A stretch of DNA of 64,000 bases. It comes from Barnesiella sp. Its GTDB lineage: Bacteria > Bacteroidota > Bacteroidia > Bacteroidales > Muribaculaceae. A program made the translations under genes and the position numbers. The notes under the pieces were generated by a model. That model was not told the origin of the DNA. It worked only from the letters and a program-made list of their open reading frames with translations, and did not search any database. The stretch is from the NCBI GenBank assembly GCA_014800945.1, contig JAAVFD010000012.1:68604-132603 (forward strand). The letters are read 5' to 3'. The stretch's first letter is position 1. Each line of letters opens with the position of its first letter. Below, one piece after another: positions 1-64,000 of this stretch.

Positions 1-22
1 GCCGGACGAAAACTGACCGCAG

Positions 23-1495
23 ATGGATTTAACCGGACTGCCACACGCGCTCGCTCACCTGCTGACCTACCACAAGGAAGAACCGCTCATTTTTTCAAGC
101 GGTTTGTTCTGGGTGCTGTTCGTCATCTTTATGCCCGCATACGCTTTTCTGCGTCGCAAAAAGACTCAGATGCTTGTTTTTGTAATAGCATTCAGCCTGT
201 ATTTCTATTACAAGTGCAGCGGGTGGTTTTTCCTGCTCATACTATCCACCTCGGCTATTGACTGGTTCATAAGCCGCAAGATGGTGCAGGTGGAGTCGTC
301 GGCGGGCAAAAAGTGGCTTGTCGCTCTTTCGGTTTTCATCTCCCTCTCCGTACTCGGATTTTTCAAGTACGCCAACTTCTTTCTGTGGAACTGGAATGCC
401 ATGGTCGAGGGTAATTTCCAACCCCTGAGCCTCATTCTGCCGGTAGGCATTTCATTCTACACATTCCAGTCCATCAGCTATATAGTGGATATCTACCGCA
501 AACGCATAGAGCCGGCGGAAACCTGGGGAGAATACCTTTTCTTCCTCTCCTTCTTCCCGGCTCTCGTTGCCGGCCCTATTGTCAGAGCCGAGTATTTCCT
601 GCCGCAGATAAAGGAGAACCGGCGCGCAAGCCATGACGAGATATTCGGAGGGCTGTGGCTTATACTCATCGGAGTGATTAAAAAAGCGGTTATTGCCGAT
701 TATATCGCTCAGTACAACGACCTTATATTCGACAATCCCGGCGGATACACCGGATTCGAGTCGCTCATGGGAATAATCGGTTACACCATGCAGATCTACT
801 GCGACTTCTCCGGCTATTCCGACATGGCTATAGGAATAGCTCTCATCATGGGATTCAAACTCAACATAAACTTCAATTACCCGTACAAATCACGGAGCCT
901 CACGGAGTTCTGGCACAGATGGCACATATCGCTCTCCACATGGCTTCGCGACTATCTTTACATCCCTCTGGGAGGCAACAGAAAGGGCACTTTCAGAACA
1001 TATCTGAACAATTTTCTTACCATGCTTATAGGCGGACTGTGGCACGGAGCCGCCTGGAAATTCGTGTTCTGGGGAGGAATGCACGGTGTGGGGCTAATTG
1101 TCAACAAATTATGCCGCCCGTTCACATCGCGCTACGATGGCAGGAAATGGTTTGAGATTTCAAGCACAGCCCTCACACTGCTTTTTGTGTCCTTTCTCTG
1201 GGTTTTCTTCCGTGCTGAAAGCTTCGAGGCGGCATGGACCATCTTAGGCTCGATTTTCACCAATTTTTCGCCTCAGTGCATAGTGCCGTTCATTAAATTC
1301 CGCACTCTATGGATTTTCCTGATGGCATTTATCATCACCATGCATTTTCAGCCGCAGAAGCTGCACGATGACATGGCTAACGTGTTCATCAACGCCCCGT
1401 GGATTCTGCGCCTGATAACATTTCTTATAGTGATTCAGCTGGTGGTTGAATTTTCGTCAGCCGATATCACGCCATTTATCTATTTTCAGTTCTGA
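23..1495 (+). CDS. MBOAT family O-acyltransferase (AlgI-like)
   Basis: 490-aa multi-TM ORF with MBOAT motifs (SFYTFQSISYIVDIYR, DFSGYSDMAIG, EFWHRWHISLSTWLRDYLYIPLGG, GLWHGAAWKF). Confidence 0.93.
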   Translation: MDLTGLPHALAHLLTYHKEEPLIFSSGLFWVLFVIFMPAYAFLRRKKTQMLVFVIAFSLYFYYKCSGWFFLLILSTSAIDWFISRKMVQVESSAGKKWLVALSVFISLSVLGFFKYANFFLWNWNAMVEGNFQPLSLILPVGISFYTFQSISYIVDIYRKRIEPAETWGEYLFFLSFFPALVAGPIVRAEYFLPQIKENRRASHDEIFGGLWLILIGVIKKAVIADYIAQYNDLIFDNPGGYTGFESLMGIIGYTMQIYCDFSGYSDMAIGIALIMGFKLNINFNYPYKSRSLTEFWHRWHISLSTWLRDYLYIPLGGNRKGTFRTYLNNFLTMLIGGLWHGAAWKFVFWGGMHGVGLIVNKLCRPFTSRYDGRKWFEISSTALTLLFVSFLWVFFRAESFEAAWTILGSIFTNFSPQCIVPFIKFRTLWIFLMAFIITMHFQPQKLHDDMANVFINAPWILRLITFLIVIQLVVEFSSADITPFIYFQF

Positions 1496-2736
1496 GTCTC
1501 GCTGCTCTCGGGTGTCGGGTCGATATCCTCGTCATATTTCTGGAAAAGGAAATCGTTGTAGGGAAAGCGCGTCAGATGCACCTGTTTAGCCTTCTCATAA
1601 ATCTTTGCCTTCAGTTCATCGATATTCAAGCCCTCCTTCGCGGAGATAAACACCGCGTCGTCACCTATCTTGTTCATCCACGAAGCCTTAAGCTCATCCA
1701 GCGAGTAATTCTCCCTCGTCTTGGGAGTAAGGTCATCTTCATCCTTCGGAGTGAATGAAAAAGCATCCACCTTATTGAAAACCATTATCATAGGCTTGTC
1801 GGCGCTTCCGCACACCTCAGACAAGGTTTTGTTCACCACCTCGATCTGCTCTTCGAAATTTGGATGCGAGATATCCACCACGTGAACAAGCACATCGGCG
1901 TCGCGAACCTCGTCAAGGGTAGATTTGAACGACTCAACCAGATGTGTAGGCAACTTGCGGATAAAACCTACCGTGTCGGTCAGCAGAAAAGGCAGATTAT
2001 CCACTATAACCTTGCGCACTGTAGTGTCAAGAGTGGCAAAGAGCTTGTTTTCAGCAAATACATCACTCTTGCTCAGCAGATTCATAAGCGTTGACTTGCC
2101 CACGTTGGTATAGCCCACAAGAGCCACCCTGGTGAGCTTGCCACGGTTCTTGCGCTGGATTGATTTCTGCCTGTCAATATCCTTCAGCTCAGCCTTCAGG
2201 CGCGAGATTTTGTCGAGGATAATACGGCGGTCTGTCTCAATCTGAGTCTCACCGGGGCCACGCATACCGATACCGCCACGCTGCCTCTCAAGGTGAGTCC
2301 ACATTCGGGTGAGTCGCGGCAGAAGGTACTGATACTGTGCCAGCTCCACCTGAGTCTTAGCATTGGCTGTCTGAGCTCTTCTCGCAAAAATATCCAGAAT
2401 AAGGCTTGTGCGGTCAAGAATTTTCACCTTAAGCTCACGCTCTATGTTAGCCACCTGCTTAGAGGTGAGGTCATCGTCAAAAATAGCCATACCGATATCG
2501 TTATCCTCGATATATTGGCGTATCTCCTCCAGCTTACCTTTGCCCACAAAAGTTCTTGAATCGGGTCCGTTAAGCTTTTGCAGGAATTTCTTCTCCGTCA
2601 CGGCACCGGCAGTATCGGCGAGAAAAGCCAGCTCGTCGAGATATTCGTTAGCCTTAGCCTCATTCTGCTGCGGAGTGATGAGTCCGACGAGCACAGCGCG
2701 CTCCGAACTCTCTTTATCTATAATCAGGTCTTTCAT
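1486..2736 (-). CDS. hflX: GTPase HflX
   Basis: GPGETQIETDRR, GYTNVGKSTLMN, DTVGFIRKLPTHLVESFKSTLDEV motifs of HflX; 416 aa. Confidence 0.96.
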   Translation of the reverse strand: MKDLIIDKESSERAVLVGLITPQQNEAKANEYLDELAFLADTAGAVTEKKFLQKLNGPDSRTFVGKGKLEEIRQYIEDNDIGMAIFDDDLTSKQVANIERELKVKILDRTSLILDIFARRAQTANAKTQVELAQYQYLLPRLTRMWTHLERQRGGIGMRGPGETQIETDRRIILDKISRLKAELKDIDRQKSIQRKNRGKLTRVALVGYTNVGKSTLMNLLSKSDVFAENKLFATLDTTVRKVIVDNLPFLLTDTVGFIRKLPTHLVESFKSTLDEVRDADVLVHVVDISHPNFEEQIEVVNKTLSEVCGSADKPMIMVFNKVDAFSFTPKDEDDLTPKTRENYSLDELKASWMNKIGDDAVFISAKEGLNIDELKAKIYEKAKQVHLTRFPYNDFLFQKYDEDIDPTPESSETQN

Positions 2737-2767
2737 ATAGTATAAACACTTGAATCGGTCATATTGT

Positions 2768-2776
2768 GCAAAAATA
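2768..2776 (-). promoter_or_regulatory. Bacteroidetes -7 box (TATTTTTGC) upstream of hflX
   Basis: GCAAAAATA on + strand equals TATTTTTGC on -, matching TAnnTTTGC, ~30 bp before the hflX start. Confidence 0.5.
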
Positions 2777-2804
2777 GCTAAAATTCGGAAAATCCGGAAA
2801 CGTC

Positions 2805-3010
2805 ATCATGCGCCGGAGGTGCATGCAGAGAGTAGCCTCGCGGTTAAGCGAAGCGCAACCCGAGGATAAGGAGAAGCCCCTCCCCCCATCCCCCTCCCCG
2901 CAGCAGCGGGGAGGGGGGCGGAAATATGATGGCTTGGTATCCGCGGGGTGCGGGAGCTAACGCTCCCTTACCCACACGGCTACTTTCGGGACGCGCTCTG
3001 CCGGCGCGTC
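2805..3010 (+). repeat. ~205-bp hairpin-rich direct repeat, copy 1 (flanks Y1 transposase)
   Basis: ATCATGCGCCGGAGGTGCATG...GACGCGCTCTGCCGGCGCGTC recurs at 3541-3745 with roughly ten differences by eye. Confidence 0.95.
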
Positions 3011-3023
3011 TAGTATTTTAATA

Positions 3024-3485
3024 TTATTGTAATTCGTCAGGGAGCAAGTACTGCATATCTCTTATCCCTATTTTTGACAACCATTCAGCATATTCTTCAT
3101 GAAACGTCTTGACTCTATGGTGCTCGGTTTGATTTCTTATGTAATTAACAACTGAATTCAACTGACTTTTAGAATAGCTAAAGTACCCTCCACCCGACTG
3201 CCAGCCAAATCTTCCCACTGTCAGTCTATGAGAATTTATCCATTTTGATGATTCGGTTTTAACTCGCGTCATAATCTCCGTTTCACTAATTTTCCCCTGG
3301 GTACTATATAGCATATGGATATGGTCTTTGTACCCACCTACCTCAATAGGCATGACTCCATCAATTTTCTTTAGTGTATTTGCTATGACAGCATACAGCT
3401 TTTCTTTCCATGATTCCTCTATAAGCCCTAATCGGTATTTAACACCGAAAACAGTCATGATATATATTTGTGAAATAGACCTCAT
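3024..3485 (-). mobile_element. IS200-like / RAYT-like Y1 transposase (153 aa)
   Basis: HUH motif (KDHIHMLYS), C-terminal YIRNQTEHHRVKTFHEEYAEWL, FGWQSGGGYFSYSKSQ; typical single-domain Y1_Tnp. Confidence 0.9.
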
Positions 3486-3540
3486 ATATGCGAAATTATA
3501 TAAAATTCCCCTGATTTATGACAAGTTAAGTTCATTTTTT

Positions 3541-3745
3541 ATCATGCGCCGGAGGTGCATGCCGAGAGTAGCCTCGTGGTTAAGCGGAGCGCAACCCGAG
3601 GATAAGGAGAAGCCCCTCCCCCATCCCCCTCCCCGCAGCAGCGGGGAGGGGGCGGAGATAAGCATGGCTTGGTTTCCGCGGGGTGCGGGAGCTAACGCCC
3701 CCTTACCCACACGGCTACTTTCGGGACGCGCTCTGCCGGCGCGTC
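3541..3745 (+). repeat. ~205-bp hairpin-rich direct repeat, copy 2
   Basis: Same orientation and near-identical to 2805-3010. Confidence 0.95.
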
Positions 3746-3770
3746 GGAAGAAGATAGAGAAAAAAGGGAG

Positions 3771-3802
3771 GGGGCGGCGGAACTTCACAGTTCCGCCGCC
3801 CC
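3771..3802 (-). terminator. Intrinsic terminator of the large secreted-protein gene
   Basis: Perfect 14-bp stem ggggcggcggaact/agttccgccgcccc with a 4-nt loop; on - strand followed by CTCCCTTTTTT. Confidence 0.8.
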
Positions 3803-3852
3803 TCAAGCCAAATTGTCGTCGGTTTCAGATTCCGACGTGGGAATATCTAAAT

Positions 3853-6800
3853 TTAAAGTACCTTCACTTTAATGCCCTTTCCACCGGGGATACGGACAAT
3901 GTAGATGCCTCTGCGGAGTCCTTCAGCGTTGACTCTGCGACCGTTGATGTCAAACACCTGAGAGCCTTCCGGTGCAATGATATTGCCTCCTTCCACTCTC
4001 ACCTCATTGTCATCCCGGCTGTCCGAATCAATACCGTCGATTCCGGTAACGGCTCCAACAAATACGTATGTCTCGGCTACTTCTCCAACCGGCTTGTCGT
4101 TCTCCATGAGCACGGCGAGCACAGCAGAGCTTTCGGTGAGCTCAAACGGATTGTCATATCTGTTCCAGGTGTCAACCGAGAACGGAACTCCGAGCTTGGT
4201 GGTGTAGTAAATGGTATATGAACCCTGCGAGAGGTTATCCACCGGTGAGATCTTGACGAGCTTGGCACCGTTGCTGCCTTCGTCGAGCTCGAACTGAACT
4301 CTTCCGCTCACAGTGCTTGATGTGCCTCCAACAACCATAACCTGCAACATTGAAACAGCTCCTCTGGGCTTACCGCTCACCTGAACGCAAGCGTAGAGTT
4401 TGGCTCCCTGAGTAAATGTCAGCCTTGTGCTGTAACGGTTGGGGCAAGCCGAGTTATTGATACCGTAGTAAATGGTAGCATTCGGCTCGTCAGTAGTGAG
4501 TCTCACGGTTGTCTTGCCATATTCCGAGGTAACATTGAAGCTTACATCGCCCGCACGGTCAATCTTATTGAGTGTGATGACGATAGTAGCGCTCTCGGCA
4601 AACGCCGGCTCCTGACACTTCACCCTGATAACATCGCTCTTGTCGATGAGGATGGGGTGCTGGTAGGTGTACCATGTAGCGGTGCTGTTGTCCTCGCTGT
4701 GGCTGTCAATCATATAGTAGATAGTGGTGTTGGGACGGGTGCTCTTGAGTGTAACGGTTGTTGTGCCGTTGAAATTCACCATATAGTCACCGTTAGTGCT
4801 GTTCACCTGATTGCTGAGGGTGTTTGTAAAGTCAGCTGTAGGTCTTGGCGAACGTGTAACCCTGTCAGCCTGTATAGGCCAGAATTCCACCTCACCCTCT
4901 CTGCCGGTGGGGTCACCGAGCATCACGAAACCGGTGATATTGTAAGCGGAGCCGTCTCTGAGCTCTTCCGGAACCCTTGTGCCGTCTGAGCTGTAGCTGG
5001 CGGCGCTAACTTTGCCGAGTCTGCCAACATACATGGGATGGTTCTGACCGGTCTGTCTGTCCTGAATGTACCACAGATCCTCGCCATCGTTGGTCTGAAC
5101 CTTACCATCTGTCAAAGTCACGTTCATGAGAGTGACAAGACGGCGGGCATTGAGCAGAGACAGAGAGTTGAGAGTGTCCGGTGCAGCGTGGAACTGATCC
5201 GCTTCCGGAGTCATCTTATCATCCTCCCAGAGCGGGCTGGTAATCTTGTCGAAGGTTGATATGTGACCTGTAGCCACAGCTATGCGGTTTGAATGAGTAT
5301 CCTCCATATATCCCACGGTGAAGTCTCTGACATATCTACCTGCCGTGAGTTCGGTATCATCCCAACCATCATTATTGAACACCGGCAGGAAGTAGCCCAT
5401 CGGTCCGGCAAGGAACATATACTTACCACCTGTAGCAATAACCTTGAGGTTTGTGGATAGCTTGTAGTACCTGCCCTCTCTCGCCTGGTCGAGGAACTGG
5501 AATATATACTGGAGCTCGGTGCTGTTTCTCACAAAGATTCGGCTCACGGTAGCACTCGGCTTGTAACCCGGCTTGTAGGCGTAAGCCTTGACAGTGATAC
5601 GGTCACTGTTAGCCGGCAGCGTGGGGCTGAAAGTTTCACCGGTGAATGAGAGTCGGTTTGCATTTGACGAATCCATATTCTTCGGGTCAACGCCGTTGAT
5701 TGAATAGAACACCGAAGCGCCATCCTCAGGCTCGATATTCACTTCGAGGTTGTTGACAAAGTACTGCAGTTCGGTATCTTTGTTTGTAGCCTCGGTGCAG
5801 TAGAGTTTCGGAGCGGCAACCTGACCTTTGTTGGTCGAGAAGTCAATCATCGCGATAGCATAGGATTCATCACGATCTTTCTCGTTTTTAAGGAATATAC
5901 CTTTAATATTATACAGCTCGTCAGGCTCATCCGGTTCGTAGAAGTTATCCCATCCGTTATAGCACTCCTCGAAGATGTCGAATGCGAGAGCAATATTGCC
6001 TTCACCGAGTACGAGGAAGTATTCATTATCCTTCTTCTCGATTTTCACATTCTTGATATCAAGATAGCGCATGCGCTGGTTCTCTCCAAGAACAATGTTT
6101 TTATAATAACCGCTGTAGTTGTCATTATCGGGATCCGGGTACCATGAATCATCACTATATCCGACTTCAATAGGTCTTAGCGCGAGCTGGAAGTCCGGAT
6201 TAGTGCTGTAGATAGAGTCGATAAAGTGGACAGTGCGGGCAAATCCGGTACATTCGCTGATAAGATTACCTCTACGGCTCAGTGCGGGAATCAGGGCGAA
6301 GTTATTGATTATGTCGCCTTGACGCAGCATACGCACTGAATCCGGCTCACCGGCAACAGGCACGGGGGGATTGACCCACTTGTTTTCGTTGTGCACAAGG
6401 ATATAGTTAGCGGAGTGGAACTTGCCGTCCGCATCTGTGGGTTCAAGGTCTCGGATATACAGCCACTCCTCAGTAGCCTCGATAACAATAGCCTTAGACT
6501 GATTGCTGAACTGGTGATAGTGATTTCCGTCGAAGCTTGCACGGGACTGATTTTCGGAAATCGATTCCGGCAGGTTCTTATCATTGAGGTACATCTCCTT
6601 GAACTGGGCGATGCTATTCACCACTCCATTTTTTGCGTCAAGTTCGTGCCATTCAATTTCAATGGTAGCCGGCTCGATGGACCAGAGACCCTCCTCGCTC
6701 CTTGCATATACCCAAAGGTGGCACTGACGATTGTTGTTTTTGTCCAGCTTGTAATCCGCCTTCTTAAGAGTGAATGTGGGCACACCCTTAACCAAGTCGA

Positions 6801-9800
6801 TTTTTTTGAGTCCGACACCAATAGCATTTTCAAGCTGAGCATCATTGAAGGTATTTATATTCTCCAAATCCGACCAGTAGTAAGTCATGCCATGCTGGCG
6901 GATATTTCCGATAGTTATGTTCAGCTCGGCGGAGATAGCGTCAAGCTCGCCGTCGGTAATGGGGTTCGGAGCGAAGAGCTCTGGAGTGTCGGGACACTCA
7001 ATCGGCACCTCGCAGGGGAGCAGAGCAAGAGAGTTAGAAGCCTGACCCACATAGCAGGTTAAGGCATAGACATTGCCATCCTCAAGCGCACTAATAGCAT
7101 CTTCAACCTCTTTTTCGTTGTCAAGCTTCAGTCGGGTAAAGATTGTATATTCCGTGCCGTCGATACCTCTCAGACGTGAGCTACCGGCAACTTTTTCAAG
7201 TCCGCGCATCCTTACCTTCTTATTGAAGGCTGCTTCGGTAACTTTGGTTGAATCGGGGCAGAAGTTTACTATAGCTTCACCATAGAACCCGCCCTCGTAT
7301 GCCTCGGGAAGATAATTGATGAAGCTCTCCTCCTTGGTGGGAGTGATGAGAATTTCCGGCATAAGACCCTTACCGCCGACAAAGCTTCTGTAAGCCACTC
7401 GACCAATAATATCTCCGCTATTGATAATGCAATCCTTGCCGGGGGTCTTGGATCTGTAAGTCTCAAATACGGCAGGCTCGGTAGCCGAGTTAATAACGAG
7501 CTTTATAGCATCATTGTTACAGTTCTCGAGATATACGTAATAGGTATTTTTCCCATTCTCAAGAGCGGCATCGGTATCATACACGCCAACTACTCTCATC
7601 AACGGATTAGCGTATGCTCCGTATAGCGCAACGAGTCCGTTCTGGTCATAGCCGTTTGCAGGGGCAAGGTAACCGTCGAGATAATAATCGGTGGTAATAA
7701 TCGGCTCTACATCGACAATGGACCATGAGCTTTCCTGACCTGTCGAGCTATTTACGGATTGCACAAAGAGTCGTCCGGCATAAGGAGTGTCACCGTTTGC
7801 ACCTACTCCGTTTCTACCCAAAGTAATTATACAGGACTTACCCGGGGCATAGGTCCACTCAGAGGTCTGCACAGTATTTCCAACTTCAATACTCTCCATC
7901 AAATAATATTTACCTACAGAAATAGAGGGTTCGAGTCCCGGTTCATCTGACCCTTCGTAGGCATACCGAATTTTAGTGCCTTCGGGTGTATCCTCCGGAA
8001 GGGTAATCTGTATCATAGCCTCTTTAGCGTAAGACATTCTGGGGATACCGCCATTTGTCCAGGTGTAGTTCTCACCCTTAGGTTTGGACAGTGCAGGTCC
8101 GGCAAGCGGAGTGCGGGTAATAGCGATAGTTACAATATCGCTGTAGAATTTCTCATCCCCAACCTGAGTGTAAGCACGGAGGTGGAGGTACTTATCTCCT
8201 CCTGAAATGTTTAGTCCGCCCGAGTTAGGACCTGCTTTGCCATTGATATCAGTACCGTAAACAAACCATCCGTTTTGAGGGCCGAAATAGCCGTCCGGAT
8301 TATTGTCAGGGTCGTTGTATTCATTCGCCGTGCAACCCACATTAACAGTCGCATTCTTGAATTGCTGGTTAATCTCAAAAGTCTCGTCCGGCGGTGTCAT
8401 GAAGTTAGTGATCGCATATTCAAGTCCGCCAACGGGCTCTACTTCCGGATCAATTTCTTTACCAACCGAAACCAATGCAGTAGAGTAGGCATCCTTAAGG
8501 TCAAGAACGATTGCATTTACATCCACCTCAACCGATAGATTATACTGGTTCTGATTATCCAGACTAATCCAACCGGTTTTGGGAATAGACCTATGGGGTA
8601 TAGATGCGTCTATTATCGTGTTGTATTCAAACGATTTTGCATAGCGCAACACCTGCGGCCTCGGCGGTGCAGCCGGCTGCTCACGCTTACAGTTGATGGT
8701 CAGCTTATTTCCGAAATTCCCATCCTTATCCACACCGCAGATATACACCGGAGTCTCCTGATTCCATACAGCATTTTCGGGGAGTTCAATGCCTACAGTG
8801 GGATCGTATTCACGCCAGTTTGACTCCGGAATATTAGCAGCTGTGACATAAATCATTTTCACCGTGCCGGCAGGTTGCTTGAAACATTTAAGCACTGCCG
8901 GGGCATTGTAATAATTATAAGAGTATGTATTTACTCCGGTTTCTGTCAATGTTCCATCTGACGGAGCGGCAGACATATCGATTGTAGGTGCATCTATAGG
9001 CGCATCCCAAACAATGCCGAGTTTGTTGAGATATAGAGCTGTTGAGACCGTTCCATCTGAATTATTTACTCTATCTAATATATTCGAAGCTGCTGTGAAG
9101 GTCACAGATTCAACCGGAACATTCAGCTCGTATGTCCAGCAATTATCAGTGGCGTCAAACACCCAGGTTCCGGCTTCATTTACTGCTGAAAATAAATCGT
9201 TTATATCTTCTTTACCTGTGAATGCAGATAGCGAGTAGGGCCCAGTATCATGTTCAGATCCATTTCTTGTTTTGCCGAACTTAACCTTTTTGATTAGCCT
9301 CCACATATTAGTGGCAGAGATCTTCACTCTGACACCCGGACGAAAGGTTGCGTCAAAATAAGCTGAGGTAGCCAACCGTAAACCATTGAATGCTCCATTA
9401 TAATTGTGATTGGTGCCTGAGGTGGTTGGGATTCCAAAACGTAGAGAGTATCCGGCATTAGAAGTACTCCTCAACTCAGGGTCAAATTCCACATTGAACC
9501 CAACACTTCCATCATTACTCGAAACCATAAATTTCCCTATAGCACCATAGCTTGTGTACGCATTAGTACCCTGGGAAGTAGTATAAAAATAAGGGAAATC
9601 CTGCTCAGTACTTGCTGAAGTAGCTGTTTGGCTACTACCAAAAGTGAACCGAGCCTTGTAGCGAGTTTTAACCGGGGATTCTTCCCCTTCTTTTTTGGAA
9701 TACACTCCGGATTCCGAAGTCAATGTCACAGCGTTATTGCTATTACCTTCCGGAATCCAAAAGCCGAGATACACTTCCTCATCAAGCGCCGAAATGTTTG

Positions 9801-9846
9801 GCGCGAACAGAAGAAGTGACATTAAAAAAAGTAAAATTTTCTTCAT
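3853..9846 (-). CDS. Very large secreted protein with chitobiase/CHB_HEX_C-like repeats and a C-terminal T9SS-type-A-like sorting tail
   Basis: ORF 3853..9984; likely true start is the internal MKKILLFLMSLLLFAPNISA signal peptide (ATG at 9846). Recurrent xxTTIYYxID / ATIYYGINN segments; C-term EGSQVFDINGRRVNAEGLRRGIYIVRIPGGKGIKVKVL. Confidence 0.85.
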   Translation of the reverse strand: MKKILLFLMSLLLFAPNISALDEEVYLGFWIPEGNSNNAVTLTSESGVYSKKEGEESPVKTRYKARFTFGSSQTATSASTEQDFPYFYTTSQGTNAYTSYGAIGKFMVSSNDGSVGFNVEFDPELRSTSNAGYSLRFGIPTTSGTNHNYNGAFNGLRLATSAYFDATFRPGVRVKISATNMWRLIKKVKFGKTRNGSEHDTGPYSLSAFTGKEDINDLFSAVNEAGTWVFDATDNCWTYELNVPVESVTFTAASNILDRVNNSDGTVSTALYLNKLGIVWDAPIDAPTIDMSAAPSDGTLTETGVNTYSYNYYNAPAVLKCFKQPAGTVKMIYVTAANIPESNWREYDPTVGIELPENAVWNQETPVYICGVDKDGNFGNKLTINCKREQPAAPPRPQVLRYAKSFEYNTIIDASIPHRSIPKTGWISLDNQNQYNLSVEVDVNAIVLDLKDAYSTALVSVGKEIDPEVEPVGGLEYAITNFMTPPDETFEINQQFKNATVNVGCTANEYNDPDNNPDGYFGPQNGWFVYGTDINGKAGPNSGGLNISGGDKYLHLRAYTQVGDEKFYSDIVTIAITRTPLAGPALSKPKGENYTWTNGGIPRMSYAKEAMIQITLPEDTPEGTKIRYAYEGSDEPGLEPSISVGKYYLMESIEVGNTVQTSEWTYAPGKSCIITLGRNGVGANGDTPYAGRLFVQSVNSSTGQESSWSIVDVEPIITTDYYLDGYLAPANGYDQNGLVALYGAYANPLMRVVGVYDTDAALENGKNTYYVYLENCNNDAIKLVINSATEPAVFETYRSKTPGKDCIINSGDIIGRVAYRSFVGGKGLMPEILITPTKEESFINYLPEAYEGGFYGEAIVNFCPDSTKVTEAAFNKKVRMRGLEKVAGSSRLRGIDGTEYTIFTRLKLDNEKEVEDAISALEDGNVYALTCYVGQASNSLALLPCEVPIECPDTPELFAPNPITDGELDAISAELNITIGNIRQHGMTYYWSDLENINTFNDAQLENAIGVGLKKIDLVKGVPTFTLKKADYKLDKNNNRQCHLWVYARSEEGLWSIEPATIEIEWHELDAKNGVVNSIAQFKEMYLNDKNLPESISENQSRASFDGNHYHQFSNQSKAIVIEATEEWLYIRDLEPTDADGKFHSANYILVHNENKWVNPPVPVAGEPDSVRMLRQGDIINNFALIPALSRRGNLISECTGFARTVHFIDSIYSTNPDFQLALRPIEVGYSDDSWYPDPDNDNYSGYYKNIVLGENQRMRYLDIKNVKIEKKDNEYFLVLGEGNIALAFDIFEECYNGWDNFYEPDEPDELYNIKGIFLKNEKDRDESYAIAMIDFSTNKGQVAAPKLYCTEATNKDTELQYFVNNLEVNIEPEDGASVFYSINGVDPKNMDSSNANRLSFTGETFSPTLPANSDRITVKAYAYKPGYKPSATVSRIFVRNSTELQYIFQFLDQAREGRYYKLSTNLKVIATGGKYMFLAGPMGYFLPVFNNDGWDDTELTAGRYVRDFTVGYMEDTHSNRIAVATGHISTFDKITSPLWEDDKMTPEADQFHAAPDTLNSLSLLNARRLVTLMNVTLTDGKVQTNDGEDLWYIQDRQTGQNHPMYVGRLGKVSAASYSSDGTRVPEELRDGSAYNITGFVMLGDPTGREGEVEFWPIQADRVTRSPRPTADFTNTLSNQVNSTNGDYMVNFNGTTTVTLKSTRPNTTIYYMIDSHSEDNSTATWYTYQHPILIDKSDVIRVKCQEPAFAESATIVITLNKIDRAGDVSFNVTSEYGKTTVRLTTDEPNATIYYGINNSACPNRYSTRLTFTQGAKLYACVQVSGKPRGAVSMLQVMVVGGTSSTVSGRVQFELDEGSNGAKLVKISPVDNLSQGSYTIYYTTKLGVPFSVDTWNRYDNPFELTESSAVLAVLMENDKPVGEVAETYVFVGAVTGIDGIDSDSRDDNEVRVEGGNIIAPEGSQVFDINGRRVNAEGLRRGIYIVRIPGGKGIKVKVL

Positions 9847-9905
9847 ACTTTTTCCTGCATAAAAGTTATTATTTATTTTGTTGATTTTCTGATTGTTATT
9901 TACCT

Positions 9906-9964
9906 CGGAAGGGCTATCTGGCTCACTGCCGCCTTGTGCCCGCCTGCAGCGGGCAACGCTTCCG
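9906..9964 (-). promoter_or_regulatory. Foldable 5' leader of the large secreted-protein gene
   Basis: Outer stem CGGAAG (9906-9911) / CTTCCG (9959-9964) enclosing hairpin GCCCGC-CTGCA-GCGGGC (9938-9954), between a -7 box and the likely start codon. Confidence 0.45.
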
Positions 9965-10024
9965 GCTAACGGTAACTGTTTCATGTACTTATCCTTGCAA
10001 GATTAGTTATTAAATAGATTGTGT

Positions 10025-10033
10025 GCAAAAATA
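10025..10033 (-). promoter_or_regulatory. Bacteroidetes -7 box (TATTTTTGC) for the large secreted protein
   Basis: GCAAAAATA on + strand; implies a ~170-nt 5' UTR. Confidence 0.5.
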
Positions 10034-10175
10034 GTTATTTTTTTGTAAGTAAATAACGTATGCAACAGTATTTTATTGTGTTTTTTTTGTTCAACACCCC
10101 CCGATGGGGGGGGAAGGAGATGGCATAATCGGAAGATTCGGAATTTTCCGAAGATTCCGAGAAATCGGAGGTAGC

Positions 10176-10224
10176 TGACCGCGTAGCGGTCGGGCGCCGC
10201 ATGGCGCGTTTCGGAGGATTCGGA
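10176..10224 (+). repeat. 49-bp palindrome-bearing direct repeat, copy 1
   Basis: TGACCGCGTAGCGGTCGGGCGCCGCATGGCGCGTTTCGGAGGATTCGGA, identical to 10545-10593. Confidence 0.97.
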
Positions 10225-10308
10225 GATTTCGGAAGATGACGAGAGGGGTGCGCATCGGGGGGGATATGTCCCGGAGGGTGCCGAGGGCGGGGAGCAAAGG
10301 AGCTATGT

Positions 10309-10359
10309 TGTCCCGGAGGGACATAACTTGGTTAACCGGGTACATTCATGTGCCCGGGT
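10309..10359 (+). repeat. Left arm of ~51-bp inverted repeat
   Basis: TGTCCCGGAGGGACA...GTTAACCGGGTACATTCATGTGCCCGGGT; reverse complement matches 10451-10502 with few differences. Confidence 0.93.
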
Positions 10360-10377
10360 TCGGAAACGACTGACTAT

Positions 10378-10394
10378 CAACCCCGGAGGGGTTG
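10378..10394. repeat. Perfect palindrome CAACCCC-GGA-GGGGTTG
   Basis: Read directly; lies in the spacer of the large inverted repeat. Confidence 0.9.
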
Positions 10395-10450
10395 GACTCT
10401 GAAGATGCATGGTTCAACACCTCCGGCGTTGCTTTTTTACCGGTATCCCT

Positions 10451-10502
10451 ATCCGGGCACATAAATGTACCCGGTTAACAAAATTACTGTCCCTCCGGGA
10501 CA
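10451..10502 (-). repeat. Right arm of ~51-bp inverted repeat
   Basis: Reverse complement of 10309-10359 allowing one indel and a few substitutions. Confidence 0.93.
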
Positions 10503-10544
10503 TTACCCTGCGTCTGCAAAGTTAGCAAAAAACAATCAAAATCA

Positions 10545-10593
10545 TGACCGCGTAGCGGTCGGGCGCCGCATGGCGCGTTTCGGAGGATTCGGA
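10545..10593 (+). repeat. 49-bp palindrome-bearing direct repeat, copy 2
   Basis: Identical to 10176-10224. Confidence 0.97.
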
Positions 10594-10644
10594 ATTTTCG
10601 GAAGATTCGGAAAAATCCGAAAAATCGGAGAGGGAGAGGGGGAA

Positions 10645-11115
10645 TTATAGGCGATCGGGGAAGGCGGCGAGGAGGCGCGCTTGGACGAGGTGTTGGTGGT
10701 CGGCGTCGCCATAGTTGGCGAAGGGGTAGATGGATATTCCTCCGCGCGGGGTGAAGATGCCTTTGACTTCGATGTAGCGGGGGTTCATGAGTCTGATAAG
10801 GTCCTTCATTATAATATTGATGCAGTCCTCATGGAAATCGCCGTGGTTTCTGAAGCTGAAGAGGTATAGCTTGAGGCTTTTGCTCTCCACCATCAGCTCC
10901 CGGGGGATGTAGTTTATGATGATCTTAGCGAAGTCCGGCTGCCCGGTTTTTGGGCAAAGTGAGGTGAATTCGGGGCAGTTGAATGTGACCAGATACTCGT
11001 TTTCAGGGTGCTTGTTCACAAATGTTTCGAGCACTTCGGGGGAGTATGTGTCCGGGTATCTGGTGTTATTGTTGCCGAGGAGGGTTACTCCTGAAAGTTC
11101 GCTATCGTTTCTCAT
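10645..11115 (-). CDS. queF: NADPH-dependent 7-cyano-7-deazaguanine reductase QueF
   Basis: [47 protein letters not shown]. Confidence 0.96.
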
Positions 11116-11824
11116 CGCTAATCAGGTTATCTTCAAATGTTTTCATCTGCTCAAACAGTTGCAGTATCCTTTCGGCATAGCGCGGGTTTGCCGCCCATCT
11201 GTTGCTGAGCCCCTGCCATGTGGGTGCAATGCCTCTGCTGACAAGTTTGAACCTGGGGTCAATAATGGCTTCTCCGAACGGGAGAGGGTCTTTGCAAGCG
11301 TATGCGTATAGGTGCTGAATCTGAGCCGTGACTCCTTGCCGCACGGTTGGGAAGGAGTGACCTTTCAATCCGAGTTTAGTGACTCCCAAGCCGCAGTAGT
11401 TGTGCTGATCGGGTGTAACGGCAGTGCCTCCGGTGAATTTGAACCATCCGGTTTCAAGGGCGGACTGGCAGAGCGCAATATCGCCTCTGATTCCATATTT
11501 TTTACCAATTTCGTAGAACGCCTCGGCTATTTCACGTTCAAAATCAGGATTGCGGGTGAGCATAAACCGGTACATTGTCTCCGCTTCAACTTCCGGCTGC
11601 CCCATAATGGCAACGGTGGTGATATCCAACTGTTTCTGCATCTGCTCCTCTGCTATCTTTTTTTCCGCTTCAATTTCATCCTGCATCACCTCAAAGATGA
11701 TGTCCTCGGGAATGACGATAGTGTCCCGGCGGAAGATTCTGCGCAGATTCTGCGCCTCAGCCCGCTGGCATAGCAATGCGGCAAAAAATGTCAGAGCAAT
11801 GGTGAGCGCGACAATGGTTTTCAT
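11102..11824 (-). CDS. Exported glucosaminidase-domain protein (FlgJ/LytG-like)
   Basis: [37 protein letters not shown]...[14 protein letters not shown]-terminal signal. Confidence 0.88.
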
Positions 11825-11853
11825 CAGATGCCGTTTAACCCGTTAAGTGAGCG

Positions 11854-12984
11854 TTACTCTTTATTATCGGTGCCGGCGGAGCCGTTGCCACTGCGGAATG
11901 CCGCAACAAGGTCGCGACCGAACAGAATCCATGCTGCACAAGCTACCACAGCCACGAAAACGCATCCCACAATAATGAGCATTTTTGAGGGCTTCGAGGG
12001 GATGAGTGGAACAGTTGCCGGCTGCAGGACGGTGTAAACAGGTGTGATTTCCTGCACCTTAGCCTTAGCCATCTGGAGCTGCTGCGCGGTGGTGTTGTAG
12101 AGATTGTAAGCGAGCTGCATCTCGTTCTGGAGTCTCTCCTCCTCATTTCGCATGGAGCGCAGAATAACACCCTGGTTTCTATCCATGTAAGCGGCATAAC
12201 GCTGCTGCGCCTGGTAATAGTCATCTCTTGCCTCATCGTTAAGAGTCTGGGCATATTCCATATCAGCGCGCGCTTTGTTGGTGCGATACTCGGTGACATA
12301 CTCCTTGAGACGCTCCGCCACTGTGTCAGCGAGCATGGCAGAAACCATGGGGTCCTGCATGGTCACACTGATGGATATAACGGAGGTCTTGGAATCGACA
12401 TCCACTCCAATCCTTGCACCCAAGGTGCTCACCACCCCGTTTTCTTCCGGAGTGAGGCGGAAAGAGTCGGGCTTCTTCTCCTCAGTGTCAAGCTTTCCGG
12501 AGCCGAAAAGCGACCTTATGCCTCCGATAGCCTTGCCGGGGAGCGCCATAACGCTGCTCCACCAGGGGGCTGATAGGTCCTTGCTCACATAATTTTCCAC
12601 GGTTGTGCCGTTGCCGTCCTTATCGGTAACTTTCACGTCAAACAGCTCAAGCGAGAAGGGAATCGAACTGACAATGTCCGGATAGAGCTGCGGGCTGAAG
12701 GCATCCTTGCCCTGTCCCACAGTGGTGTTTATTCCCGCGAGCGCCGCGAGCGCGCCGAGATTTGAGGCTCCTCCCCCATTCTGGCTGGCTTCGGGCGCGA
12801 GCTTGATAGTGGTGGTGTATTCCTTTGGAATCGAGAAGGCGATAACCACCCCGGCAACAAGCCCTACAGCGCCCCATTTAATGAGTTTGCGCTTCTCGGC
12901 CCATATTTTGCGGGCGAGTTCAAGCAGATCTATCTCCTGCTCCGCATCCGCGGCAGTAGTATTGTTGTTTTGCTCCTCTTGCAT
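11854..12984 (-). CDS. Wzz-like polysaccharide chain-length determinant protein
   Basis: Two TM segments flanking a coiled-coil region, EIDLLELARKIWAEKRKLIKWG, C-terminal PSKPSKMLIIV. Confidence 0.88.
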   Translation of the reverse strand: MQEEQNNNTTAADAEQEIDLLELARKIWAEKRKLIKWGAVGLVAGVVIAFSIPKEYTTTIKLAPEASQNGGGASNLGALAALAGINTTVGQGKDAFSPQLYPDIVSSIPFSLELFDVKVTDKDGNGTTVENYVSKDLSAPWWSSVMALPGKAIGGIRSLFGSGKLDTEEKKPDSFRLTPEENGVVSTLGARIGVDVDSKTSVISISVTMQDPMVSAMLADTVAERLKEYVTEYRTNKARADMEYAQTLNDEARDDYYQAQQRYAAYMDRNQGVILRSMRNEEERLQNEMQLAYNLYNTTAQQLQMAKAKVQEITPVYTVLQPATVPLIPSKPSKMLIIVGCVFVAVVACAAWILFGRDLVAAFRSGNGSAGTDNKE

Positions 12985-12989
12985 AAGCG

Positions 12990-15461
12990 TTATTTCTTAA
13001 ATATAGAGTAGATGGTAGCCGCCATGGTGCCGAGTGTAGAGAACGAGCTGATGTAGCCGAACACCTGTGCCCAGTTTGTACCGCCGGTCTTAGGCTTGGA
13101 GGGCACGATAATCTGACATCCCGGTTCAATGGGGGTGTTACGCTTTGCCCTGGCAACCATTCCGTTCATATACACCACAAAAGCCTTGCTCTTTCTGGCT
13201 CTCTCGCCATAGCCGCCCGCCTGGTCGATATACCAACCGAGTTTTTTGCCCGGCTGATAGCCGACAACGTTGGGGAACATTACGTCACCACTGATTTTGA
13301 CAGTGCTGATTTCCTGAGGAATTACCAGACGGTCGCCCTCCTGAAGGACAAGGTCGTAGGCACTTCCGGGATTGCTGAGCGCTTTTTCAAGTTCAAGTCC
13401 GACGCTATAAACCTCTGAGAGCACGAGTTTATCCACCGCAATAGAGTCTTCGGAATTCTGGGCGGCGAGTTTGAGCGACTCATCACGCGCCGCAATTTCT
13501 TCCTCCGTCATTTTTCTGAGGAGTCTCGCCCCTTTGGGATAAGCTCCATCGATGATGCCTCCGCAGCGTTTGATAATATCACTGATTCTTTCGTTTCTTG
13601 TCTGGAGCGCGAACTGCCCTTCGAAAAGCACCTCACCCTCAACATTCACGAGCTTTTGCTCACGATAGCCCGGGCTCTTGAGAACCTCAACGATGTCAAA
13701 CGGCTCCAGCTTGAACTCGGGGTCACCTTTAATAATAAGACCGTTCTGGAGCGCAAATGTGAAAACGCGCGCTGTCTGATCGGTGGGCGTAAGGCTTGTG
13801 GGGTCGATGATTCGTCTGGACACATCCACCCTTGCGGTAGAAGCACCGAGCTTGAGCCCTCCCGCCATAACAATCAGGTCCTCAACAGACATGCCCTTTG
13901 CATAGGGATAGTCACCGGGGTCAAGAACCTGCCCGTTGATAGTAACCTCTCCCTGCTCATAAATATCCTTGGCACTTGACACAACAAGCATATCGTTAGG
14001 CCGGAGCATAATGTCCGCCGCCCTGCCTTCAAGCACATCTCCAATTGCAACGCCCATAGCTTCAAGCGTTTCCCCCGGCCCTTCGCGGTAAAGAATGGCG
14101 CGGTCAAGGTAAGCATCGGTAGCAAGTCCCTGCGCCGCCTTGATGACCTCTTTCAGCGAGGTGCCGTCAGAGTCGATGGCATACATTCCGGGGCGCATAA
14201 CGGCACCACGCAGCTCCACTCTGTTAGCGAAGCGGTCGCTGACTTCTCCGATATTGACAATGTCACCGTCCTTGAGAGGATAGGAAGAGAAATCGGCACT
14301 CTCAACATTGTAGATTTTATTTTCCTTGTTGTCCGAGCGATTGACAGTAATCATCTCGGTATAAGCGTTTCCGGCAAATCCACCGGTGTATTTAAGAAGG
14401 TCTGTAAGTGTCTCACCGTCTTTGAGCTCATAGTACATAGGACGCTTAACATTGCCCTCAACATTGATAAGCTGCTCGTAAGGGGGCACAATAACCACAT
14501 CGCCCTCCTGCATTCTGATGCTTCCGGCTTGCTTGCCTCCGAAAATATAGTCGTAGAGATCGACATCGATGAGCTTTTTGCCGTTTCGGATTATGTGGAC
14601 ATTTCTCATAGAGCCGACATCGTTGATGCCTCCTGCCCTGTAAATGGCATTGAAGACATTTGAGAACGGAGACAGCCTGTAGGAGCCGGGCACATTCACC
14701 TCGCCCATAACGTTGACGAGTATGCTTCTGATTTCTCCAAGGTTGATGCTCACCTCGGTCTCCTCATTCTCCACACCCGCATATTTCTTGGCGAAGAGCT
14801 GCTTCAGGCGTGAGTTAGCCTCTGCAATGGTGAGTCCGTTAAGCGACACCGGTCCAATCTGAGATATAATTATGCTGCCCTCCGGCGAGATGTAGTCGCG
14901 AATCTGATCCTCGCTCGCTCCCCAGATGTCGATAACCACCTCATCGCCGGGTCCGAGGCGGTAGTTAGCCGGAGTAGCCATGTTTTCATTTGGCTCGAAA
15001 GTCAGCTCTCTGGAAGTGAAGATATCGTGACCGTATATTTTTTTTCTTTCAACAGTGTCGTTCTCAACGAATTGCAATGAGTCCGGCATCATGATGTCAA
15101 ACACATTTCCCATTGTGGAAATGGTGTTTTCGTCCGGCTGCTTAGCTGTTCTGAGTCTCGATTCCCTGGTGCCCTCGAGCTTTTCTCCTGCTCCGGTTTT
15201 CTTTGTGGTTTTCTTAGATGCGGCAACAGTTTCCTCTTTACCGGCATATTCATCACGCAGCCTCTCAATCTGCTCCTTAGTCACACCTTTAGCAAGGAGC
15301 TCCTTACCGATTTGCTGCTCGGTCTTGCCCATGGCTGTCTGCCGCTTGATATAGTCAATCACCTGCTGGTCGGTCATTTTTGCCCAAGCGGTCAAAGTAA
15401 CCGCAACGGCAACAGCAGTCAGTAGTATTCTTTTTAGGGAATTCAACATTTTGTGAGTCAT
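12990..15461 (-). CDS. Polysaccharide biosynthesis/export outer-membrane protein with SLBB domains (Wza-like)
   Basis: YRLGPGDEVVIDIWGASE, repeated SLBB segments (VNVMGEVNVPGSYRLSP, INGQVLDPGDYPYAKGMSVEDLI); signal peptide. Confidence 0.93.
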   Translation of the reverse strand: MTHKMLNSLKRILLTAVAVAVTLTAWAKMTDQQVIDYIKRQTAMGKTEQQIGKELLAKGVTKEQIERLRDEYAGKEETVAASKKTTKKTGAGEKLEGTRESRLRTAKQPDENTISTMGNVFDIMMPDSLQFVENDTVERKKIYGHDIFTSRELTFEPNENMATPANYRLGPGDEVVIDIWGASEDQIRDYISPEGSIIISQIGPVSLNGLTIAEANSRLKQLFAKKYAGVENEETEVSINLGEIRSILVNVMGEVNVPGSYRLSPFSNVFNAIYRAGGINDVGSMRNVHIIRNGKKLIDVDLYDYIFGGKQAGSIRMQEGDVVIVPPYEQLINVEGNVKRPMYYELKDGETLTDLLKYTGGFAGNAYTEMITVNRSDNKENKIYNVESADFSSYPLKDGDIVNIGEVSDRFANRVELRGAVMRPGMYAIDSDGTSLKEVIKAAQGLATDAYLDRAILYREGPGETLEAMGVAIGDVLEGRAADIMLRPNDMLVVSSAKDIYEQGEVTINGQVLDPGDYPYAKGMSVEDLIVMAGGLKLGASTARVDVSRRIIDPTSLTPTDQTARVFTFALQNGLIIKGDPEFKLEPFDIVEVLKSPGYREQKLVNVEGEVLFEGQFALQTRNERISDIIKRCGGIIDGAYPKGARLLRKMTEEEIAARDESLKLAAQNSEDSIAVDKLVLSEVYSVGLELEKALSNPGSAYDLVLQEGDRLVIPQEISTVKISGDVMFPNVVGYQPGKKLGWYIDQAGGYGERARKSKAFVVYMNGMVARAKRNTPIEPGCQIIVPSKPKTGGTNWAQVFGYISSFSTLGTMAATIYSIFKK

Positions 15462-15463
15462 AT

Positions 15464-16615
15464 TCAGGGGTTAGAATTCTTTGTGTGGTTTTCTTCCGCC
15501 TCTTTGACTTTCGCTTCATGCTTCAGACGCATCTTTGTGAGGAAATTATTGCTGAGCGTCCAAGCAGCGATGTCGAGCAGAAGAAGGATGTTCACTTCTA
15601 TATATTTTGAAAGTACGATATTGAACACACTGAAAAGGGTGGCAGACAGCACAAGCAGCGACATAGCGGTGCGCTGCTGAAATCCGATAGCCAGAATTTT
15701 GTGGTGAATGTGGGTTTTGTCCGGCAGGAAAGGGTTGCCATGACGGATAATACGGCGGAAAAACACCCTCACTACGTCAAAACAAGGGATAATAAGCGGC
15801 GAGAGGGCGAGAATGAGAGCATTGGTTCCGAAAACGGGAATTGTTTCCGGTGCATATTGCAGGATTGTGAGTCCGAGAAAGACGAGAAGCAGCCCGATAG
15901 TGAGACTGCCGGTGTCGCCCATGAATATTTTCTTACGCTTTTCCGGATTACCGAACACATTGTAGTAGAAGAACTGGAGAAGCACCCCCAGCGCCGAGAA
16001 TGAAATCATTGCATAAACAGGCTTTCCAATCAGCAGGAAGGTGACTCCGTAGAGAATAAACGCCACACTGCTGAGCCCCGAAGCGAGCCCGTCAATACCG
16101 TCAATGAGATTAATCGCGTTTATAACATATACCACAATCAGTATGGTAAGCGGAACACCTAGGAAAGGACTGATGTGATGCAACCCGAACACACCGTGGA
16201 GATTATTAATCCACAATCCGCCGGCAATAACAAGCACCGCGCATATTATCTGCGCAACGAATTTGGCGCGGTATCTCACACCGATAAGGTCGTCCGCCAT
16301 GCCCACAAGATAGAGCATCAGCAGAGAGCAGTAGCCAAAGGCAACCGCCCGGGCGTTATCGCTCATGGCACATTCAACGCTTTTATCCCCAACAAGATAA
16401 GCGAGCCCGAGAATAAGCGAAACGGAGAAGCAAATCACGGGAGTGAAGGCGATTCCTCCGAGTCTGGGCACCGCCCCTTTGTGTATCTTTCTCTCATCCG
16501 GCTCATCAAACAAGCGACGTCTGAATGACACAAGTAAAATCTGTGGGATAAGAATTCCTGCAAAAAGTATGCTCAGCAGCATCGCTGATATAGAGCTCAA
16601 GATCCAAGTAATCAT
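15464..16615 (-). CDS. WecA/MraY-type undecaprenyl-phosphate sugar-1-phosphate transferase
   Basis: INLIDGIDGLASGLS, FMGDTGSLTIGLLL, HIHHKIL; multi-TM. Confidence 0.92.
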   Translation of the reverse strand: MITWILSSISAMLLSILFAGILIPQILLVSFRRRLFDEPDERKIHKGAVPRLGGIAFTPVICFSVSLILGLAYLVGDKSVECAMSDNARAVAFGYCSLLMLYLVGMADDLIGVRYRAKFVAQIICAVLVIAGGLWINNLHGVFGLHHISPFLGVPLTILIVVYVINAINLIDGIDGLASGLSSVAFILYGVTFLLIGKPVYAMISFSALGVLLQFFYYNVFGNPEKRKKIFMGDTGSLTIGLLLVFLGLTILQYAPETIPVFGTNALILALSPLIIPCFDVVRVFFRRIIRHGNPFLPDKTHIHHKILAIGFQQRTAMSLLVLSATLFSVFNIVLSKYIEVNILLLLDIAAWTLSNNFLTKMRLKHEAKVKEAEENHTKNSNP

Positions 16616-16832
16616 GTTTTTCGGTATTATGTGTGCTTGTTAAGGCGCTCAGCAAAACGAATATATCCGCGCCGGAACATCTGACCCGAAGCCAATGATA
16701 CTTGTGTGAATATATGATGATTCATATTGCTTACGCTGTTGGTTCTATTTATATAAACGTCGGCAAAAAGCCTGATTCTACCGACAAAAATAGTGTTTTA
16801 TCTTATGTAAACGGGATAAAAACCCTATTTGC

Positions 16833-16841
16833 GCAAAGGTA
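16833..16841 (-). promoter_or_regulatory. Bacteroidetes -7 box (TACCTTTGC) of the exopolysaccharide operon
   Basis: GCAAAGGTA on +; TAnnTTTGC on -, with TTG (CAA 16862-16864 on +) about 20 bp upstream. Confidence 0.6.
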
Positions 16842-17045
16842 ACGTAAAAATGTTAACAATGCAAGCTATTTACCTTATTTTAATAATTTAACACAACGGG
16901 GATTTTATTTAAGAACGTGGCGGCGGGCGACCTTATTATTAAATAGGTGTAATTTTATGTTCATGGAAAAATAAACACAAAAAAAACATATCTTATTGGC
17001 AAAATGTTATATTTTTGCAGAAAACTACAGCAAATATCAATAAAA

Positions 17046-18080
17046 ATGGCACTGATAATACCAAAAAGCTACAAAAGAAAACTACTGCCTGAGACAACGG
17101 AAGTGGCTATCAAGATGATTAAGGAGGAGTTTCAGAAACGCTTGTCGGAAGCTCTGAATCTGCGCCGCGTAACCGCTCCGCTGTTTGTGATGAGCGGAAC
17201 AGGGCTTAACGATGACCTGAACGGTGTTGAACGCGCTGTAAGCTTTCCGGTCAAAGCCATGGATGATAAGAAGGCAGAGGTGGTGCACTCTCTGGCAAAA
17301 TGGAAGCGTGTGAAGCTCGGTGCCTATGATATAGCTCCCGGATTCGGACTCTATACCGACATGAACGCAATCCGTGCAGATGAGGATTTGGACAACCTGC
17401 ACTCAATGTATGTGGACCAATGGGACTGGGAGCGCACCATCAATGAGAGTGACCGCAATCTGGAATATCTCAAGGATACCGTACGCAAAATATATAAGGC
17501 TGTGCGCGAGACAGAGCTGACGGTGTATCGCCACTTTCCCCACATCACTCCCCGGCTGCCGGAGGATATCACCTTTATCCATTCTGAAGAGCTGCTCCAC
17601 AAATATCCGGGGATGAGCGCTACCGAGCGCGAGAGTGCCGCCGCCAGGGAGCATGGAGCCATTTTTATAATAGGCATAGGCGCACCGCTGAGCAGCGGCG
17701 AGCCACACGACGGCAGGGCTCCCGACTATGATGACTGGATTTCGCCTAACTCAGATGGATTTACGGGGCTGAACGGTGATATAGTGCTGTATGACAAGGT
17801 GCTTGACCGCAGTTTCGAGCTTTCGTCGATGGGCATAAGGGTCAGCCCCGAGTCATTGAAAAAGCAGCTTGAATTGCGTGGCTGCACCGAAAGGAAAAAC
17901 CTCAACTTTCACAAGGCACTGCTTGCCGGAGAATTACCATATTCTATCGGTGGTGGCATAGGTCAGAGCCGCCTGTGTATGTTTTTGTTGCAGAAAGCCC
18001 ACATCGGCGAAGTGCAGGCAAGCATCTGGCCGGAAGATCAGATAGAACGCTGCAAAGCCGCCGGCATTGAACTGCTGTAG
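17046..18080 (+). CDS. asnA: Aspartate--ammonia ligase AsnA
   Basis: GTGLNDDLNGVERAVSF, QWDWERTI, GGGIGQSRLCMFLLQKAHIGEVQ; ORF opens at 17004 but MALIIPKSYKRKLLPE is the likely start. Confidence 0.96.
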   Translation: MALIIPKSYKRKLLPETTEVAIKMIKEEFQKRLSEALNLRRVTAPLFVMSGTGLNDDLNGVERAVSFPVKAMDDKKAEVVHSLAKWKRVKLGAYDIAPGFGLYTDMNAIRADEDLDNLHSMYVDQWDWERTINESDRNLEYLKDTVRKIYKAVRETELTVYRHFPHITPRLPEDITFIHSEELLHKYPGMSATERESAAAREHGAIFIIGIGAPLSSGEPHDGRAPDYDDWISPNSDGFTGLNGDIVLYDKVLDRSFELSSMGIRVSPESLKKQLELRGCTERKNLNFHKALLAGELPYSIGGGIGQSRLCMFLLQKAHIGEVQASIWPEDQIERCKAAGIELL

Positions 18081-18111
18081 AGCAAGAGATAGGTTATTCG
18101 GAAAAAATCAT

Positions 18112-18120
18112 TATCTTTGG
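18112..18120 (+). promoter_or_regulatory. -7 box (TATCTTTGG) upstream of the DUF4301 gene
   Basis: TAnnTTTG match ~30 bp before the start. Confidence 0.5.
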
Positions 18121-18150
18121 GCATTGAACTTTATTAATACCTAAAAAGAC

Positions 18151-19671
18151 ATGTTACAGCAAGAAGACCTTCTCACTCTTGAGGCTAAAGGAATTACCGA
18201 ACAGCAGCTTAACGCTATGCTTGACCGGTTTGCAAAAGGATTTCCGTATCTCACCATTATCGATGCAGCGCGCCCGGGCAAGGGCATTACGGTGCTGACT
18301 CCCGCTCAGGAGGAGCAGGCAAGGCTGCGATGGCGCAAATATCTTGCCGACGGGGGCACTGTGTGCAAGTTTGTGCCGGCAAGCGGCGCGGCTTCGCGTA
18401 TGTTTAAGGCTCTTTTTGAATTTGTTGACGGCGAGGCTGAGGTTGCCTCTCCGGATTCTCCTGTAGGACAACTCCTCGACTCATTCTCTTCGCTGCCATT
18501 TGCAAAAGAGCTGGATGCTATGTGCAAAAAGCTATATAATACTTCTGCCGCTGACCTTATCGCTGCAAAGCAGCACAAACAAGTGATTGCCGCGCTTATC
18601 AAACCGGAGGGTATGAACTACGGCGGACTACCGAAAGGTCTTCTTAAATTCCACTCTTATGCCGACGGTAGCCGCACTCCGCTGGAGGAGCAGCTCACCG
18701 AGGGGGCTCAGACTGCCGCCGCCGGGGGAGTTGTGAATCTGCACTTTACCGTTTCTTCAAACCATCGTAAACTCTTCGAGGAGAAGCTTGCAGAGGTGAT
18801 TGGTGACACAGAAAAGCGTACCGGAGTAAAGTTTAACGTAAGCCTCAGCGAGCAGAAACCGAGTACGGACACTGTTGCCACCAACCCAGATAACACCCCC
18901 TTCCGCGAGGATGGCAAGCTGCTTTTCCGCCCCGGTGGTCACGGTGCGCTTATCGACAATCTCAACGATATGGAAGCTGCGGTGGTATTTATCAAAAATA
19001 TTGACAATGTGGTGCCTGACAGCCGACGCGAGCCTACCGTAAAATATAAGGAGGTAATTGCAGGATACATGATGGAGCTGCACGACACTATCAACAGCTA
19101 CCTTGACCTGCTTTCCGATGGAAATTACAACGAGGCGAAGCTGGACGAAATATTTGTTTTTCTCCGCGATAAGCTCGGATTGCGCGACCCCAATTTCACA
19201 AAAATGGATGTGACTCATCGTGCGGTGTATCTCCACGATAAACTGGATCGCCCTCTGAGGGTGTGCGGTATGGTGCGCAATGAGGGTGAACCCGGCGGCG
19301 GACCTTTTATCGCCGTGAATCCGGATGGCTCTGCTTCGCTCCAGATTCTCGAGAGCCACCAGATTGACCCCTCCAACGAGGAATATGTGGCTAAGATGAA
19401 GAGTGCAACCCACTTTAACCCGGTTGACCTGGTGTGCTATATCAAGGACCGCCACGGAAAGAATTACAATCTTCTTGCCCACACCGATCCCGCAACCGGC
19501 TTCATATCATCCAAATCAAGCCATGGCAAAGAGCTTAAGGCGCTTGAGCTGCCCGGACTTTGGAACGGTGCGATGAGCGACTGGAACACCGCGTTTGTAG
19601 AAGTGCCCGTTGAAACATTCAATCCTGTCAAGACTGTCAACGATCTTCTCCGTCCCGCCCATCAGGGATAA
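18151..19671 (+). CDS. DUF4301 domain-containing protein
   Basis: 506 aa; KFVPASGAASRMFKALFEF, LFRPGGHGALIDNLND, HTDPATGFISSKSSHGKELKALELPGLWNGAMSDWNTAFVEVP. Confidence 0.82.
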   Translation: MLQQEDLLTLEAKGITEQQLNAMLDRFAKGFPYLTIIDAARPGKGITVLTPAQEEQARLRWRKYLADGGTVCKFVPASGAASRMFKALFEFVDGEAEVASPDSPVGQLLDSFSSLPFAKELDAMCKKLYNTSAADLIAAKQHKQVIAALIKPEGMNYGGLPKGLLKFHSYADGSRTPLEEQLTEGAQTAAAGGVVNLHFTVSSNHRKLFEEKLAEVIGDTEKRTGVKFNVSLSEQKPSTDTVATNPDNTPFREDGKLLFRPGGHGALIDNLNDMEAAVVFIKNIDNVVPDSRREPTVKYKEVIAGYMMELHDTINSYLDLLSDGNYNEAKLDEIFVFLRDKLGLRDPNFTKMDVTHRAVYLHDKLDRPLRVCGMVRNEGEPGGGPFIAVNPDGSASLQILESHQIDPSNEEYVAKMKSATHFNPVDLVCYIKDRHGKNYNLLAHTDPATGFISSKSSHGKELKALELPGLWNGAMSDWNTAFVEVPVETFNPVKTVNDLLRPAHQG

Positions 19672-19692
19672 CTGAATCAGACCAAATAGTGT

Positions 19693-19721
19693 CGCGCCCC
19701 GCAAAACCGTTGCGGGGCGCG
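19693..19721. terminator. Strong perfect hairpin downstream of the DUF4301 gene
   Basis: 12-bp stem CGCGCCCCGCAA / TTGCGGGGCGCG with 5-nt loop; no good T-tract. Confidence 0.5.
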
Positions 19722-19752
19722 ATGCGTTATATCTGTAAACAAATGCAAGGAT

Positions 19753-20808
19753 ATGAACCGAAAGGAAGAAATCAAGAGAATCTGGACTGAGTGTTTTGAT
19801 GACTCGCGCGAGTTTGTCGAGATGTTCTTCAACCGTGTATATAGGGAGAGTGATGCCCTCACACTTGAGAAAGGCGGCAAGATTGTGAGCAGTATGCTTT
19901 TACAGCCTTACGCCATGAAGTTTCAGAACTCGGAGGTTACTACCGGATATATTTGCGGAGCTGCCACCCGACGTGCCGCAAGAGGGAACGGATACATGAG
20001 CGAGCTGATGGTGGAGGCACTCAACACCGCACTTGAAAAGGGATATATGAGTTGTTCGCTTATTCCGGCACACGACTGGCTGTATTTCTATTACGATCGC
20101 TTTGATTTCTCCACCGTTTATTACTACGACCCGCAGAGATTCACTTCACTCCATGCGTTCACGCCCGCGGGGCGCTACACTCGCGTAGAGGATCCATATC
20201 TGCCTGAGGTATATGATGCGTTTCATGCGTTTGAAATGAGCCGCAAGTGCACAATTATTCACTCGCAGCGCGACTTTTTGAATATTCTTGACGATTTATC
20301 TCACGACGGTGGCATTTTTGTTGCCCTGAGAGGCGAGGACGGTGCGATTGCGGCTATCGGCTGTGCCGCACCGGCTGATGGACGATTGCTCGTCAAGGAT
20401 TTGCTCGGTGACAATGAGGATGCCCGGGAGGCTGTGCTTGCGGTAATGAGAAATGACTATCCGGACACTCCGGTGAGTGTGTATAGCCCTGCAGAGGATA
20501 ACGGGCGCAAGCCTTTCAGCCGTGGAATGGCGAGAATTGTTAATGCCCCTCTTTGCCTCGGAGTCATTGCGGCAGCAAATCCCGCATTCAAAGCCAAGAT
20601 CAGAATTTCCGATATACTAATGCCATATAATTCCCACACATATATTATTAAGGAGGGTAATTGTGTTATTGATGACTCATATAGCGGCAGACTCGATTTT
20701 GATATAAATGCCGATACATTTAATAGAATTGTATTCAGTAGCTCTAAAATAGGTGAAGTACTCGATTTCCCAAGCGAGCGACCATACATGAGCCTCATGC
20801 TGGACTGA
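19753..20808 (+). CDS. GNAT family N-acetyltransferase (Eis-like)
   Basis: TTGYICGAATRRAARGNGYMSELMVEAL acetyl-CoA motif; 351 aa. Confidence 0.85.
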   Translation: MNRKEEIKRIWTECFDDSREFVEMFFNRVYRESDALTLEKGGKIVSSMLLQPYAMKFQNSEVTTGYICGAATRRAARGNGYMSELMVEALNTALEKGYMSCSLIPAHDWLYFYYDRFDFSTVYYYDPQRFTSLHAFTPAGRYTRVEDPYLPEVYDAFHAFEMSRKCTIIHSQRDFLNILDDLSHDGGIFVALRGEDGAIAAIGCAAPADGRLLVKDLLGDNEDAREAVLAVMRNDYPDTPVSVYSPAEDNGRKPFSRGMARIVNAPLCLGVIAAANPAFKAKIRISDILMPYNSHTYIIKEGNCVIDDSYSGRLDFDINADTFNRIVFSSSKIGEVLDFPSERPYMSLMLD

Positions 20809-20870
20809 CAAGAACCAATTACAGTAAGACGAAAGCAGATATGCTCACGATACCGGAAGAAATGGCGAAA

Positions 20871-21419
20871 CTATTCTTCGGGCTGAATGAATCCCACCGG
20901 GCGACGAGAAGTTGATTTCTGTTTGGATTGCAACTCGGCAAGTGTGGTGTTTATCGCGTCCAACTGTGCCCGTGTATCCTCGTTTATATCGTTATAATCA
21001 GAGAATATTTCCTCTAAGTCTGATTTCAGTTCCTTGAAGTCTTCTTCAAGATTTGAAAGCCGTTTAAGTTGTGAATTGTCATATATCATCTGACGCACAG
21101 CGACAAATGCTCTGGTAACAGCAATATTAACCTGTATGGCTGTTTCACTACGCAACACACTGGAAAGCATCACCACACCATGTTCTGTAAACGCGTATGG
21201 TAAAGCCGATTTTGGTCTTTTAAGAGTATATGTCATCACAATTTGTGATGACATATACTTCCATTCATCAGGTGTTAGTTGAAACATGAAGTCAAATGGA
21301 AATCTTGAAAGGTTGCGTTTTACAGCCTGATTCAATACTCTTGTTTCAACACCGTACATTTCTGCAAGGTCGTAATCTAGCATAAATGACTGCATAACTA
21401 ATGCGGCGTGTTGAATCAT
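20871..21419 (-). CDS. ORF6N domain-containing protein (possibly 5'-truncated)
   Basis: MLDYDLAEMYGVETRVLNQAVKRNLSRFPFDFMFQLT...YAFTEHGVVMLSSVLRS; usual N-terminal KIYxIRGxKV segment is missing. Confidence 0.85.
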   Translation of the reverse strand: MIQHAALVMQSFMLDYDLAEMYGVETRVLNQAVKRNLSRFPFDFMFQLTPDEWKYMSSQIVMTYTLKRPKSALPYAFTEHGVVMLSSVLRSETAIQVNIAVTRAFVAVRQMIYDNSQLKRLSNLEEDFKELKSDLEEIFSDYNDINEDTRAQLDAINTTLAELQSKQKSTSRRPVGFIQPEE

Positions 21420-21439
21420 AAGATATCAACACGCCGCAT
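21401..21439. repeat. Perfect 14-bp inverted repeat with 11-nt loop containing the ORF6N start codon
   Basis: ATGCGGCGTGTTGA / TCAACACGCCGCAT. Confidence 0.9.
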
Positions 21440-21459
21440 TAAAATTACTTTATTTAACC

Positions 21460-21972
21460 TTAATTCTTATCTGCTTTTGCTGAGGGCGCTCCTTTGCGGT
21501 CGCCGCGCTTGCCGTCAAAGCCTTTACCATCTTTACCTTTGCCGCCCTTGCGGAAATCGGATTTCATATCTTTGCCTCCCTTGCGGTCGCCTCTCTTCAT
21601 ATCCTTGCCTCCGCGTTTGCCGGCTGCCATATAATTGTTTTCAAGGAACTGAACGTACTGCTCAGGGGTGAGGATGGTCTTGAGATTGGCAAGATAATCC
21701 TTGCGGGCATTGTCGCGCTGAGCGCGGGCTTCCTTCTTTCTATCCTCACGGGCTTTCATCTGGCTATTCTTGAGGTCTTTTATTTTTGCCTTCTGCGCAT
21801 CGGTGAGGTTGAGGTTTTCAAACATGCAGGGACCCTGCTTGGATTTGTCACACTTTTTAATCATGCAGGTAGAATCTTTTGCTGCTCCTTTAGCTTTTGG
21901 ATTCTGTGCTGACACTGCGGTAGCAGAAAGAATTAATGCTGATGCTGCTACAAAAATTGCTTTAATATTCAT
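21460..21972 (-). CDS. Exported Spy/DUF4890-like protein with a basic Gly/Lys-rich tail
   Basis: Signal peptide, LNLTDAQKAKIKDLKNSQMKAREDRKKEARAQRDNARKDYLANLKTILTPEQY, tail GGKDMKRGDRKGGKDMK... Confidence 0.75.
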   Translation of the reverse strand: MNIKAIFVAASALILSATAVSAQNPKAKGAAKDSTCMIKKCDKSKQGPCMFENLNLTDAQKAKIKDLKNSQMKAREDRKKEARAQRDNARKDYLANLKTILTPEQYVQFLENNYMAAGKRGGKDMKRGDRKGGKDMKSDFRKGGKGKDGKGFDGKRGDRKGAPSAKADKN

Positions 21973-22137
21973 ATCGTATAGTTTTATAATGTTTATCTAA
22001 TGTTATTTTTTTCAGACGTCTGTAGTAATGACAACCCCTCAATGTCAAAGTTTAACCGCCACTCATCACTTTAATTTATTTTTAGGCATCTACATATTTT
22101 TTTTATTATAAAATCTTACGTATGTGCAAATAAATGC

Positions 22138-22146
22138 TATCTTTGC
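22138..22146 (+). promoter_or_regulatory. -7 box (TATCTTTGC) for serC
   Basis: Exact TAnnTTTGC ~30 bp before the start. Confidence 0.65.
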
Positions 22147-22175
22147 ACATATAACCCCTTAAAAACTCTACCGAC

Positions 22176-23246
22176 ATGAAAAAACATAATTTCTATGCAG
22201 GTCCCTCTATTCTCAGTGAATACACCATAAAGAATACCGCTGATGCAATAATTGATTTTGCCGGCACAGGATTGTCAATACTTGAAGTGTCCCACCGCAG
22301 CAAGGAGTTTGTGGCGGTCATTGAAGAAGCACGTCAGCTTGTAAAGGAGTTGCTTGATGTGCCACAGGGCTATTCGGTGCTGTTTCTCGGTGGAGGAGCA
22401 AGCCTGCAGTTCTGCATGGTGCCTTTTAATCTGCTTCGAAACAAGGCGGCCTATCTTGAAACCGGCACCTGGGCTGTAAATGCCATCAAAGAGGCTAAGA
22501 TTTTCGGAGAGGTGGATGTCGTTGCATCTTCCAAGGATGCAAACTTCTCTTTCATTCCTAAGAATTACACAGTCCCTGCCGATGCCGACTATTTCCATTT
22601 TACCACAAACAATACTATTTACGGAACAGAAATTCGCAAAGACCCGGATGTGGCTGTACCTCTGGTTGCGGATATGTCAAGCGATATATTCTCGCGCCCT
22701 GTCGATGTGGCTAAATATGATCTTATTTATGCAGGGGCTCAGAAAAACCTCGCTCCCGCCGGTGTGACTATCGCTATTGTTCGTGAGGACGCCCTCGGCA
22801 AGGTTGACCGTTTGATACCCACCATGCTTGATTACCGCACTCACATCAAGAAAGATTCCATGTTCAATACCCCTCCGGTACTCCCTATTTTCTCTGCGTT
22901 GCAGACACTCCGCTACTATAAGCAGCTCGGTGGTGTTGAGGTTCTTGAAAAGATGGATCTCGCTAAGGCGGCTGTGCTATATGAGGCGATTGATTCATCT
23001 AAGATGTTTGTCGGCACCGTTACCGATCCGGCGGACCGTTCTATCATGAATGTAACTTTCGTTATGAAACCGGAATACAAGGAGCTGGAGAAAGAGTTCA
23101 TTGACTTTGCTGCTACTAAAGGCATTGTCGGAATCAAGGGGCACCGCAGCGTTGGCGGATTCCGCGCTTCACTGTACAACGCCCTGCCTATGGATAGCGT
23201 GAAGGTGCTCACTGCTGCTATGAAGGAATTTGAAGACAAACACTAA
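22176..23246 (+). CDS. serC: Phosphoserine aminotransferase SerC
   Basis: [58 protein letters not shown]. Confidence 0.97.
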
Positions 23247-23258
23247 ATCCTCACAGCC

Positions 23259-24179
23259 ATGAAAGTACTCGTTGCTACCGAAAAACCATTTGCCGCCACT
23301 GCCGTAAACTCCATTCGTGCGGTTGTTGAAAACGCCGGTTACACCCTCGCGCTGCTTGAAAAATATACTGACAAAGCGCAGCTTATTGCGGCTGTGGCAG
23401 ATGCTGATGCGCTTATTGTGCGCAGTGACAAGGTTGATGCCCAGGTCATAGGCGCCGCGCCAAAACTCAAAGTGATTGTGCGTGCCGGTGCCGGATATGA
23501 TAATATTGACCTTGAAGCAGCGACAGCTGCTGGTATTTGCGTTGAAAACACACCGGGACAGAACTCCAACGCGGTTGCCGAACTCGTTTTCGGAATGGCG
23601 GTCATGGCTGCAAGAAATATGTTTGACGGCACCTCCGGGTCTGAACTGAAAGACAAGACGCTCGGTATTCACGCTTTCGGTCAGGTAGGCAGAAATGTTG
23701 CTCGCATTGCCAAGGGATTCGGCATGGAAGTAAGTGCGCTTGACCCCTTCTGCCCGGCTGAAGTGATTGAGCAAGCGGGTGTTAAACCTGTTAGCGACAT
23801 CAAGAACCTGTATTCCCAGAATAAAGTGGTGTCAATCCACATACCCGCAACCCCGCAGACAAAAGGTTCTATAGGCTATGACCTCATAGCATCTATGCCA
23901 AAAGGCGGAATATTGGTAAATACCGCCCGCAAGGAGGTGATTGATGAGGAGGGACTCAGAAAGGCACTTGCCGACCGTCCCGACATTAAATATGTGGCTG
24001 ATGTGAAGCCTGACAACGCTGCGCAGCTTGAGCAGGAATTTACCGGAAGAGTATTCTTCACACCAAAGAAAATGGGAGCCCAGACGGCGGAGGCAAACAT
24101 CAACGCTGGTATTGCGGCTGCAGAACAGACTGTCGCATTCCTTAAGCACGGAATTGACACCTTCCGCGTCAACAGGTAA
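23259..24179 (+). CDS. serA: D-3-phosphoglycerate dehydrogenase-type 2-hydroxyacid dehydrogenase (short, no ACT domain)
   Basis: VRAGAGYDNIDLEAATAAGICVENTPGQNSNAVAEL, GIHAFGQVGRNVA, NTARKEVIDEEGL; 12 bp after serC. Confidence 0.92.
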   Translation: MKVLVATEKPFAATAVNSIRAVVENAGYTLALLEKYTDKAQLIAAVADADALIVRSDKVDAQVIGAAPKLKVIVRAGAGYDNIDLEAATAAGICVENTPGQNSNAVAELVFGMAVMAARNMFDGTSGSELKDKTLGIHAFGQVGRNVARIAKGFGMEVSALDPFCPAEVIEQAGVKPVSDIKNLYSQNKVVSIHIPATPQTKGSIGYDLIASMPKGGILVNTARKEVIDEEGLRKALADRPDIKYVADVKPDNAAQLEQEFTGRVFFTPKKMGAQTAEANINAGIAAAEQTVAFLKHGIDTFRVNR

Positions 24180-24200
24180 TAGAATAAAGAAATCACAGTC

Positions 24201-24238
24201 AAAGCGTCCGGATGGTTATATACCCTTCGGACGTTTTT
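24201..24238. terminator. Terminator between serA and the DUF486 gene
   Basis: CGTCCG...CGGACG stem followed by TTTTTCTTTATTT. Confidence 0.65.
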
Positions 24239-24240
24239 CT

Positions 24241-24612
24241 TTATTTCATGAAAACCAGATACACCGCCCCTACAAGCAGACAGAAAGCAGCTATGTGATT
24301 CCAACGGAGGGAAAAATCATTAAACATCATAAGGCTGAAAATCACAAAAACAACAAGAGTGATAACCTCCTGCATAACCTTAAGCTGAATCAGAGAGTAC
24401 GGACCACCGTTCCCCTCGTATCCCATGCGGTTTGCCGGCACCTGACATGTATATTCCAGTAAAGCGATACCCCATGAAATCAATATTATAAGGTACAAAG
24501 GCCAGTTGGTGGAAATACCTGATGACGAAAGCTTAAGATGCCCGTACCAGGCAAAAGTCATAAATATGTTTGATACTACGAGCAGAACTATTGTAAGAAT
24601 CGCTGGTGACAT
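24241..24612 (-). CDS. DMT family protein (DUF486)
   Basis: FMTFAWYGHLK, ISWGIALLEYTCQVPANRMGYEGNGGPYSLIQLKVMQEVITL. Confidence 0.9.
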   Translation of the reverse strand: MSPAILTIVLLVVSNIFMTFAWYGHLKLSSSGISTNWPLYLIILISWGIALLEYTCQVPANRMGYEGNGGPYSLIQLKVMQEVITLVVFVIFSLMMFNDFSLRWNHIAAFCLLVGAVYLVFMK

Positions 24613-24629
24613 AAATATTTATTTTTTTT

Positions 24630-24638
24630 GCAAAGATA
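24630..24638 (-). promoter_or_regulatory. -7 box (TATCTTTGC) for the DUF486 gene
   Basis: GCAAAGATA on + strand, just upstream of the start codon. Confidence 0.55.
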
Positions 24639-24759
24639 ACCATAATCCTCTCCCCCTAAAAAAACTAAAGATCCTAAAAAAACATACCAGGTAAAGTTGG
24701 GGTGGAGGTGTTACAAAAAAATAGAAATCTCTATAAGAGTGTAATTTAGATAAAATGAC

Positions 24760-24768
24760 TATCTTTGC
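24760..24768 (+). promoter_or_regulatory. -7 box (TATCTTTGC) for gldE-gldD-PPTase
   Basis: Exact TAnnTTTGC ~60 bp before the ORF. Confidence 0.6.
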
Positions 24769-24826
24769 GGTGTGAAAATACGGATACCCTGAAAAGTGTC
24801 TGATTGTTTAACTAAATTATAAAGAC

Positions 24827-26179
24827 TTGGATATAGATCCTTTGCCAGCGGCAGATTGTGTTGCCGGCATTTTTTCAGCAGTTTCTGTCTCGCTTCCCGC
24901 CTCTTTCGGGGTCGGACAGATTGTAGCTTTGGCTTGCGCCCTTGTGGCGCTGATGATTTCCGGTTTCGTGTCAGGCAGTGAGATAGCATTTTTTTCACTG
25001 ACCGAGAACCAGCTGGAAGATCTTGAGGATAACCGTAAGGGTGAGAGTATTATAAATCTCGTTAAACGCCCGGAGCGGCTTCTTGCAACAATTCTTATTG
25101 CAAACAATCTTGTCAACGTAACTATTGTAGTGCTGTGTAACTATGCGCTTGGACCTGTGTTTGAAGGTATGAGCCCGGTGCTTAGCTTTATATTACAGAC
25201 TGTGATACTTACCTTTCTGATATTGCTGTTTGGCGAGATTCTTCCTAAACTGGTGGCTAACAGCGATAACATGAAGTGGGTCAACTTCTCTGTGTCAGGA
25301 GTTAAGGCAATGATGACTATTCTGCGTCCCATATCCGCTATGTTGGAGAGGAGCACTACTATAGTAAATAAGGTGGTGAAAAAAGGTGACGATGATGTTA
25401 CCGCCGATGACCTTACTCAGGCACTTGCTATCACTGATGTTCAGGCAGGTGATGACAAGGAGATGCTGGAAGGCATTCTTAAATTCGGTGACACCACGGC
25501 AAGTGAGGTCATGACACCCCGTGTTGATATGACCACCATTGACCTTGAAGATTCTTTTGATGAAGTAATGGCTATTGTGATTGAAAGCGGCTACAGCCGT
25601 CTGCCGGTGTGTAACGGAAGCCAGGATGACATCAGAGGAGTGCTTTATTCCCGCGACCTTCTCCCTTACATCGGCAAAGCTAAGCCTGACTTTGACTGGC
25701 ACAAGCTGTTGAGAAAGCCTTACTTCGTGCCGGAGAGCAGAATGATAGATGATTTGCTTGAGGACTTCCGCCGCAGACGCATACACATGGCTATTGTTGT
25801 GGATGAATTCGGTGGCACTCAGGGCATAGTCACTATGGAGGATGTGCTGGAGGAGATTGTAGGCGACATCAACGATGAGTATGATGACGAGGAGAAGACT
25901 TACAGGAAACTCCCGGACGACACCTATGTTTTCGAGGGCAAGACTCTTCTCGGAGACTTTTTCCGCGTCACCGGCCTTGATGAGGATGACTACAAGGATG
26001 TGGCTGAAGATTGTGAGACTCTCGCCGGAATGTTACTCGCCATCAAAGGTGATTTTCCCAAGGAGAAAGAGCCGCTTGTGTATGGACGTTGCCGCTTCCT
26101 TATTCTTGATATAAGCGGTCATAGAATTGCGAGTGTCCGCGTTAAAGTGATGCCGGAAATTCAGGATTCGGCAAAGTGA
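24827..26179 (+). CDS. gldE: Gliding motility-associated protein GldE (CNNM/CBS/CorC family)
   Basis: CNNM TM domain, CBS pair (VMTPRVDMTTIDLEDSFDEVMAIVIESGYSRLPV), AIVVDEFGGTQGIVTMEDVLEEIVGDI; followed by gldD; apparent TTG start. Confidence 0.88.
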   Translation: MDIDPLPAADCVAGIFSAVSVSLPASFGVGQIVALACALVALMISGFVSGSEIAFFSLTENQLEDLEDNRKGESIINLVKRPERLLATILIANNLVNVTIVVLCNYALGPVFEGMSPVLSFILQTVILTFLILLFGEILPKLVANSDNMKWVNFSVSGVKAMMTILRPISAMLERSTTIVNKVVKKGDDDVTADDLTQALAITDVQAGDDKEMLEGILKFGDTTASEVMTPRVDMTTIDLEDSFDEVMAIVIESGYSRLPVCNGSQDDIRGVLYSRDLLPYIGKAKPDFDWHKLLRKPYFVPESRMIDDLLEDFRRRRIHMAIVVDEFGGTQGIVTMEDVLEEIVGDINDEYDDEEKTYRKLPDDTYVFEGKTLLGDFFRVTGLDEDDYKDVAEDCETLAGMLLAIKGDFPKEKEPLVYGRCRFLILDISGHRIASVRVKVMPEIQDSAK

Positions 26180-26730
26180 AAAATATTCTGCCCGGCATAA
26201 TTATACTGTTGACGCTCTTTTCCTGCGGAAAGAGAGAGAAAAACTATCCGCGCCCGGTAGCCTATCCCCGACAGGAAATATACGACTCTACATACCGGCA
26301 GCTCGCTGGATTCCCTATTGATTTTTTCATAAATGCCTCTGCCCGGGAGGAGTCTGTGTCCGGTTCGGACTCTGCTGCCTGGTGGAATGTTCGCTATCCG
26401 GCATACAATGCAACCCTTCATCTGTCCAGCGTGGCACTGCGAAACGGCGAAGAGACCGCCCAATTGCACTCGCGAATCGAGAGAATGGTTATGAATGTAG
26501 GCGGAGCAGCCGTTAATCAGGAGGATTTTTATTCTTCGGACTCGGCATTTCGCGTACTCATTTTTTACGAACCGGGTTATACACCAACCCCCGTTCAATT
26601 TGTAGCCGTCGGTAAGGGACGGTTAACAAGCGGAGTGTTCGGATTTGATGCAACTGAAGTAACTCCCGATTCGGTGGCCCCGTTGCTGCAATCGGTTGTG
26701 CGTGATATCAGATATTCTTTTTTGAAGTGA
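26176..26730 (+). CDS. gldD: Gliding motility lipoprotein GldD
   Basis: Lipobox LLTLFSCG; YPRPVAYPRQEIYDSTYRQL...WWNVRYPAYNATLHLSS; overlaps gldE. Confidence 0.88.
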   Translation: MKNILPGIIILLTLFSCGKREKNYPRPVAYPRQEIYDSTYRQLAGFPIDFFINASAREESVSGSDSAAWWNVRYPAYNATLHLSSVALRNGEETAQLHSRIERMVMNVGGAAVNQEDFYSSDSAFRVLIFYEPGYTPTPVQFVAVGKGRLTSGVFGFDATEVTPDSVAPLLQSVVRDIRYSFLK

Positions 26731-27212
26731 TGAGACTCTTTGCAACCACACCTATATATAATATATATGTAAAGAAGCTCAAGGTTCCGGGACGAGACTG
26801 TGAAATTGCCACGGTAAGGGATATGATTCACCGGCTTTTCGGTGTCTCTGAATTGAGTCACAACTCATCAGGAGCACCTTATATAGAGGGTGTGGATAAA
26901 TGCATATCCGTCAGTCACGGCGCAGGATATGCTGTCATTGCTGTCAGCACTCAGCCCATTGGAGTGGATGTGGAGGCACCACGGCTACAGCTTGAACGGA
27001 TACGGACAAAATTCATGCGCCCTGATGACTGCGCTGAAAGCCTTCTCCATGCTTGGACAGCAAAAGAAGCCGCTTTTAAGGCTGTTGGGGAAGCAAAAGT
27101 AACAGTACACGATATTGCGGTTAACGGCAATTGCGCGTCAGTCCCCGGTTTTGGCAGTAAAACCATAGACTATTATAATTTAGACACAGCCATTATTGCC
27201 GTTGCACATTAA
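26727..27212 (+). CDS. 4'-phosphopantetheinyl transferase superfamily protein
   Basis: CISVSHGAGYAVIAVSTQPIGVDVEAPR, AWTAKEAAFKA; overlaps gldD. Confidence 0.88.
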   Translation: MMRLFATTPIYNIYVKKLKVPGRDCEIATVRDMIHRLFGVSELSHNSSGAPYIEGVDKCISVSHGAGYAVIAVSTQPIGVDVEAPRLQLERIRTKFMRPDDCAESLLHAWTAKEAAFKAVGEAKVTVHDIAVNGNCASVPGFGSKTIDYYNLDTAIIAVAH

Positions 27213-27271
27213 AAAAGTATAAAACCGTGTAATATAGACCGTAATAATTGGCAGTTAACCTAAAAACGGGT

Positions 27272-27280
27272 TAACTTTGC
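27272..27280 (+). promoter_or_regulatory. -7 box (TAACTTTGC) with upstream TTG for the S24 regulator
   Basis: TAnnTTTGC plus TTG at 27248-27250, ~21 bp spacing. Confidence 0.65.
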
Positions 27281-27309
27281 GACAATTACCACACCTATAA
27301 TCAATTTGT

Positions 27310-28014
27310 ATGAAAAAAGACGCCAAAGATTCCCAAGATTTCACAAGTGCAGTAACACCTGTAGAGAGAATCAAGTTTATTATTCGGAAAATGGGTATCA
27401 CCCAGGGTGAATTTGCTCGTCGTGTGGGTCTCGACCCCACCAATATGTCAAAGCACATGAACGGCAAGCTGCCTATTACAGAAGGACTGCTGAACAAAAT
27501 AGTTGTGAATCTCGGAGTGTCAAAAAGATGGCTCAAAGATGGCAGTGACGTGCCTTTTGGCAAAGCCGGAATGGCGAATTTCACACCTGAACGTCCTTCA
27601 TCCGCCCTACCTGTGGCAGTGCCTATCTATGATGTGGATGTGGTTGCCGGTACTGAAGAGCTTTCGCGAATGTTTACCGATGACCGCATTATCGGTCACA
27701 TAAGCATGCCGCGCCTCAAGCGAAACGATGTTATTGTAAAAGTGAGCGGCGACAGCATGATGCCGGTCATAACACCCGGCGGATATGTGGCAATCAATCC
27801 ACAAAATGATAATCACAACATCTTTTGGGGGCAGATATACGTTATAGTGATGGACGACTACCGATTGGTCAAATATCTGCGCAAGGCTGATAGTGATGAC
27901 AAAGTGAGACTCGTGAGCGCGAATCCGGCTTATGACGACATGATTGTTGACCGCAGCGAGATAAGAGGACTCTATCTGGTGGACGCGGTTATCAATTGCG
28001 AACTAAGATGCTGA
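27310..28014 (+). CDS. XRE-HTH / S24 (LexA-like) peptidase transcriptional regulator
   Basis: ITQGEFARRVGLDPTNMSKHMNGKLPITEGLLNKI HTH; VKVSGDSMMPVITPGGYVAINP S24 motif. Confidence 0.9.
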   Translation: MKKDAKDSQDFTSAVTPVERIKFIIRKMGITQGEFARRVGLDPTNMSKHMNGKLPITEGLLNKIVVNLGVSKRWLKDGSDVPFGKAGMANFTPERPSSALPVAVPIYDVDVVAGTEELSRMFTDDRIIGHISMPRLKRNDVIVKVSGDSMMPVITPGGYVAINPQNDNHNIFWGQIYVIVMDDYRLVKYLRKADSDDKVRLVSANPAYDDMIVDRSEIRGLYLVDAVINCELRC

Positions 28015-28742
28015 GAAAAACTTTTTTATTGATTATAACTGTATTAGCTTTCGCTATCCGGAGTCATGCGGACACACCGTTTGATTCCGTGGCAGCGAAA
28101 GCTTCTCGTTTTTATGCGCAGAAAGAGTGGCGCAGCGCACTCGCCATGTACTATCTGATGATTGATGAACGTCCGGCAGACTGCCCTCTGTACTCAACGG
28201 CGATAGCTGTTGCCGGAATGGTTGATGACCGTAGTGCGCAGAAACGTCTCACCGAAGATGCCTTCAAGCATCGGCTGCCGGTGGATTCTCTTTTCAACGG
28301 AGTATTCGCCAAAGCAATAAGTCTTGGAAATGCGGATATTTTTGAAAAATACATGACGGATGTGGTGACATACGAGCCTTGGCTTGACAGGGCCGTAAGT
28401 GCATGGCTGCTGAAATATTATTTATTCCGGCATAACGGACCGCTTGCCATTGATTATGCAGAAAAGATGCTCCGCGGACTCCCTGATAATGTAGAATTCA
28501 AGCAATCTCTCGCCCAGGCTTATCTTGATTGCAATGATATACCCGGAGCAGAAAAGGTGTATGACAGCGTACTTGCCGCAGATGCCGATAACATTGAAGC
28601 CCTGCTCTATCTTGGTAACGCCGCCATTGAATCCGGCAATAAAAAAACGGGCGCAGAATATCTGCGCCGCGCGTATGAGTTGAATCCAACTCCGTATCTT
28701 GATAAGCTACTGAAGGAACTTACACCTCCAGATCACCGTTGA
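28008..28742 (+). CDS. Exported tetratricopeptide-repeat protein
   Basis: Signal peptide MLRKTFLLIITVLAFAIRSHA; TPR-like repeats; overlaps the S24 gene by 7 bp. Confidence 0.8.
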   Translation: MLRKTFLLIITVLAFAIRSHADTPFDSVAAKASRFYAQKEWRSALAMYYLMIDERPADCPLYSTAIAVAGMVDDRSAQKRLTEDAFKHRLPVDSLFNGVFAKAISLGNADIFEKYMTDVVTYEPWLDRAVSAWLLKYYLFRHNGPLAIDYAEKMLRGLPDNVEFKQSLAQAYLDCNDIPGAEKVYDSVLAADADNIEALLYLGNAAIESGNKKTGAEYLRRAYELNPTPYLDKLLKELTPPDHR

Positions 28743-29916
28743 GCACCTCGTGCCAGGGAAGCCCCTGCACAGGCAGCTGTTCCATAAACGGATCGGGATC
28801 AAATTCCTCTACATTATGTACTCCGGGCTTCTTCCACTTACCGGTAAGGAACATCATAGCTCCAATCATGGCAGGAACACCGGTGGTATAGCTCACCGCC
28901 TGCATTCCTGTTTCCTTATACGCCTCCTCATGACTGCAGTTGTTGTAAATGTAATAAGTCATCGGCTTGCCATTTTTGTCAAGTCCTGATATTCTGCATC
29001 CTATAGAGGTTTCGCCATGATAATTCTCTCCAAGATCCTGCGGATTTGGAAGAACAGCCTTGAGGAACTGAAGTGGAACAATCTTAGTGCCGTTGTAATC
29101 AACCTCATCAATCCTCGCCATTCCAATGTTCTGAATCACTCTCAGATGAGTAAGATACTCCTGACCGAATGTCATCCAGAATCGTGCGCGCTTGATTGTT
29201 GGGAAATTCTGCACCAGACTTTCAAGCTCCTCGTGGTAAAGAAGATATGACTCGCGCCCGCCAATGTTGGGATATGTAAGAGTCTTATGAATTTCAAGCG
29301 GATCTGTAGTTACCCACTTGCCATCCTGCCAGTATCTGCCGTTCTGAGTAATTTCACGGATATTGATTTCCGGATTAAAGTTGGTGGCAAAAGCCTTGCC
29401 ATGGTCGCCTGCATTGCAATCCACAATGTCCAGGTATTCCATTTCGCTGAAATAGTGCTTGGCTGCGTAAGCTGTGAAAACTCCAGACACTCCGGGGTCA
29501 AATCCACATCCGAGAATAGCTGTGAGCCCCGCCTTTTCAAATTTTTCACGGTAAGCCCACTGCCATGAGTACTCGAAGTGCGCAACATCCTTAGGCTCGT
29601 AGTTAGCAGTGTCAAGATAATTGACTCCGCAAGCAAGACACGCCTCCATTATAGTGAGATCCTGGTAAGGAAGTGCCACGTTGATAACCAGTTCCGGTTT
29701 ATGACGGTTGAAAAGTTCAACGAGCTGCTCAACACTGTCAGCATCAACGCTGTCTGTGGTGATGTTTGGGCTGCCGATAGCTTTTGCTATGGCATCGCAT
29801 TTGCTTTTGGTTCGTGAAGCGAGTACAATTTCACTGAACACCTCGGGATTCTGAGCACATTTGTGAGCTACAACCGTGCCTACTCCTCCCGCTCCGATAA
29901 TTATAACTTTTGACAT
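28720..29916 (-). CDS. Saccharopine dehydrogenase family protein (carboxynorspermidine synthase-like)
   Basis: VIIIGAGGVGTVVAHKCAQ, YLDTANYEPKDVAHFEYSWQWAYREKFEKAGLTAILGCGFDPGVSGVFTAYA. Confidence 0.9.
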   Translation of the reverse strand: MSKVIIIGAGGVGTVVAHKCAQNPEVFSEIVLASRTKSKCDAIAKAIGSPNITTDSVDADSVEQLVELFNRHKPELVINVALPYQDLTIMEACLACGVNYLDTANYEPKDVAHFEYSWQWAYREKFEKAGLTAILGCGFDPGVSGVFTAYAAKHYFSEMEYLDIVDCNAGDHGKAFATNFNPEINIREITQNGRYWQDGKWVTTDPLEIHKTLTYPNIGGRESYLLYHEELESLVQNFPTIKRARFWMTFGQEYLTHLRVIQNIGMARIDEVDYNGTKIVPLQFLKAVLPNPQDLGENYHGETSIGCRISGLDKNGKPMTYYIYNNCSHEEAYKETGMQAVSYTTGVPAMIGAMMFLTGKWKKPGVHNVEEFDPDPFMEQLPVQGLPWHEVLNGDLEV

Positions 29917-30167
29917 TAATAATTATATTAATATGGTTTTTTTATGCAAAAACGGTTATTTATTGTGCTAAGTTAACGGTTTTAAGCACATAAAGCAAAG
30001 AAGTGCTGACTAAAATAGATTAATTTACATTTGCAAACGAGCCGGGGATAGTCCAAATCCGCCTATCTACCTGAGTCACAGCAACTATACGACTATCAGT
30101 AAAACACAAGTTATTAACATCTGATTTTTTTTGCAATTTAATTATGTAAATCATGCGCAAAATTCAC

Positions 30168-30176
30168 TAACTTTAC
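30168..30176 (+). promoter_or_regulatory. Possible -7 box (TAACTTTAC) for the dcw cluster
   Basis: One mismatch to TAnnTTTGC, ~45 bp before rsmH. Confidence 0.35.
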
Positions 30177-30220
30177 AACGTCAAAAAAAGATTTCCACTT
30201 TTAACCTCTATTTATCTGCA

Positions 30221-31135
30221 ATGCAAGAAGAAGTCTATCATATTCCCGCCCTGTTGCCTCAGTGTCTCGACGCGCTGGATATTAATCCGGACGGGGTGTA
30301 TGTAGATGCAACTTTTGGAGGCGGAGGTCATTCCAAGGCTATAATTGAAAAGCTTGATTATCAGGGGCATCTCTATTCATTTGACCAGGATGAAGATGCA
30401 GTTCGGAGAGCGTTTTCCGATCCGCGGTTTACAATTGTGTACTCCAACTTCCGCTATATTTCAAATTTCCTGCGTTACTACAAAGTGAAATCCGTTGACG
30501 GAGTGCTCGCTGATTTGGGAGTGTCTTTCCATCACTTTGACGATGCCGACCGAGGATTCTCATTCAGATGGAACGGACCTCTTGATATGCGCATGAACCG
30601 CAAGGCAACAATGAATGCAGCGCAATTTATCAACAGCGCATCCGAGGAAAAAATCGCTGATACGCTGTATCTGTACGGTGAGATAAGAGCCGCACGAAAA
30701 ATAGCATCGGCAATTGTCAAGGAATCGAAGCGCAAACCAATAGAAACCGTGGAGCACTTTCTTGAGGTAGTGAAGCCCTTTGTAAATCCGCGACAGGAAA
30801 GAAAAGAGCTTGCCATGATTTTTCAGGCAATAAGAATAGAGGTCAATGGCGAGCTTGATGCCCTGCGCTCGTTTCTTGAACAGACGGCAAAAGTGATTAA
30901 GCCCGGCGGCAGACTTGCTATAATAACCTACCATTCCCTTGAGGACAGAATGGTGAAAAACTTCATGCGCACCGGCAATGTAGAGGGTAAAGACACCCGC
31001 GACATCTTCGGCAGAAGTGAAGCACCTTTCAAAATGCTTGGAGCAAAACCTATTGTGCCCGACAACGAGGAGATTGAGCGGAACCCGCGCTCCCGCAGCG
31101 CGAAACTGAGAGTTGCGGTTAGAAATGAAAACTGA
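30221..31135 (+). CDS. rsmH: 16S rRNA (cytosine(1402)-N(4))-methyltransferase RsmH (MraW)
   Basis: YVDATFGGGGHSKAI, DQDEDA, GVLADLGVSFHHFDDADRGFSF, ITYHSLEDRMVKNF; ORF opens at 30131 but MQEEVYHIPALL is the likely start. Confidence 0.96.
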   Translation: MQEEVYHIPALLPQCLDALDINPDGVYVDATFGGGGHSKAIIEKLDYQGHLYSFDQDEDAVRRAFSDPRFTIVYSNFRYISNFLRYYKVKSVDGVLADLGVSFHHFDDADRGFSFRWNGPLDMRMNRKATMNAAQFINSASEEKIADTLYLYGEIRAARKIASAIVKESKRKPIETVEHFLEVVKPFVNPRQERKELAMIFQAIRIEVNGELDALRSFLEQTAKVIKPGGRLAIITYHSLEDRMVKNFMRTGNVEGKDTRDIFGRSEAPFKMLGAKPIVPDNEEIERNPRSRSAKLRVAVRNEN

Positions 31136-31158
31136 TTTATAAACACCGCAAATAACAG

Positions 31159-31506
31159 ATGGCAGCAAAAAAGAGGAAACAGGAGAATGAGAATCCGAAC
31201 TTGATAGTAAGGATTCGTAGCGGACAGATAATCAGCAGTGATTTCTTTGCCCACAACTGGCTCTCTGTTTTCACTTGCGTTATGGTTATTATGTTTTATA
31301 TCACCAATAAATACAATTGCCAGACAAAAATGGAGGAAATCAACCGCCTCAGAACCGAGCTGGAAATTGTGAAAACCGAAAGACTACGTGTAAGAAGTAC
31401 ATATATGAGCAACTCCCGTGAATCCTATATGCAACACCTTATAGACTCACTTGGTCTCAACCTGCACGTTCAGGAAAGACCTCCATTCAAGTTAGAAGAA
31501 AGATGA
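31159..31506 (+). CDS. ftsL: FtsL-like small membrane division protein
   Basis: 115 aa, single TM plus coiled coil, between rsmH and the PBP gene. Confidence 0.75.
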   Translation: MAAKKRKQENENPNLIVRIRSGQIISSDFFAHNWLSVFTCVMVIMFYITNKYNCQTKMEEINRLRTELEIVKTERLRVRSTYMSNSRESYMQHLIDSLGLNLHVQERPPFKLEER

Positions 31507-33587
31507 GCAAGAAATCTAAAAAAAAACACATCCTTTTTCGCTACGGCATTATTATCGCCCTGATATTCCTGGTTGCTACCGGGGTGATATATAAGCTCGT
31601 GGATACCACCATTATATCTGCGGGAGATTGGAATAAGAAAGCAAACGAAGAATTGTCCCGCAACGATACCATTCTGCCGTTGAGAGGGAATATACTTGCC
31701 GCTGACGGTAGCATTCTGGCGGCTAATCTGCAATACTATACAGTCAGAATTGACTTCCGTTGCGAAAAATTTATGGAGGAAAAGTACAGAATGGTTCTTG
31801 ACACCATTGCAGACAGCATGGCATACTATTTTCCCATTCGCACTACCGCACAATGGAAAAAACATCTTTCCGCACCTTTGGAAAAACCGAAAGCAAAGCG
31901 ACCCAGAGCATATCGACTCATTGACAACATAAGCTATGCCGACTATCGCAAATTGCGCTCATTCCCCTTCTTCTCTGTCAAAAACCGTAACAGAAACGGA
32001 ATTTCGGTTGAAGGCAAAATGCGCAGAGTCAACCCATACGGAGATATGGCGCGCAGAAGTATCGGCGGTGTCGGTGCAACAGCTCAATGCAAGGAGGTGC
32101 ACGGAATATCCGGACTGGAAAAAGCGCTCGATTCCTTGCTTTACGGCAAAACCGGATTATCAAAGAAAGTACCATTGACAAAAAGCATCGTGGACTGGAC
32201 AGACAAACCCGCTGTGCCGGGATTGAACATAACCACAACCATCGACATCAAAATTCAGGATATTGTAGAGAACGAACTTAACGACATCCTCAAGTATTGC
32301 AATGCCGATTGGGGGGTGGCTGTGCTGATGGATGTGGCAACCGGAGACATTAAGGCTATTTCCAATCTTGAGAAAAATCCGCGCGCCGACAATTATATTG
32401 AGGGCATGAACCGCGCCGTACTCGGATTTGAACCCGGCTCGGTGGTTAAGACAATCTCAATGATGATTGCTCTTGAGGATGGTATTGTAAACTCTATTGA
32501 TGAAGTTATTTCAACCGGTTCCAGGTATCCATACGCAGGAGGTAATTCCATTACCGATTCACACCCTGTGCCCGCACTGACTGTTAAAGGAGTCATTGAG
32601 AGGTCAAGCAATATCGGCATGACCAAAATAATGGTGAGAAAATATGATTTTCACCCCGGCGGATTCTACGCCAGACTCAAGGAAATAGGATTTCTTGAAC
32701 CGATGCACACCGGTATTGCCGGAGAAATGATTCCGAGAGTTGACAGTGTACCCACAAACCGTGGCGGCAGAATCGCTCTTTCGCGCCAATGCTACGGTTA
32801 CGCAACAGAAATTCCACCACTCTACACACTGTCGGTTTACAATGCAATTGCAAACGGTGGCAGATATGTTCGCCCAAGACTCGTTTCACGCTTAACCGGC
32901 GAAAATTTCGACTCCATTCTTCCGGTAACATACATCCGCGACAGAATCTGCAGCGAAGAAAATGCAGCGAAAATGCGCACCATGCTCACATCTGTTGTAT
33001 GGGGAGAACACGGCACCGGTAAGCGTCTTAAAAACGATTTTGTGAAAATTGCCGGAAAAACCGGCACCTGCTACATGATTGAAGGCGGACACTACAATAA
33101 TGCCAAGAAGCGACTCGCTTTCTGCGGATTCTTCCCCGCTGAAAACCCGAAATACTCTTGCATAGTGCTCACCTGCAACCCCAAGCAGAACGCACTCGGA
33201 GCTGCCAGCACAAGCGGAGAGGTGCTGAAAAATATAGCCTTGAAGATGTACTCCAGGGGGTTACTTGACAACACCCCGGATTATCGTGCCGAACCGGCTA
33301 AGAGCGACCCACCGGTGCTGTATGCCACCGCCAATGCCGAAAAAGCGAAAAAGATTGGAAACATAATAACGTCCGGTGGAAAGCACAGCACTATCCAGCG
33401 CCAGAAAATGACGGAAGAAGGAGTACCGTCCGTTGTAGGACTCGGATTGCGCGATGCCATAGCCGCTCTTGAAAACAACGGTTTCAATGTGCAATTCAAA
33501 GGCTCGGGATATGTGGCGGCACAAACTCCCGCCCCCGGCACAAATGCAACCCCCGGCTCCAAAGTCACCTTATCATTGAGAGAATAA
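31503..33587 (+). CDS. ftsI: Division-specific penicillin-binding protein (FtsI) with C-terminal PASTA domain
   Basis: PGSVVKTISMM, SSNIGM, KIAGKTGTC PBP motifs; C-term GVPSVVGLGLRDAIAALENNGFNVQFKGSGYVAAQTPAPGT PASTA. Confidence 0.95.
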   Translation: MSKKSKKKHILFRYGIIIALIFLVATGVIYKLVDTTIISAGDWNKKANEELSRNDTILPLRGNILAADGSILAANLQYYTVRIDFRCEKFMEEKYRMVLDTIADSMAYYFPIRTTAQWKKHLSAPLEKPKAKRPRAYRLIDNISYADYRKLRSFPFFSVKNRNRNGISVEGKMRRVNPYGDMARRSIGGVGATAQCKEVHGISGLEKALDSLLYGKTGLSKKVPLTKSIVDWTDKPAVPGLNITTTIDIKIQDIVENELNDILKYCNADWGVAVLMDVATGDIKAISNLEKNPRADNYIEGMNRAVLGFEPGSVVKTISMMIALEDGIVNSIDEVISTGSRYPYAGGNSITDSHPVPALTVKGVIERSSNIGMTKIMVRKYDFHPGGFYARLKEIGFLEPMHTGIAGEMIPRVDSVPTNRGGRIALSRQCYGYATEIPPLYTLSVYNAIANGGRYVRPRLVSRLTGENFDSILPVTYIRDRICSEENAAKMRTMLTSVVWGEHGTGKRLKNDFVKIAGKTGTCYMIEGGHYNNAKKRLAFCGFFPAENPKYSCIVLTCNPKQNALGAASTSGEVLKNIALKMYSRGLLDNTPDYRAEPAKSDPPVLYATANAEKAKKIGNIITSGGKHSTIQRQKMTEEGVPSVVGLGLRDAIAALENNGFNVQFKGSGYVAAQTPAPGTNATPGSKVTLSLRE

Positions 33588-33609
33588 ATAATAAAGAAAC
33601 AATACTGTT

Positions 33610-35067
33610 ATGATACCATTGAGCGCCCTCCTTTCAGCAATCTCTGTAGAAGAGATTATAGGAAGTACAGACATAGAGATAACCTCTGTTGAGAGTGATT
33701 CCCGCAAAATCAAGCTGGGTTCACTCTTTGTGGCAGTAAGAGGCACGGTTGTTGATGGCCACACCTTCATTCCCATTGTAACTGTGGGAGGAGCCGCCGC
33801 TATTGTGTGCGAGGAGCTGCCTGAAAGACTTGAATCAGAGATTACATATATTAAGGTGTCCAACTCTGCGGTTGCTCTCGGATTCCTTGCCTCAAGATGG
33901 TATGGAGACCCGTCAAGAAAACTCAAGCTTGTGGGTGTGACAGGCACAAACGGTAAAACCACTACCGCTACACTCATTTACGAGATGGCGCGCCTCAACG
34001 GACATAAGGCGGGATTGCTCTCTACCGTTTGCAACTATATAGAAACAGAACCGGTGCCCGCAGCACAGACGACACCCGATCCACTGACTCTCAACAGCCT
34101 GCTTGCACGCATGGTAGATGCCGGCTGTACATTCACCGCTATGGAGGTCAGCTCGCACGCTGCACATCAGCACCGTATCGCAGGACTCCATTTTGCCGGA
34201 GGTGTATTCACAAACCTTACACGCGATCATCTTGACTACCACAAGACCGTGGAAGCATATCTCAACGCCAAGAAATCATTCTTCGATATCCTGCCAAAAG
34301 ATGCATTTGCCCTCACTAATGTTGATGATAAAGTGGGTGAAGTGATGCTGCAGAACACTATGGCATCAAAACATTCATATTCGGTAAACCGCATGGCTGA
34401 TTTCACCGGACGCATAATTGAAAGCCGCATTGACGGCACTCTTATGAGCTTCAACGGCAATGAGGTGGAGGTACTGTTTACAGGCAGATACAACGCCTAC
34501 AATCTCACAGCCGTTTACGGCACTGCCATTCTTCTGGGCTTCGACCCCGAAAAAGTGCTTACCGATATGAGCCGCCTTGTGCCGGTTGCAGGAAGATTCC
34601 AGACATTCCGCTCTGCTAACGGTATTACTGCCGTTGTGGACTACGCCCATACACCGGACGCGGTGGTGAATGTGCTCACAGCTATCCGTGAGGTGGTTGG
34701 CAACGGTAAGAACATCATCACCGTTGTTGGTGCAGGCGGAAACCGCGACAAGGGCAAACGACCAATCATGGCTAAGGAGGCTGCCACAAGGAGCAATCGC
34801 CTCATTCTCACCTCTGACAATCCCAGAGACGAAGAGCCGGCTGACATCCTTGCTGATATGGAAGCCGGACTGGACAATGATACCCGCAAAATTACCCTCA
34901 GCATCGTAGATCGCCGCGAGGCTATCCGCACGGCGGCTATGCTCGCCAATCCGGGAGATGTGATTCTGATTGCGGGCAAGGGACATGAAGATTACCAGGA
35001 AATCAAGGGAGTGAAACATCATTTTGACGATCGCGAGGTCGTTGCTGAAATCCTCTCAACACTTTAA
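33610..35067 (+). CDS. murE: UDP-N-acetylmuramoylalanyl-D-glutamate--2,6-diaminopimelate ligase MurE
   Basis: [44 protein letters not shown]. Confidence 0.96.
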
Positions 35068-35079
35068 GGCTCACTTAAT

Positions 35080-36342
35080 ATGCTTTACTACTTATTCAAC
35101 TATCTTGAAGATTTGGGAATACCGGGTGCCCGGTTGATGGATTACATCACTTTCCGCTCCGGAGCGGCGCTTATTCTATCGCTGTTTATCGCCCTCGTGT
35201 TCGGCAGAAAGATTATTGACCGGTTGCAGCTCATGCAAGTTGGTGAAATCATCCGTGACCTCGGGCTGGAAGGGCAGATGCAGAAAAAAGGCACCCCCAC
35301 TATGGGAGGTGTGATCATCATCATTTCCATTCTCGTTCCCTGCTTGCTTTTCGGTGACTTTTCAAGCATTTACATGATGCTTATGATTGTTGCTACACTT
35401 TGGCTCGGAACTCTCGGATTTATGGATGACTGGCTTAAGATGAAGCATCACAACAAGGACGGCATGAGCGGAAAATTCAAGATTGTCGGACAAGTGGGGC
35501 TCGGACTTATTGTTGGACTCACCATGTGCATGAGTCCGGAAATCGTGATGCGCGAGAATGTCGAGACATTGGATGTGGAGAACGGTGAAATCGTGATATC
35601 ATACCGTCCTGAAAACATCAAAAGCCCGCAAACAACCATTCCATTTGTCAAGAATAACAACTTCGATTATTCTTATCTTACAGGTTGGATGGGCAAATAT
35701 GCCATCACAGGCGGTTGGATTCTGTTTGTTATCGTCACAATCCTCGCCATCAGTGCAACATCCAACGGTGCAAATCTCACAGACGGACTCGATGGATTAT
35801 GCACCGGCGTGTCAGCAATAATCGGGGTGGCACTCGCTATAATGGCATATCTCGGCGGACACATAATATACTCCTCCTACCTTAATATAATGTATATTCC
35901 CGGCAGTTCGGAACTGGTGGTGTTTATGGCGGCATTTATCGGAGCCCTGATTGGATTTCTCTGGTATAACGCTTACCCCGCACAAGTATTTATGGGGGAT
36001 ACGGGAAGCCTTACCATCGGAGGTATTATCGCTGTTTTCGCCATTTTAATACGCAAAGAACTGCTGATACCGATACTCTGTGCTATTTTCTTTATCGAGG
36101 ATCTGAGCGTAATGCTTCAGGTGGCTTATTTCAAATACACGAAGATGCGCACAGGGGTTGGCAAGCGCATATTCAAGATGACACCGCTCCACCACCATTT
36201 TCAGAAACCGGGCAACAGCGGCATCGAGGCATTGATTCAGGCTCCTCTGAGAGCTGTGCCGGAATCCAAAATAGTTATACGCTTCTGGATTGTCGCTATT
36301 CTCCTCGCAGCGGTCACATTTGTAACCCTAAAAATCAGGTAA
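35080..36342 (+). CDS. mraY: Phospho-N-acetylmuramoyl-pentapeptide transferase MraY
   Basis: KKGTPTMGGVIIII, NLTDGLDGLCTGVSAI, VFMGDTGSLTIGG, MTPLHHHF. Confidence 0.97.
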   Translation: MLYYLFNYLEDLGIPGARLMDYITFRSGAALILSLFIALVFGRKIIDRLQLMQVGEIIRDLGLEGQMQKKGTPTMGGVIIIISILVPCLLFGDFSSIYMMLMIVATLWLGTLGFMDDWLKMKHHNKDGMSGKFKIVGQVGLGLIVGLTMCMSPEIVMRENVETLDVENGEIVISYRPENIKSPQTTIPFVKNNNFDYSYLTGWMGKYAITGGWILFVIVTILAISATSNGANLTDGLDGLCTGVSAIIGVALAIMAYLGGHIIYSSYLNIMYIPGSSELVVFMAAFIGALIGFLWYNAYPAQVFMGDTGSLTIGGIIAVFAILIRKELLIPILCAIFFIEDLSVMLQVAYFKYTKMRTGVGKRIFKMTPLHHHFQKPGNSGIEALIQAPLRAVPESKIVIRFWIVAILLAAVTFVTLKIR

Positions 36343-36344
36343 TT

Positions 36345-37709
36345 ATGACATATTATACAGATAAGGACAAAATACGCACCCTTGTAGTGCTCGGGGGCGG
36401 GGAAAGCGGAGTCGGCGCCGCGATTCTGGGCAAGGAAAAAGGCATGAAAGTGTTTCTGTCTGATTCCGGCAGCATCTCACAAAAATATCGTGATATGCTT
36501 GATGCAGAAGGCATTGAGTGGGAGAGTGGAACCCATAGCATGGACAAGATACTTGCTGCCGACGAGGTAGTGAAGAGTCCCGGTATCCCCCCCACGGTTC
36601 CGGTAGTCAAAGCTATTGTGGAGAAAGGCATTCCGGTGATTTCCGAAATAGAATTTGCCGGAAGATACACCGATGCAAAGATGGTGTGCATAACCGGCAG
36701 CAATGGCAAGACAACCACTACCCTGCTCACCTACCACATTCTCCGCAATGCGGGCATCAATGTGGGACTTGCCGGCAATGTTGGCAAGAGCCTTGCACTT
36801 CAGGTGGCAAGAGAGAATCATGATGTCTATGTTATCGAACTGTCAAGTTTCCAGCTTGAAAATATGTATGAGTTCAAGGCAAATGTAGCTGTGCTTCTCA
36901 ATATAACACCTGACCATCTTGACCGCTATGATTACAAGATGGAGAACTATGTCAAAGCTAAATTCCGCATAATTCAGAATCTCACTCCGCAGGACGCATT
37001 CATTTACTGGCAGGATGATCCCGTGATTGAGGCGCAGATGACCCATATTGTTACCGAGGCACAGCTTTTCCCCTTCGCCGAGCATGTGGAAAACGGGACA
37101 AGAGCCTATGTTGATGAGGACGATTCTCTGGTATTCCTTACTCCGGAAACATCCATGCGTATGCCGCGTGCTGACCTTTCGCTCAGCGGGCTCCATAATC
37201 TGTACAACTCTATGGCTGCCGGACTCTCAGCTTGCCTTCTGGATATAAAGAAAGAGGATATACGCAAAGCGCTGTCTGACTTTCAGGGAGTTGAGCACAG
37301 ACTGGAATTTGTCAGGGAAGTAAACGGAGTGCGCTATATCAACGACTCCAAGGCAACAAACGTAAATTCTTGCTGGTACGCACTTGAGAGCATGCCTGCC
37401 AACACTGTGCTGATTCTCGGAGGCAAAGACAAAGGTAACGACTATTCAGAAATTGAACAGCTGGTAAAAGAAAAAGTCAAAGCTATTGTGTGCATGGGAA
37501 AAGACAACACCAAGCTCGAACAATTTTTTACCGGCAAAGTTCCTCAGCTCGTATCGGTTCATTCACTTGAAGATGCGGTAACAGCTTGCGTTGAAATTGC
37601 ACAAAGCGGCGACACTGTTCTCCTCTCTCCCTGTTGCGCAAGTTTTGACCTGTTCACAAGCTACGAGGACAGAGGAAAACGATTCAAAGATGCCGTAAAC
37701 AACCTGTAA
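36345..37709 (+). CDS. murD: UDP-N-acetylmuramoylalanine--D-glutamate ligase MurD
   Basis: ITGSNGKTTTTLLTYHIL, NITPDHLDRYDYKMENYVKAKFRI, VEHRLEFVREVNGVRYINDSKATN. Confidence 0.96.
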   Translation: MTYYTDKDKIRTLVVLGGGESGVGAAILGKEKGMKVFLSDSGSISQKYRDMLDAEGIEWESGTHSMDKILAADEVVKSPGIPPTVPVVKAIVEKGIPVISEIEFAGRYTDAKMVCITGSNGKTTTTLLTYHILRNAGINVGLAGNVGKSLALQVARENHDVYVIELSSFQLENMYEFKANVAVLLNITPDHLDRYDYKMENYVKAKFRIIQNLTPQDAFIYWQDDPVIEAQMTHIVTEAQLFPFAEHVENGTRAYVDEDDSLVFLTPETSMRMPRADLSLSGLHNLYNSMAAGLSACLLDIKKEDIRKALSDFQGVEHRLEFVREVNGVRYINDSKATNVNSCWYALESMPANTVLILGGKDKGNDYSEIEQLVKEKVKAIVCMGKDNTKLEQFFTGKVPQLVSVHSLEDAVTACVEIAQSGDTVLLSPCCASFDLFTSYEDRGKRFKDAVNNL

Positions 37710-37736
37710 CTAAAGAATAACACTTATCATCCCGCA

Positions 37737-39008
37737 ATGGAAACAATATCTACAGCAGCTACTCCATTTGAAAACATCACCTCCGACACTGTCAAGAGCG
37801 AGGTGGAAACCAAGCCCGACAAATACATCTGGGGAATTTACATATTTCTTTGTATTGTGTCGATTATTGAACTTTACAGCGCATCCTCACGTGAGGTAGC
37901 ATCGGCAAAAATAGGTGTTTATGGACCGGTGCTGCGTCACATTTTCATGCTTGCCGCCGGTTGCGGTATCATGCTTCTGCTACAGAGAGTGCACTACCGC
38001 AAATTCCGACCGCTTGTTTGGGCATTTGCCCTTATAAGTGTCGTTATGATGCTGTACGTCATGTTTTTCGGAGAAATTGTCAACGGTGCAAGAAGAAGCT
38101 TCAACCTCTGCGGTGTAACCATTCAGCCTTCGGAATTTCTCAAGCTGTCGGCTGTGCTTGTTGTGGCTCTGCTCATGTCCAAGAATCAGATTAAAGGAGG
38201 AGTCGGAAAAGTCGGTGTCATGCTGTCTGCCGGCGCAATCATGCTGTTCGGCGGATTGTTGATTAAGCAGGGTATGACAAACACACTTCTGCTTATGGGC
38301 ATCAGTCTGTCCATGATGATTATCGGTGGAGTCGAATGGTCCAAATTCTTCAAGGTATTATTTGTTTATATGATATGCTGCGGTGTTTTCTATGTCTTTA
38401 TTAAATCAGACGATAGCGAAGATAACCGTAGCGGCACATGGAAAGAACGTATTGAACGTTTTGTGGGTGACGGTGAACCGAAATACAAACAGGAGATAAA
38501 TGCCAAGAACCGTCAGGAAATGTTTTCCTACATGGCACAGGCAAATGGCGGGGTATTCGGTGTGTTCCCGGGTAATTCTCGAGAAACCGCCCGTCTTCCG
38601 CTCGCTTTTTCCGATTTCATCTATGCCATAATTATTGAGGATACCGGACTTGTCGGAGGTATCCTGATACTTGTTGCATATATGCTTCTACTCGGAAGGG
38701 CTAATGCCATCGCATCAAAGTGCTCGCGAGTCTTTCCTGCCCTGCTTGTCATGGGGCTGGCGGTGATGATTGCATTTCAGGCACTTTTCCACATGGCTAT
38801 CGTCTCGGGATTCTTCCCGGTGAGCGGACAACCGCTTCCACTGATATCAAAGGGAGGCACCTCGATACTGATTACTTCAATTGCACTCGGAATGATGCTG
38901 AGTGTCAGCCGGTTCGCAATCAGAAACACCGAAAAGAAAGACAAAATCAATGAAGAAATCAATGCTCTGCCGGAAGATATTCGCGCAGCTAACCCTACAC
39001 AGCTTTAA
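37737..39008 (+). CDS. ftsW: Cell division protein FtsW (SEDS family)
   Basis: GARRSFNLCGVTIQPSEFLKLSAV, GFFPVSGQPLPLISKGGTSILITSIALGMMLSVSR. Confidence 0.94.
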   Translation: METISTAATPFENITSDTVKSEVETKPDKYIWGIYIFLCIVSIIELYSASSREVASAKIGVYGPVLRHIFMLAAGCGIMLLLQRVHYRKFRPLVWAFALISVVMMLYVMFFGEIVNGARRSFNLCGVTIQPSEFLKLSAVLVVALLMSKNQIKGGVGKVGVMLSAGAIMLFGGLLIKQGMTNTLLLMGISLSMMIIGGVEWSKFFKVLFVYMICCGVFYVFIKSDDSEDNRSGTWKERIERFVGDGEPKYKQEINAKNRQEMFSYMAQANGGVFGVFPGNSRETARLPLAFSDFIYAIIIEDTGLVGGILILVAYMLLLGRANAIASKCSRVFPALLVMGLAVMIAFQALFHMAIVSGFFPVSGQPLPLISKGGTSILITSIALGMMLSVSRFAIRNTEKKDKINEEINALPEDIRAANPTQL

Positions 39009-39023
39009 TATATAATATAAGGT

Positions 39024-40151
39024 ATGAAGAGTGACACACATAAACCGTTAAGGGTAATAATCAGCGGAGGAGGTACCGGGGGGCACATTTTCCCTGCTCT
39101 ATCTATCGCTGAGGCTCTTAAACGTGCAAATCCGGACACCGAAATTCTATTTGTCGGTGCTGAAAACAGAATGGAAATGGAAAAGGTTCCGGCAGCGGGT
39201 TTCCCTATTGTCGGACTTCCGGTTGCCGGATTTGACCGAAAGCGTCTGTGGCGTAATTTCAAGGTATTAGCCAAACTTTTCAAAAGTATGGCTAAGGCTA
39301 AGAAAGTAATTAAGGATTTTGCACCTGATGTTGCCGTTGGAGTGGGGGGATACGCTAGCGGACCGGTGCTGAAGCAGGCACAGGCGGCTTCTATTCCTAC
39401 TGTGTTGCAGGAACAGAACTCATACCCCGGAGTGACCAATAAGATGCTTGCTCCCAAGGCTAAGGCTATTTGCACAGCCTATCCGGAGATGGATCGTTTT
39501 TTTCCTGCTGAAACAATTGTGCTTACCGGAAATCCCGTGCGTGCGGCTCTGACAGCATCCACCCTGACAAAGGAGCAGGCTTGTGAAGCACTCGGGTTTG
39601 ACCCGGCTAAGCCGCTGCTGTTTGTTACCGGTGGCAGCCTGGGCGCAAGAACGATTAACCGGAGCGTGGAAGCTGCTCTGAAGCTGTTTGCCGAAAAAGA
39701 GATTCAGGTACTGTGGCAAACCGGAAAACTGTATGCCGATGAATGCCGCAAGGCAGCCGAACCTTATCCTTTAGTAAAGGCTATGCCGTTAGTAAAGGCT
39801 ATGCCGTTCATTGCCGACATGGCTACAGCCTATCGGGCAGCAGACCTCGTTGTGGCAAGAGCGGGAGCCGGCACTATTTCTGAGCTTGAATTGCTCGGCA
39901 AACCTGCTATTCTTATACCCTCGCCGAATGTGGCGGAAGACCACCAGCGCAAAAATGCCGAGGCGCTGACCTCGCGCGGAGCGGCAATGATGATTCTGGA
40001 TGCTGACGCACCTGCTGTGCTTGGCGAAAAAGTATGCTCGCTCATTGGCAATAAGGACGCTCTCACCGGTCTCGGAGCCGCTGCGGCTTCGCTTGCCAAA
40101 GAAAACAGTGCGGAGAAAATTGTAGATGTTATTTATTCGGTAGTAATATGA
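39024..40151 (+). CDS. murG: UDP-N-acetylglucosamine--N-acetylmuramyl-(pentapeptide) pyrophosphoryl-undecaprenol GlcNAc transferase MurG
   Basis: ISGGGTGGHIFPALSIAEAL, GVGGYASGPVL, EQNSYPGVTNKML, VARAGAGTISELELLGKPAILIPSP. Confidence 0.97.
   Translation: MKSDTHKPLRVIISGGGTGGHIFPALSIAEALKRANPDTEILFVGAENRMEMEKVPAAGFPIVGLPVAGFDRKRLWRNFKVLAKLFKSMAKAKKVIKDFAPDVAVGVGGYASGPVLKQAQAASIPTVLQEQNSYPGVTNKMLAPKAKAICTAYPEMDRFFPAETIVLTGNPVRAALTASTLTKEQACEALGFDPAKPLLFVTGGSLGARTINRSVEAALKLFAEKEIQVLWQTGKLYADECRKAAEPYPLVKAMPLVKAMPFIADMATAYRAADLVVARAGAGTISELELLGKPAILIPSPNVAEDHQRKNAEALTSRGAAMMILDADAPAVLGEKVCSLIGNKDALTGLGAAAASLAKENSAEKIVDVIYSVVI
39771..39806 (+). repeat. Perfect 18-bp tandem duplication inside murG
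   Basis: TTAGTAAAGGCTATGCCG x2; encodes LVKAMP-LVKAMP. Confidence 0.97.
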
Positions 40152-41524
40152 AGCCAAACGTTTATTTCATAGGTGCCGGAGGTATCGGCATGGCGGCTCT
40201 GGAGCGCTATCTGCTTGCTAAAGGACACCAAGTTGCCGGTTATGACCGCACGGAAACTGATCTCACGAAAGCTCTTGCAGCCGAGGGAGTAAGCATTTCG
40301 TTTGACGGCTCTCCCGAAAGCATCCCCGCTAATTTCACCGACCCTGATACCACTCTGGTGGTTTATACCCCTGCGGTTCCTGAATCTCTACCGCTCTTCA
40401 AATGGTTTCGTGACAACGGTTTTGAGATAGTCAAGCGTGCAAAGCTGCTCGGTGAGATAACACGCATGAGCAAAGGGCTCTGCTTTGCCGGAACACATGG
40501 AAAGACAACCACATCATCCATGGCGGCGCATTTGCTGCACAACACCCCGGTGGGATGCAGTGCATTTCTCGGTGGAGTACTCCGAAACTACGGCACAAAC
40601 TTCCTGCTCAGTGAGTCATCGCCATACACTGTTATCGAGGCTGATGAATACGACCGCTCGTTTCATCATCTCACACCTTATATAGCTGTTATCACCGCAA
40701 CCGATCCCGACCACCTCGATATTTATGGCACGGAAGAGGCATATCTTGAAAGTTTCGCACGGTTTACAGAACTCATCCGTCCCGACGGAGCTCTAATTAT
40801 CCACACCGGATTAAAACTCAAACCGAGAGTAGCACCGGGAGTTAAAATCTTCACCTATTCCCGCGATGAAGGAGATTTCCACGCAGAAAATATTCGCAGG
40901 CAAAACGGGCGCATAACATTTGATTGCGTAACCCCGGATGGTGTCATAAAAGATATAGAACTCGGAGTGCCGGTGGAAATCAATATTGAAAATGCCATTG
41001 CTGCCATTGCTGCAGTGACAATAGCCGGAGAGGCTTCAGACGAAACTGTGCGCAAGGCTATGGCATCATTCATGGGACCCAAACGCCGGTTTGAGTTCTA
41101 TTTGCGTGAGGACGGACCAAAAGGCAGATCCATAATTGATGATTATGCCCATCACCCCGATGAGCTCAAAGCATCGATAACCTCGGTGAAATCCCTTTAC
41201 CCCGACAGAAAACTTACCGTTGCCTTCCAGCCGCACCTGTACTCACGCACAAGAGATTTCGCCGAGCAGTTTGCCGATGCACTTTCGCTCGCTGATGAGG
41301 TTATTCTTCTTGATATATATCCTGCACGCGAAGAGCCCATTCCGGGTGTTACATCAAAAATTATATTCGACAAGGTGAAAACACCCGATAAAGTTATGAT
41401 TTCAAAGCAAGAGTTGACAAACACCATAAAAAAATGTAACTTTGAAATTTTATTGACAGCTGGAGCCGGTGACATGAGCGAAATGTTGCCGCAGATTGTA
41501 AAAATTGTTGAGCAAGCAAAATGA
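40148..41524 (+). CDS. murC: UDP-N-acetylmuramate--L-alanine ligase MurC
   Basis: GAGGIGMAALERYLLAKGHQVAGYD, FAGTHGKTTTSSM, VIEADEYDRSFHHLTPYIAVITATDPDHLDIYG, IDDYAHHPDELKAS. Confidence 0.96.
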   Translation: MKPNVYFIGAGGIGMAALERYLLAKGHQVAGYDRTETDLTKALAAEGVSISFDGSPESIPANFTDPDTTLVVYTPAVPESLPLFKWFRDNGFEIVKRAKLLGEITRMSKGLCFAGTHGKTTTSSMAAHLLHNTPVGCSAFLGGVLRNYGTNFLLSESSPYTVIEADEYDRSFHHLTPYIAVITATDPDHLDIYGTEEAYLESFARFTELIRPDGALIIHTGLKLKPRVAPGVKIFTYSRDEGDFHAENIRRQNGRITFDCVTPDGVIKDIELGVPVEINIENAIAAIAAVTIAGEASDETVRKAMASFMGPKRRFEFYLREDGPKGRSIIDDYAHHPDELKASITSVKSLYPDRKLTVAFQPHLYSRTRDFAEQFADALSLADEVILLDIYPAREEPIPGVTSKIIFDKVKTPDKVMISKQELTNTIKKCNFEILLTAGAGDMSEMLPQIVKIVEQAK

Positions 41525-42483
41525 AGAAAAGCAGTACGCTAAAAAATATGAGAAAGGCTAAGAGACAGCGCACCCTTTATCAGGCATTGGGTTCGGTGAT
41601 TCTTGCCATATATCTCGTTATAGCTCTTAATGTTACTGCGGGTGTAAGCGCAAACAGAGAGTGCACCGGGCTGAGAATTGCTGTTAACGACACCACCTCT
41701 CTGAAATTTGTGACAGCTCCTGAACTCGCTAAAGAACTCGGCACTCTTCCGCTTGACGTTAACGGAGTGAAAATCAACAGCATCAACACTGACAGCATCG
41801 AGCGCTTTCTAAGCTCAATCGACAATATTGAAAAGGTGAATGTGCTTCGCCTCACCGATGGCACCGTGCTCATAACCGTTGATCCTCTCCACCCGGTTGC
41901 AAGGGTATTTGACAAAGACCGGTCATATTACATCAACAGAACCGGAAAACGGATTTCGGCAAATGCACGGTATCATATAGATGTACCTGTTATTCAGGGA
42001 CATTTCACCGACTCGCTCTTCCCACCGGAAAAAATTGTACCACTGCTTGATTACATAACATCCGATTCGCTTTGGAATTCATTGATTTCCATGATAAAAG
42101 TGGATAAATCAAATGATATAATACTCGTGCCAATAGTCAGAGGTCAGGTTATTAACTTCGGAACACCTGATGACTTCAAGAGCAAATTCCATAGGCTGGA
42201 AAGAATGTATGCAGAAGTCATGCCGGTAAAGGGATGGAACTACTATGACACCATCTCTGTGAAATGGAACAAGCAGATTGTTGCTACCAGACGGCAGAAA
42301 AGACTTGACAAGCCTAAGTTTATAGAAGAAGATGATGATGAGGAAACCGATATAGCCACCATGATTGCCGGTGATGGCGTTGCGCCCGGACAGGTTAAGG
42401 CAGGCGTTAAAGCTAAGGATGACAAACAGATTCCCGCATCAGTGATTAATAATAATGTAAAAGAAAAATCTCCCGCACAATAA
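41521..42483 (+). CDS. ftsQ: Cell division protein FtsQ (Bacteroidetes type)
   Basis: N-terminal TM, POTRA-like region (INSINTDSIERFLSSIDNIEKVNVLRLTDGTVLITVDPLHPVARV); murC-ftsQ-ftsA order. Confidence 0.85.
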   Translation: MKKSSTLKNMRKAKRQRTLYQALGSVILAIYLVIALNVTAGVSANRECTGLRIAVNDTTSLKFVTAPELAKELGTLPLDVNGVKINSINTDSIERFLSSIDNIEKVNVLRLTDGTVLITVDPLHPVARVFDKDRSYYINRTGKRISANARYHIDVPVIQGHFTDSLFPPEKIVPLLDYITSDSLWNSLISMIKVDKSNDIILVPIVRGQVINFGTPDDFKSKFHRLERMYAEVMPVKGWNYYDTISVKWNKQIVATRRQKRLDKPKFIEEDDDEETDIATMIAGDGVAPGQVKAGVKAKDDKQIPASVINNNVKEKSPAQ

Positions 42484-42490
42484 TTCATAT

Positions 42491-43774
42491 ATGGACAGCA
42501 CAACAATTGTAGCCCTTGAAATTGGCAGCTCCAAAATTTGTGGAGCGGTTGGCACCGTTAACGCCGAAGGCATACTCACAGTCAAGATTGTTGAGGAGGA
42601 GCCACTCGTTGATAGTGTAAGATATGGACAACCGAGAAATATTAAGGTTGCCTCAACATCTATCCAGAGGATTCTCCGCAAAATACAGAACCGTCTGGAG
42701 GGACGGAAGATTCTGAATGCGTATGTTGGGATAGGAGGCCGCTCGCTCGGCTCTATTGCTACACAAGTGGAGAGAAACTTGCCGCCGGAAACAGAAGTGA
42801 CACCGGAATTGCTGAACAGACTCAATATTGAAGCAAAAAATTCGGCTAATACCGATAAAGATATTCTCAAAGTTGAACCGAAAGCGTTCTTTATCGACAA
42901 TGTGAGAATTGATAAAGACCCCGTGGGTATGTACTGTTCCGATATCAGAATGGATGCCAATCTGATAGTTTGCAGAAAACAACTCAAAAGAAATGTTGAT
43001 CTCCTCGTAAAGGAAACTGTCGGGCTCGGAGTAACGGGATATGTCACCAGACCTATTGCTGAGGCTGAACTTGTGCTGACACCCGATGAAAAGAGACTCG
43101 GCTGCATGCTCGTTGACTTCGGAGCTGAAACCACTACGGTGGCTATTTACAAACAGGGCAGGCTGCAGTATCTCTCTACTCTTCCGATGGGCTCAAGAAA
43201 TATCACTCGCGATATCACCACCCTCAACTATGTGGAGGAGGAAGCGGAAAATATCAAGATTACGAGAGGACACGCTTCTTACACCAGAGAAACCGGCGAC
43301 AGTGTTTCTCTGCCGGAAATCACTCATCTGGTGGTACACCGCACATCGGAAATTATAGCGAACATCAAGGCACAGATTAAATATGCTTCACTAACAGCAC
43401 AGGAACTGCCGGGAGGAATTGTGATTGTGGGACGAGGAGCTAAATTGCCGGGATTCAGCGAAAAGGTTGCGGGTGAAACCGCACTTAAAGTCAGAATCGG
43501 TACCGCTAATTCACCCATGGTGAGAATTGGCGACAGCCGTATTCCCTCAGATTCTGTGGATATCATTTCTATTCTACTTGCAGGCAGTGCTGACCCTGTG
43601 GAATGTATTGAACCTAAACCGGAACCGGTGACACCGCAAGAAGAGCAGGAAACAGAACCGGAACCGGAGTATAACGACGGTAAATCAGGCAAAGGTAAGA
43701 ATCCTTTCAGCGGTTGGGTTAAAGCCCTTAAAGATGCGTTAAATCCCGGTGAAGAGGAGGATGAAGATTTCTGA
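42491..43774 (+). CDS. ftsA: Cell division protein FtsA
   Basis: ALEIGSSKICGAVGTV, MLVDFGAETTTVAIYKQGRLQYLSTLPMGSRNITRDI. Confidence 0.95.
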   Translation: MDSTTIVALEIGSSKICGAVGTVNAEGILTVKIVEEEPLVDSVRYGQPRNIKVASTSIQRILRKIQNRLEGRKILNAYVGIGGRSLGSIATQVERNLPPETEVTPELLNRLNIEAKNSANTDKDILKVEPKAFFIDNVRIDKDPVGMYCSDIRMDANLIVCRKQLKRNVDLLVKETVGLGVTGYVTRPIAEAELVLTPDEKRLGCMLVDFGAETTTVAIYKQGRLQYLSTLPMGSRNITRDITTLNYVEEEAENIKITRGHASYTRETGDSVSLPEITHLVVHRTSEIIANIKAQIKYASLTAQELPGGIVIVGRGAKLPGFSEKVAGETALKVRIGTANSPMVRIGDSRIPSDSVDIISILLAGSADPVECIEPKPEPVTPQEEQETEPEPEYNDGKSGKGKNPFSGWVKALKDALNPGEEEDEDF

Positions 43775-43825
43775 TTACTGATTATGATTGTGGATAGACC
43801 CTATATAAAACAACCGTAAAGAGAT

Positions 43826-45133
43826 ATGGACGAACAGTATAAGAACCAGATAGACAGCATAGCCGACAGTTTTGAAGCGGCTGAAAATAAGGCTGACAAT
43901 AAAATATACATCAAGGCAGTCGGAGTTGGCGGCGGTGGAGGCAATGCCGTAAACTATATGTACCGTCAGGGTATCAAAAATGTAGCATTCGCATTGGTAA
44001 ATACCGATGCCCAGGCACTTCGTTCATCGCCGATACCCACAAAAATCACAATTGGATCGGGACTTGGTGCCGGAAATAAACCCGTGGTGGCTAAGGAAGC
44101 GGCGGAAAAAGATCTGGAGAAAATCGAGACACTGTTTGAGGACAATACCCACATGGTTTTCATTACCGCTACTCTCGGTGGAGGAACCGGTACCGGAGCC
44201 GGACCTGTTGTTGCTAAAATTGCCAAAGACAAGGGGCTGCTCACTGTTGGCATTATCACGATTCCATTCTACTTTGAAGGAGATTCCAAAATCCTCAAGG
44301 CACTTGAGGGTGTGGAGGAAATGCGCAAGAATGTGGACTCCCTTCTGATTATAAACAATGACCGACTGATTGATATTTACGGGGAACTCGATTTTTTCAA
44401 TGCGCTTGAAAAAAGTGATGACACTCTCGCTACTGCGGCTCGATCCATATCCGAAATAATAACAACCGAAGGTCACATGAACCTTGACTTCAGAGATGTT
44501 GAAACAACTCTGAAAGATGGAGGAGATGCGATTATAAGCATTGGATATGGAGAGGGTCCTGACCGTCTCCGTCAGGCTATTGACAACTCACTAAATTCAC
44601 CATTGCTTAAAAACAGCAATATTCTGAGCGCTAAGAAATTGCTGTTTAACATCTATTTCTCTCAGAATGCCACCAATAAGTTCAAGATGAAAGAGATGGA
44701 TGAAATGACAAAATTTGTGAAGAGCATTGATTCAAAGGTCGATGTAATCTGGGGCACAAGTGTTGACAATGAACTTGGAGACACAGTGAAAATCGCGCTG
44801 CTCGCATCCGGTCTGGAAGTGGATTTGCAATCAAACAGTCAGGATGATGCCCGCCAGGAAATCCCCGATTCTCCACAGCAGACACCGATTGAATTTGACA
44901 GACTCAGAAGCGAGTATGGAAACAAGGTTGATGACTATAATACCAATTACATCATTCTTACTCCGGAGCAGATGGACGATGACAATATTATTGAGATTCT
45001 CGAAAACAACGTAGCCTATAAGCGTGAGAAAAAGCTTGTTGAAAGTCTCAAGCATACAAACTCCAACAATCCGGTCACGATGCCACAGAATTCCAACAGG
45101 GCAAGTTCAGGTAGTATCGAAATACAGTTCTAA
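43826..45133 (+). CDS. ftsZ: Cell division protein FtsZ
   Basis: GVGGGGGNAVNYMYRQGI, NTDAQALRSSPIPTKITIG, GGGTGTGAGPVVA; C-term SGSIEIQF. Confidence 0.98.
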   Translation: MDEQYKNQIDSIADSFEAAENKADNKIYIKAVGVGGGGGNAVNYMYRQGIKNVAFALVNTDAQALRSSPIPTKITIGSGLGAGNKPVVAKEAAEKDLEKIETLFEDNTHMVFITATLGGGTGTGAGPVVAKIAKDKGLLTVGIITIPFYFEGDSKILKALEGVEEMRKNVDSLLIINNDRLIDIYGELDFFNALEKSDDTLATAARSISEIITTEGHMNLDFRDVETTLKDGGDAIISIGYGEGPDRLRQAIDNSLNSPLLKNSNILSAKKLLFNIYFSQNATNKFKMKEMDEMTKFVKSIDSKVDVIWGTSVDNELGDTVKIALLASGLEVDLQSNSQDDARQEIPDSPQQTPIEFDRLRSEYGNKVDDYNTNYIILTPEQMDDDNIIEILENNVAYKREKKLVESLKHTNSNNPVTMPQNSNRASSGSIEIQF

Positions 45134-45134
45134 C

Positions 45135-45163
45135 AAAAAAACCGGCTGTCAGCCGGTTTTTTT
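45135..45163. terminator. Bidirectional terminator between ftsZ and dxs
   Basis: AAAAAAACCGGCT-GTC-AGCCGGTTTTTTT between convergent genes. Confidence 0.9.
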
Positions 45164-45182
45164 ATTAGAATTCCATTGATTA

Positions 45183-46940
45183 TTAAATAAGTTTAGCAGC
45201 TCTTTCGGCTATCTGCTCAGCGGTAAGACCGCAAGCACGTTGCACCTCACCGGCATCGAAACGGTTGAGGAATTCTTTCGGTAAACCCAGATTCACCACC
45301 TTAACGGGAGCTTCACCAAGGTAAGATGCCACTTTCTGACCGTAGCCACCGTCAATAATACCATCCTCGGCGGTAATAATCACATCATAGTTCTTCAATG
45401 AATCAAGTGCGGCTGTATCAAGCACTGATACATTGCGCGGATTTATGACTGTGGCTGAAACGCCTTTAGCCTCTAGCTTATCCGCCGCCTCTATCATGGT
45501 TGACAGGAATGTGCCTACGCCTATCAGGGCAACCTTGCTGCCTTTGCGCACAAACTCGTACTCTGCCCGACTGTAATCGTCAAGCAGTCCGGCAGCAGGA
45601 TTATGAACCACTGCGCCTCCGGGCTGACGCACAACTACCGGAGTCTTTGTCTGTGAAATCGCCCAGCGGAGCATTGACAGATACTCTTCCTTGCTCGTTG
45701 GAGTAAGTACCAGCAGACCGGGGATATTGCTCAGCAGACCGAGGTCAAAAAAGCCAAGGTGAGTCTCATCATTCATGCCGAACATTGAGCCGTAAACAAC
45801 ATTAAACACTGCAGGCTGACGGTTGAGAGCTGCATCCTGACTGAACTGATCGTAGGCGCGCTGGAGAAATGTGCTTACCACTCCGAATACAGGACGGACC
45901 CCGCCAGCCGCCATACCAGCGGCAAGATCTACCGCCTGCTGCTCAGCAATGCCAACATCTACAAACTGCTTTCCTGCCTGAATTCGGCGATTCTTTGAAA
46001 AACCAATAGCTCCGGGAGTGCCAGCGGTAATAACAGCAACCTGCGGATTCTTAGCCATCTGGTCAAGCATTTCTGTTGCAAAAATATCGGTGTAATCTTC
46101 GCCGGAATCGCTAACAAGAAGCTCGCCCGTTTCCGGGTCAAAAGGCATGCTCCAGTGAAATTTTTCCTGATTCTCCTCAGCAACCTTCAGCCCCAGACCC
46201 TTGAAGGTATTGATATGAACTACTACAGGACGGTCGCTGTCCTTTACCGACCGGAACATATTGATAAGCGATTCCAAATCATTGCCGGCATGAACATAGC
46301 GGTAAGCATAGCCGAATGAGCGGAACAGATTCGGCTCCCCCTCACCCTTGGTGTTGCGAAGCATACGCAAATCAGCATAAATACCGCCGTGGTTTTCAGC
46401 GATACTCATATTATTATCGTTCACAACCACGATGAAATTGCTGCCGAGGGTAGCACCGAAGTCCAGACCCTCGAAAGCCACACCTCCGCCAAGTGAACCG
46501 TCACCTATCACTGCTACAACGTTCTCTTTGCCGCCGCGCATATCGCGCGCTTTGGCAAGACCGCTGGCGAGTGATATAGCCGAAGAGGTGTGCCCGAGCG
46601 AAAACAGGTCATACTTGCTCTCGCGAGGATTGGTATAGCCTGTAACATCGTCATAGTGAGCAACATCTGTAAATGCGCTCATTCGCCCCGTTATCATTTT
46701 GTGGGGATAAGTCTGATGCGATACATCAAACACTATTTTATCTTCAGGGGTATTGAAAACATAATGAAGGGCAATCACTGCCTCAACCATGCCCAGGTTC
46801 GGGCCAACATGACCTCCGTGCGCCGAAACCTTGCTTATCAGAGCCTTGCGCATTTCAGCTGCAAGATGTTTGAGTTCGTCGATACTCATTTTACGGATAG
46901 CCTCGGGCGAGGTTATCTCATTCAAATCAATTGTACTCAT
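45183..46940 (-). CDS. dxs: 1-deoxy-D-xylulose-5-phosphate synthase
   Basis: GHVGPNLGMVEAVIALHYVFNTPEDKIVFDVSHQTYPHKM, VVNDNNMSIAENHGG, DVGIAEQQAVDLAAGMAAGG. Confidence 0.93.
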   Translation of the reverse strand: MSTIDLNEITSPEAIRKMSIDELKHLAAEMRKALISKVSAHGGHVGPNLGMVEAVIALHYVFNTPEDKIVFDVSHQTYPHKMITGRMSAFTDVAHYDDVTGYTNPRESKYDLFSLGHTSSAISLASGLAKARDMRGGKENVVAVIGDGSLGGGVAFEGLDFGATLGSNFIVVVNDNNMSIAENHGGIYADLRMLRNTKGEGEPNLFRSFGYAYRYVHAGNDLESLINMFRSVKDSDRPVVVHINTFKGLGLKVAEENQEKFHWSMPFDPETGELLVSDSGEDYTDIFATEMLDQMAKNPQVAVITAGTPGAIGFSKNRRIQAGKQFVDVGIAEQQAVDLAAGMAAGGVRPVFGVVSTFLQRAYDQFSQDAALNRQPAVFNVVYGSMFGMNDETHLGFFDLGLLSNIPGLLVLTPTSKEEYLSMLRWAISQTKTPVVVRQPGGAVVHNPAAGLLDDYSRAEYEFVRKGSKVALIGVGTFLSTMIEAADKLEAKGVSATVINPRNVSVLDTAALDSLKNYDVIITAEDGIIDGGYGQKVASYLGEAPVKVVNLGLPKEFLNRFDAGEVQRACGLTAEQIAERAAKLI

Positions 46941-47005
46941 ATCAATCTATTTTTGTCTTAATTATCTAACAGGTATAAACGAATCAATTGAAGAAAAGTT
47001 GCTTC

Positions 47006-47908
47006 TCATGACTTCTGGTATTCGGTAGGAGACATTCCCGTGAGATGCTTGAAGTACTTGCCGAAGCTCGACTGATTGGTGAAATTCAGCTCGTAGGCTA
47101 TCTGCTGAACATTCTTGCCTGAAAAGCGAAGCAGATTCTTAGCCTCCAACAGCACATACTCGTCAATCCAATCAGCAGCGCATTTGCCTGTTGACTCCTT
47201 AATTATAAGCGACAGATACTTCGGTGAGATAAAGAGCTTGGAAGCATAGAACGCTACAGACCGCTCACTCCGATGATATTCATGCACAAGACGTATAAAA
47301 TCCTTGACATAACCGGACCGGCGGCTTTTTATCTGGGTTCCTGCCGAATTTGCTTGAGGGTGATTGATACTGAACTGAATGAGCTGATACACAGTGGCTG
47401 AGATAAGACACCGCGATATGCTCCTGACACACTTCTCATCTGTATTGACACTCGTGTTTGAATGGATAAGGGAGAAATATTTCCTCATCAGATTGCTCTC
47501 ATCCTTTGAAAGGTCAAGTATGTTTGCCGGCGATGTGGGCATTCTCGCTGCCGTAAGCATATTGATATCGAGGTTTATGTCACGCATAAACGATTCAGAT
47601 ACTATCAGCAGGTATGCCTCAAGGTTTTCGCCATTTGCATTCCGTGTCTGGATAAGGCAGTCAGGACCTAAAACGGCAACAGAGTCAGATTTGAGCGTGT
47701 AGTGGGTCAGATTAACCTCAAGCTCGATTTCACCGTTGAGAATCAGCGCAATCATTATACCACCCAGGCGCGTAGGCGCCTTACCCATATCAGTGAACAG
47801 GTTCGGGTCAGACAACCGGGCACAGATATAGTCAGCGCCAAGTTTGCTGAACTCAGATGACACCTCTTCCAGCTCGTAACTTGATATTATTACATCCTCT
47901 TTTTTCAT
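47006..47908 (-). CDS. AraC family transcriptional regulator
   Basis: C-terminal AraC HTH: YHRSERSVAFYASKLFISPKYLSLIIKESTGKCAADWIDEYVLLEAKNLLRFSGKNVQQIAYELNFTNQSSFGKYFKHLTGMSPTEYQ. Confidence 0.92.
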   Translation of the reverse strand: MKKEDVIISSYELEEVSSEFSKLGADYICARLSDPNLFTDMGKAPTRLGGIMIALILNGEIELEVNLTHYTLKSDSVAVLGPDCLIQTRNANGENLEAYLLIVSESFMRDINLDINMLTAARMPTSPANILDLSKDESNLMRKYFSLIHSNTSVNTDEKCVRSISRCLISATVYQLIQFSINHPQANSAGTQIKSRRSGYVKDFIRLVHEYHRSERSVAFYASKLFISPKYLSLIIKESTGKCAADWIDEYVLLEAKNLLRFSGKNVQQIAYELNFTNQSSFGKYFKHLTGMSPTEYQKS

Positions 47909-48053
47909 GTATTTCTTTTCAAAACTTGCTCAAATTTAGAAATAAATATCAGAATATAAAGTATATTTTAGTGGATATGGTAAAAAGTGTGGCAATTTAT
48001 GCGAAACAATCGGAATATTGGATCATTAGAGCCGGTTGTAAAATGATTTTAAT

Positions 48054-48062
48054 TATATTTGC
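48054..48062 (+). promoter_or_regulatory. -7 box (TATATTTGC) upstream of the flippase-like gene
   Basis: TAnnTTTGC match ~12 bp before the start. Confidence 0.5.
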
Positions 48063-48074
48063 AGATTCTAAGAT

Positions 48075-49154
48075 ATGGCTGAGTCAAACGAAATATCATC
48101 TGTGCCCACAAAAGAAAAGAATAAGTGGTGGAAACCGTTGGTTAAGTACGGCATACCCCTTGTTATCACTCTGGGCTTGTGCTATCTGCTGTTCACATCG
48201 GTGAATTTGCACGAAATGATGCATATTATCCGCACTGAGTGCGATTTCAGATGGATTGCAGCCGGTCTCGCTCTCAGCATCTTGAGCCACGTTATCAGGG
48301 CAATGCGCTGGCAAATACAGCTTTACGCTCTCGATGTGAAACCGCCCCTGTACATTACTATACTGTCGATTTTCGGCACATATGCCGTTAATCTCATTTT
48401 TCCCAGACTCGGAGAATTCTGGCGCACTGGATATATCTCAGCAAGACAGAACGCACCTTTCTCAACCGTGTTCGGGTCAATGGTGTGCGACCGGCTGTCA
48501 GATACAATAACCGTACTCCTCATGCTCTTTGCGGCTCTATTGCTTGCCCGGCCTCAGATAATGGGCTATCTGCAACAGAATCCGCAGATGTACGACACTA
48601 TCAAAGAGTTGATTGCTTCGCCCTGGACATGGATAGCCATTCCGGCACTGATACTCCTGCTCTGGTTTCTATGGAAATATAGCCCTGAAAATAAGGTCGT
48701 AAAGGCTGTCAAAGGGCTGTTTGCAGGTATATGGCAAGGTTTCGCCGTTATAGGCAAAATGAAAGGTAAGGGCAAATGGCTGGTATTAACGCTACTGCTA
48801 TGGGGCTGTTATTTCTTTCAGCTCTATCTCGCCTTCTTCGCATTTCCCGCTACGGCAATGGTTGTTGAGCGCTACGGCATATCCGCTGTGTTTGTTTGCT
48901 TCGTACTGTCCAGCCTATCGATGGGAGTGCCCTCAAACGGCGGTATCGGACCCTATCAGTGGGCACTTGTGTTCGGGCTCAGCATGTACGCCGCCGGCAT
49001 TCCGGAGCTCACCAAGGAATACTCAACCGCCTTTGCCAATATGGTACTGTGGTGCAACACCCTCCTGCTTATCCTGTTAGGACTTATAACATTCGTTTCC
49101 ATTGCTATTGACAAACATTACACAAAGAAAATAAACCCGCAAAATGAAAGTTGA
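48075..49154 (+). CDS. Lysylphosphatidylglycerol synthase TM region/UPF0104 flippase-like membrane protein
   Basis: ALSILSHVIRAMRWQIQLYALDV, FPRLGEFWRTGYISARQNAPFSTVFGSMVCDRLSDTITV, SMGVPSNGGIGPYQWALVFGL. Confidence 0.88.
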   Translation: MAESNEISSVPTKEKNKWWKPLVKYGIPLVITLGLCYLLFTSVNLHEMMHIIRTECDFRWIAAGLALSILSHVIRAMRWQIQLYALDVKPPLYITILSIFGTYAVNLIFPRLGEFWRTGYISARQNAPFSTVFGSMVCDRLSDTITVLLMLFAALLLARPQIMGYLQQNPQMYDTIKELIASPWTWIAIPALILLLWFLWKYSPENKVVKAVKGLFAGIWQGFAVIGKMKGKGKWLVLTLLLWGCYFFQLYLAFFAFPATAMVVERYGISAVFVCFVLSSLSMGVPSNGGIGPYQWALVFGLSMYAAGIPELTKEYSTAFANMVLWCNTLLLILLGLITFVSIAIDKHYTKKINPQNES

Positions 49155-49656
49155 CGAAAACGGTGAAGAATTATTCGAGGAGGAAGATGACAAAAACCTT
49201 TCTCAGCCCAATGGAGTGATTGATTTCTCATCCGATAGATCGGATGCGCGCGCACATGCTCCGGCACCGAAGAAAAAACATCGGGTACGCAATTTTTTCC
49301 GGTTTGTAATTACTATAGCTGTTTTGGTACTTGCTGCTGCATTTTATGTGAGATATTTTAATCCTTATGCAGTGGAGGCGCGAACAACAGGCTATGTTAC
49401 GGAGTTTGAAAAGAGAGGTATCATATTCAAGACATTCGAGGGAGTCATGGCTACCGAGACTGCTTTGGGTGATTCCGCAAAGGTATATGACCGCAATTTC
49501 ACATTCACAGTGCCTGATGCCGAGCTCGCACGAAAGCTACAGACACTAGCTACAGGCACCCCACGCAGAGTGACTCTTGTGTATGAGAAATACTACGGTA
49601 TGCTACCCTGGAGAGGTGGTTCCACCAATGTGGTCACTGATATTATGGATAACTAA
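49144..49656 (+). CDS. Hypothetical single-TM protein
   Basis: 170 aa; acidic N-terminus, one TM (FFRFVITIAVLVLAAAFYV), extracytoplasmic domain; overlaps upstream gene by 11 bp. Confidence 0.75.
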   Translation: MKVDENGEELFEEEDDKNLSQPNGVIDFSSDRSDARAHAPAPKKKHRVRNFFRFVITIAVLVLAAAFYVRYFNPYAVEARTTGYVTEFEKRGIIFKTFEGVMATETALGDSAKVYDRNFTFTVPDAELARKLQTLATGTPRRVTLVYEKYYGMLPWRGGSTNVVTDIMDN

Positions 49657-49691
49657 CGAATGAAAATTATTTACACTAAATCTTATAGTAT

Positions 49692-50672
49692 ATGTCAGAA
49701 ATCAAATGCATAGGCATCCTCACTTCAGGAGGTGATGCTCCGGGAATGAATGCGGCTATTCGCGCCGTAACCCGCTCAGCTATTTTCAGCGGATTTAAGG
49801 TAAAGGGCATTTACAGAGGATATAAGGGACTTATATCGGACGAGATTCAGGATTTCAGAACTCAGAATGTAAGTAACATCATTCAGATGGGCGGCACAAT
49901 TCTCAAAACAGCGAGATGTCCGGAATTTGCCACACCTGAAGGACGACAGCTTGCCTACGACAATATCCGCCGTCATGAAATAGACGCTCTTGTGGTTATC
50001 GGAGGCGACGGCTCTCTCACCGGTGCGCGAATTTTTGCCAATGAATTCAATTTCCCCTGCATCGGTCTGCCGGGCACCATTGACAATGACCTGTACGGCA
50101 CAGACACAACCATCGGATATGACACCGCTCTCAATACCATTATGGAGTGCGTCGATAAAATCCGTGACACCGCTACAAGCCATGAGCGTCTGTTCTTTAT
50201 CGAGGTGATGGGCCGCGATGCGGGATTCCTTGCCCTCAACGGTGCTATAGCATCGGGAGCTGAAGCAGCCATCATACCGGAGATTTCTACCGAGGTTGAC
50301 CAGCTTGCCGAACTTATTCAGAACGGTTTCCGTAAGAGCAAGAACTCATCCATTGTACTCGTTGCAGAGAGCCCGGTTACCGGCGGAGCGATGGGAATGG
50401 CTGAGCGCGTGAAAAACGAGTATCCCGGCTACGATGTGCGTGTGTCTATTCTCGGACACCTCCAGCGCGGTGGTTCACCTACCGCCCACGACCGCATTCT
50501 GGCGTCACGCATGGGAGCTGCCGCTATCGATGCTCTTCTCGATGACCAGCGCAATGTTATGATCGGCATCAAGAACGATGAAATCGTTTATGTGCCCTTC
50601 TCTAAGGCTACAAAATACGACAAGCCTATAAACCGCGCCCTTCTTGACACCCTGCGCCGTCTCTCTATCTGA
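49692..50672 (+). CDS. pfkA: ATP-dependent 6-phosphofructokinase
   Basis: [76 protein letters not shown]. Confidence 0.97.
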
Positions 50673-50673
50673 T

Positions 50674-52044
50674 ATGGCTTTACCACAGGGTTTTGTACAG
50701 ATGATAGAGGGGCTTGCGTTCCCTCCTTTCAGCAATCTTGCCCAAACTCTTGCCCAAACCGCGCCTGAAGTATCGGTGCGGTTCAACAGGGCGAAACATA
50801 CCGCCGTTCCACCGCTCGCCGATATGGTGCCGTGGTGGAGCGGTGGCTTTTATCTGCCTAAGAGAGGAGCTTTTACCTTTGACCCCGCGCTGCATCAGGG
50901 CATTTATTATGTTCAGGATGCCGCTTCAATGTTTATTGCGAGGGTGGCTGAGACACTTGCCGCCGGACAGCCGGTTAAATGGCTCGATGCCTGTGCCGCA
51001 CCGGGAGGCAAGACTACCGCGGTAATAGATGCGTTGCCTGTCGGAAGTGTGATTGTGGCTAACGAGTTTGTCCACAACAGGGCGGTGATTCTCAGAGAAA
51101 ATCTCGCCAAGTGGGGCACTCCCGAGGTAAAGGTTTGCGAAGGTGACACCGGATACTTTTCACAATTCAAGTCGCTCTTTGACATTATAGCCGCTGATGT
51201 GCCTTGCTCCGGTGAAGGAATGATGAGAAAAGACCCCGAGGCGGTGGCGCAATGGAGTCCCGCACTCGTGGAATCCTGTGCTAAAAGGCAAAGGGAGATT
51301 ATCAGCAACCTTTGGAGCTCGCTCAAGCCCGGGGGATATTTCGTTTACAGCACCTGCACCTTCAACCGCACGGAAAATGAAGATATGGTGCGTTGGATAA
51401 TAGATGAATATGATGCTGAACCGGTGGAAATTCCAGCAGAAGCATCATGGGGTATATCGCCAGGTATCAATGTTGATTTTCCCTGCTACAGATTCATTCC
51501 CGGAATAACCCGTGGAGAGGGACTGTTTATGGCTGTTCTTCGTAAACCGTCTCAAGAAGAGAGTGCCAGCCAATCAAAAAGCAAGTCAAAACATAAAAAG
51601 GTTACACAGCCAAAAGCCAATCTGCGCCACTGGCTTAAACCTGATGCGGCTGTGGAGTTGATTGAGGATAAAGACAAAATAATAGCCCTATCAACCTCCC
51701 TGCTCGCGCTTGAAATGCCGCCCGAATTACGCCCATATGTGGAGATAGCCGTTGCCAAGGGGCGCGACTATATACCCTCGCAGCAACTGGCGCTCAGCAC
51801 CATACTTGCAGAGGACAAATTTCAGACGGTTGAGGTTGACCGGCTCACGGCACTTCAATACCTCAGATGTGAGGCGCTCAGGCTTCCCGATGATACCCCG
51901 AAAGGCATAACCCTGCTCAAATATCTCGGCTATCCTCTCGGATTTGTGAAAAACCTTGGCAACCGTGCCAATAATCTATATCCCTCCGAGTGGAGAATCC
52001 GGTCGGCAGTCTCTCCGGAATCCCTCCCGCCCCTGCCGTTCTGA
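50674..52044 (+). CDS. RsmF/NOL1-NOP2-Sun family rRNA cytosine-C5 methyltransferase
   Basis: YVQDAASMF, LDACAAPGGKTTAVIDAL, ADVPCSGEGMMRKDPEA, YSTCTFNRTENEDMVRWI; likely start at MALPQGF (ATG 50674). Confidence 0.93.
   Translation: MALPQGFVQMIEGLAFPPFSNLAQTLAQTAPEVSVRFNRAKHTAVPPLADMVPWWSGGFYLPKRGAFTFDPALHQGIYYVQDAASMFIARVAETLAAGQPVKWLDACAAPGGKTTAVIDALPVGSVIVANEFVHNRAVILRENLAKWGTPEVKVCEGDTGYFSQFKSLFDIIAADVPCSGEGMMRKDPEAVAQWSPALVESCAKRQREIISNLWSSLKPGGYFVYSTCTFNRTENEDMVRWIIDEYDAEPVEIPAEASWGISPGINVDFPCYRFIPGITRGEGLFMAVLRKPSQEESASQSKSKSKHKKVTQPKANLRHWLKPDAAVELIEDKDKIIALSTSLLALEMPPELRPYVEIAVAKGRDYIPSQQLALSTILAEDKFQTVEVDRLTALQYLRCEALRLPDDTPKGITLLKYLGYPLGFVKNLGNRANNLYPSEWRIRSAVSPESLPPLPF
50737..50760 (+). 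repeat. 12-bp near-perfect tandem duplication in the rsmF-like gene
   Basis: CTTGCCCAAACT CTTGCCCAAACC (LAQT-LAQT). Confidence 0.9.
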
Positions 52045-52225
52045 ACACCCCGGGTCAGATGATTCCGGTTTTCCCCAATGCTTTCGAGAGGCACCGGCAG
52101 AGCCCGGCTCGACACGGTTAATTACTGTTAAAAGTATTTATCTCTGCGACCTATTTCCCGAGAGAGCTTGTTTATAAGTCATACGAAACAAAATCAAAAC
52201 AATTATTAATTAAAAACAACGAATT

Positions 52226-53536
52226 ATGAACACAGCTCCTCTTCAGGGCATCAAGGTAGTTGATTTTACCGAGGTGCAGTCAGGACCTTCTTGCACACAG
52301 ATGCTTGCATGGCTCGGTGCAGATGTTATTAAAATCGAACGTCCCGGTGTAGGTGACGCAACACGTAAAGAACTTCAGTTTAATCCTGACCTTCCAAGTT
52401 ATTATTATCTCCAGCTTAACTCCGATAAGAAATCTCTTACATTGGATGCCAAGACACCTGATGGCAAAGAAATTCTGACCAAACTGATTCAGGAGTGTGA
52501 TATTTTTGTAGAAAACCTTCACCCCGGAGCCATGGATAAACTCGGCTTCAGCTGGGAGGTTGTTCACAAGCTTAATCCTAAATGTATTTACGGTACCATC
52601 AAGGGATTCCCGGTATCTTCAAAGTACGCAAATCTTAAGGCATACGAGCCTATCGCTCAGGTAACAGCCGCAGCTGCTTCAACCACCGGCTGGTATGACG
52701 GCGAATACAATATTCCTACCCAGAGCGGCGCTGCCCTCGGTGACTCTAACACCGGTATGCACCTGCTCATCGGTTTGCTTGCCGCTCTTCAGCAGAGAAA
52801 TAAAACCGGCGAGGGCTGCTATGTATATCAGTCAATGCACAATGCCTGCCTTAACCTCTGCCGTATCAAGACACGTGACCAGCTCACACTTGACAAAATC
52901 GGTTATCTTACCCAGTTCCCGCAGTATCCCAACGGTAAGTTCGGTGACTGTGTACCCCGTTCAGGCAATATTGAAGGTGGCGGTGTGCTCGGTTGGACAT
53001 ATAAATGTAAACCCGCCGGCGATATGGATAGCGAAGTTGATGCCAACAACTATGTTTACATCATTCTTCAGCGCGGTGCCAAAGACTTTGAACTTGCCTG
53101 CAACGCTATGGGATTCCAGGATTGGCTCACCAACCCCGACTTCAACACAGCAGATGCACGTGACCGCAACAAACAGGCTATTTACCAGCGTATCGGAGCC
53201 TGGACTGCCGACAAGACCAAATTTGAGGTTACAGAAATTCTCGGCAAGGCAGGTGTGCCTGTAGGCCCTGTGCTTTCTACCAAGGAAATCATGAGTGATG
53301 AAACACTTTACGATGGAAATACCCTCGTTCGCATTAACCAGGGTGGTGAAATCGGTGAATTTGTAACAGTTGGATGTCCGTTCACCATGAGCAACTATCA
53401 GCCGACCTACGGTCCTGCACCTTCACTTGGCGGCAACACCGCAGAGGTGCTCACATCACTCGGCTACACTGCCGAACAGCAGGCTGAGTTTGCTAAAAAC
53501 GGTACAACCGAGCCTCTTGCAAACGGTCAGATGTAA
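52226..53536 (+). CDS. frc: Formyl-CoA:oxalate CoA-transferase
   Basis: GIKVVDFTEVQSGPSCTQMLAWLGADVIKIERPGVGDATRKEL, SDKKSLTLDAKTPDGKEIL, NPKCIYGTIKGFPVSSKYANLKAYEPIAQV; oxc follows. Confidence 0.95.
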   Translation: MNTAPLQGIKVVDFTEVQSGPSCTQMLAWLGADVIKIERPGVGDATRKELQFNPDLPSYYYLQLNSDKKSLTLDAKTPDGKEILTKLIQECDIFVENLHPGAMDKLGFSWEVVHKLNPKCIYGTIKGFPVSSKYANLKAYEPIAQVTAAAASTTGWYDGEYNIPTQSGAALGDSNTGMHLLIGLLAALQQRNKTGEGCYVYQSMHNACLNLCRIKTRDQLTLDKIGYLTQFPQYPNGKFGDCVPRSGNIEGGGVLGWTYKCKPAGDMDSEVDANNYVYIILQRGAKDFELACNAMGFQDWLTNPDFNTADARDRNKQAIYQRIGAWTADKTKFEVTEILGKAGVPVGPVLSTKEIMSDETLYDGNTLVRINQGGEIGEFVTVGCPFTMSNYQPTYGPAPSLGGNTAEVLTSLGYTAEQQAEFAKNGTTEPLANGQM

Positions 53537-53565
53537 TTGACCTAAACTATAAATTAACATAAAGC

Positions 53566-53616
53566 CAGCGGAGCGGGGGGAACCGTAAACCGGGACTCAG
53601 CTCCGCTGCTTTTCTT
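53566..53616 (+). terminator. Terminator-like hairpin between frc and oxc
   Basis: CAGCGGAGC (53566-53574) / GCTCCGCTG (53600-53608) followed by CTTTTCTT. Confidence 0.65.
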
Positions 53617-53652
53617 ACCAAAATTCAAGAAACATTCTAAAAAATCACAATT

Positions 53653-55389
53653 ATGGCTACAACAACCACAACTCCCGCCACCACTCCCCAATTTCCGGAG
53701 CAGGTGACCGGTATGTATATACTCGCAGAGGCTCTGCGCCGCGTAGGAATCAATGATGTTTACGGTCTGGTAGGAATACCTGTTACCGAAGTTGCTTATG
53801 CAATGCAAAAAATCGGCATGAACTATTACGGTTTCCGATTTGAGCAGCAGGCAGGTATGGCAGCCGCAACCCACGGCTTCCTCACCCGTCAGCCGGGTGT
53901 GCTTCTCACCGTTTCATCACTCGGATTTCTTAACGGTTTGACAGCTACCGCAAACGCCACTATCAACTGCTACCCGATGATTCAGATTTCAGGTGCGTCA
54001 GACCCCACTATGGTGGATATGAACATGGGCACTTACGAGCAGCTTGACCAGCTCAACACAGCCCGTCCCCTCGTTAAAGCAGCTTTCCGTTGCTCATACG
54101 CAAAGGATATCCCTTCAGCTGTTGCAAGAGCTTACCGCGCAGCAGTGAGCGGACGTCCGGGTGGTGTCTATATCGACATGACCACCCCTGCCCTCGCTGA
54201 AATCATGAACCGCGAGGATGCAGAGAAACTGTTCTTCGACCCCGTTGATATTTACTCTGAAGTAGCTCCTAATGCCGAATCAGTTGAGCGTGCCGCTGAG
54301 ATTCTCGCTTCAGCCAAACGTCCTGCCATTCTTCTCGGTAAGGGTGCAGCATACGCTCAGGCAGAGGACAAAATCAAAGAGCTCGTTGACACTTACAAGA
54401 TTCCTTATCTGGCAATGTCAATGGCTAAAGGACTTCTTCCCGACAACGCTCCGCTCAGCGCACTGTCCTGCCGCTCAACGATCATGGAACAGGCAGATGT
54501 AGTGATGGTTATCGGAGCCCGTATCAACTGGATGCTTGAATTTGGCAAAGGCAAATGGAATCCGCAGATCAAATTCATTCAGCTCGATGTAGAGCCTCAG
54601 GAAATTGACCGAAACGTACCTATCGCCGCTCCTGTTGTTGGCGACATGAATATTTCTCTTGACGCTATCCTCACCGCCCTCAAAGGCAAAACCATGCAGG
54701 CTGACCCGACATGGGTTACCTCATTGCAGGCTGAGTCAAAAGAGAAAAATGCCAAGTTCCAGGCTCGTCTCACCTCTGCCCTCTCGGCTACACCTATGAA
54801 TCACTGGACTGCAATCAGCGCAATCAAACCTGTGCTTGAAAGCAATCCTGATGTTATTCTCATCAACGAAGGAGCCAATACTCTTGACGACACCCGTGAC
54901 TCTGTGGATATGTCGCTTCCTCGCCACCGCGTTGACTGCGCCACATGGTCTATCATGGGCATGGGCATGGGTTCCGCTATCGGAGCAGCTGTTGCAACAG
55001 GTAAGAGCGTAGTGGCTGTTGAAGGTGACTCTGCTTTCGGATTCTCAGGCATGGATTACGCTACAATCTGCCGTTACGGACTCCCTGTTACTGTGGTGAT
55101 TTTCAACAACGGAGGTATATATAACGGTATCGGTGTCAATCCCTCAGGAGGCACAGCGCCCGCTCCTACCACCCTTGACATCAACGCCCGTTACGACAAA
55201 ATCGGTGATGCATTCGGCTCCAAGAGCTACTATGTAACCACACCAGACGAACTCACCGCAGCACTCAAAGAGGCGATCGCTTCCAAGAAGCCTGCCATCA
55301 TTGATGTTCAGCTCGCAGCCGATTCCGGTAAGGAAAGCGGCCACATCGGCTACCTCAACCCGACTCCTCTTATTGAATATACCGTATAA
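53653..55389 (+). CDS. oxc: Oxalyl-CoA decarboxylase
   Basis: TPP-dependent enzyme; VYGLVGIPVTEVAYAMQKIGMNYYGFRFEQQAGMAAATHGFLTRQPGVLLTVSSLGFLNG; downstream of frc. Confidence 0.95.
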   Translation: MATTTTTPATTPQFPEQVTGMYILAEALRRVGINDVYGLVGIPVTEVAYAMQKIGMNYYGFRFEQQAGMAAATHGFLTRQPGVLLTVSSLGFLNGLTATANATINCYPMIQISGASDPTMVDMNMGTYEQLDQLNTARPLVKAAFRCSYAKDIPSAVARAYRAAVSGRPGGVYIDMTTPALAEIMNREDAEKLFFDPVDIYSEVAPNAESVERAAEILASAKRPAILLGKGAAYAQAEDKIKELVDTYKIPYLAMSMAKGLLPDNAPLSALSCRSTIMEQADVVMVIGARINWMLEFGKGKWNPQIKFIQLDVEPQEIDRNVPIAAPVVGDMNISLDAILTALKGKTMQADPTWVTSLQAESKEKNAKFQARLTSALSATPMNHWTAISAIKPVLESNPDVILINEGANTLDDTRDSVDMSLPRHRVDCATWSIMGMGMGSAIGAAVATGKSVVAVEGDSAFGFSGMDYATICRYGLPVTVVIFNNGGIYNGIGVNPSGGTAPAPTTLDINARYDKIGDAFGSKSYYVTTPDELTAALKEAIASKKPAIIDVQLAADSGKESGHIGYLNPTPLIEYTV

Positions 55390-55421
55390 AAAACTTTCCG
55401 TTAACGCCTAAATTATTAATT

Positions 55422-56384
55422 ATGGAACACATAATACTATATGCGATTGTCCCGATTATCGTGGTGATGCTCGCGGGCTATATCTCCGGAAAGAAAGGTA
55501 TTTTCAGCGGTGATGATGCCAAGAAGTTCAATAAAGTGGTGCTTGACTATGCACTCCCTGCAGCCCTATTCGTGTCAATAGTGCAGGCAAGCCGTGAAGA
55601 TTTGGCAAAGGATTTGAAACTCACCCTCGTATCTCTGATCGGTATTATGGGCTGTTTCATGCTTGTCTATTTCATTTTCCGCTACTGTTTCAAGAAAAAC
55701 ACCGGCGCTGATGCTGCGATATCAGCTCTTATCAGCGGTTCGCCAACAATTGGATTCCTCGGTTTTGCCGTGCTGGAACCGATATTCGGAACAACTCCCG
55801 CTGTGGCTCTTGTAGTAGCTATCGTTGGTATCGTTGTCAATGCCGTAGGTATTCCGGTGGGACTCTCGCTCATGAATGCCTCGCTTGATGAAACCAACCC
55901 GAATAAGACCAAGGAAAGCGCATGGAAACCAGTGCTCCACGCTCTTGCTCAGCCTGTTGCATGGGCTCCTATCCTTGCCGTTGTTCTGGTGCTCTGCGGT
56001 TTGAAATGGCCGGCTTGGTTAAGCCCCTCATTCGACCTCATCGCTAAGGCAAACGCCTCAATGGCTGTGTTCTCAGCAGGTATCACCCTTTCAGCAATCA
56101 CTATCAAAATCAACTGGCAGGCCATTCTCGGCTCTATCATGAAGATGATTGTGATGCCGGCTGTGGTTTTGATTCTCGGACTCCTCTTCCACATGGATCC
56201 GTTCAACCTCAAGATGCTTGTTGTTGCAGCAGCTCTTCCCCCTGCTTTCTCAGGTATCATTATTGCGGATGAGTACAACACTTATGTTGCAACCGGCACA
56301 TCATCACTCACACTGAGTGTGATACTCTTCATCGGATTCTGTCCCTTGTGGATTTGGCTCACCGATTTGGCTTTAGCAGCATAA
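55422..56384 (+). CDS. AEC family transporter (YfdV-like)
   Basis: 320 aa, ~10 TM auxin-efflux-carrier type; third gene of the oxalate locus. Confidence 0.88.
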   Translation: MEHIILYAIVPIIVVMLAGYISGKKGIFSGDDAKKFNKVVLDYALPAALFVSIVQASREDLAKDLKLTLVSLIGIMGCFMLVYFIFRYCFKKNTGADAAISALISGSPTIGFLGFAVLEPIFGTTPAVALVVAIVGIVVNAVGIPVGLSLMNASLDETNPNKTKESAWKPVLHALAQPVAWAPILAVVLVLCGLKWPAWLSPSFDLIAKANASMAVFSAGITLSAITIKINWQAILGSIMKMIVMPAVVLILGLLFHMDPFNLKMLVVAAALPPAFSGIIIADEYNTYVATGTSSLTLSVILFIGFCPLWIWLTDLALAA

Positions 56385-56414
56385 TCGCACTGAATTAATT
56401 AAGTTAAACCCAAT

Positions 56415-56450
56415 AAATCCCGAACGCGTAAATCGTGTCCGGGATTTTTT
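56415..56450 (+). terminator. Terminator after the oxalate locus
   Basis: AAATCCCGAACGCG...CGTGTCCGGGATTTTTT, immediately before the next -7 box. Confidence 0.8.
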
Positions 56451-56452
56451 CG

Positions 56453-56461
56453 TATCTTTGC
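56453..56461 (+). promoter_or_regulatory. -7 box (TATCTTTGC) for the Wzi-like gene
   Basis: Exact TAnnTTTGC ~22 bp before the start. Confidence 0.65.
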
Positions 56462-56483
56462 ACCCACAAAATCAACCCCTATA

Positions 56484-57953
56484 ATGCGAATTATTAAATA
56501 CTTATATCTGATTGTTGCAGCAATTACGCTCCCCGGACACGCTTTTGCCAAGGAGATTCCGGACAGTATAAGCTACTCGGTGGAGGGCGCGGCATCGGTC
56601 AGTTCCGGAGATAATACTCCTTTCTGGCTGGTTAACAATCGCTTCGGACTCTCCTCCATTGAGAAAAACAATGGCTACCTCCGAGCAGGGTTATTCAAGG
56701 AAGCTAACCGCAACGGCAAGAAATTTGCGTGGGGTGCGGGAGTGGATCTCGCTGTGGCATATAACTTTTCATCAACATTCGTTGTGCAGCAGCTGTATGC
56801 CGATTTGCGCTACCGCTGCCTCGGACTCACTTTAGGCAGCAAGGAATTTACCGGTGGATTCAACAACCCCCGCCTGTCATCGGGCAACCTCCTCTTTTCC
56901 AACAATGCCCGCCCTATTCCGCAGGCAAAAATAGGCATTCCGGAATACACCTTAGTGCCTTGGACTAACGGCTGGCTTGCCGTGAAAGGCTATGTTTCGT
57001 ACGGATTTTTTACCGATGACAAATGGCAGAAAAGCTTTGCTGCCGAATGGAGCAAACGCACAAAGCATGTGCTCTTTCATTCCAAAGCGGGATTTCTCAA
57101 AATCGGTGACCATAAGCGGTTTCCCCTGGAATTTGAGGGTGCCCTTCAGATGGCTGCTCAATTCGGAGGCAAATCCATTACGGGCAACAAGGTGATTGAT
57201 ATGCCTAACTCACTGAAAGACTGGATTAAGGTTATCATCCCTTCATCCGGAGGCTCTAACACTCCGGTTGGCGAGCAGACCAATGTTTATGGTAACCATG
57301 TGGGCGACTGGAACGCAGCGATTTCCTACACTCCGGCATCTGACGCCTGGTCGGCAAAGATTTATTACGACCACTTTTTTGAAGACCACTCCATGATGTT
57401 TTTCGACTACACATGGCGCGATATGCTCCTCGGAGCGGAAGTAAGACTGCCGGAAAATCCGATTTTGGGCACCGTTGTGTATGAATATCTGCACACAAAG
57501 GATCAGTCCGGCCCAGTTTATTGGGACCATACTCCACAACTCCCCGAGCAGGTGAGCGGCCGAGACCAATACTACAACCACGGCATTTATACCGGCTGGC
57601 AGACCTGGGGCATGGGTATAGGCAACCCTATGTTAATATCACCTATATATAATCTCGACCACACCCTGTACTTCTATCACAACCGTCTCAAAACCCATCA
57701 TCTGGGTCTTGAAGGTCAGCCCTCATCACTTGTGGGCTACAGACTCCTGCTGTCATATACCCGCAGCTGGGGAACATACGACACCCCTACCCCTAAAGTG
57801 CTCAAAAACTTCAACACACTGATAGAAACCACATTTACACCAAGCAAACTGCCCGGCTGGAGCGGAAAACTATCGTTTGCCACCGACGGAGGAAATCTGA
57901 TAGGCCGCAGTTTCGGAGTGATGGTTTCAGTCAAAAAAACCGGATGGCTATGA
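56484..57953 (+). CDS. Capsule assembly Wzi family outer-membrane protein
   Basis: Signal peptide; NNRFGLSSIEKNNGYLRAGLFKEANRNGKKFAWGAGVDLA; beta-barrel pattern; GNPMLISPIYN. Confidence 0.85.
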   Translation: MRIIKYLYLIVAAITLPGHAFAKEIPDSISYSVEGAASVSSGDNTPFWLVNNRFGLSSIEKNNGYLRAGLFKEANRNGKKFAWGAGVDLAVAYNFSSTFVVQQLYADLRYRCLGLTLGSKEFTGGFNNPRLSSGNLLFSNNARPIPQAKIGIPEYTLVPWTNGWLAVKGYVSYGFFTDDKWQKSFAAEWSKRTKHVLFHSKAGFLKIGDHKRFPLEFEGALQMAAQFGGKSITGNKVIDMPNSLKDWIKVIIPSSGGSNTPVGEQTNVYGNHVGDWNAAISYTPASDAWSAKIYYDHFFEDHSMMFFDYTWRDMLLGAEVRLPENPILGTVVYEYLHTKDQSGPVYWDHTPQLPEQVSGRDQYYNHGIYTGWQTWGMGIGNPMLISPIYNLDHTLYFYHNRLKTHHLGLEGQPSSLVGYRLLLSYTRSWGTYDTPTPKVLKNFNTLIETTFTPSKLPGWSGKLSFATDGGNLIGRSFGVMVSVKKTGWL

Positions 57954-58354
57954 AACAGAAAATATTCAGGATTGCGACCATAATAATATTCGCGGTCACT
58001 CTTCTGGGAGCGACATCCTGCCGCAAAGGAGGAATAAACGGAGACCTGGACGGGCAATGGAGAGTAATAACCATTGAAAATTATGTGACCGGTGACATTA
58101 CCGAGCCACAGAACATTTTCTACTGTTTTTATCTTCACACCGTTAACCTCACGGCACCTTCCGTAGTAGCCGCCGGTAAAATGACCTATTCAGGCAACTC
58201 ACTCACTCTCGAATTTCCTTATAACAACGATAATATTTCATTGAACCGCTGGGGAATATTCACATCCGAAACTATATTCAAAATCGAGCGGCTAAACTCC
58301 TCCCACCTCATTATCGAGAGCGGGTGGGCACGGATTACAATGCGAAAATTCTAA
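57944..58354 (+). CDS. Lipocalin-like lipoprotein, hypothetical
   Basis: Lipobox LLGATSCRKG; DLDGQWRVITIENYVTGDITEPQNIFYCFYLHTVNL. Confidence 0.7.
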   Translation: MAMKQKIFRIATIIIFAVTLLGATSCRKGGINGDLDGQWRVITIENYVTGDITEPQNIFYCFYLHTVNLTAPSVVAAGKMTYSGNSLTLEFPYNNDNISLNRWGIFTSETIFKIERLNSSHLIIESGWARITMRKF

Positions 58355-58361
58355 TATATAA

Positions 58362-58886
58362 ATGAGTAAGAAAATCACATATACACTGTGCTGGCTCACC
58401 GCAGTAATTCTCGCATCAGTAATGTGGAGCTGCCGGATAAGCTATAAGCTGAACGGAGCCGCACTTGATTACAATGTGTATAAAACCGTTCATATAGAAA
58501 ACTTTCCCATTCGAGCAGCGTTAGTGTATCCGCCTCTCCAGCAGATGTTTGAGAACAAACTGCTTGACTATGTGACCAGAAACACAAGGCTACAGACTGT
58601 CGATTCAAAGTCTGACCTCATTTTGGAGGGTGAAATAACCGGCTATTCAATATCACCTCAGGCAGTTACAGAAAATGCACTCGCATCGAAAACGCGACTT
58701 ACAATAACCGTAAGAGTGAAATATACCGACACCAAGCAGGAGAAAAACGATATAGATCAGACATTCTCGGCTTACCGTGATTTTGACAGCTCTGAAATGC
58801 TGAATGATGTGCAGGATCAGCTCTGTCAGGAAATCTGCGATGATATTGTGCTACAGATTTTCAACGCTACATTCGGCAACTGGTAA
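58362..58886 (+). CDS. lptE: LptE family LPS-assembly lipoprotein
   Basis: CRISYKLNGAALDYNVYKTVHIENFPIRAALVYPPLQQMFENKLLDYVTRNTRLQ. Confidence 0.85.
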   Translation: MSKKITYTLCWLTAVILASVMWSCRISYKLNGAALDYNVYKTVHIENFPIRAALVYPPLQQMFENKLLDYVTRNTRLQTVDSKSDLILEGEITGYSISPQAVTENALASKTRLTITVRVKYTDTKQEKNDIDQTFSAYRDFDSSEMLNDVQDQLCQEICDDIVLQIFNATFGNW

Positions 58887-58899
58887 AGAATAAAAAGCC

Positions 58900-59643
58900 A
58901 TGCAAAACGACCCGTTAGACACCATAAACGATATTATAAAAACCGGAGAGGGATGCCCGTCGGCGGAGGATATCACTCAGCTTGAGGCTACATATCCTTA
59001 CTTCATCATACCTGCTATTCTCAGACTGACTAAAGCCGAAAGCATAACCGATGAGGAGCGCAAAAAGTTGTGCCTCACTGTAGCGCTGTCGTGCGGTGAC
59101 AGAACCACTCTTTTCAGACTAATCGACTCGCTTGGCAACAAACTCACATCCTTCTACCCACCGGAAGAAATACCTGACGCCACCACTACCGAGGATGCCC
59201 TGAATACATTTATCGAGGCATACAGCAATATTAACGACAACGACACGGCACAACTTGAGCACATGATTTTCAACCCCGTGCCGGTTGAGGACTACGCGGC
59301 TCGGCTTGAACGCGAGGATGGTGTTGCCACTCAGGGGCAGGATGCTGTGTTTGATGCCTTTCTAAAGGAATTCTCACCTACCGGAACAAATAGCAGTTCT
59401 GCGGGCGCCGCAGTGCCGCTACCGGCAGATTTCGAGGATGATGAACCGATACGCGCCACCCGCCTGGATGAGATACAGATACGTCAGAATCAAGCAAAAA
59501 TATGTATTTCAAAAGGCGATTACAACCGGGCTTATGAAATAATCCGCTCACTAAGTTTGAAATATCCGGAAAAAAGTGTTTACTTTGCAGACCAATTGCG
59601 TTTCTTAGAGAAACTGATGCTTATTTCTAAATATAAAAAATAA
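58900..59643 (+). CDS. Hypothetical protein (conserved position between lptE and secG)
   Basis: 247 aa, no confident domain; C-terminal TPR-like helical segment KGDYNRAYEIIRSLSLKYPEKSVYFADQLRFLEKLM. Confidence 0.7.
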   Translation: MQNDPLDTINDIIKTGEGCPSAEDITQLEATYPYFIIPAILRLTKAESITDEERKKLCLTVALSCGDRTTLFRLIDSLGNKLTSFYPPEEIPDATTTEDALNTFIEAYSNINDNDTAQLEHMIFNPVPVEDYAARLEREDGVATQGQDAVFDAFLKEFSPTGTNSSSAGAAVPLPADFEDDEPIRATRLDEIQIRQNQAKICISKGDYNRAYEIIRSLSLKYPEKSVYFADQLRFLEKLMLISKYKK

Positions 59644-59659
59644 ATAAACTACCGAAGAT

Positions 59660-60013
59660 ATGTATGTAGTCCTTATTGTTCTCACCCTCATCGCCGCAAT
59701 TCTTCTTATCGGCGTAGTGCTTATCCAGAAATCTAAAGGAGGAGGTCTGTCATCCTCTTTTGCAGGTTCTAACCAGATTATGGGTGTGAGACGCACCAAC
59801 AATTTCATTGAAAAAGTTACCTGGATTCTCGCCGGTGCTATCTGCCTTTTTGCTATAGCATCTTCTTTCTTCCTTCCGTCTGCATCTGACATACAGACCT
59901 CTAAGGTGAAAGCTACCAGCCCGATGCAGCAGGAAGTACCCGGCAACTACGATTCTCCTGTGGCTCAGGATAACGCGCCCGCCGCTGCTCCTGAAGCACC
60001 TGTTGCTGAATAA
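59660..60013 (+). CDS. secG: Preprotein translocase subunit SecG
   Basis: GVVLIQKSKGGGLSSSFAGSNQIMGVRRTNNFIEKVTWILA. Confidence 0.95.
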   Translation: MYVVLIVLTLIAAILLIGVVLIQKSKGGGLSSSFAGSNQIMGVRRTNNFIEKVTWILAGAICLFAIASSFFLPSASDIQTSKVKATSPMQQEVPGNYDSPVAQDNAPAAAPEAPVAE

Positions 60014-60042
60014 TCATCCGCATCCGGTTTAACAAAAGACAG

Positions 60043-60080
60043 AAGGGAGGAGTGTAACCGCTACATTTCCTCCCTTTATT
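60043..60080 (+). terminator. Terminator after secG
   Basis: AAGGGAGGA (60043-60051) / TCCTCCCTT (60068-60076) then TATTCT. Confidence 0.65.
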
Positions 60081-60151
60081 CTGTAAATATCTAACCAAAT
60101 CTCCTTTCCGAGTGTTATTTCATAAAAGAAACATTTAACAACAGAAGAATT

Positions 60152-60526
60152 ATGGAAACAACCCGTCAAGCAAAAATAGCACGACTCATTCAAAAGGAGC
60201 TCAGTGAGATATTTCGTCAGCAAACAGCAAAGACAAGAGGTGTACTCGTGTCGGTGAGTACCGTCAGGGTATCTCCCGATTTGAGTATTGCCAAAGCATA
60301 CCTCTCCGTTTTCCCTGGAGATAAAGCGCAGGAGGTTATGGAAAATATCAACCGGAGCGCCAAGACTATTCGCTACGAACTCGCTCAGAAAGTGAGATTC
60401 CAGTTGCGCAAAACTCCGGAACTTGCCTTTTATCTTGACGATTCTCTTGACTATATCGAGAAAATCGACAGCCTTCTTGCAAGCGACTCCACCGAAAAGG
60501 AGCTGCCTGCTGCCGAGTCTAACTGA
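60152..60526 (+). CDS. rbfA: 30S ribosome-binding factor A
   Basis: RQAKIARLIQKELSEIFRQQ...VSTVRVSPDLSIAKAYLSVFP...LRKTPELAFYLDDSLDYIEKIDSLL. Confidence 0.94.
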   Translation: METTRQAKIARLIQKELSEIFRQQTAKTRGVLVSVSTVRVSPDLSIAKAYLSVFPGDKAQEVMENINRSAKTIRYELAQKVRFQLRKTPELAFYLDDSLDYIEKIDSLLASDSTEKELPAAESN

Positions 60527-60544
60527 TAATCAAAACTTACTCAA

Positions 60545-61780
60545 ATGACATCTCTCCGTATAGCTCTGCGATACCTTTTTTCACGCAAGAGGCATAATGC
60601 GGTTAATGTGATTTCATGGATTTCTGTTGCGGGAGTGGCGGTTGCCACTGCCGCAATTGTTTGTGTACTGTCGGTATTCAACGGCTTCTCAAAGCTCGCA
60701 TTCTCTCGCCTGAGTGAAGTTGACCCCGACATAAAGATTGTGCCGGCTTCAGGCAAAATATTCGATTCTTCCGACTCGCTCGCATCTCAGCTGGCTACTT
60801 TGCCTGAATTTGAGTCAGCACAGCCTGTCATTGAGGAGAAGGCTCTCGCCATTTATGGCGGCAGGCAGATGCCGGTAACTATCAAGGGGGTTGCGGACAA
60901 CTATGCTGCGGTGTCTGACATAGCCGGCACTATAATTGATGGCGAATGGCTATCGACAACAGGTGATTATCCCTGCGCCACACTGAGCGTTGGAGTGGCA
61001 CTGAGCCTGAATGCCCGTCCGGGCTACTATGATTTGCTCCGCTTGTACGCGCCCCGTAGAATAGGGCGTGTAAACACCGCTAATCCTATGAACGCCTTCC
61101 GCAGCGACTCGCTCATTGTAAGTGCCGTATATGAGATTGACCAGAGCGAATACGATGCCGACAAAGTGATTGTGCCTCTTGCATCGGCAAGAAAACTGCT
61201 TGATTACACCGATGAGGCAACGGCGATAGAACTAAAACTCGCTCCGGGTGTCACAACCAGGCAGGGTATGGATGCAGCAGGTGATATAGTCGGAGAATCC
61301 GGCATAGTGATGAACCGCCTCATGCAGCAGGCAGAGTCCTTCAGAATGATTTCTGTTGAGAAATGGATTACTTTCCTTATGCTCGCTTTCATACTCGTCA
61401 TAGCATCATTCAACGTGCTCTCGATTATGTCAATGCTAATAATTGAAAAGAAGGATAATATAGCCACACTGATGGCTCTCGGAGCAACCCCGGCAATGAT
61501 AAGGCGCATATTTATGCTTGAGGGCTGGCTTATATCGCTGCTCGGAGGAGCGGTAGGACTCATTCTCGGTATAGCTCTATGCTTTATCCAGCAGCATTGG
61601 GGGCTGATAAAACTCGGTGGAGACCCGTCGCAGCTGAGCGTATCGGTATATCCGGTGCAGCTGCAATTCGGCGACCTTGTGGCAGTTGCACTCATTGTTA
61701 CCGCAACGGGACTTCTTATCGGTCTTATTGCCGGAGGAATGTCCAAGCCTCGCAAGGAGATGCTGAGAAACGAAGATTGA
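60545..61780 (+). CDS. LolC/LolE-like ABC transporter permease (FtsX family)
   Basis: ALRYLFSRKRHNAVNVISWISVAGVAVATAAIVCVLSVFNGF; IEKKDNIATLMALGATPAMIRRIFMLEGWLISLLGGAVGLILG. Confidence 0.9.
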   Translation: MTSLRIALRYLFSRKRHNAVNVISWISVAGVAVATAAIVCVLSVFNGFSKLAFSRLSEVDPDIKIVPASGKIFDSSDSLASQLATLPEFESAQPVIEEKALAIYGGRQMPVTIKGVADNYAAVSDIAGTIIDGEWLSTTGDYPCATLSVGVALSLNARPGYYDLLRLYAPRRIGRVNTANPMNAFRSDSLIVSAVYEIDQSEYDADKVIVPLASARKLLDYTDEATAIELKLAPGVTTRQGMDAAGDIVGESGIVMNRLMQQAESFRMISVEKWITFLMLAFILVIASFNVLSIMSMLIIEKKDNIATLMALGATPAMIRRIFMLEGWLISLLGGAVGLILGIALCFIQQHWGLIKLGGDPSQLSVSVYPVQLQFGDLVAVALIVTATGLLIGLIAGGMSKPRKEMLRNED

Positions 61781-61809
61781 TGCTAAAAACCTTTTTACAT
61801 TCAAATATT

Positions 61810-62370
61810 ATGACTGAAAAGGAAAAAATGCTTGCAGGAATGCTTTACGACGCCAATTATGATTCCGCGCTTATTGCCGAGCGCCTTGAATGCAAGGAAC
61901 TTTGCCGTGACTATAATGACATACGCCCTAAAAATATCGAGGCACGCGAAGCCTTGCTGCGGAAAATCATAGGTGAGGTAAAAGGGAACATCCTCATTGA
62001 GCAACCGTTTTATTGCGACTATGGCTACAATATCTCTGTGGGAGATAATTTCTATGCCAATTTCAACCTTGTGATTCTTGATGAGGCAAAAGTGTCATTC
62101 GGTGACAATGTATTTATTGCCCCAAACTGTGGTTTCTACACCGCCGGGCATCCTCTTGACGCTACTTCAAGAAACCGTGGACTCGAGTATGCCCTCCCTA
62201 TAACAGTTGGAAACAATGTGTGGATTGGAGCAGGAGTATCGGTACTTCCGGGGGTGACGATAGGCGACAATTGCGTTATCGGTGCCGGAAGTGTGGTGGT
62301 CAAATCTATACCGCCGTTCAGCATGGCTGTAGGCAACCCTTGCAAGGTGGTTAAAACCATTCCGGATTAA
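61810..62370 (+). CDS. Sugar O-acetyltransferase (Maa/LacA, hexapeptide repeat)
   Basis: MTEKEKMLAGMLYDANYDSALIAERLECKELC, FYANFNLVILDEAKVSFGDNVFIAPNCGFYTAGHPLD; N-terminal ORF extension from 61579 rejected. Confidence 0.93.
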   Translation: MTEKEKMLAGMLYDANYDSALIAERLECKELCRDYNDIRPKNIEAREALLRKIIGEVKGNILIEQPFYCDYGYNISVGDNFYANFNLVILDEAKVSFGDNVFIAPNCGFYTAGHPLDATSRNRGLEYALPITVGNNVWIGAGVSVLPGVTIGDNCVIGAGSVVVKSIPPFSMAVGNPCKVVKTIPD

Positions 62371-62425
62371 TGCCTGATTAAGGACTTTTAATTTTATTGA
62401 TGAGTGTTATTTGAGAAAAAGGGCG

Positions 62426-62434
62426 TATCTTTGC
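62426..62434 (+). promoter_or_regulatory. -7 box (TATCTTTGC) for greA
   Basis: Exact TAnnTTTGC; implies a ~125-nt leader. Confidence 0.6.
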
Positions 62435-62566
62435 ACCGGACAAAGAGATAATGTCCACAATAATTTTATTGCAGATAAGAGCTCGGGGTCTCACTCATAT
62501 TTGAGAGAGATTCTTTCTTTTATTCTGCTGTAAAAAACACATTAACACCATAAAATCATATTGACT

Positions 62567-63037
62567 ATGGCTATAACTTACATGACCAAAGATGGTTACA
62601 AGAAAAAAATGGAAGAAATCGCTTACCTCGAATCGGTAGAGCGCCCCAAAATATCGCGTGCAATCGGTGAGGCAAGGGACAAAGGTGACCTCTCTGAAAA
62701 TTCTGAATATGATGCGGCTAAGGAAGCGCAGGGTATGCTTGAAATGAAGATTGCCCAGCTGAAGGATCTGGTGGCTAACGCACGCATCATTGATGACAGC
62801 ACCCTGAACAACGAAGAGGTTCAGATTCTTAACAAGGTAAAGATTAAGAATGTGTCAAACGGCATGAATATGGAATATACCATAGTTGCCGACAGCGAGG
62901 CAGACCTTAAAGAGAAGAAAATCGGTTCAAGCACACCTATTGCACAGGGACTTCTCGGACACAAACTCGGAGAGATTGTTGAAATCAAGGTGCCTGCCGG
63001 ACTTATGAAGTTTGAAATCGTTGAAATCAGTTTCTGA
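62567..63037 (+). CDS. greA: Transcription elongation factor GreA
   Basis: YMTKDGYKKKMEEIAYLESVERPKISRAIGEARDKGDLSENSEYDAAKEAQG; ATG at 62567 preferred over TTG at 62561. Confidence 0.97.
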   Translation: MAITYMTKDGYKKKMEEIAYLESVERPKISRAIGEARDKGDLSENSEYDAAKEAQGMLEMKIAQLKDLVANARIIDDSTLNNEEVQILNKVKIKNVSNGMNMEYTIVADSEADLKEKKIGSSTPIAQGLLGHKLGEIVEIKVPAGLMKFEIVEISF

Positions 63038-63039
63038 TT

Positions 63040-63444
63040 ATGGCTTCAATATTTACCAGAATCATAAATGGCGAGATTCCCTGCTACAAAATTGCAGAAG
63101 ACGAGAATCATTTTGCCTTTCTTGATATAAATCCGGTTGCTCCGGGACACACCCTTGTGGTGCCTAAGCATGAAGTGAGCTACATATTCGACCTCAGCGA
63201 GGATGAATATGTGGCTCTCGAGCTTTTTGCCCGTAAGGTTGCCAAGGGATTGCAGCAGGCTGTTCCCTGCACAAGAATAGCTGAGGCGGTTATCGGTCTT
63301 GAAGTGCCCCACACTCACATTCATCTGGTGCCGATAAAGAGTGAGGGTGACATGAATTTTTCGCACAAACTGAAGATTCCGGCTGAGGAAATGCAGGCTC
63401 TTGCAACAAAAATCAGTGCCGCAGTTGAGCAATACCTTAAATAA
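63040..63444 (+). CDS. HIT family (histidine triad) protein
   Basis: IFTRIINGEIPCYKIAEDENHFAFLDINPVAPGHTLVVPKHEV...LEVPHTHIHLVPI. Confidence 0.95.
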   Translation: MASIFTRIINGEIPCYKIAEDENHFAFLDINPVAPGHTLVVPKHEVSYIFDLSEDEYVALELFARKVAKGLQQAVPCTRIAEAVIGLEVPHTHIHLVPIKSEGDMNFSHKLKIPAEEMQALATKISAAVEQYLK

Positions 63445-63470
63445 TTAGAACATTAACTAAATCATATATC

Positions 63471-64000
63471 ATGAAAAATATAATCAGAATATTCCTTATT
63501 CCGGTAATCGCTATTTGTGTGATAGTGGGATGTGCCGGCAAGAGAGACAATGCAGAAAAACCGCGCGAATTTGTAAAGGTGCGCGATGGTGAGTTTTATA
63601 TCGGTGACTCGCTGTACAGATTTGTGGGAGCAAACTTCTGGTACGGAGCTCTGCTTGCATCAGAAAAGTATGGCGACCGTGAGCGTCTTGCCAAGGAACT
63701 TGACTACCTGAAGGAAATCGGTATCACAAACCTGAGAGTGCTTGTAGGCGGCGATGGAGCTCCGGGAGAAGCACGCATCGAGCCGGTGCTTCAAACAGCC
63801 CCGGGTGTGTATAACGACACTCTTCTTCAAGGTCTCGACTACTTCCTTGCCGAGCTTGAAAAGCGCGACATGAACGCTGTGCTCTATCTCAACAATGCAT
63901 GGGAATGGAGCGGCGGCTACGGAACATATCTTGAATGGACAGGCCACGGTCCCTGCCCGCTTCCCAAGTACGGCTACGACGAGTATGTTGATTTCGTGAG
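63471..64000 (+). CDS. Lipoprotein glycoside hydrolase, GH5 mannanase-like (truncated by window end)
   Basis: My translation from ATG 63471: MKNIIRIFLIPVIAICVIVGCAGKRD...FVGANFWYGALLASEKYGDRERLAKELDYLKEIGITNLRVLVGGDG...VLYLNNAWEWSGGYGTYLEWTG, open to 64000. Confidence 0.85.
   Translation, partial: MKNIIRIFLIPVIAICVIVGCAGKRDNAEKPREFVKVRDGEFYIGDSLYRFVGANFWYGALLASEKYGDRERLAKELDYLKEIGITNLRVLVGGDGAPGEARIEPVLQTAPGVYNDTLLQGLDYFLAELEKRDMNAVLYLNNAWEWSGGYGTYLEWTGHGPCPLPKYGYDEYVDFV

Follow-up and report, generated by a model that had tools for sequence, protein, structure and literature searches.

A Y1 transposase gene between two REP-like dimers

Here, we describe a locus in an uncultured gut bacterium of the Muribaculaceae that is probably REPtron-like: an IS200-type Y1 enzyme whose gene lies between two copies of a non-autonomous 205-bp dimer, its presumed cognate, on which the enzyme would act in trans. 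The locus lies at positions 2805-3745 of the window, by which we mean the whole 64,000-nucleotide stretch of DNA that was analysed. The source assembly comprises 2.34 Mb in 38 contigs and is 82% complete, and its named relatives are Muribaculaceae/Bacteroidales MAGs. The nearest filed family of the enzyme, TnpA_Y1 subclass 1.2, formerly had neither a known substrate nor a recognised reason for persisting; a cognate REP-like element would supply one, and the locus adds a candidate for that substrate. Among the papers covered by our literature search, none reports REPs for subclass 1.2 or for Muribaculaceae.

The block is bordered by hflX (1486-2736, minus strand) on one side and by a 2043-residue open reading frame (3853-9984, minus strand) on the other. 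Within it, the Y1 (HUH single-tyrosine) transposase gene encodes 153 amino acids on the minus strand (3024-3485; PF01797, E=8.5e-18, with supporting motifs and AlphaFold fold). Unit A (2805-3010, 206 bp, plus strand), downstream of the gene, lies 13 bp from its 3' side, and unit B (3541-3745, 205 bp, plus strand), upstream, lies 55 bp from its 5' side. The preliminary description had placed a minus-strand Y1 reading frame between two same-orientation repeats of about 205 bp, and its positions and gaps are borne out; the roughly ten differences that it had estimated between the repeats resolve on alignment into 7 mismatches and 3 gap columns, with 197 of 207 columns identical. Short repeats of the TCGGAA/TTCCGA type adjoin the genome's REP-like units, in the window at 2783-2800 and elsewhere at L003 (1440-1500 and 1700-1740), L004, L005 and L008 (1525-1570); these may mark a preferred target or form a repeat family of their own.

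Anatomy of the 205-bp unit

The preliminary description missed that both repeats are themselves composite, consisting of two inverted, GTAG-tagged hairpin units. Each repeat begins with a small hairpin, followed after about 8 nt by GTAG and a bulged hairpin, then by a spacer containing a perfect G+C-rich hairpin, and finally by the same elements inverted. In unit A, which was delimited by repeat alignment and by the Y1-less copy on contig C21 (L003), the left outer hairpin (ATGCGCC gga GGTGCAT; 2808-2824, plus strand) was recognised from its sequence and from the fold of its unit B homologue. The left REP-like element (2832-2865, plus strand) joins GTAG at 2832-2835 to CCTCGCGGTT-AA-GCGAAGC-GC-AACCCGAGG, and the right one (2941-2983, minus strand) joins GTAG at 2983-2980 to CCGTGTGGGT-AA-GGGAGCGTTAGCTCCC-GC-ACCCCGCGG, both defined by sequence comparison. 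An inverted-repeat search located the central perfect hairpin between them (CCCCCTCCCCGC agca GCGGGGAGGGGG; 2890-2917), and a motif search the right outer hairpin (GACGCGC..GCGCGTC; 2990-3010, minus strand).

Unit B, delimited by repeat alignment, repeats this plan. Its outer small hairpins lie at 3544-3560 (plus strand) and 3725-3745 (minus strand), both supported by fold and motif search, and its central perfect hairpin at 3625-3652, supported by repeat search and fold. Sequence comparison again defines the two REP-like elements, each a GTAG with a bulged hairpin: one at 3568-3601 on the plus strand (tag at 3568-3571), the other at 3676-3718 on the minus strand (tag at 3718-3715). Across both repeats, the main left hairpin reads CCTCGyGGTT-AA-GCGrAGC-GC-AACCCGAGG and the main right hairpin CCGTGTGGGT-AA-GGGrGCGTTAGCTCCC-GC-ACCCCGCGG. 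The outer small hairpins mark the ends of the element, as comparison with the solo copy L003 indicates.

All four units of the window, with tagged hairpins at 2832, 2983, 3568 and 3718 flanking the Y1 gene within 1 kb, thus combine GTAG with a GC-rich hairpin carrying an AA/GC (2x2) internal mismatch. In E. coli REPs, GTAG and a conserved AA-GC bulge are both required for cleavage (PMC8266576), and the window's units have both. Folding of the 205-nt unit is far more stable than that of its shuffles, as DNA (z=-5.9) and as RNA (z=-8.6), with 0 of 200 shuffles as good; each end-hairpin motif occurs twice in the window against 0-0.17 expected. An Rfam search of the repeats returned nothing over threshold, its one weak match falling well under the gathering score.

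The enzyme belongs to TnpA_Y1 subclass 1.2

The published groupings of Y1 enzymes (PMC6006769) provide the frame for classifying the protein. Its motifs, DHIH, WQ and YIRNQTEHH (Y---Q--HH), its length of about 150 residues and its origin in Bacteroidetes agree with the entry for subclass 1.2 (DH[IV]H, WQ, Y---Q--HH, low copy; Quentin et al. 2018, Table 1), for which neither REPs nor IS ends are listed (PMC6006769). The class 2 motif Y---NP is absent from the protein, and all relatives have Y---Q. A profile of 59 relatives searched against the PDB matched IS608, ISDra2 and other IS200-type structures only, and did not recover the TnpA_REP structure 4ER8 even at E<=10. The AlphaFold model (pLDDT 95.3) gives a concordant picture in Foldseek, with IS608 the best match (E=1e-7), ISDra2 also among the best, and 4ER8 last among the Y1 folds (E=3.5e-5). 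By motifs, profile search and fold search, the protein is therefore a subclass 1.2 TnpA_Y1. Its WQ pair (W95-Q96) is also present in the REP-associated class 2 subclasses, where W94/Q95 fall within the region that contacts GTAG.

Membership in the RAYT/TnpA_REP family was considered and is ruled out by the Y---Q--HH motif together with the IS200/IS605-nearest profile and fold matches: the class 2 features were tested and the protein lacks them, which puts it outside the RAYT family as defined. The label of RAYT/REP-like unit in the preliminary description consequently survives in its second half, through the GTAG tag, bulged hairpin, inverted dimer, solo copies and recurrence, but not in its first, since the protein is class 1.

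The genome as a whole holds three Y1_Tnp matches, all class 1, with one copy of the window's Y1 gene; the same search found no class 2 RAYT. A second Y1 subfamily is present as two near-identical copies at contig ends (L009, 204-1929, on contig C13, and L011 on C31); one copy is frameshifted or shortened, and one adjoins a reading frame resembling an IS110-type transposase.

Tagged hairpins recur beside related Y1 genes

Hairpins tagged with [GA]TAG adjoin the Y1 gene in 11 of 13 loci whose enzymes are at least 45% identical, one of the 11 (in G156) counted by eye, and they share the same plan while differing in their stems. The tag is GTAG in G206, G047, G220, G189 and the window, and ATAG in G012 (two loci), G014, G015 and G311; in one of the two untagged loci (G343) the contig stops 104 bp past the gene. 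Counted from the stem foot, pairs 3, 4, 5 and 8 have changed on both sides between species, which is the mark of compensatory change. We counted pairs in this way because a MAFFT alignment of whole units misplaced the outer hairpin. The hairpin finder applied to relatives tolerates a one-base bulge, which the window's own units require. Hairpins of these relatives carry an AA/GC or GA/GA mismatch within the stem, except for the shortest, which have none. Around the relative in G156 (L062), direct repeats with a GTAG-type hairpin (1411-1495 and 2012-2095) flank the Y1 gene, reaching its 5' side.

The association does not depend on specifying the tag beforehand. In a tag-free test of 65 subclass 1.2 Y1 genes, NTAG outranked every other trinucleotide on the 5' side of hairpin feet (24 loci), and recurring NTAG hairpins were found at 15 of the 65 loci, against 7 for the next-best trinucleotide. 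Recurring tagged hairpins were found at none of 28 control hflX loci; within one set of 38 loci they occurred at 9 near the Y1 gene versus none at 900-1500 bp (Fisher p=0.002-0.004 for the contrast between near-gene and control positions). Subclass 1.2 genes outside Bacteroidales show no NTAG excess (4 of 35, tied with TTT, TAA and AAT), in keeping with the absence of REPs from the subclass 1.2 entry of Quentin et al. (PMC6006769). A phylum-wide association was accordingly dropped, the tag not being enriched in Pedobacter, Algoriphagus and others outside the order.

In the tree, the window's Y1 clade comprises 10 rows (support 99/85), 9 of them with tagged hairpins, and its genes are present as one copy in most genomes. 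Over the tree as a whole, 12 changes account for the distribution of tagged hairpins, which is clustered (0 of 500 shuffles required so few). Distances between Y1 proteins correlate with distances between their REPs too weakly to carry weight (rho 0.36; 94 of 5000 permutations as high).

Copies away from the gene and history of the site

The source genome carries a complete solo unit with no Y1 gene (C21:3304-3502, L003), a shortened one (C12:24114-24160) and a third that breaks off where its contig ends (C17:1-49), for a total of 3 complete dimers and 2 partial ones. The tag pattern has 8 hits in this genome (G000) for one gene, and 0-2 hits in most of 397 family genomes, with high counts in G068 (34), G010 (27), G376 (23), G050 (19), G446 (15), G047 (13) and G009 (13). 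A reversed-pattern control gave 0-3 in these seven genomes, and 0-2 in G000, G047, G010 and G068. Copy number thus stays well short of the more than 100 per genome of a high-copy REP family, at 8 here and at most 34 in relatives, in assemblies that are incomplete; the low figure for the source genome is tempered by its 82% completeness and by the break of contig C17 inside a unit. In G047, five tagged units in tandem surround the Y1 gene on both sides and others lie singly on other contigs, and in G446 and G068 a subclass 1.2 Y1 gene sits amid tag-pattern units.

The preliminary description had rested its reading on two expectations, that the unit would recur in the genome and that it would keep company with a related Y1 gene. 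The first is secured by the solo and partial copies and by the further copies in relatives, and the proposed comparison of solo copies with gene copies comes out in its favour, units outnumbering the single Y1 gene. The second is partly contradicted: the sister genome G010 has many units, but its nearest Y1 is only 41% identical and none belongs to the window's clade, in an assembly that is 78% complete. G050 (19 hits) and G246 (8 hits) likewise have the tag pattern and no Y1_Tnp match. The repeats in these last two genomes may be orphaned, may have a gene that is missing from the data, or may be served by another enzyme.

The site has a partial counterpart in two sister genomes, G019 (HflX 99% identical) and G001 (95%). 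Upstream of hflX their sequence follows that of the window until about 22 bp short of unit A, where it diverges; neither has a unit or a Y1 gene there, and their contigs end soon afterwards. The solo unit beside cca is missing in four sisters, whose neighbouring DNA also differs. The empty site that the preliminary description had proposed to look for at 2805-3745 is seen from one side, the block being absent in G019 and G001, but a clean two-sided empty site was not found among the sister genomes at either hflX or cca.

A probable REPtron-like system built on an IS200-type enzyme

Three other explanations of the locus deserve weighing. That an ordinary IS200-type insertion sequence landed in a pre-existing REP cluster, with the repeats belonging to an unrelated system, is unlikely. 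Subclass 1.2 does lie near IS200, insertion of IS elements into REPs is on record (PMC1525189), and such repeats exist apart from any close Y1 in G010, G050 and G246; yet with only 13 bp from the Y1 stop codon to unit A, separate IS200-type ends would not fit, and 11 of the 13 related loci, spread over different genomes, show the same plan with different stems. An insertion sequence of this type would be expected in multiple near-identical copies with its own subterminal hairpin ends, whereas we find one copy and a 13-bp gap, a single clade member in most genomes, and no class 2 RAYT in the source genome that might own the repeats.

It is quite unlikely that the whole 2805-3745 block is instead one mobile unit, its repeats being unusually large IS ends and the solo copies leftovers or MITE-like derivatives. 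Direct repeats do bracket the gene, as a flanking direct repeat also does in G156 up to the 5' side of its Y1, and the divergence of G019 and G001 about 22 bp before unit A leaves them without the block; against this, no second copy of the block was found in its own or the other genomes searched, and G047 arranges five tandem units around its gene, with further single units elsewhere. Very improbable is a role of the repeats merely as terminators or RNA-stability hairpins duplicated by recombination beside an incidental Y1 gene. Their great stability, their intergenic position and the one weak Rfam match would suit such a role, but the conservation of the 5' tag together with a 2x2 mismatch, an enrichment confined to the neighbourhood of Y1 genes (0 of 38 farther out in the same loci) and compensatory changes across species all argue against it.

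We therefore favor the REPtron-like reading: the locus would work like a REPtron, with an enzyme that the definition of the RAYT family does not cover. As in the E. coli REPtron (TnpA_REP/RAYT of Quentin subclass 2.2, with y/z REPs and BIMEs), GTAG stands directly 5' of a long AA/GC-mismatched hairpin, inverted REP dimers flank one Y1 gene, intergenic copies occur elsewhere and gene copy number is low. Unlike the E. coli system, the window's protein is class 1 and matches IS200/IS605 structures, its units carry an extra small hairpin outside each tag and are far fewer, and the tag in relatives can be ATAG or TTAG. The inverted doublets resemble REPINs/BIMEs in behaving as non-autonomous repeats, but differ in their longer spacer with its own perfect hairpin, their outer small hairpins and their few copies in the genome. 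IS200/IS605 elements such as IS608 and ISDra2 provide the nearest sequence and fold matches and share with the locus the principle of a tetranucleotide guide 5' of a hairpin; unlike them, the locus has a reading frame without separate subterminal ends and at low copy, and its units occur without the gene. Within subclass 1.2 as listed (PMC6006769), which has no REP association, the many Bacteroidales members flanked by tagged hairpins stand apart.

The analysis establishes the anatomy of the units, their copies away from the gene, their recurrence beside related Y1 genes, the compensatory stem changes and the class of the protein; binding, cleavage, mobilisation in trans and any benefit to the host we infer. 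In the mechanism we propose, the enzyme would act in trans on DNA in single-stranded form, such as the lagging-strand template, with [G/A]TAG serving as guide, the bulged hairpin as recognition structure and Tyr115 mediating cutting and rejoining. Dimers would in this way be spread or rearranged between genes, and the Y1 gene itself would stay put at low copy. A cognate element puts cleavage within reach of tests on short oligonucleotides. We give an even chance to a history in which single-strand transposases gave rise to REP-type systems on at least two occasions. One, in class 2, would have yielded the classical RAYTs. The other, whether independent or linked to the first through a far more ancient shared ancestor, would have taken place in the IS200-like subclass 1.2 of Bacteroidales, reaching the same GTAG guide and AA/GC bulge and adding an outer hairpin. 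The locus provides a second example in which to ask how transposases turn into resident REP enzymes and why hosts retain them.

The window also contains a second mosaic repeat block, at 10129-10612. Direct copies of TGACCGCGTAGCGGTCGGGCGCCGCATGGCGCGTTTCGGAGGATTCGGA lie about 370 bp apart there, and between them are the inverted pairs TGTCCCGGAGGGACA/TGTCCCTCCGGGACA and GTTAACCGGGTACATT/AATGTACCCGGTTAAC.
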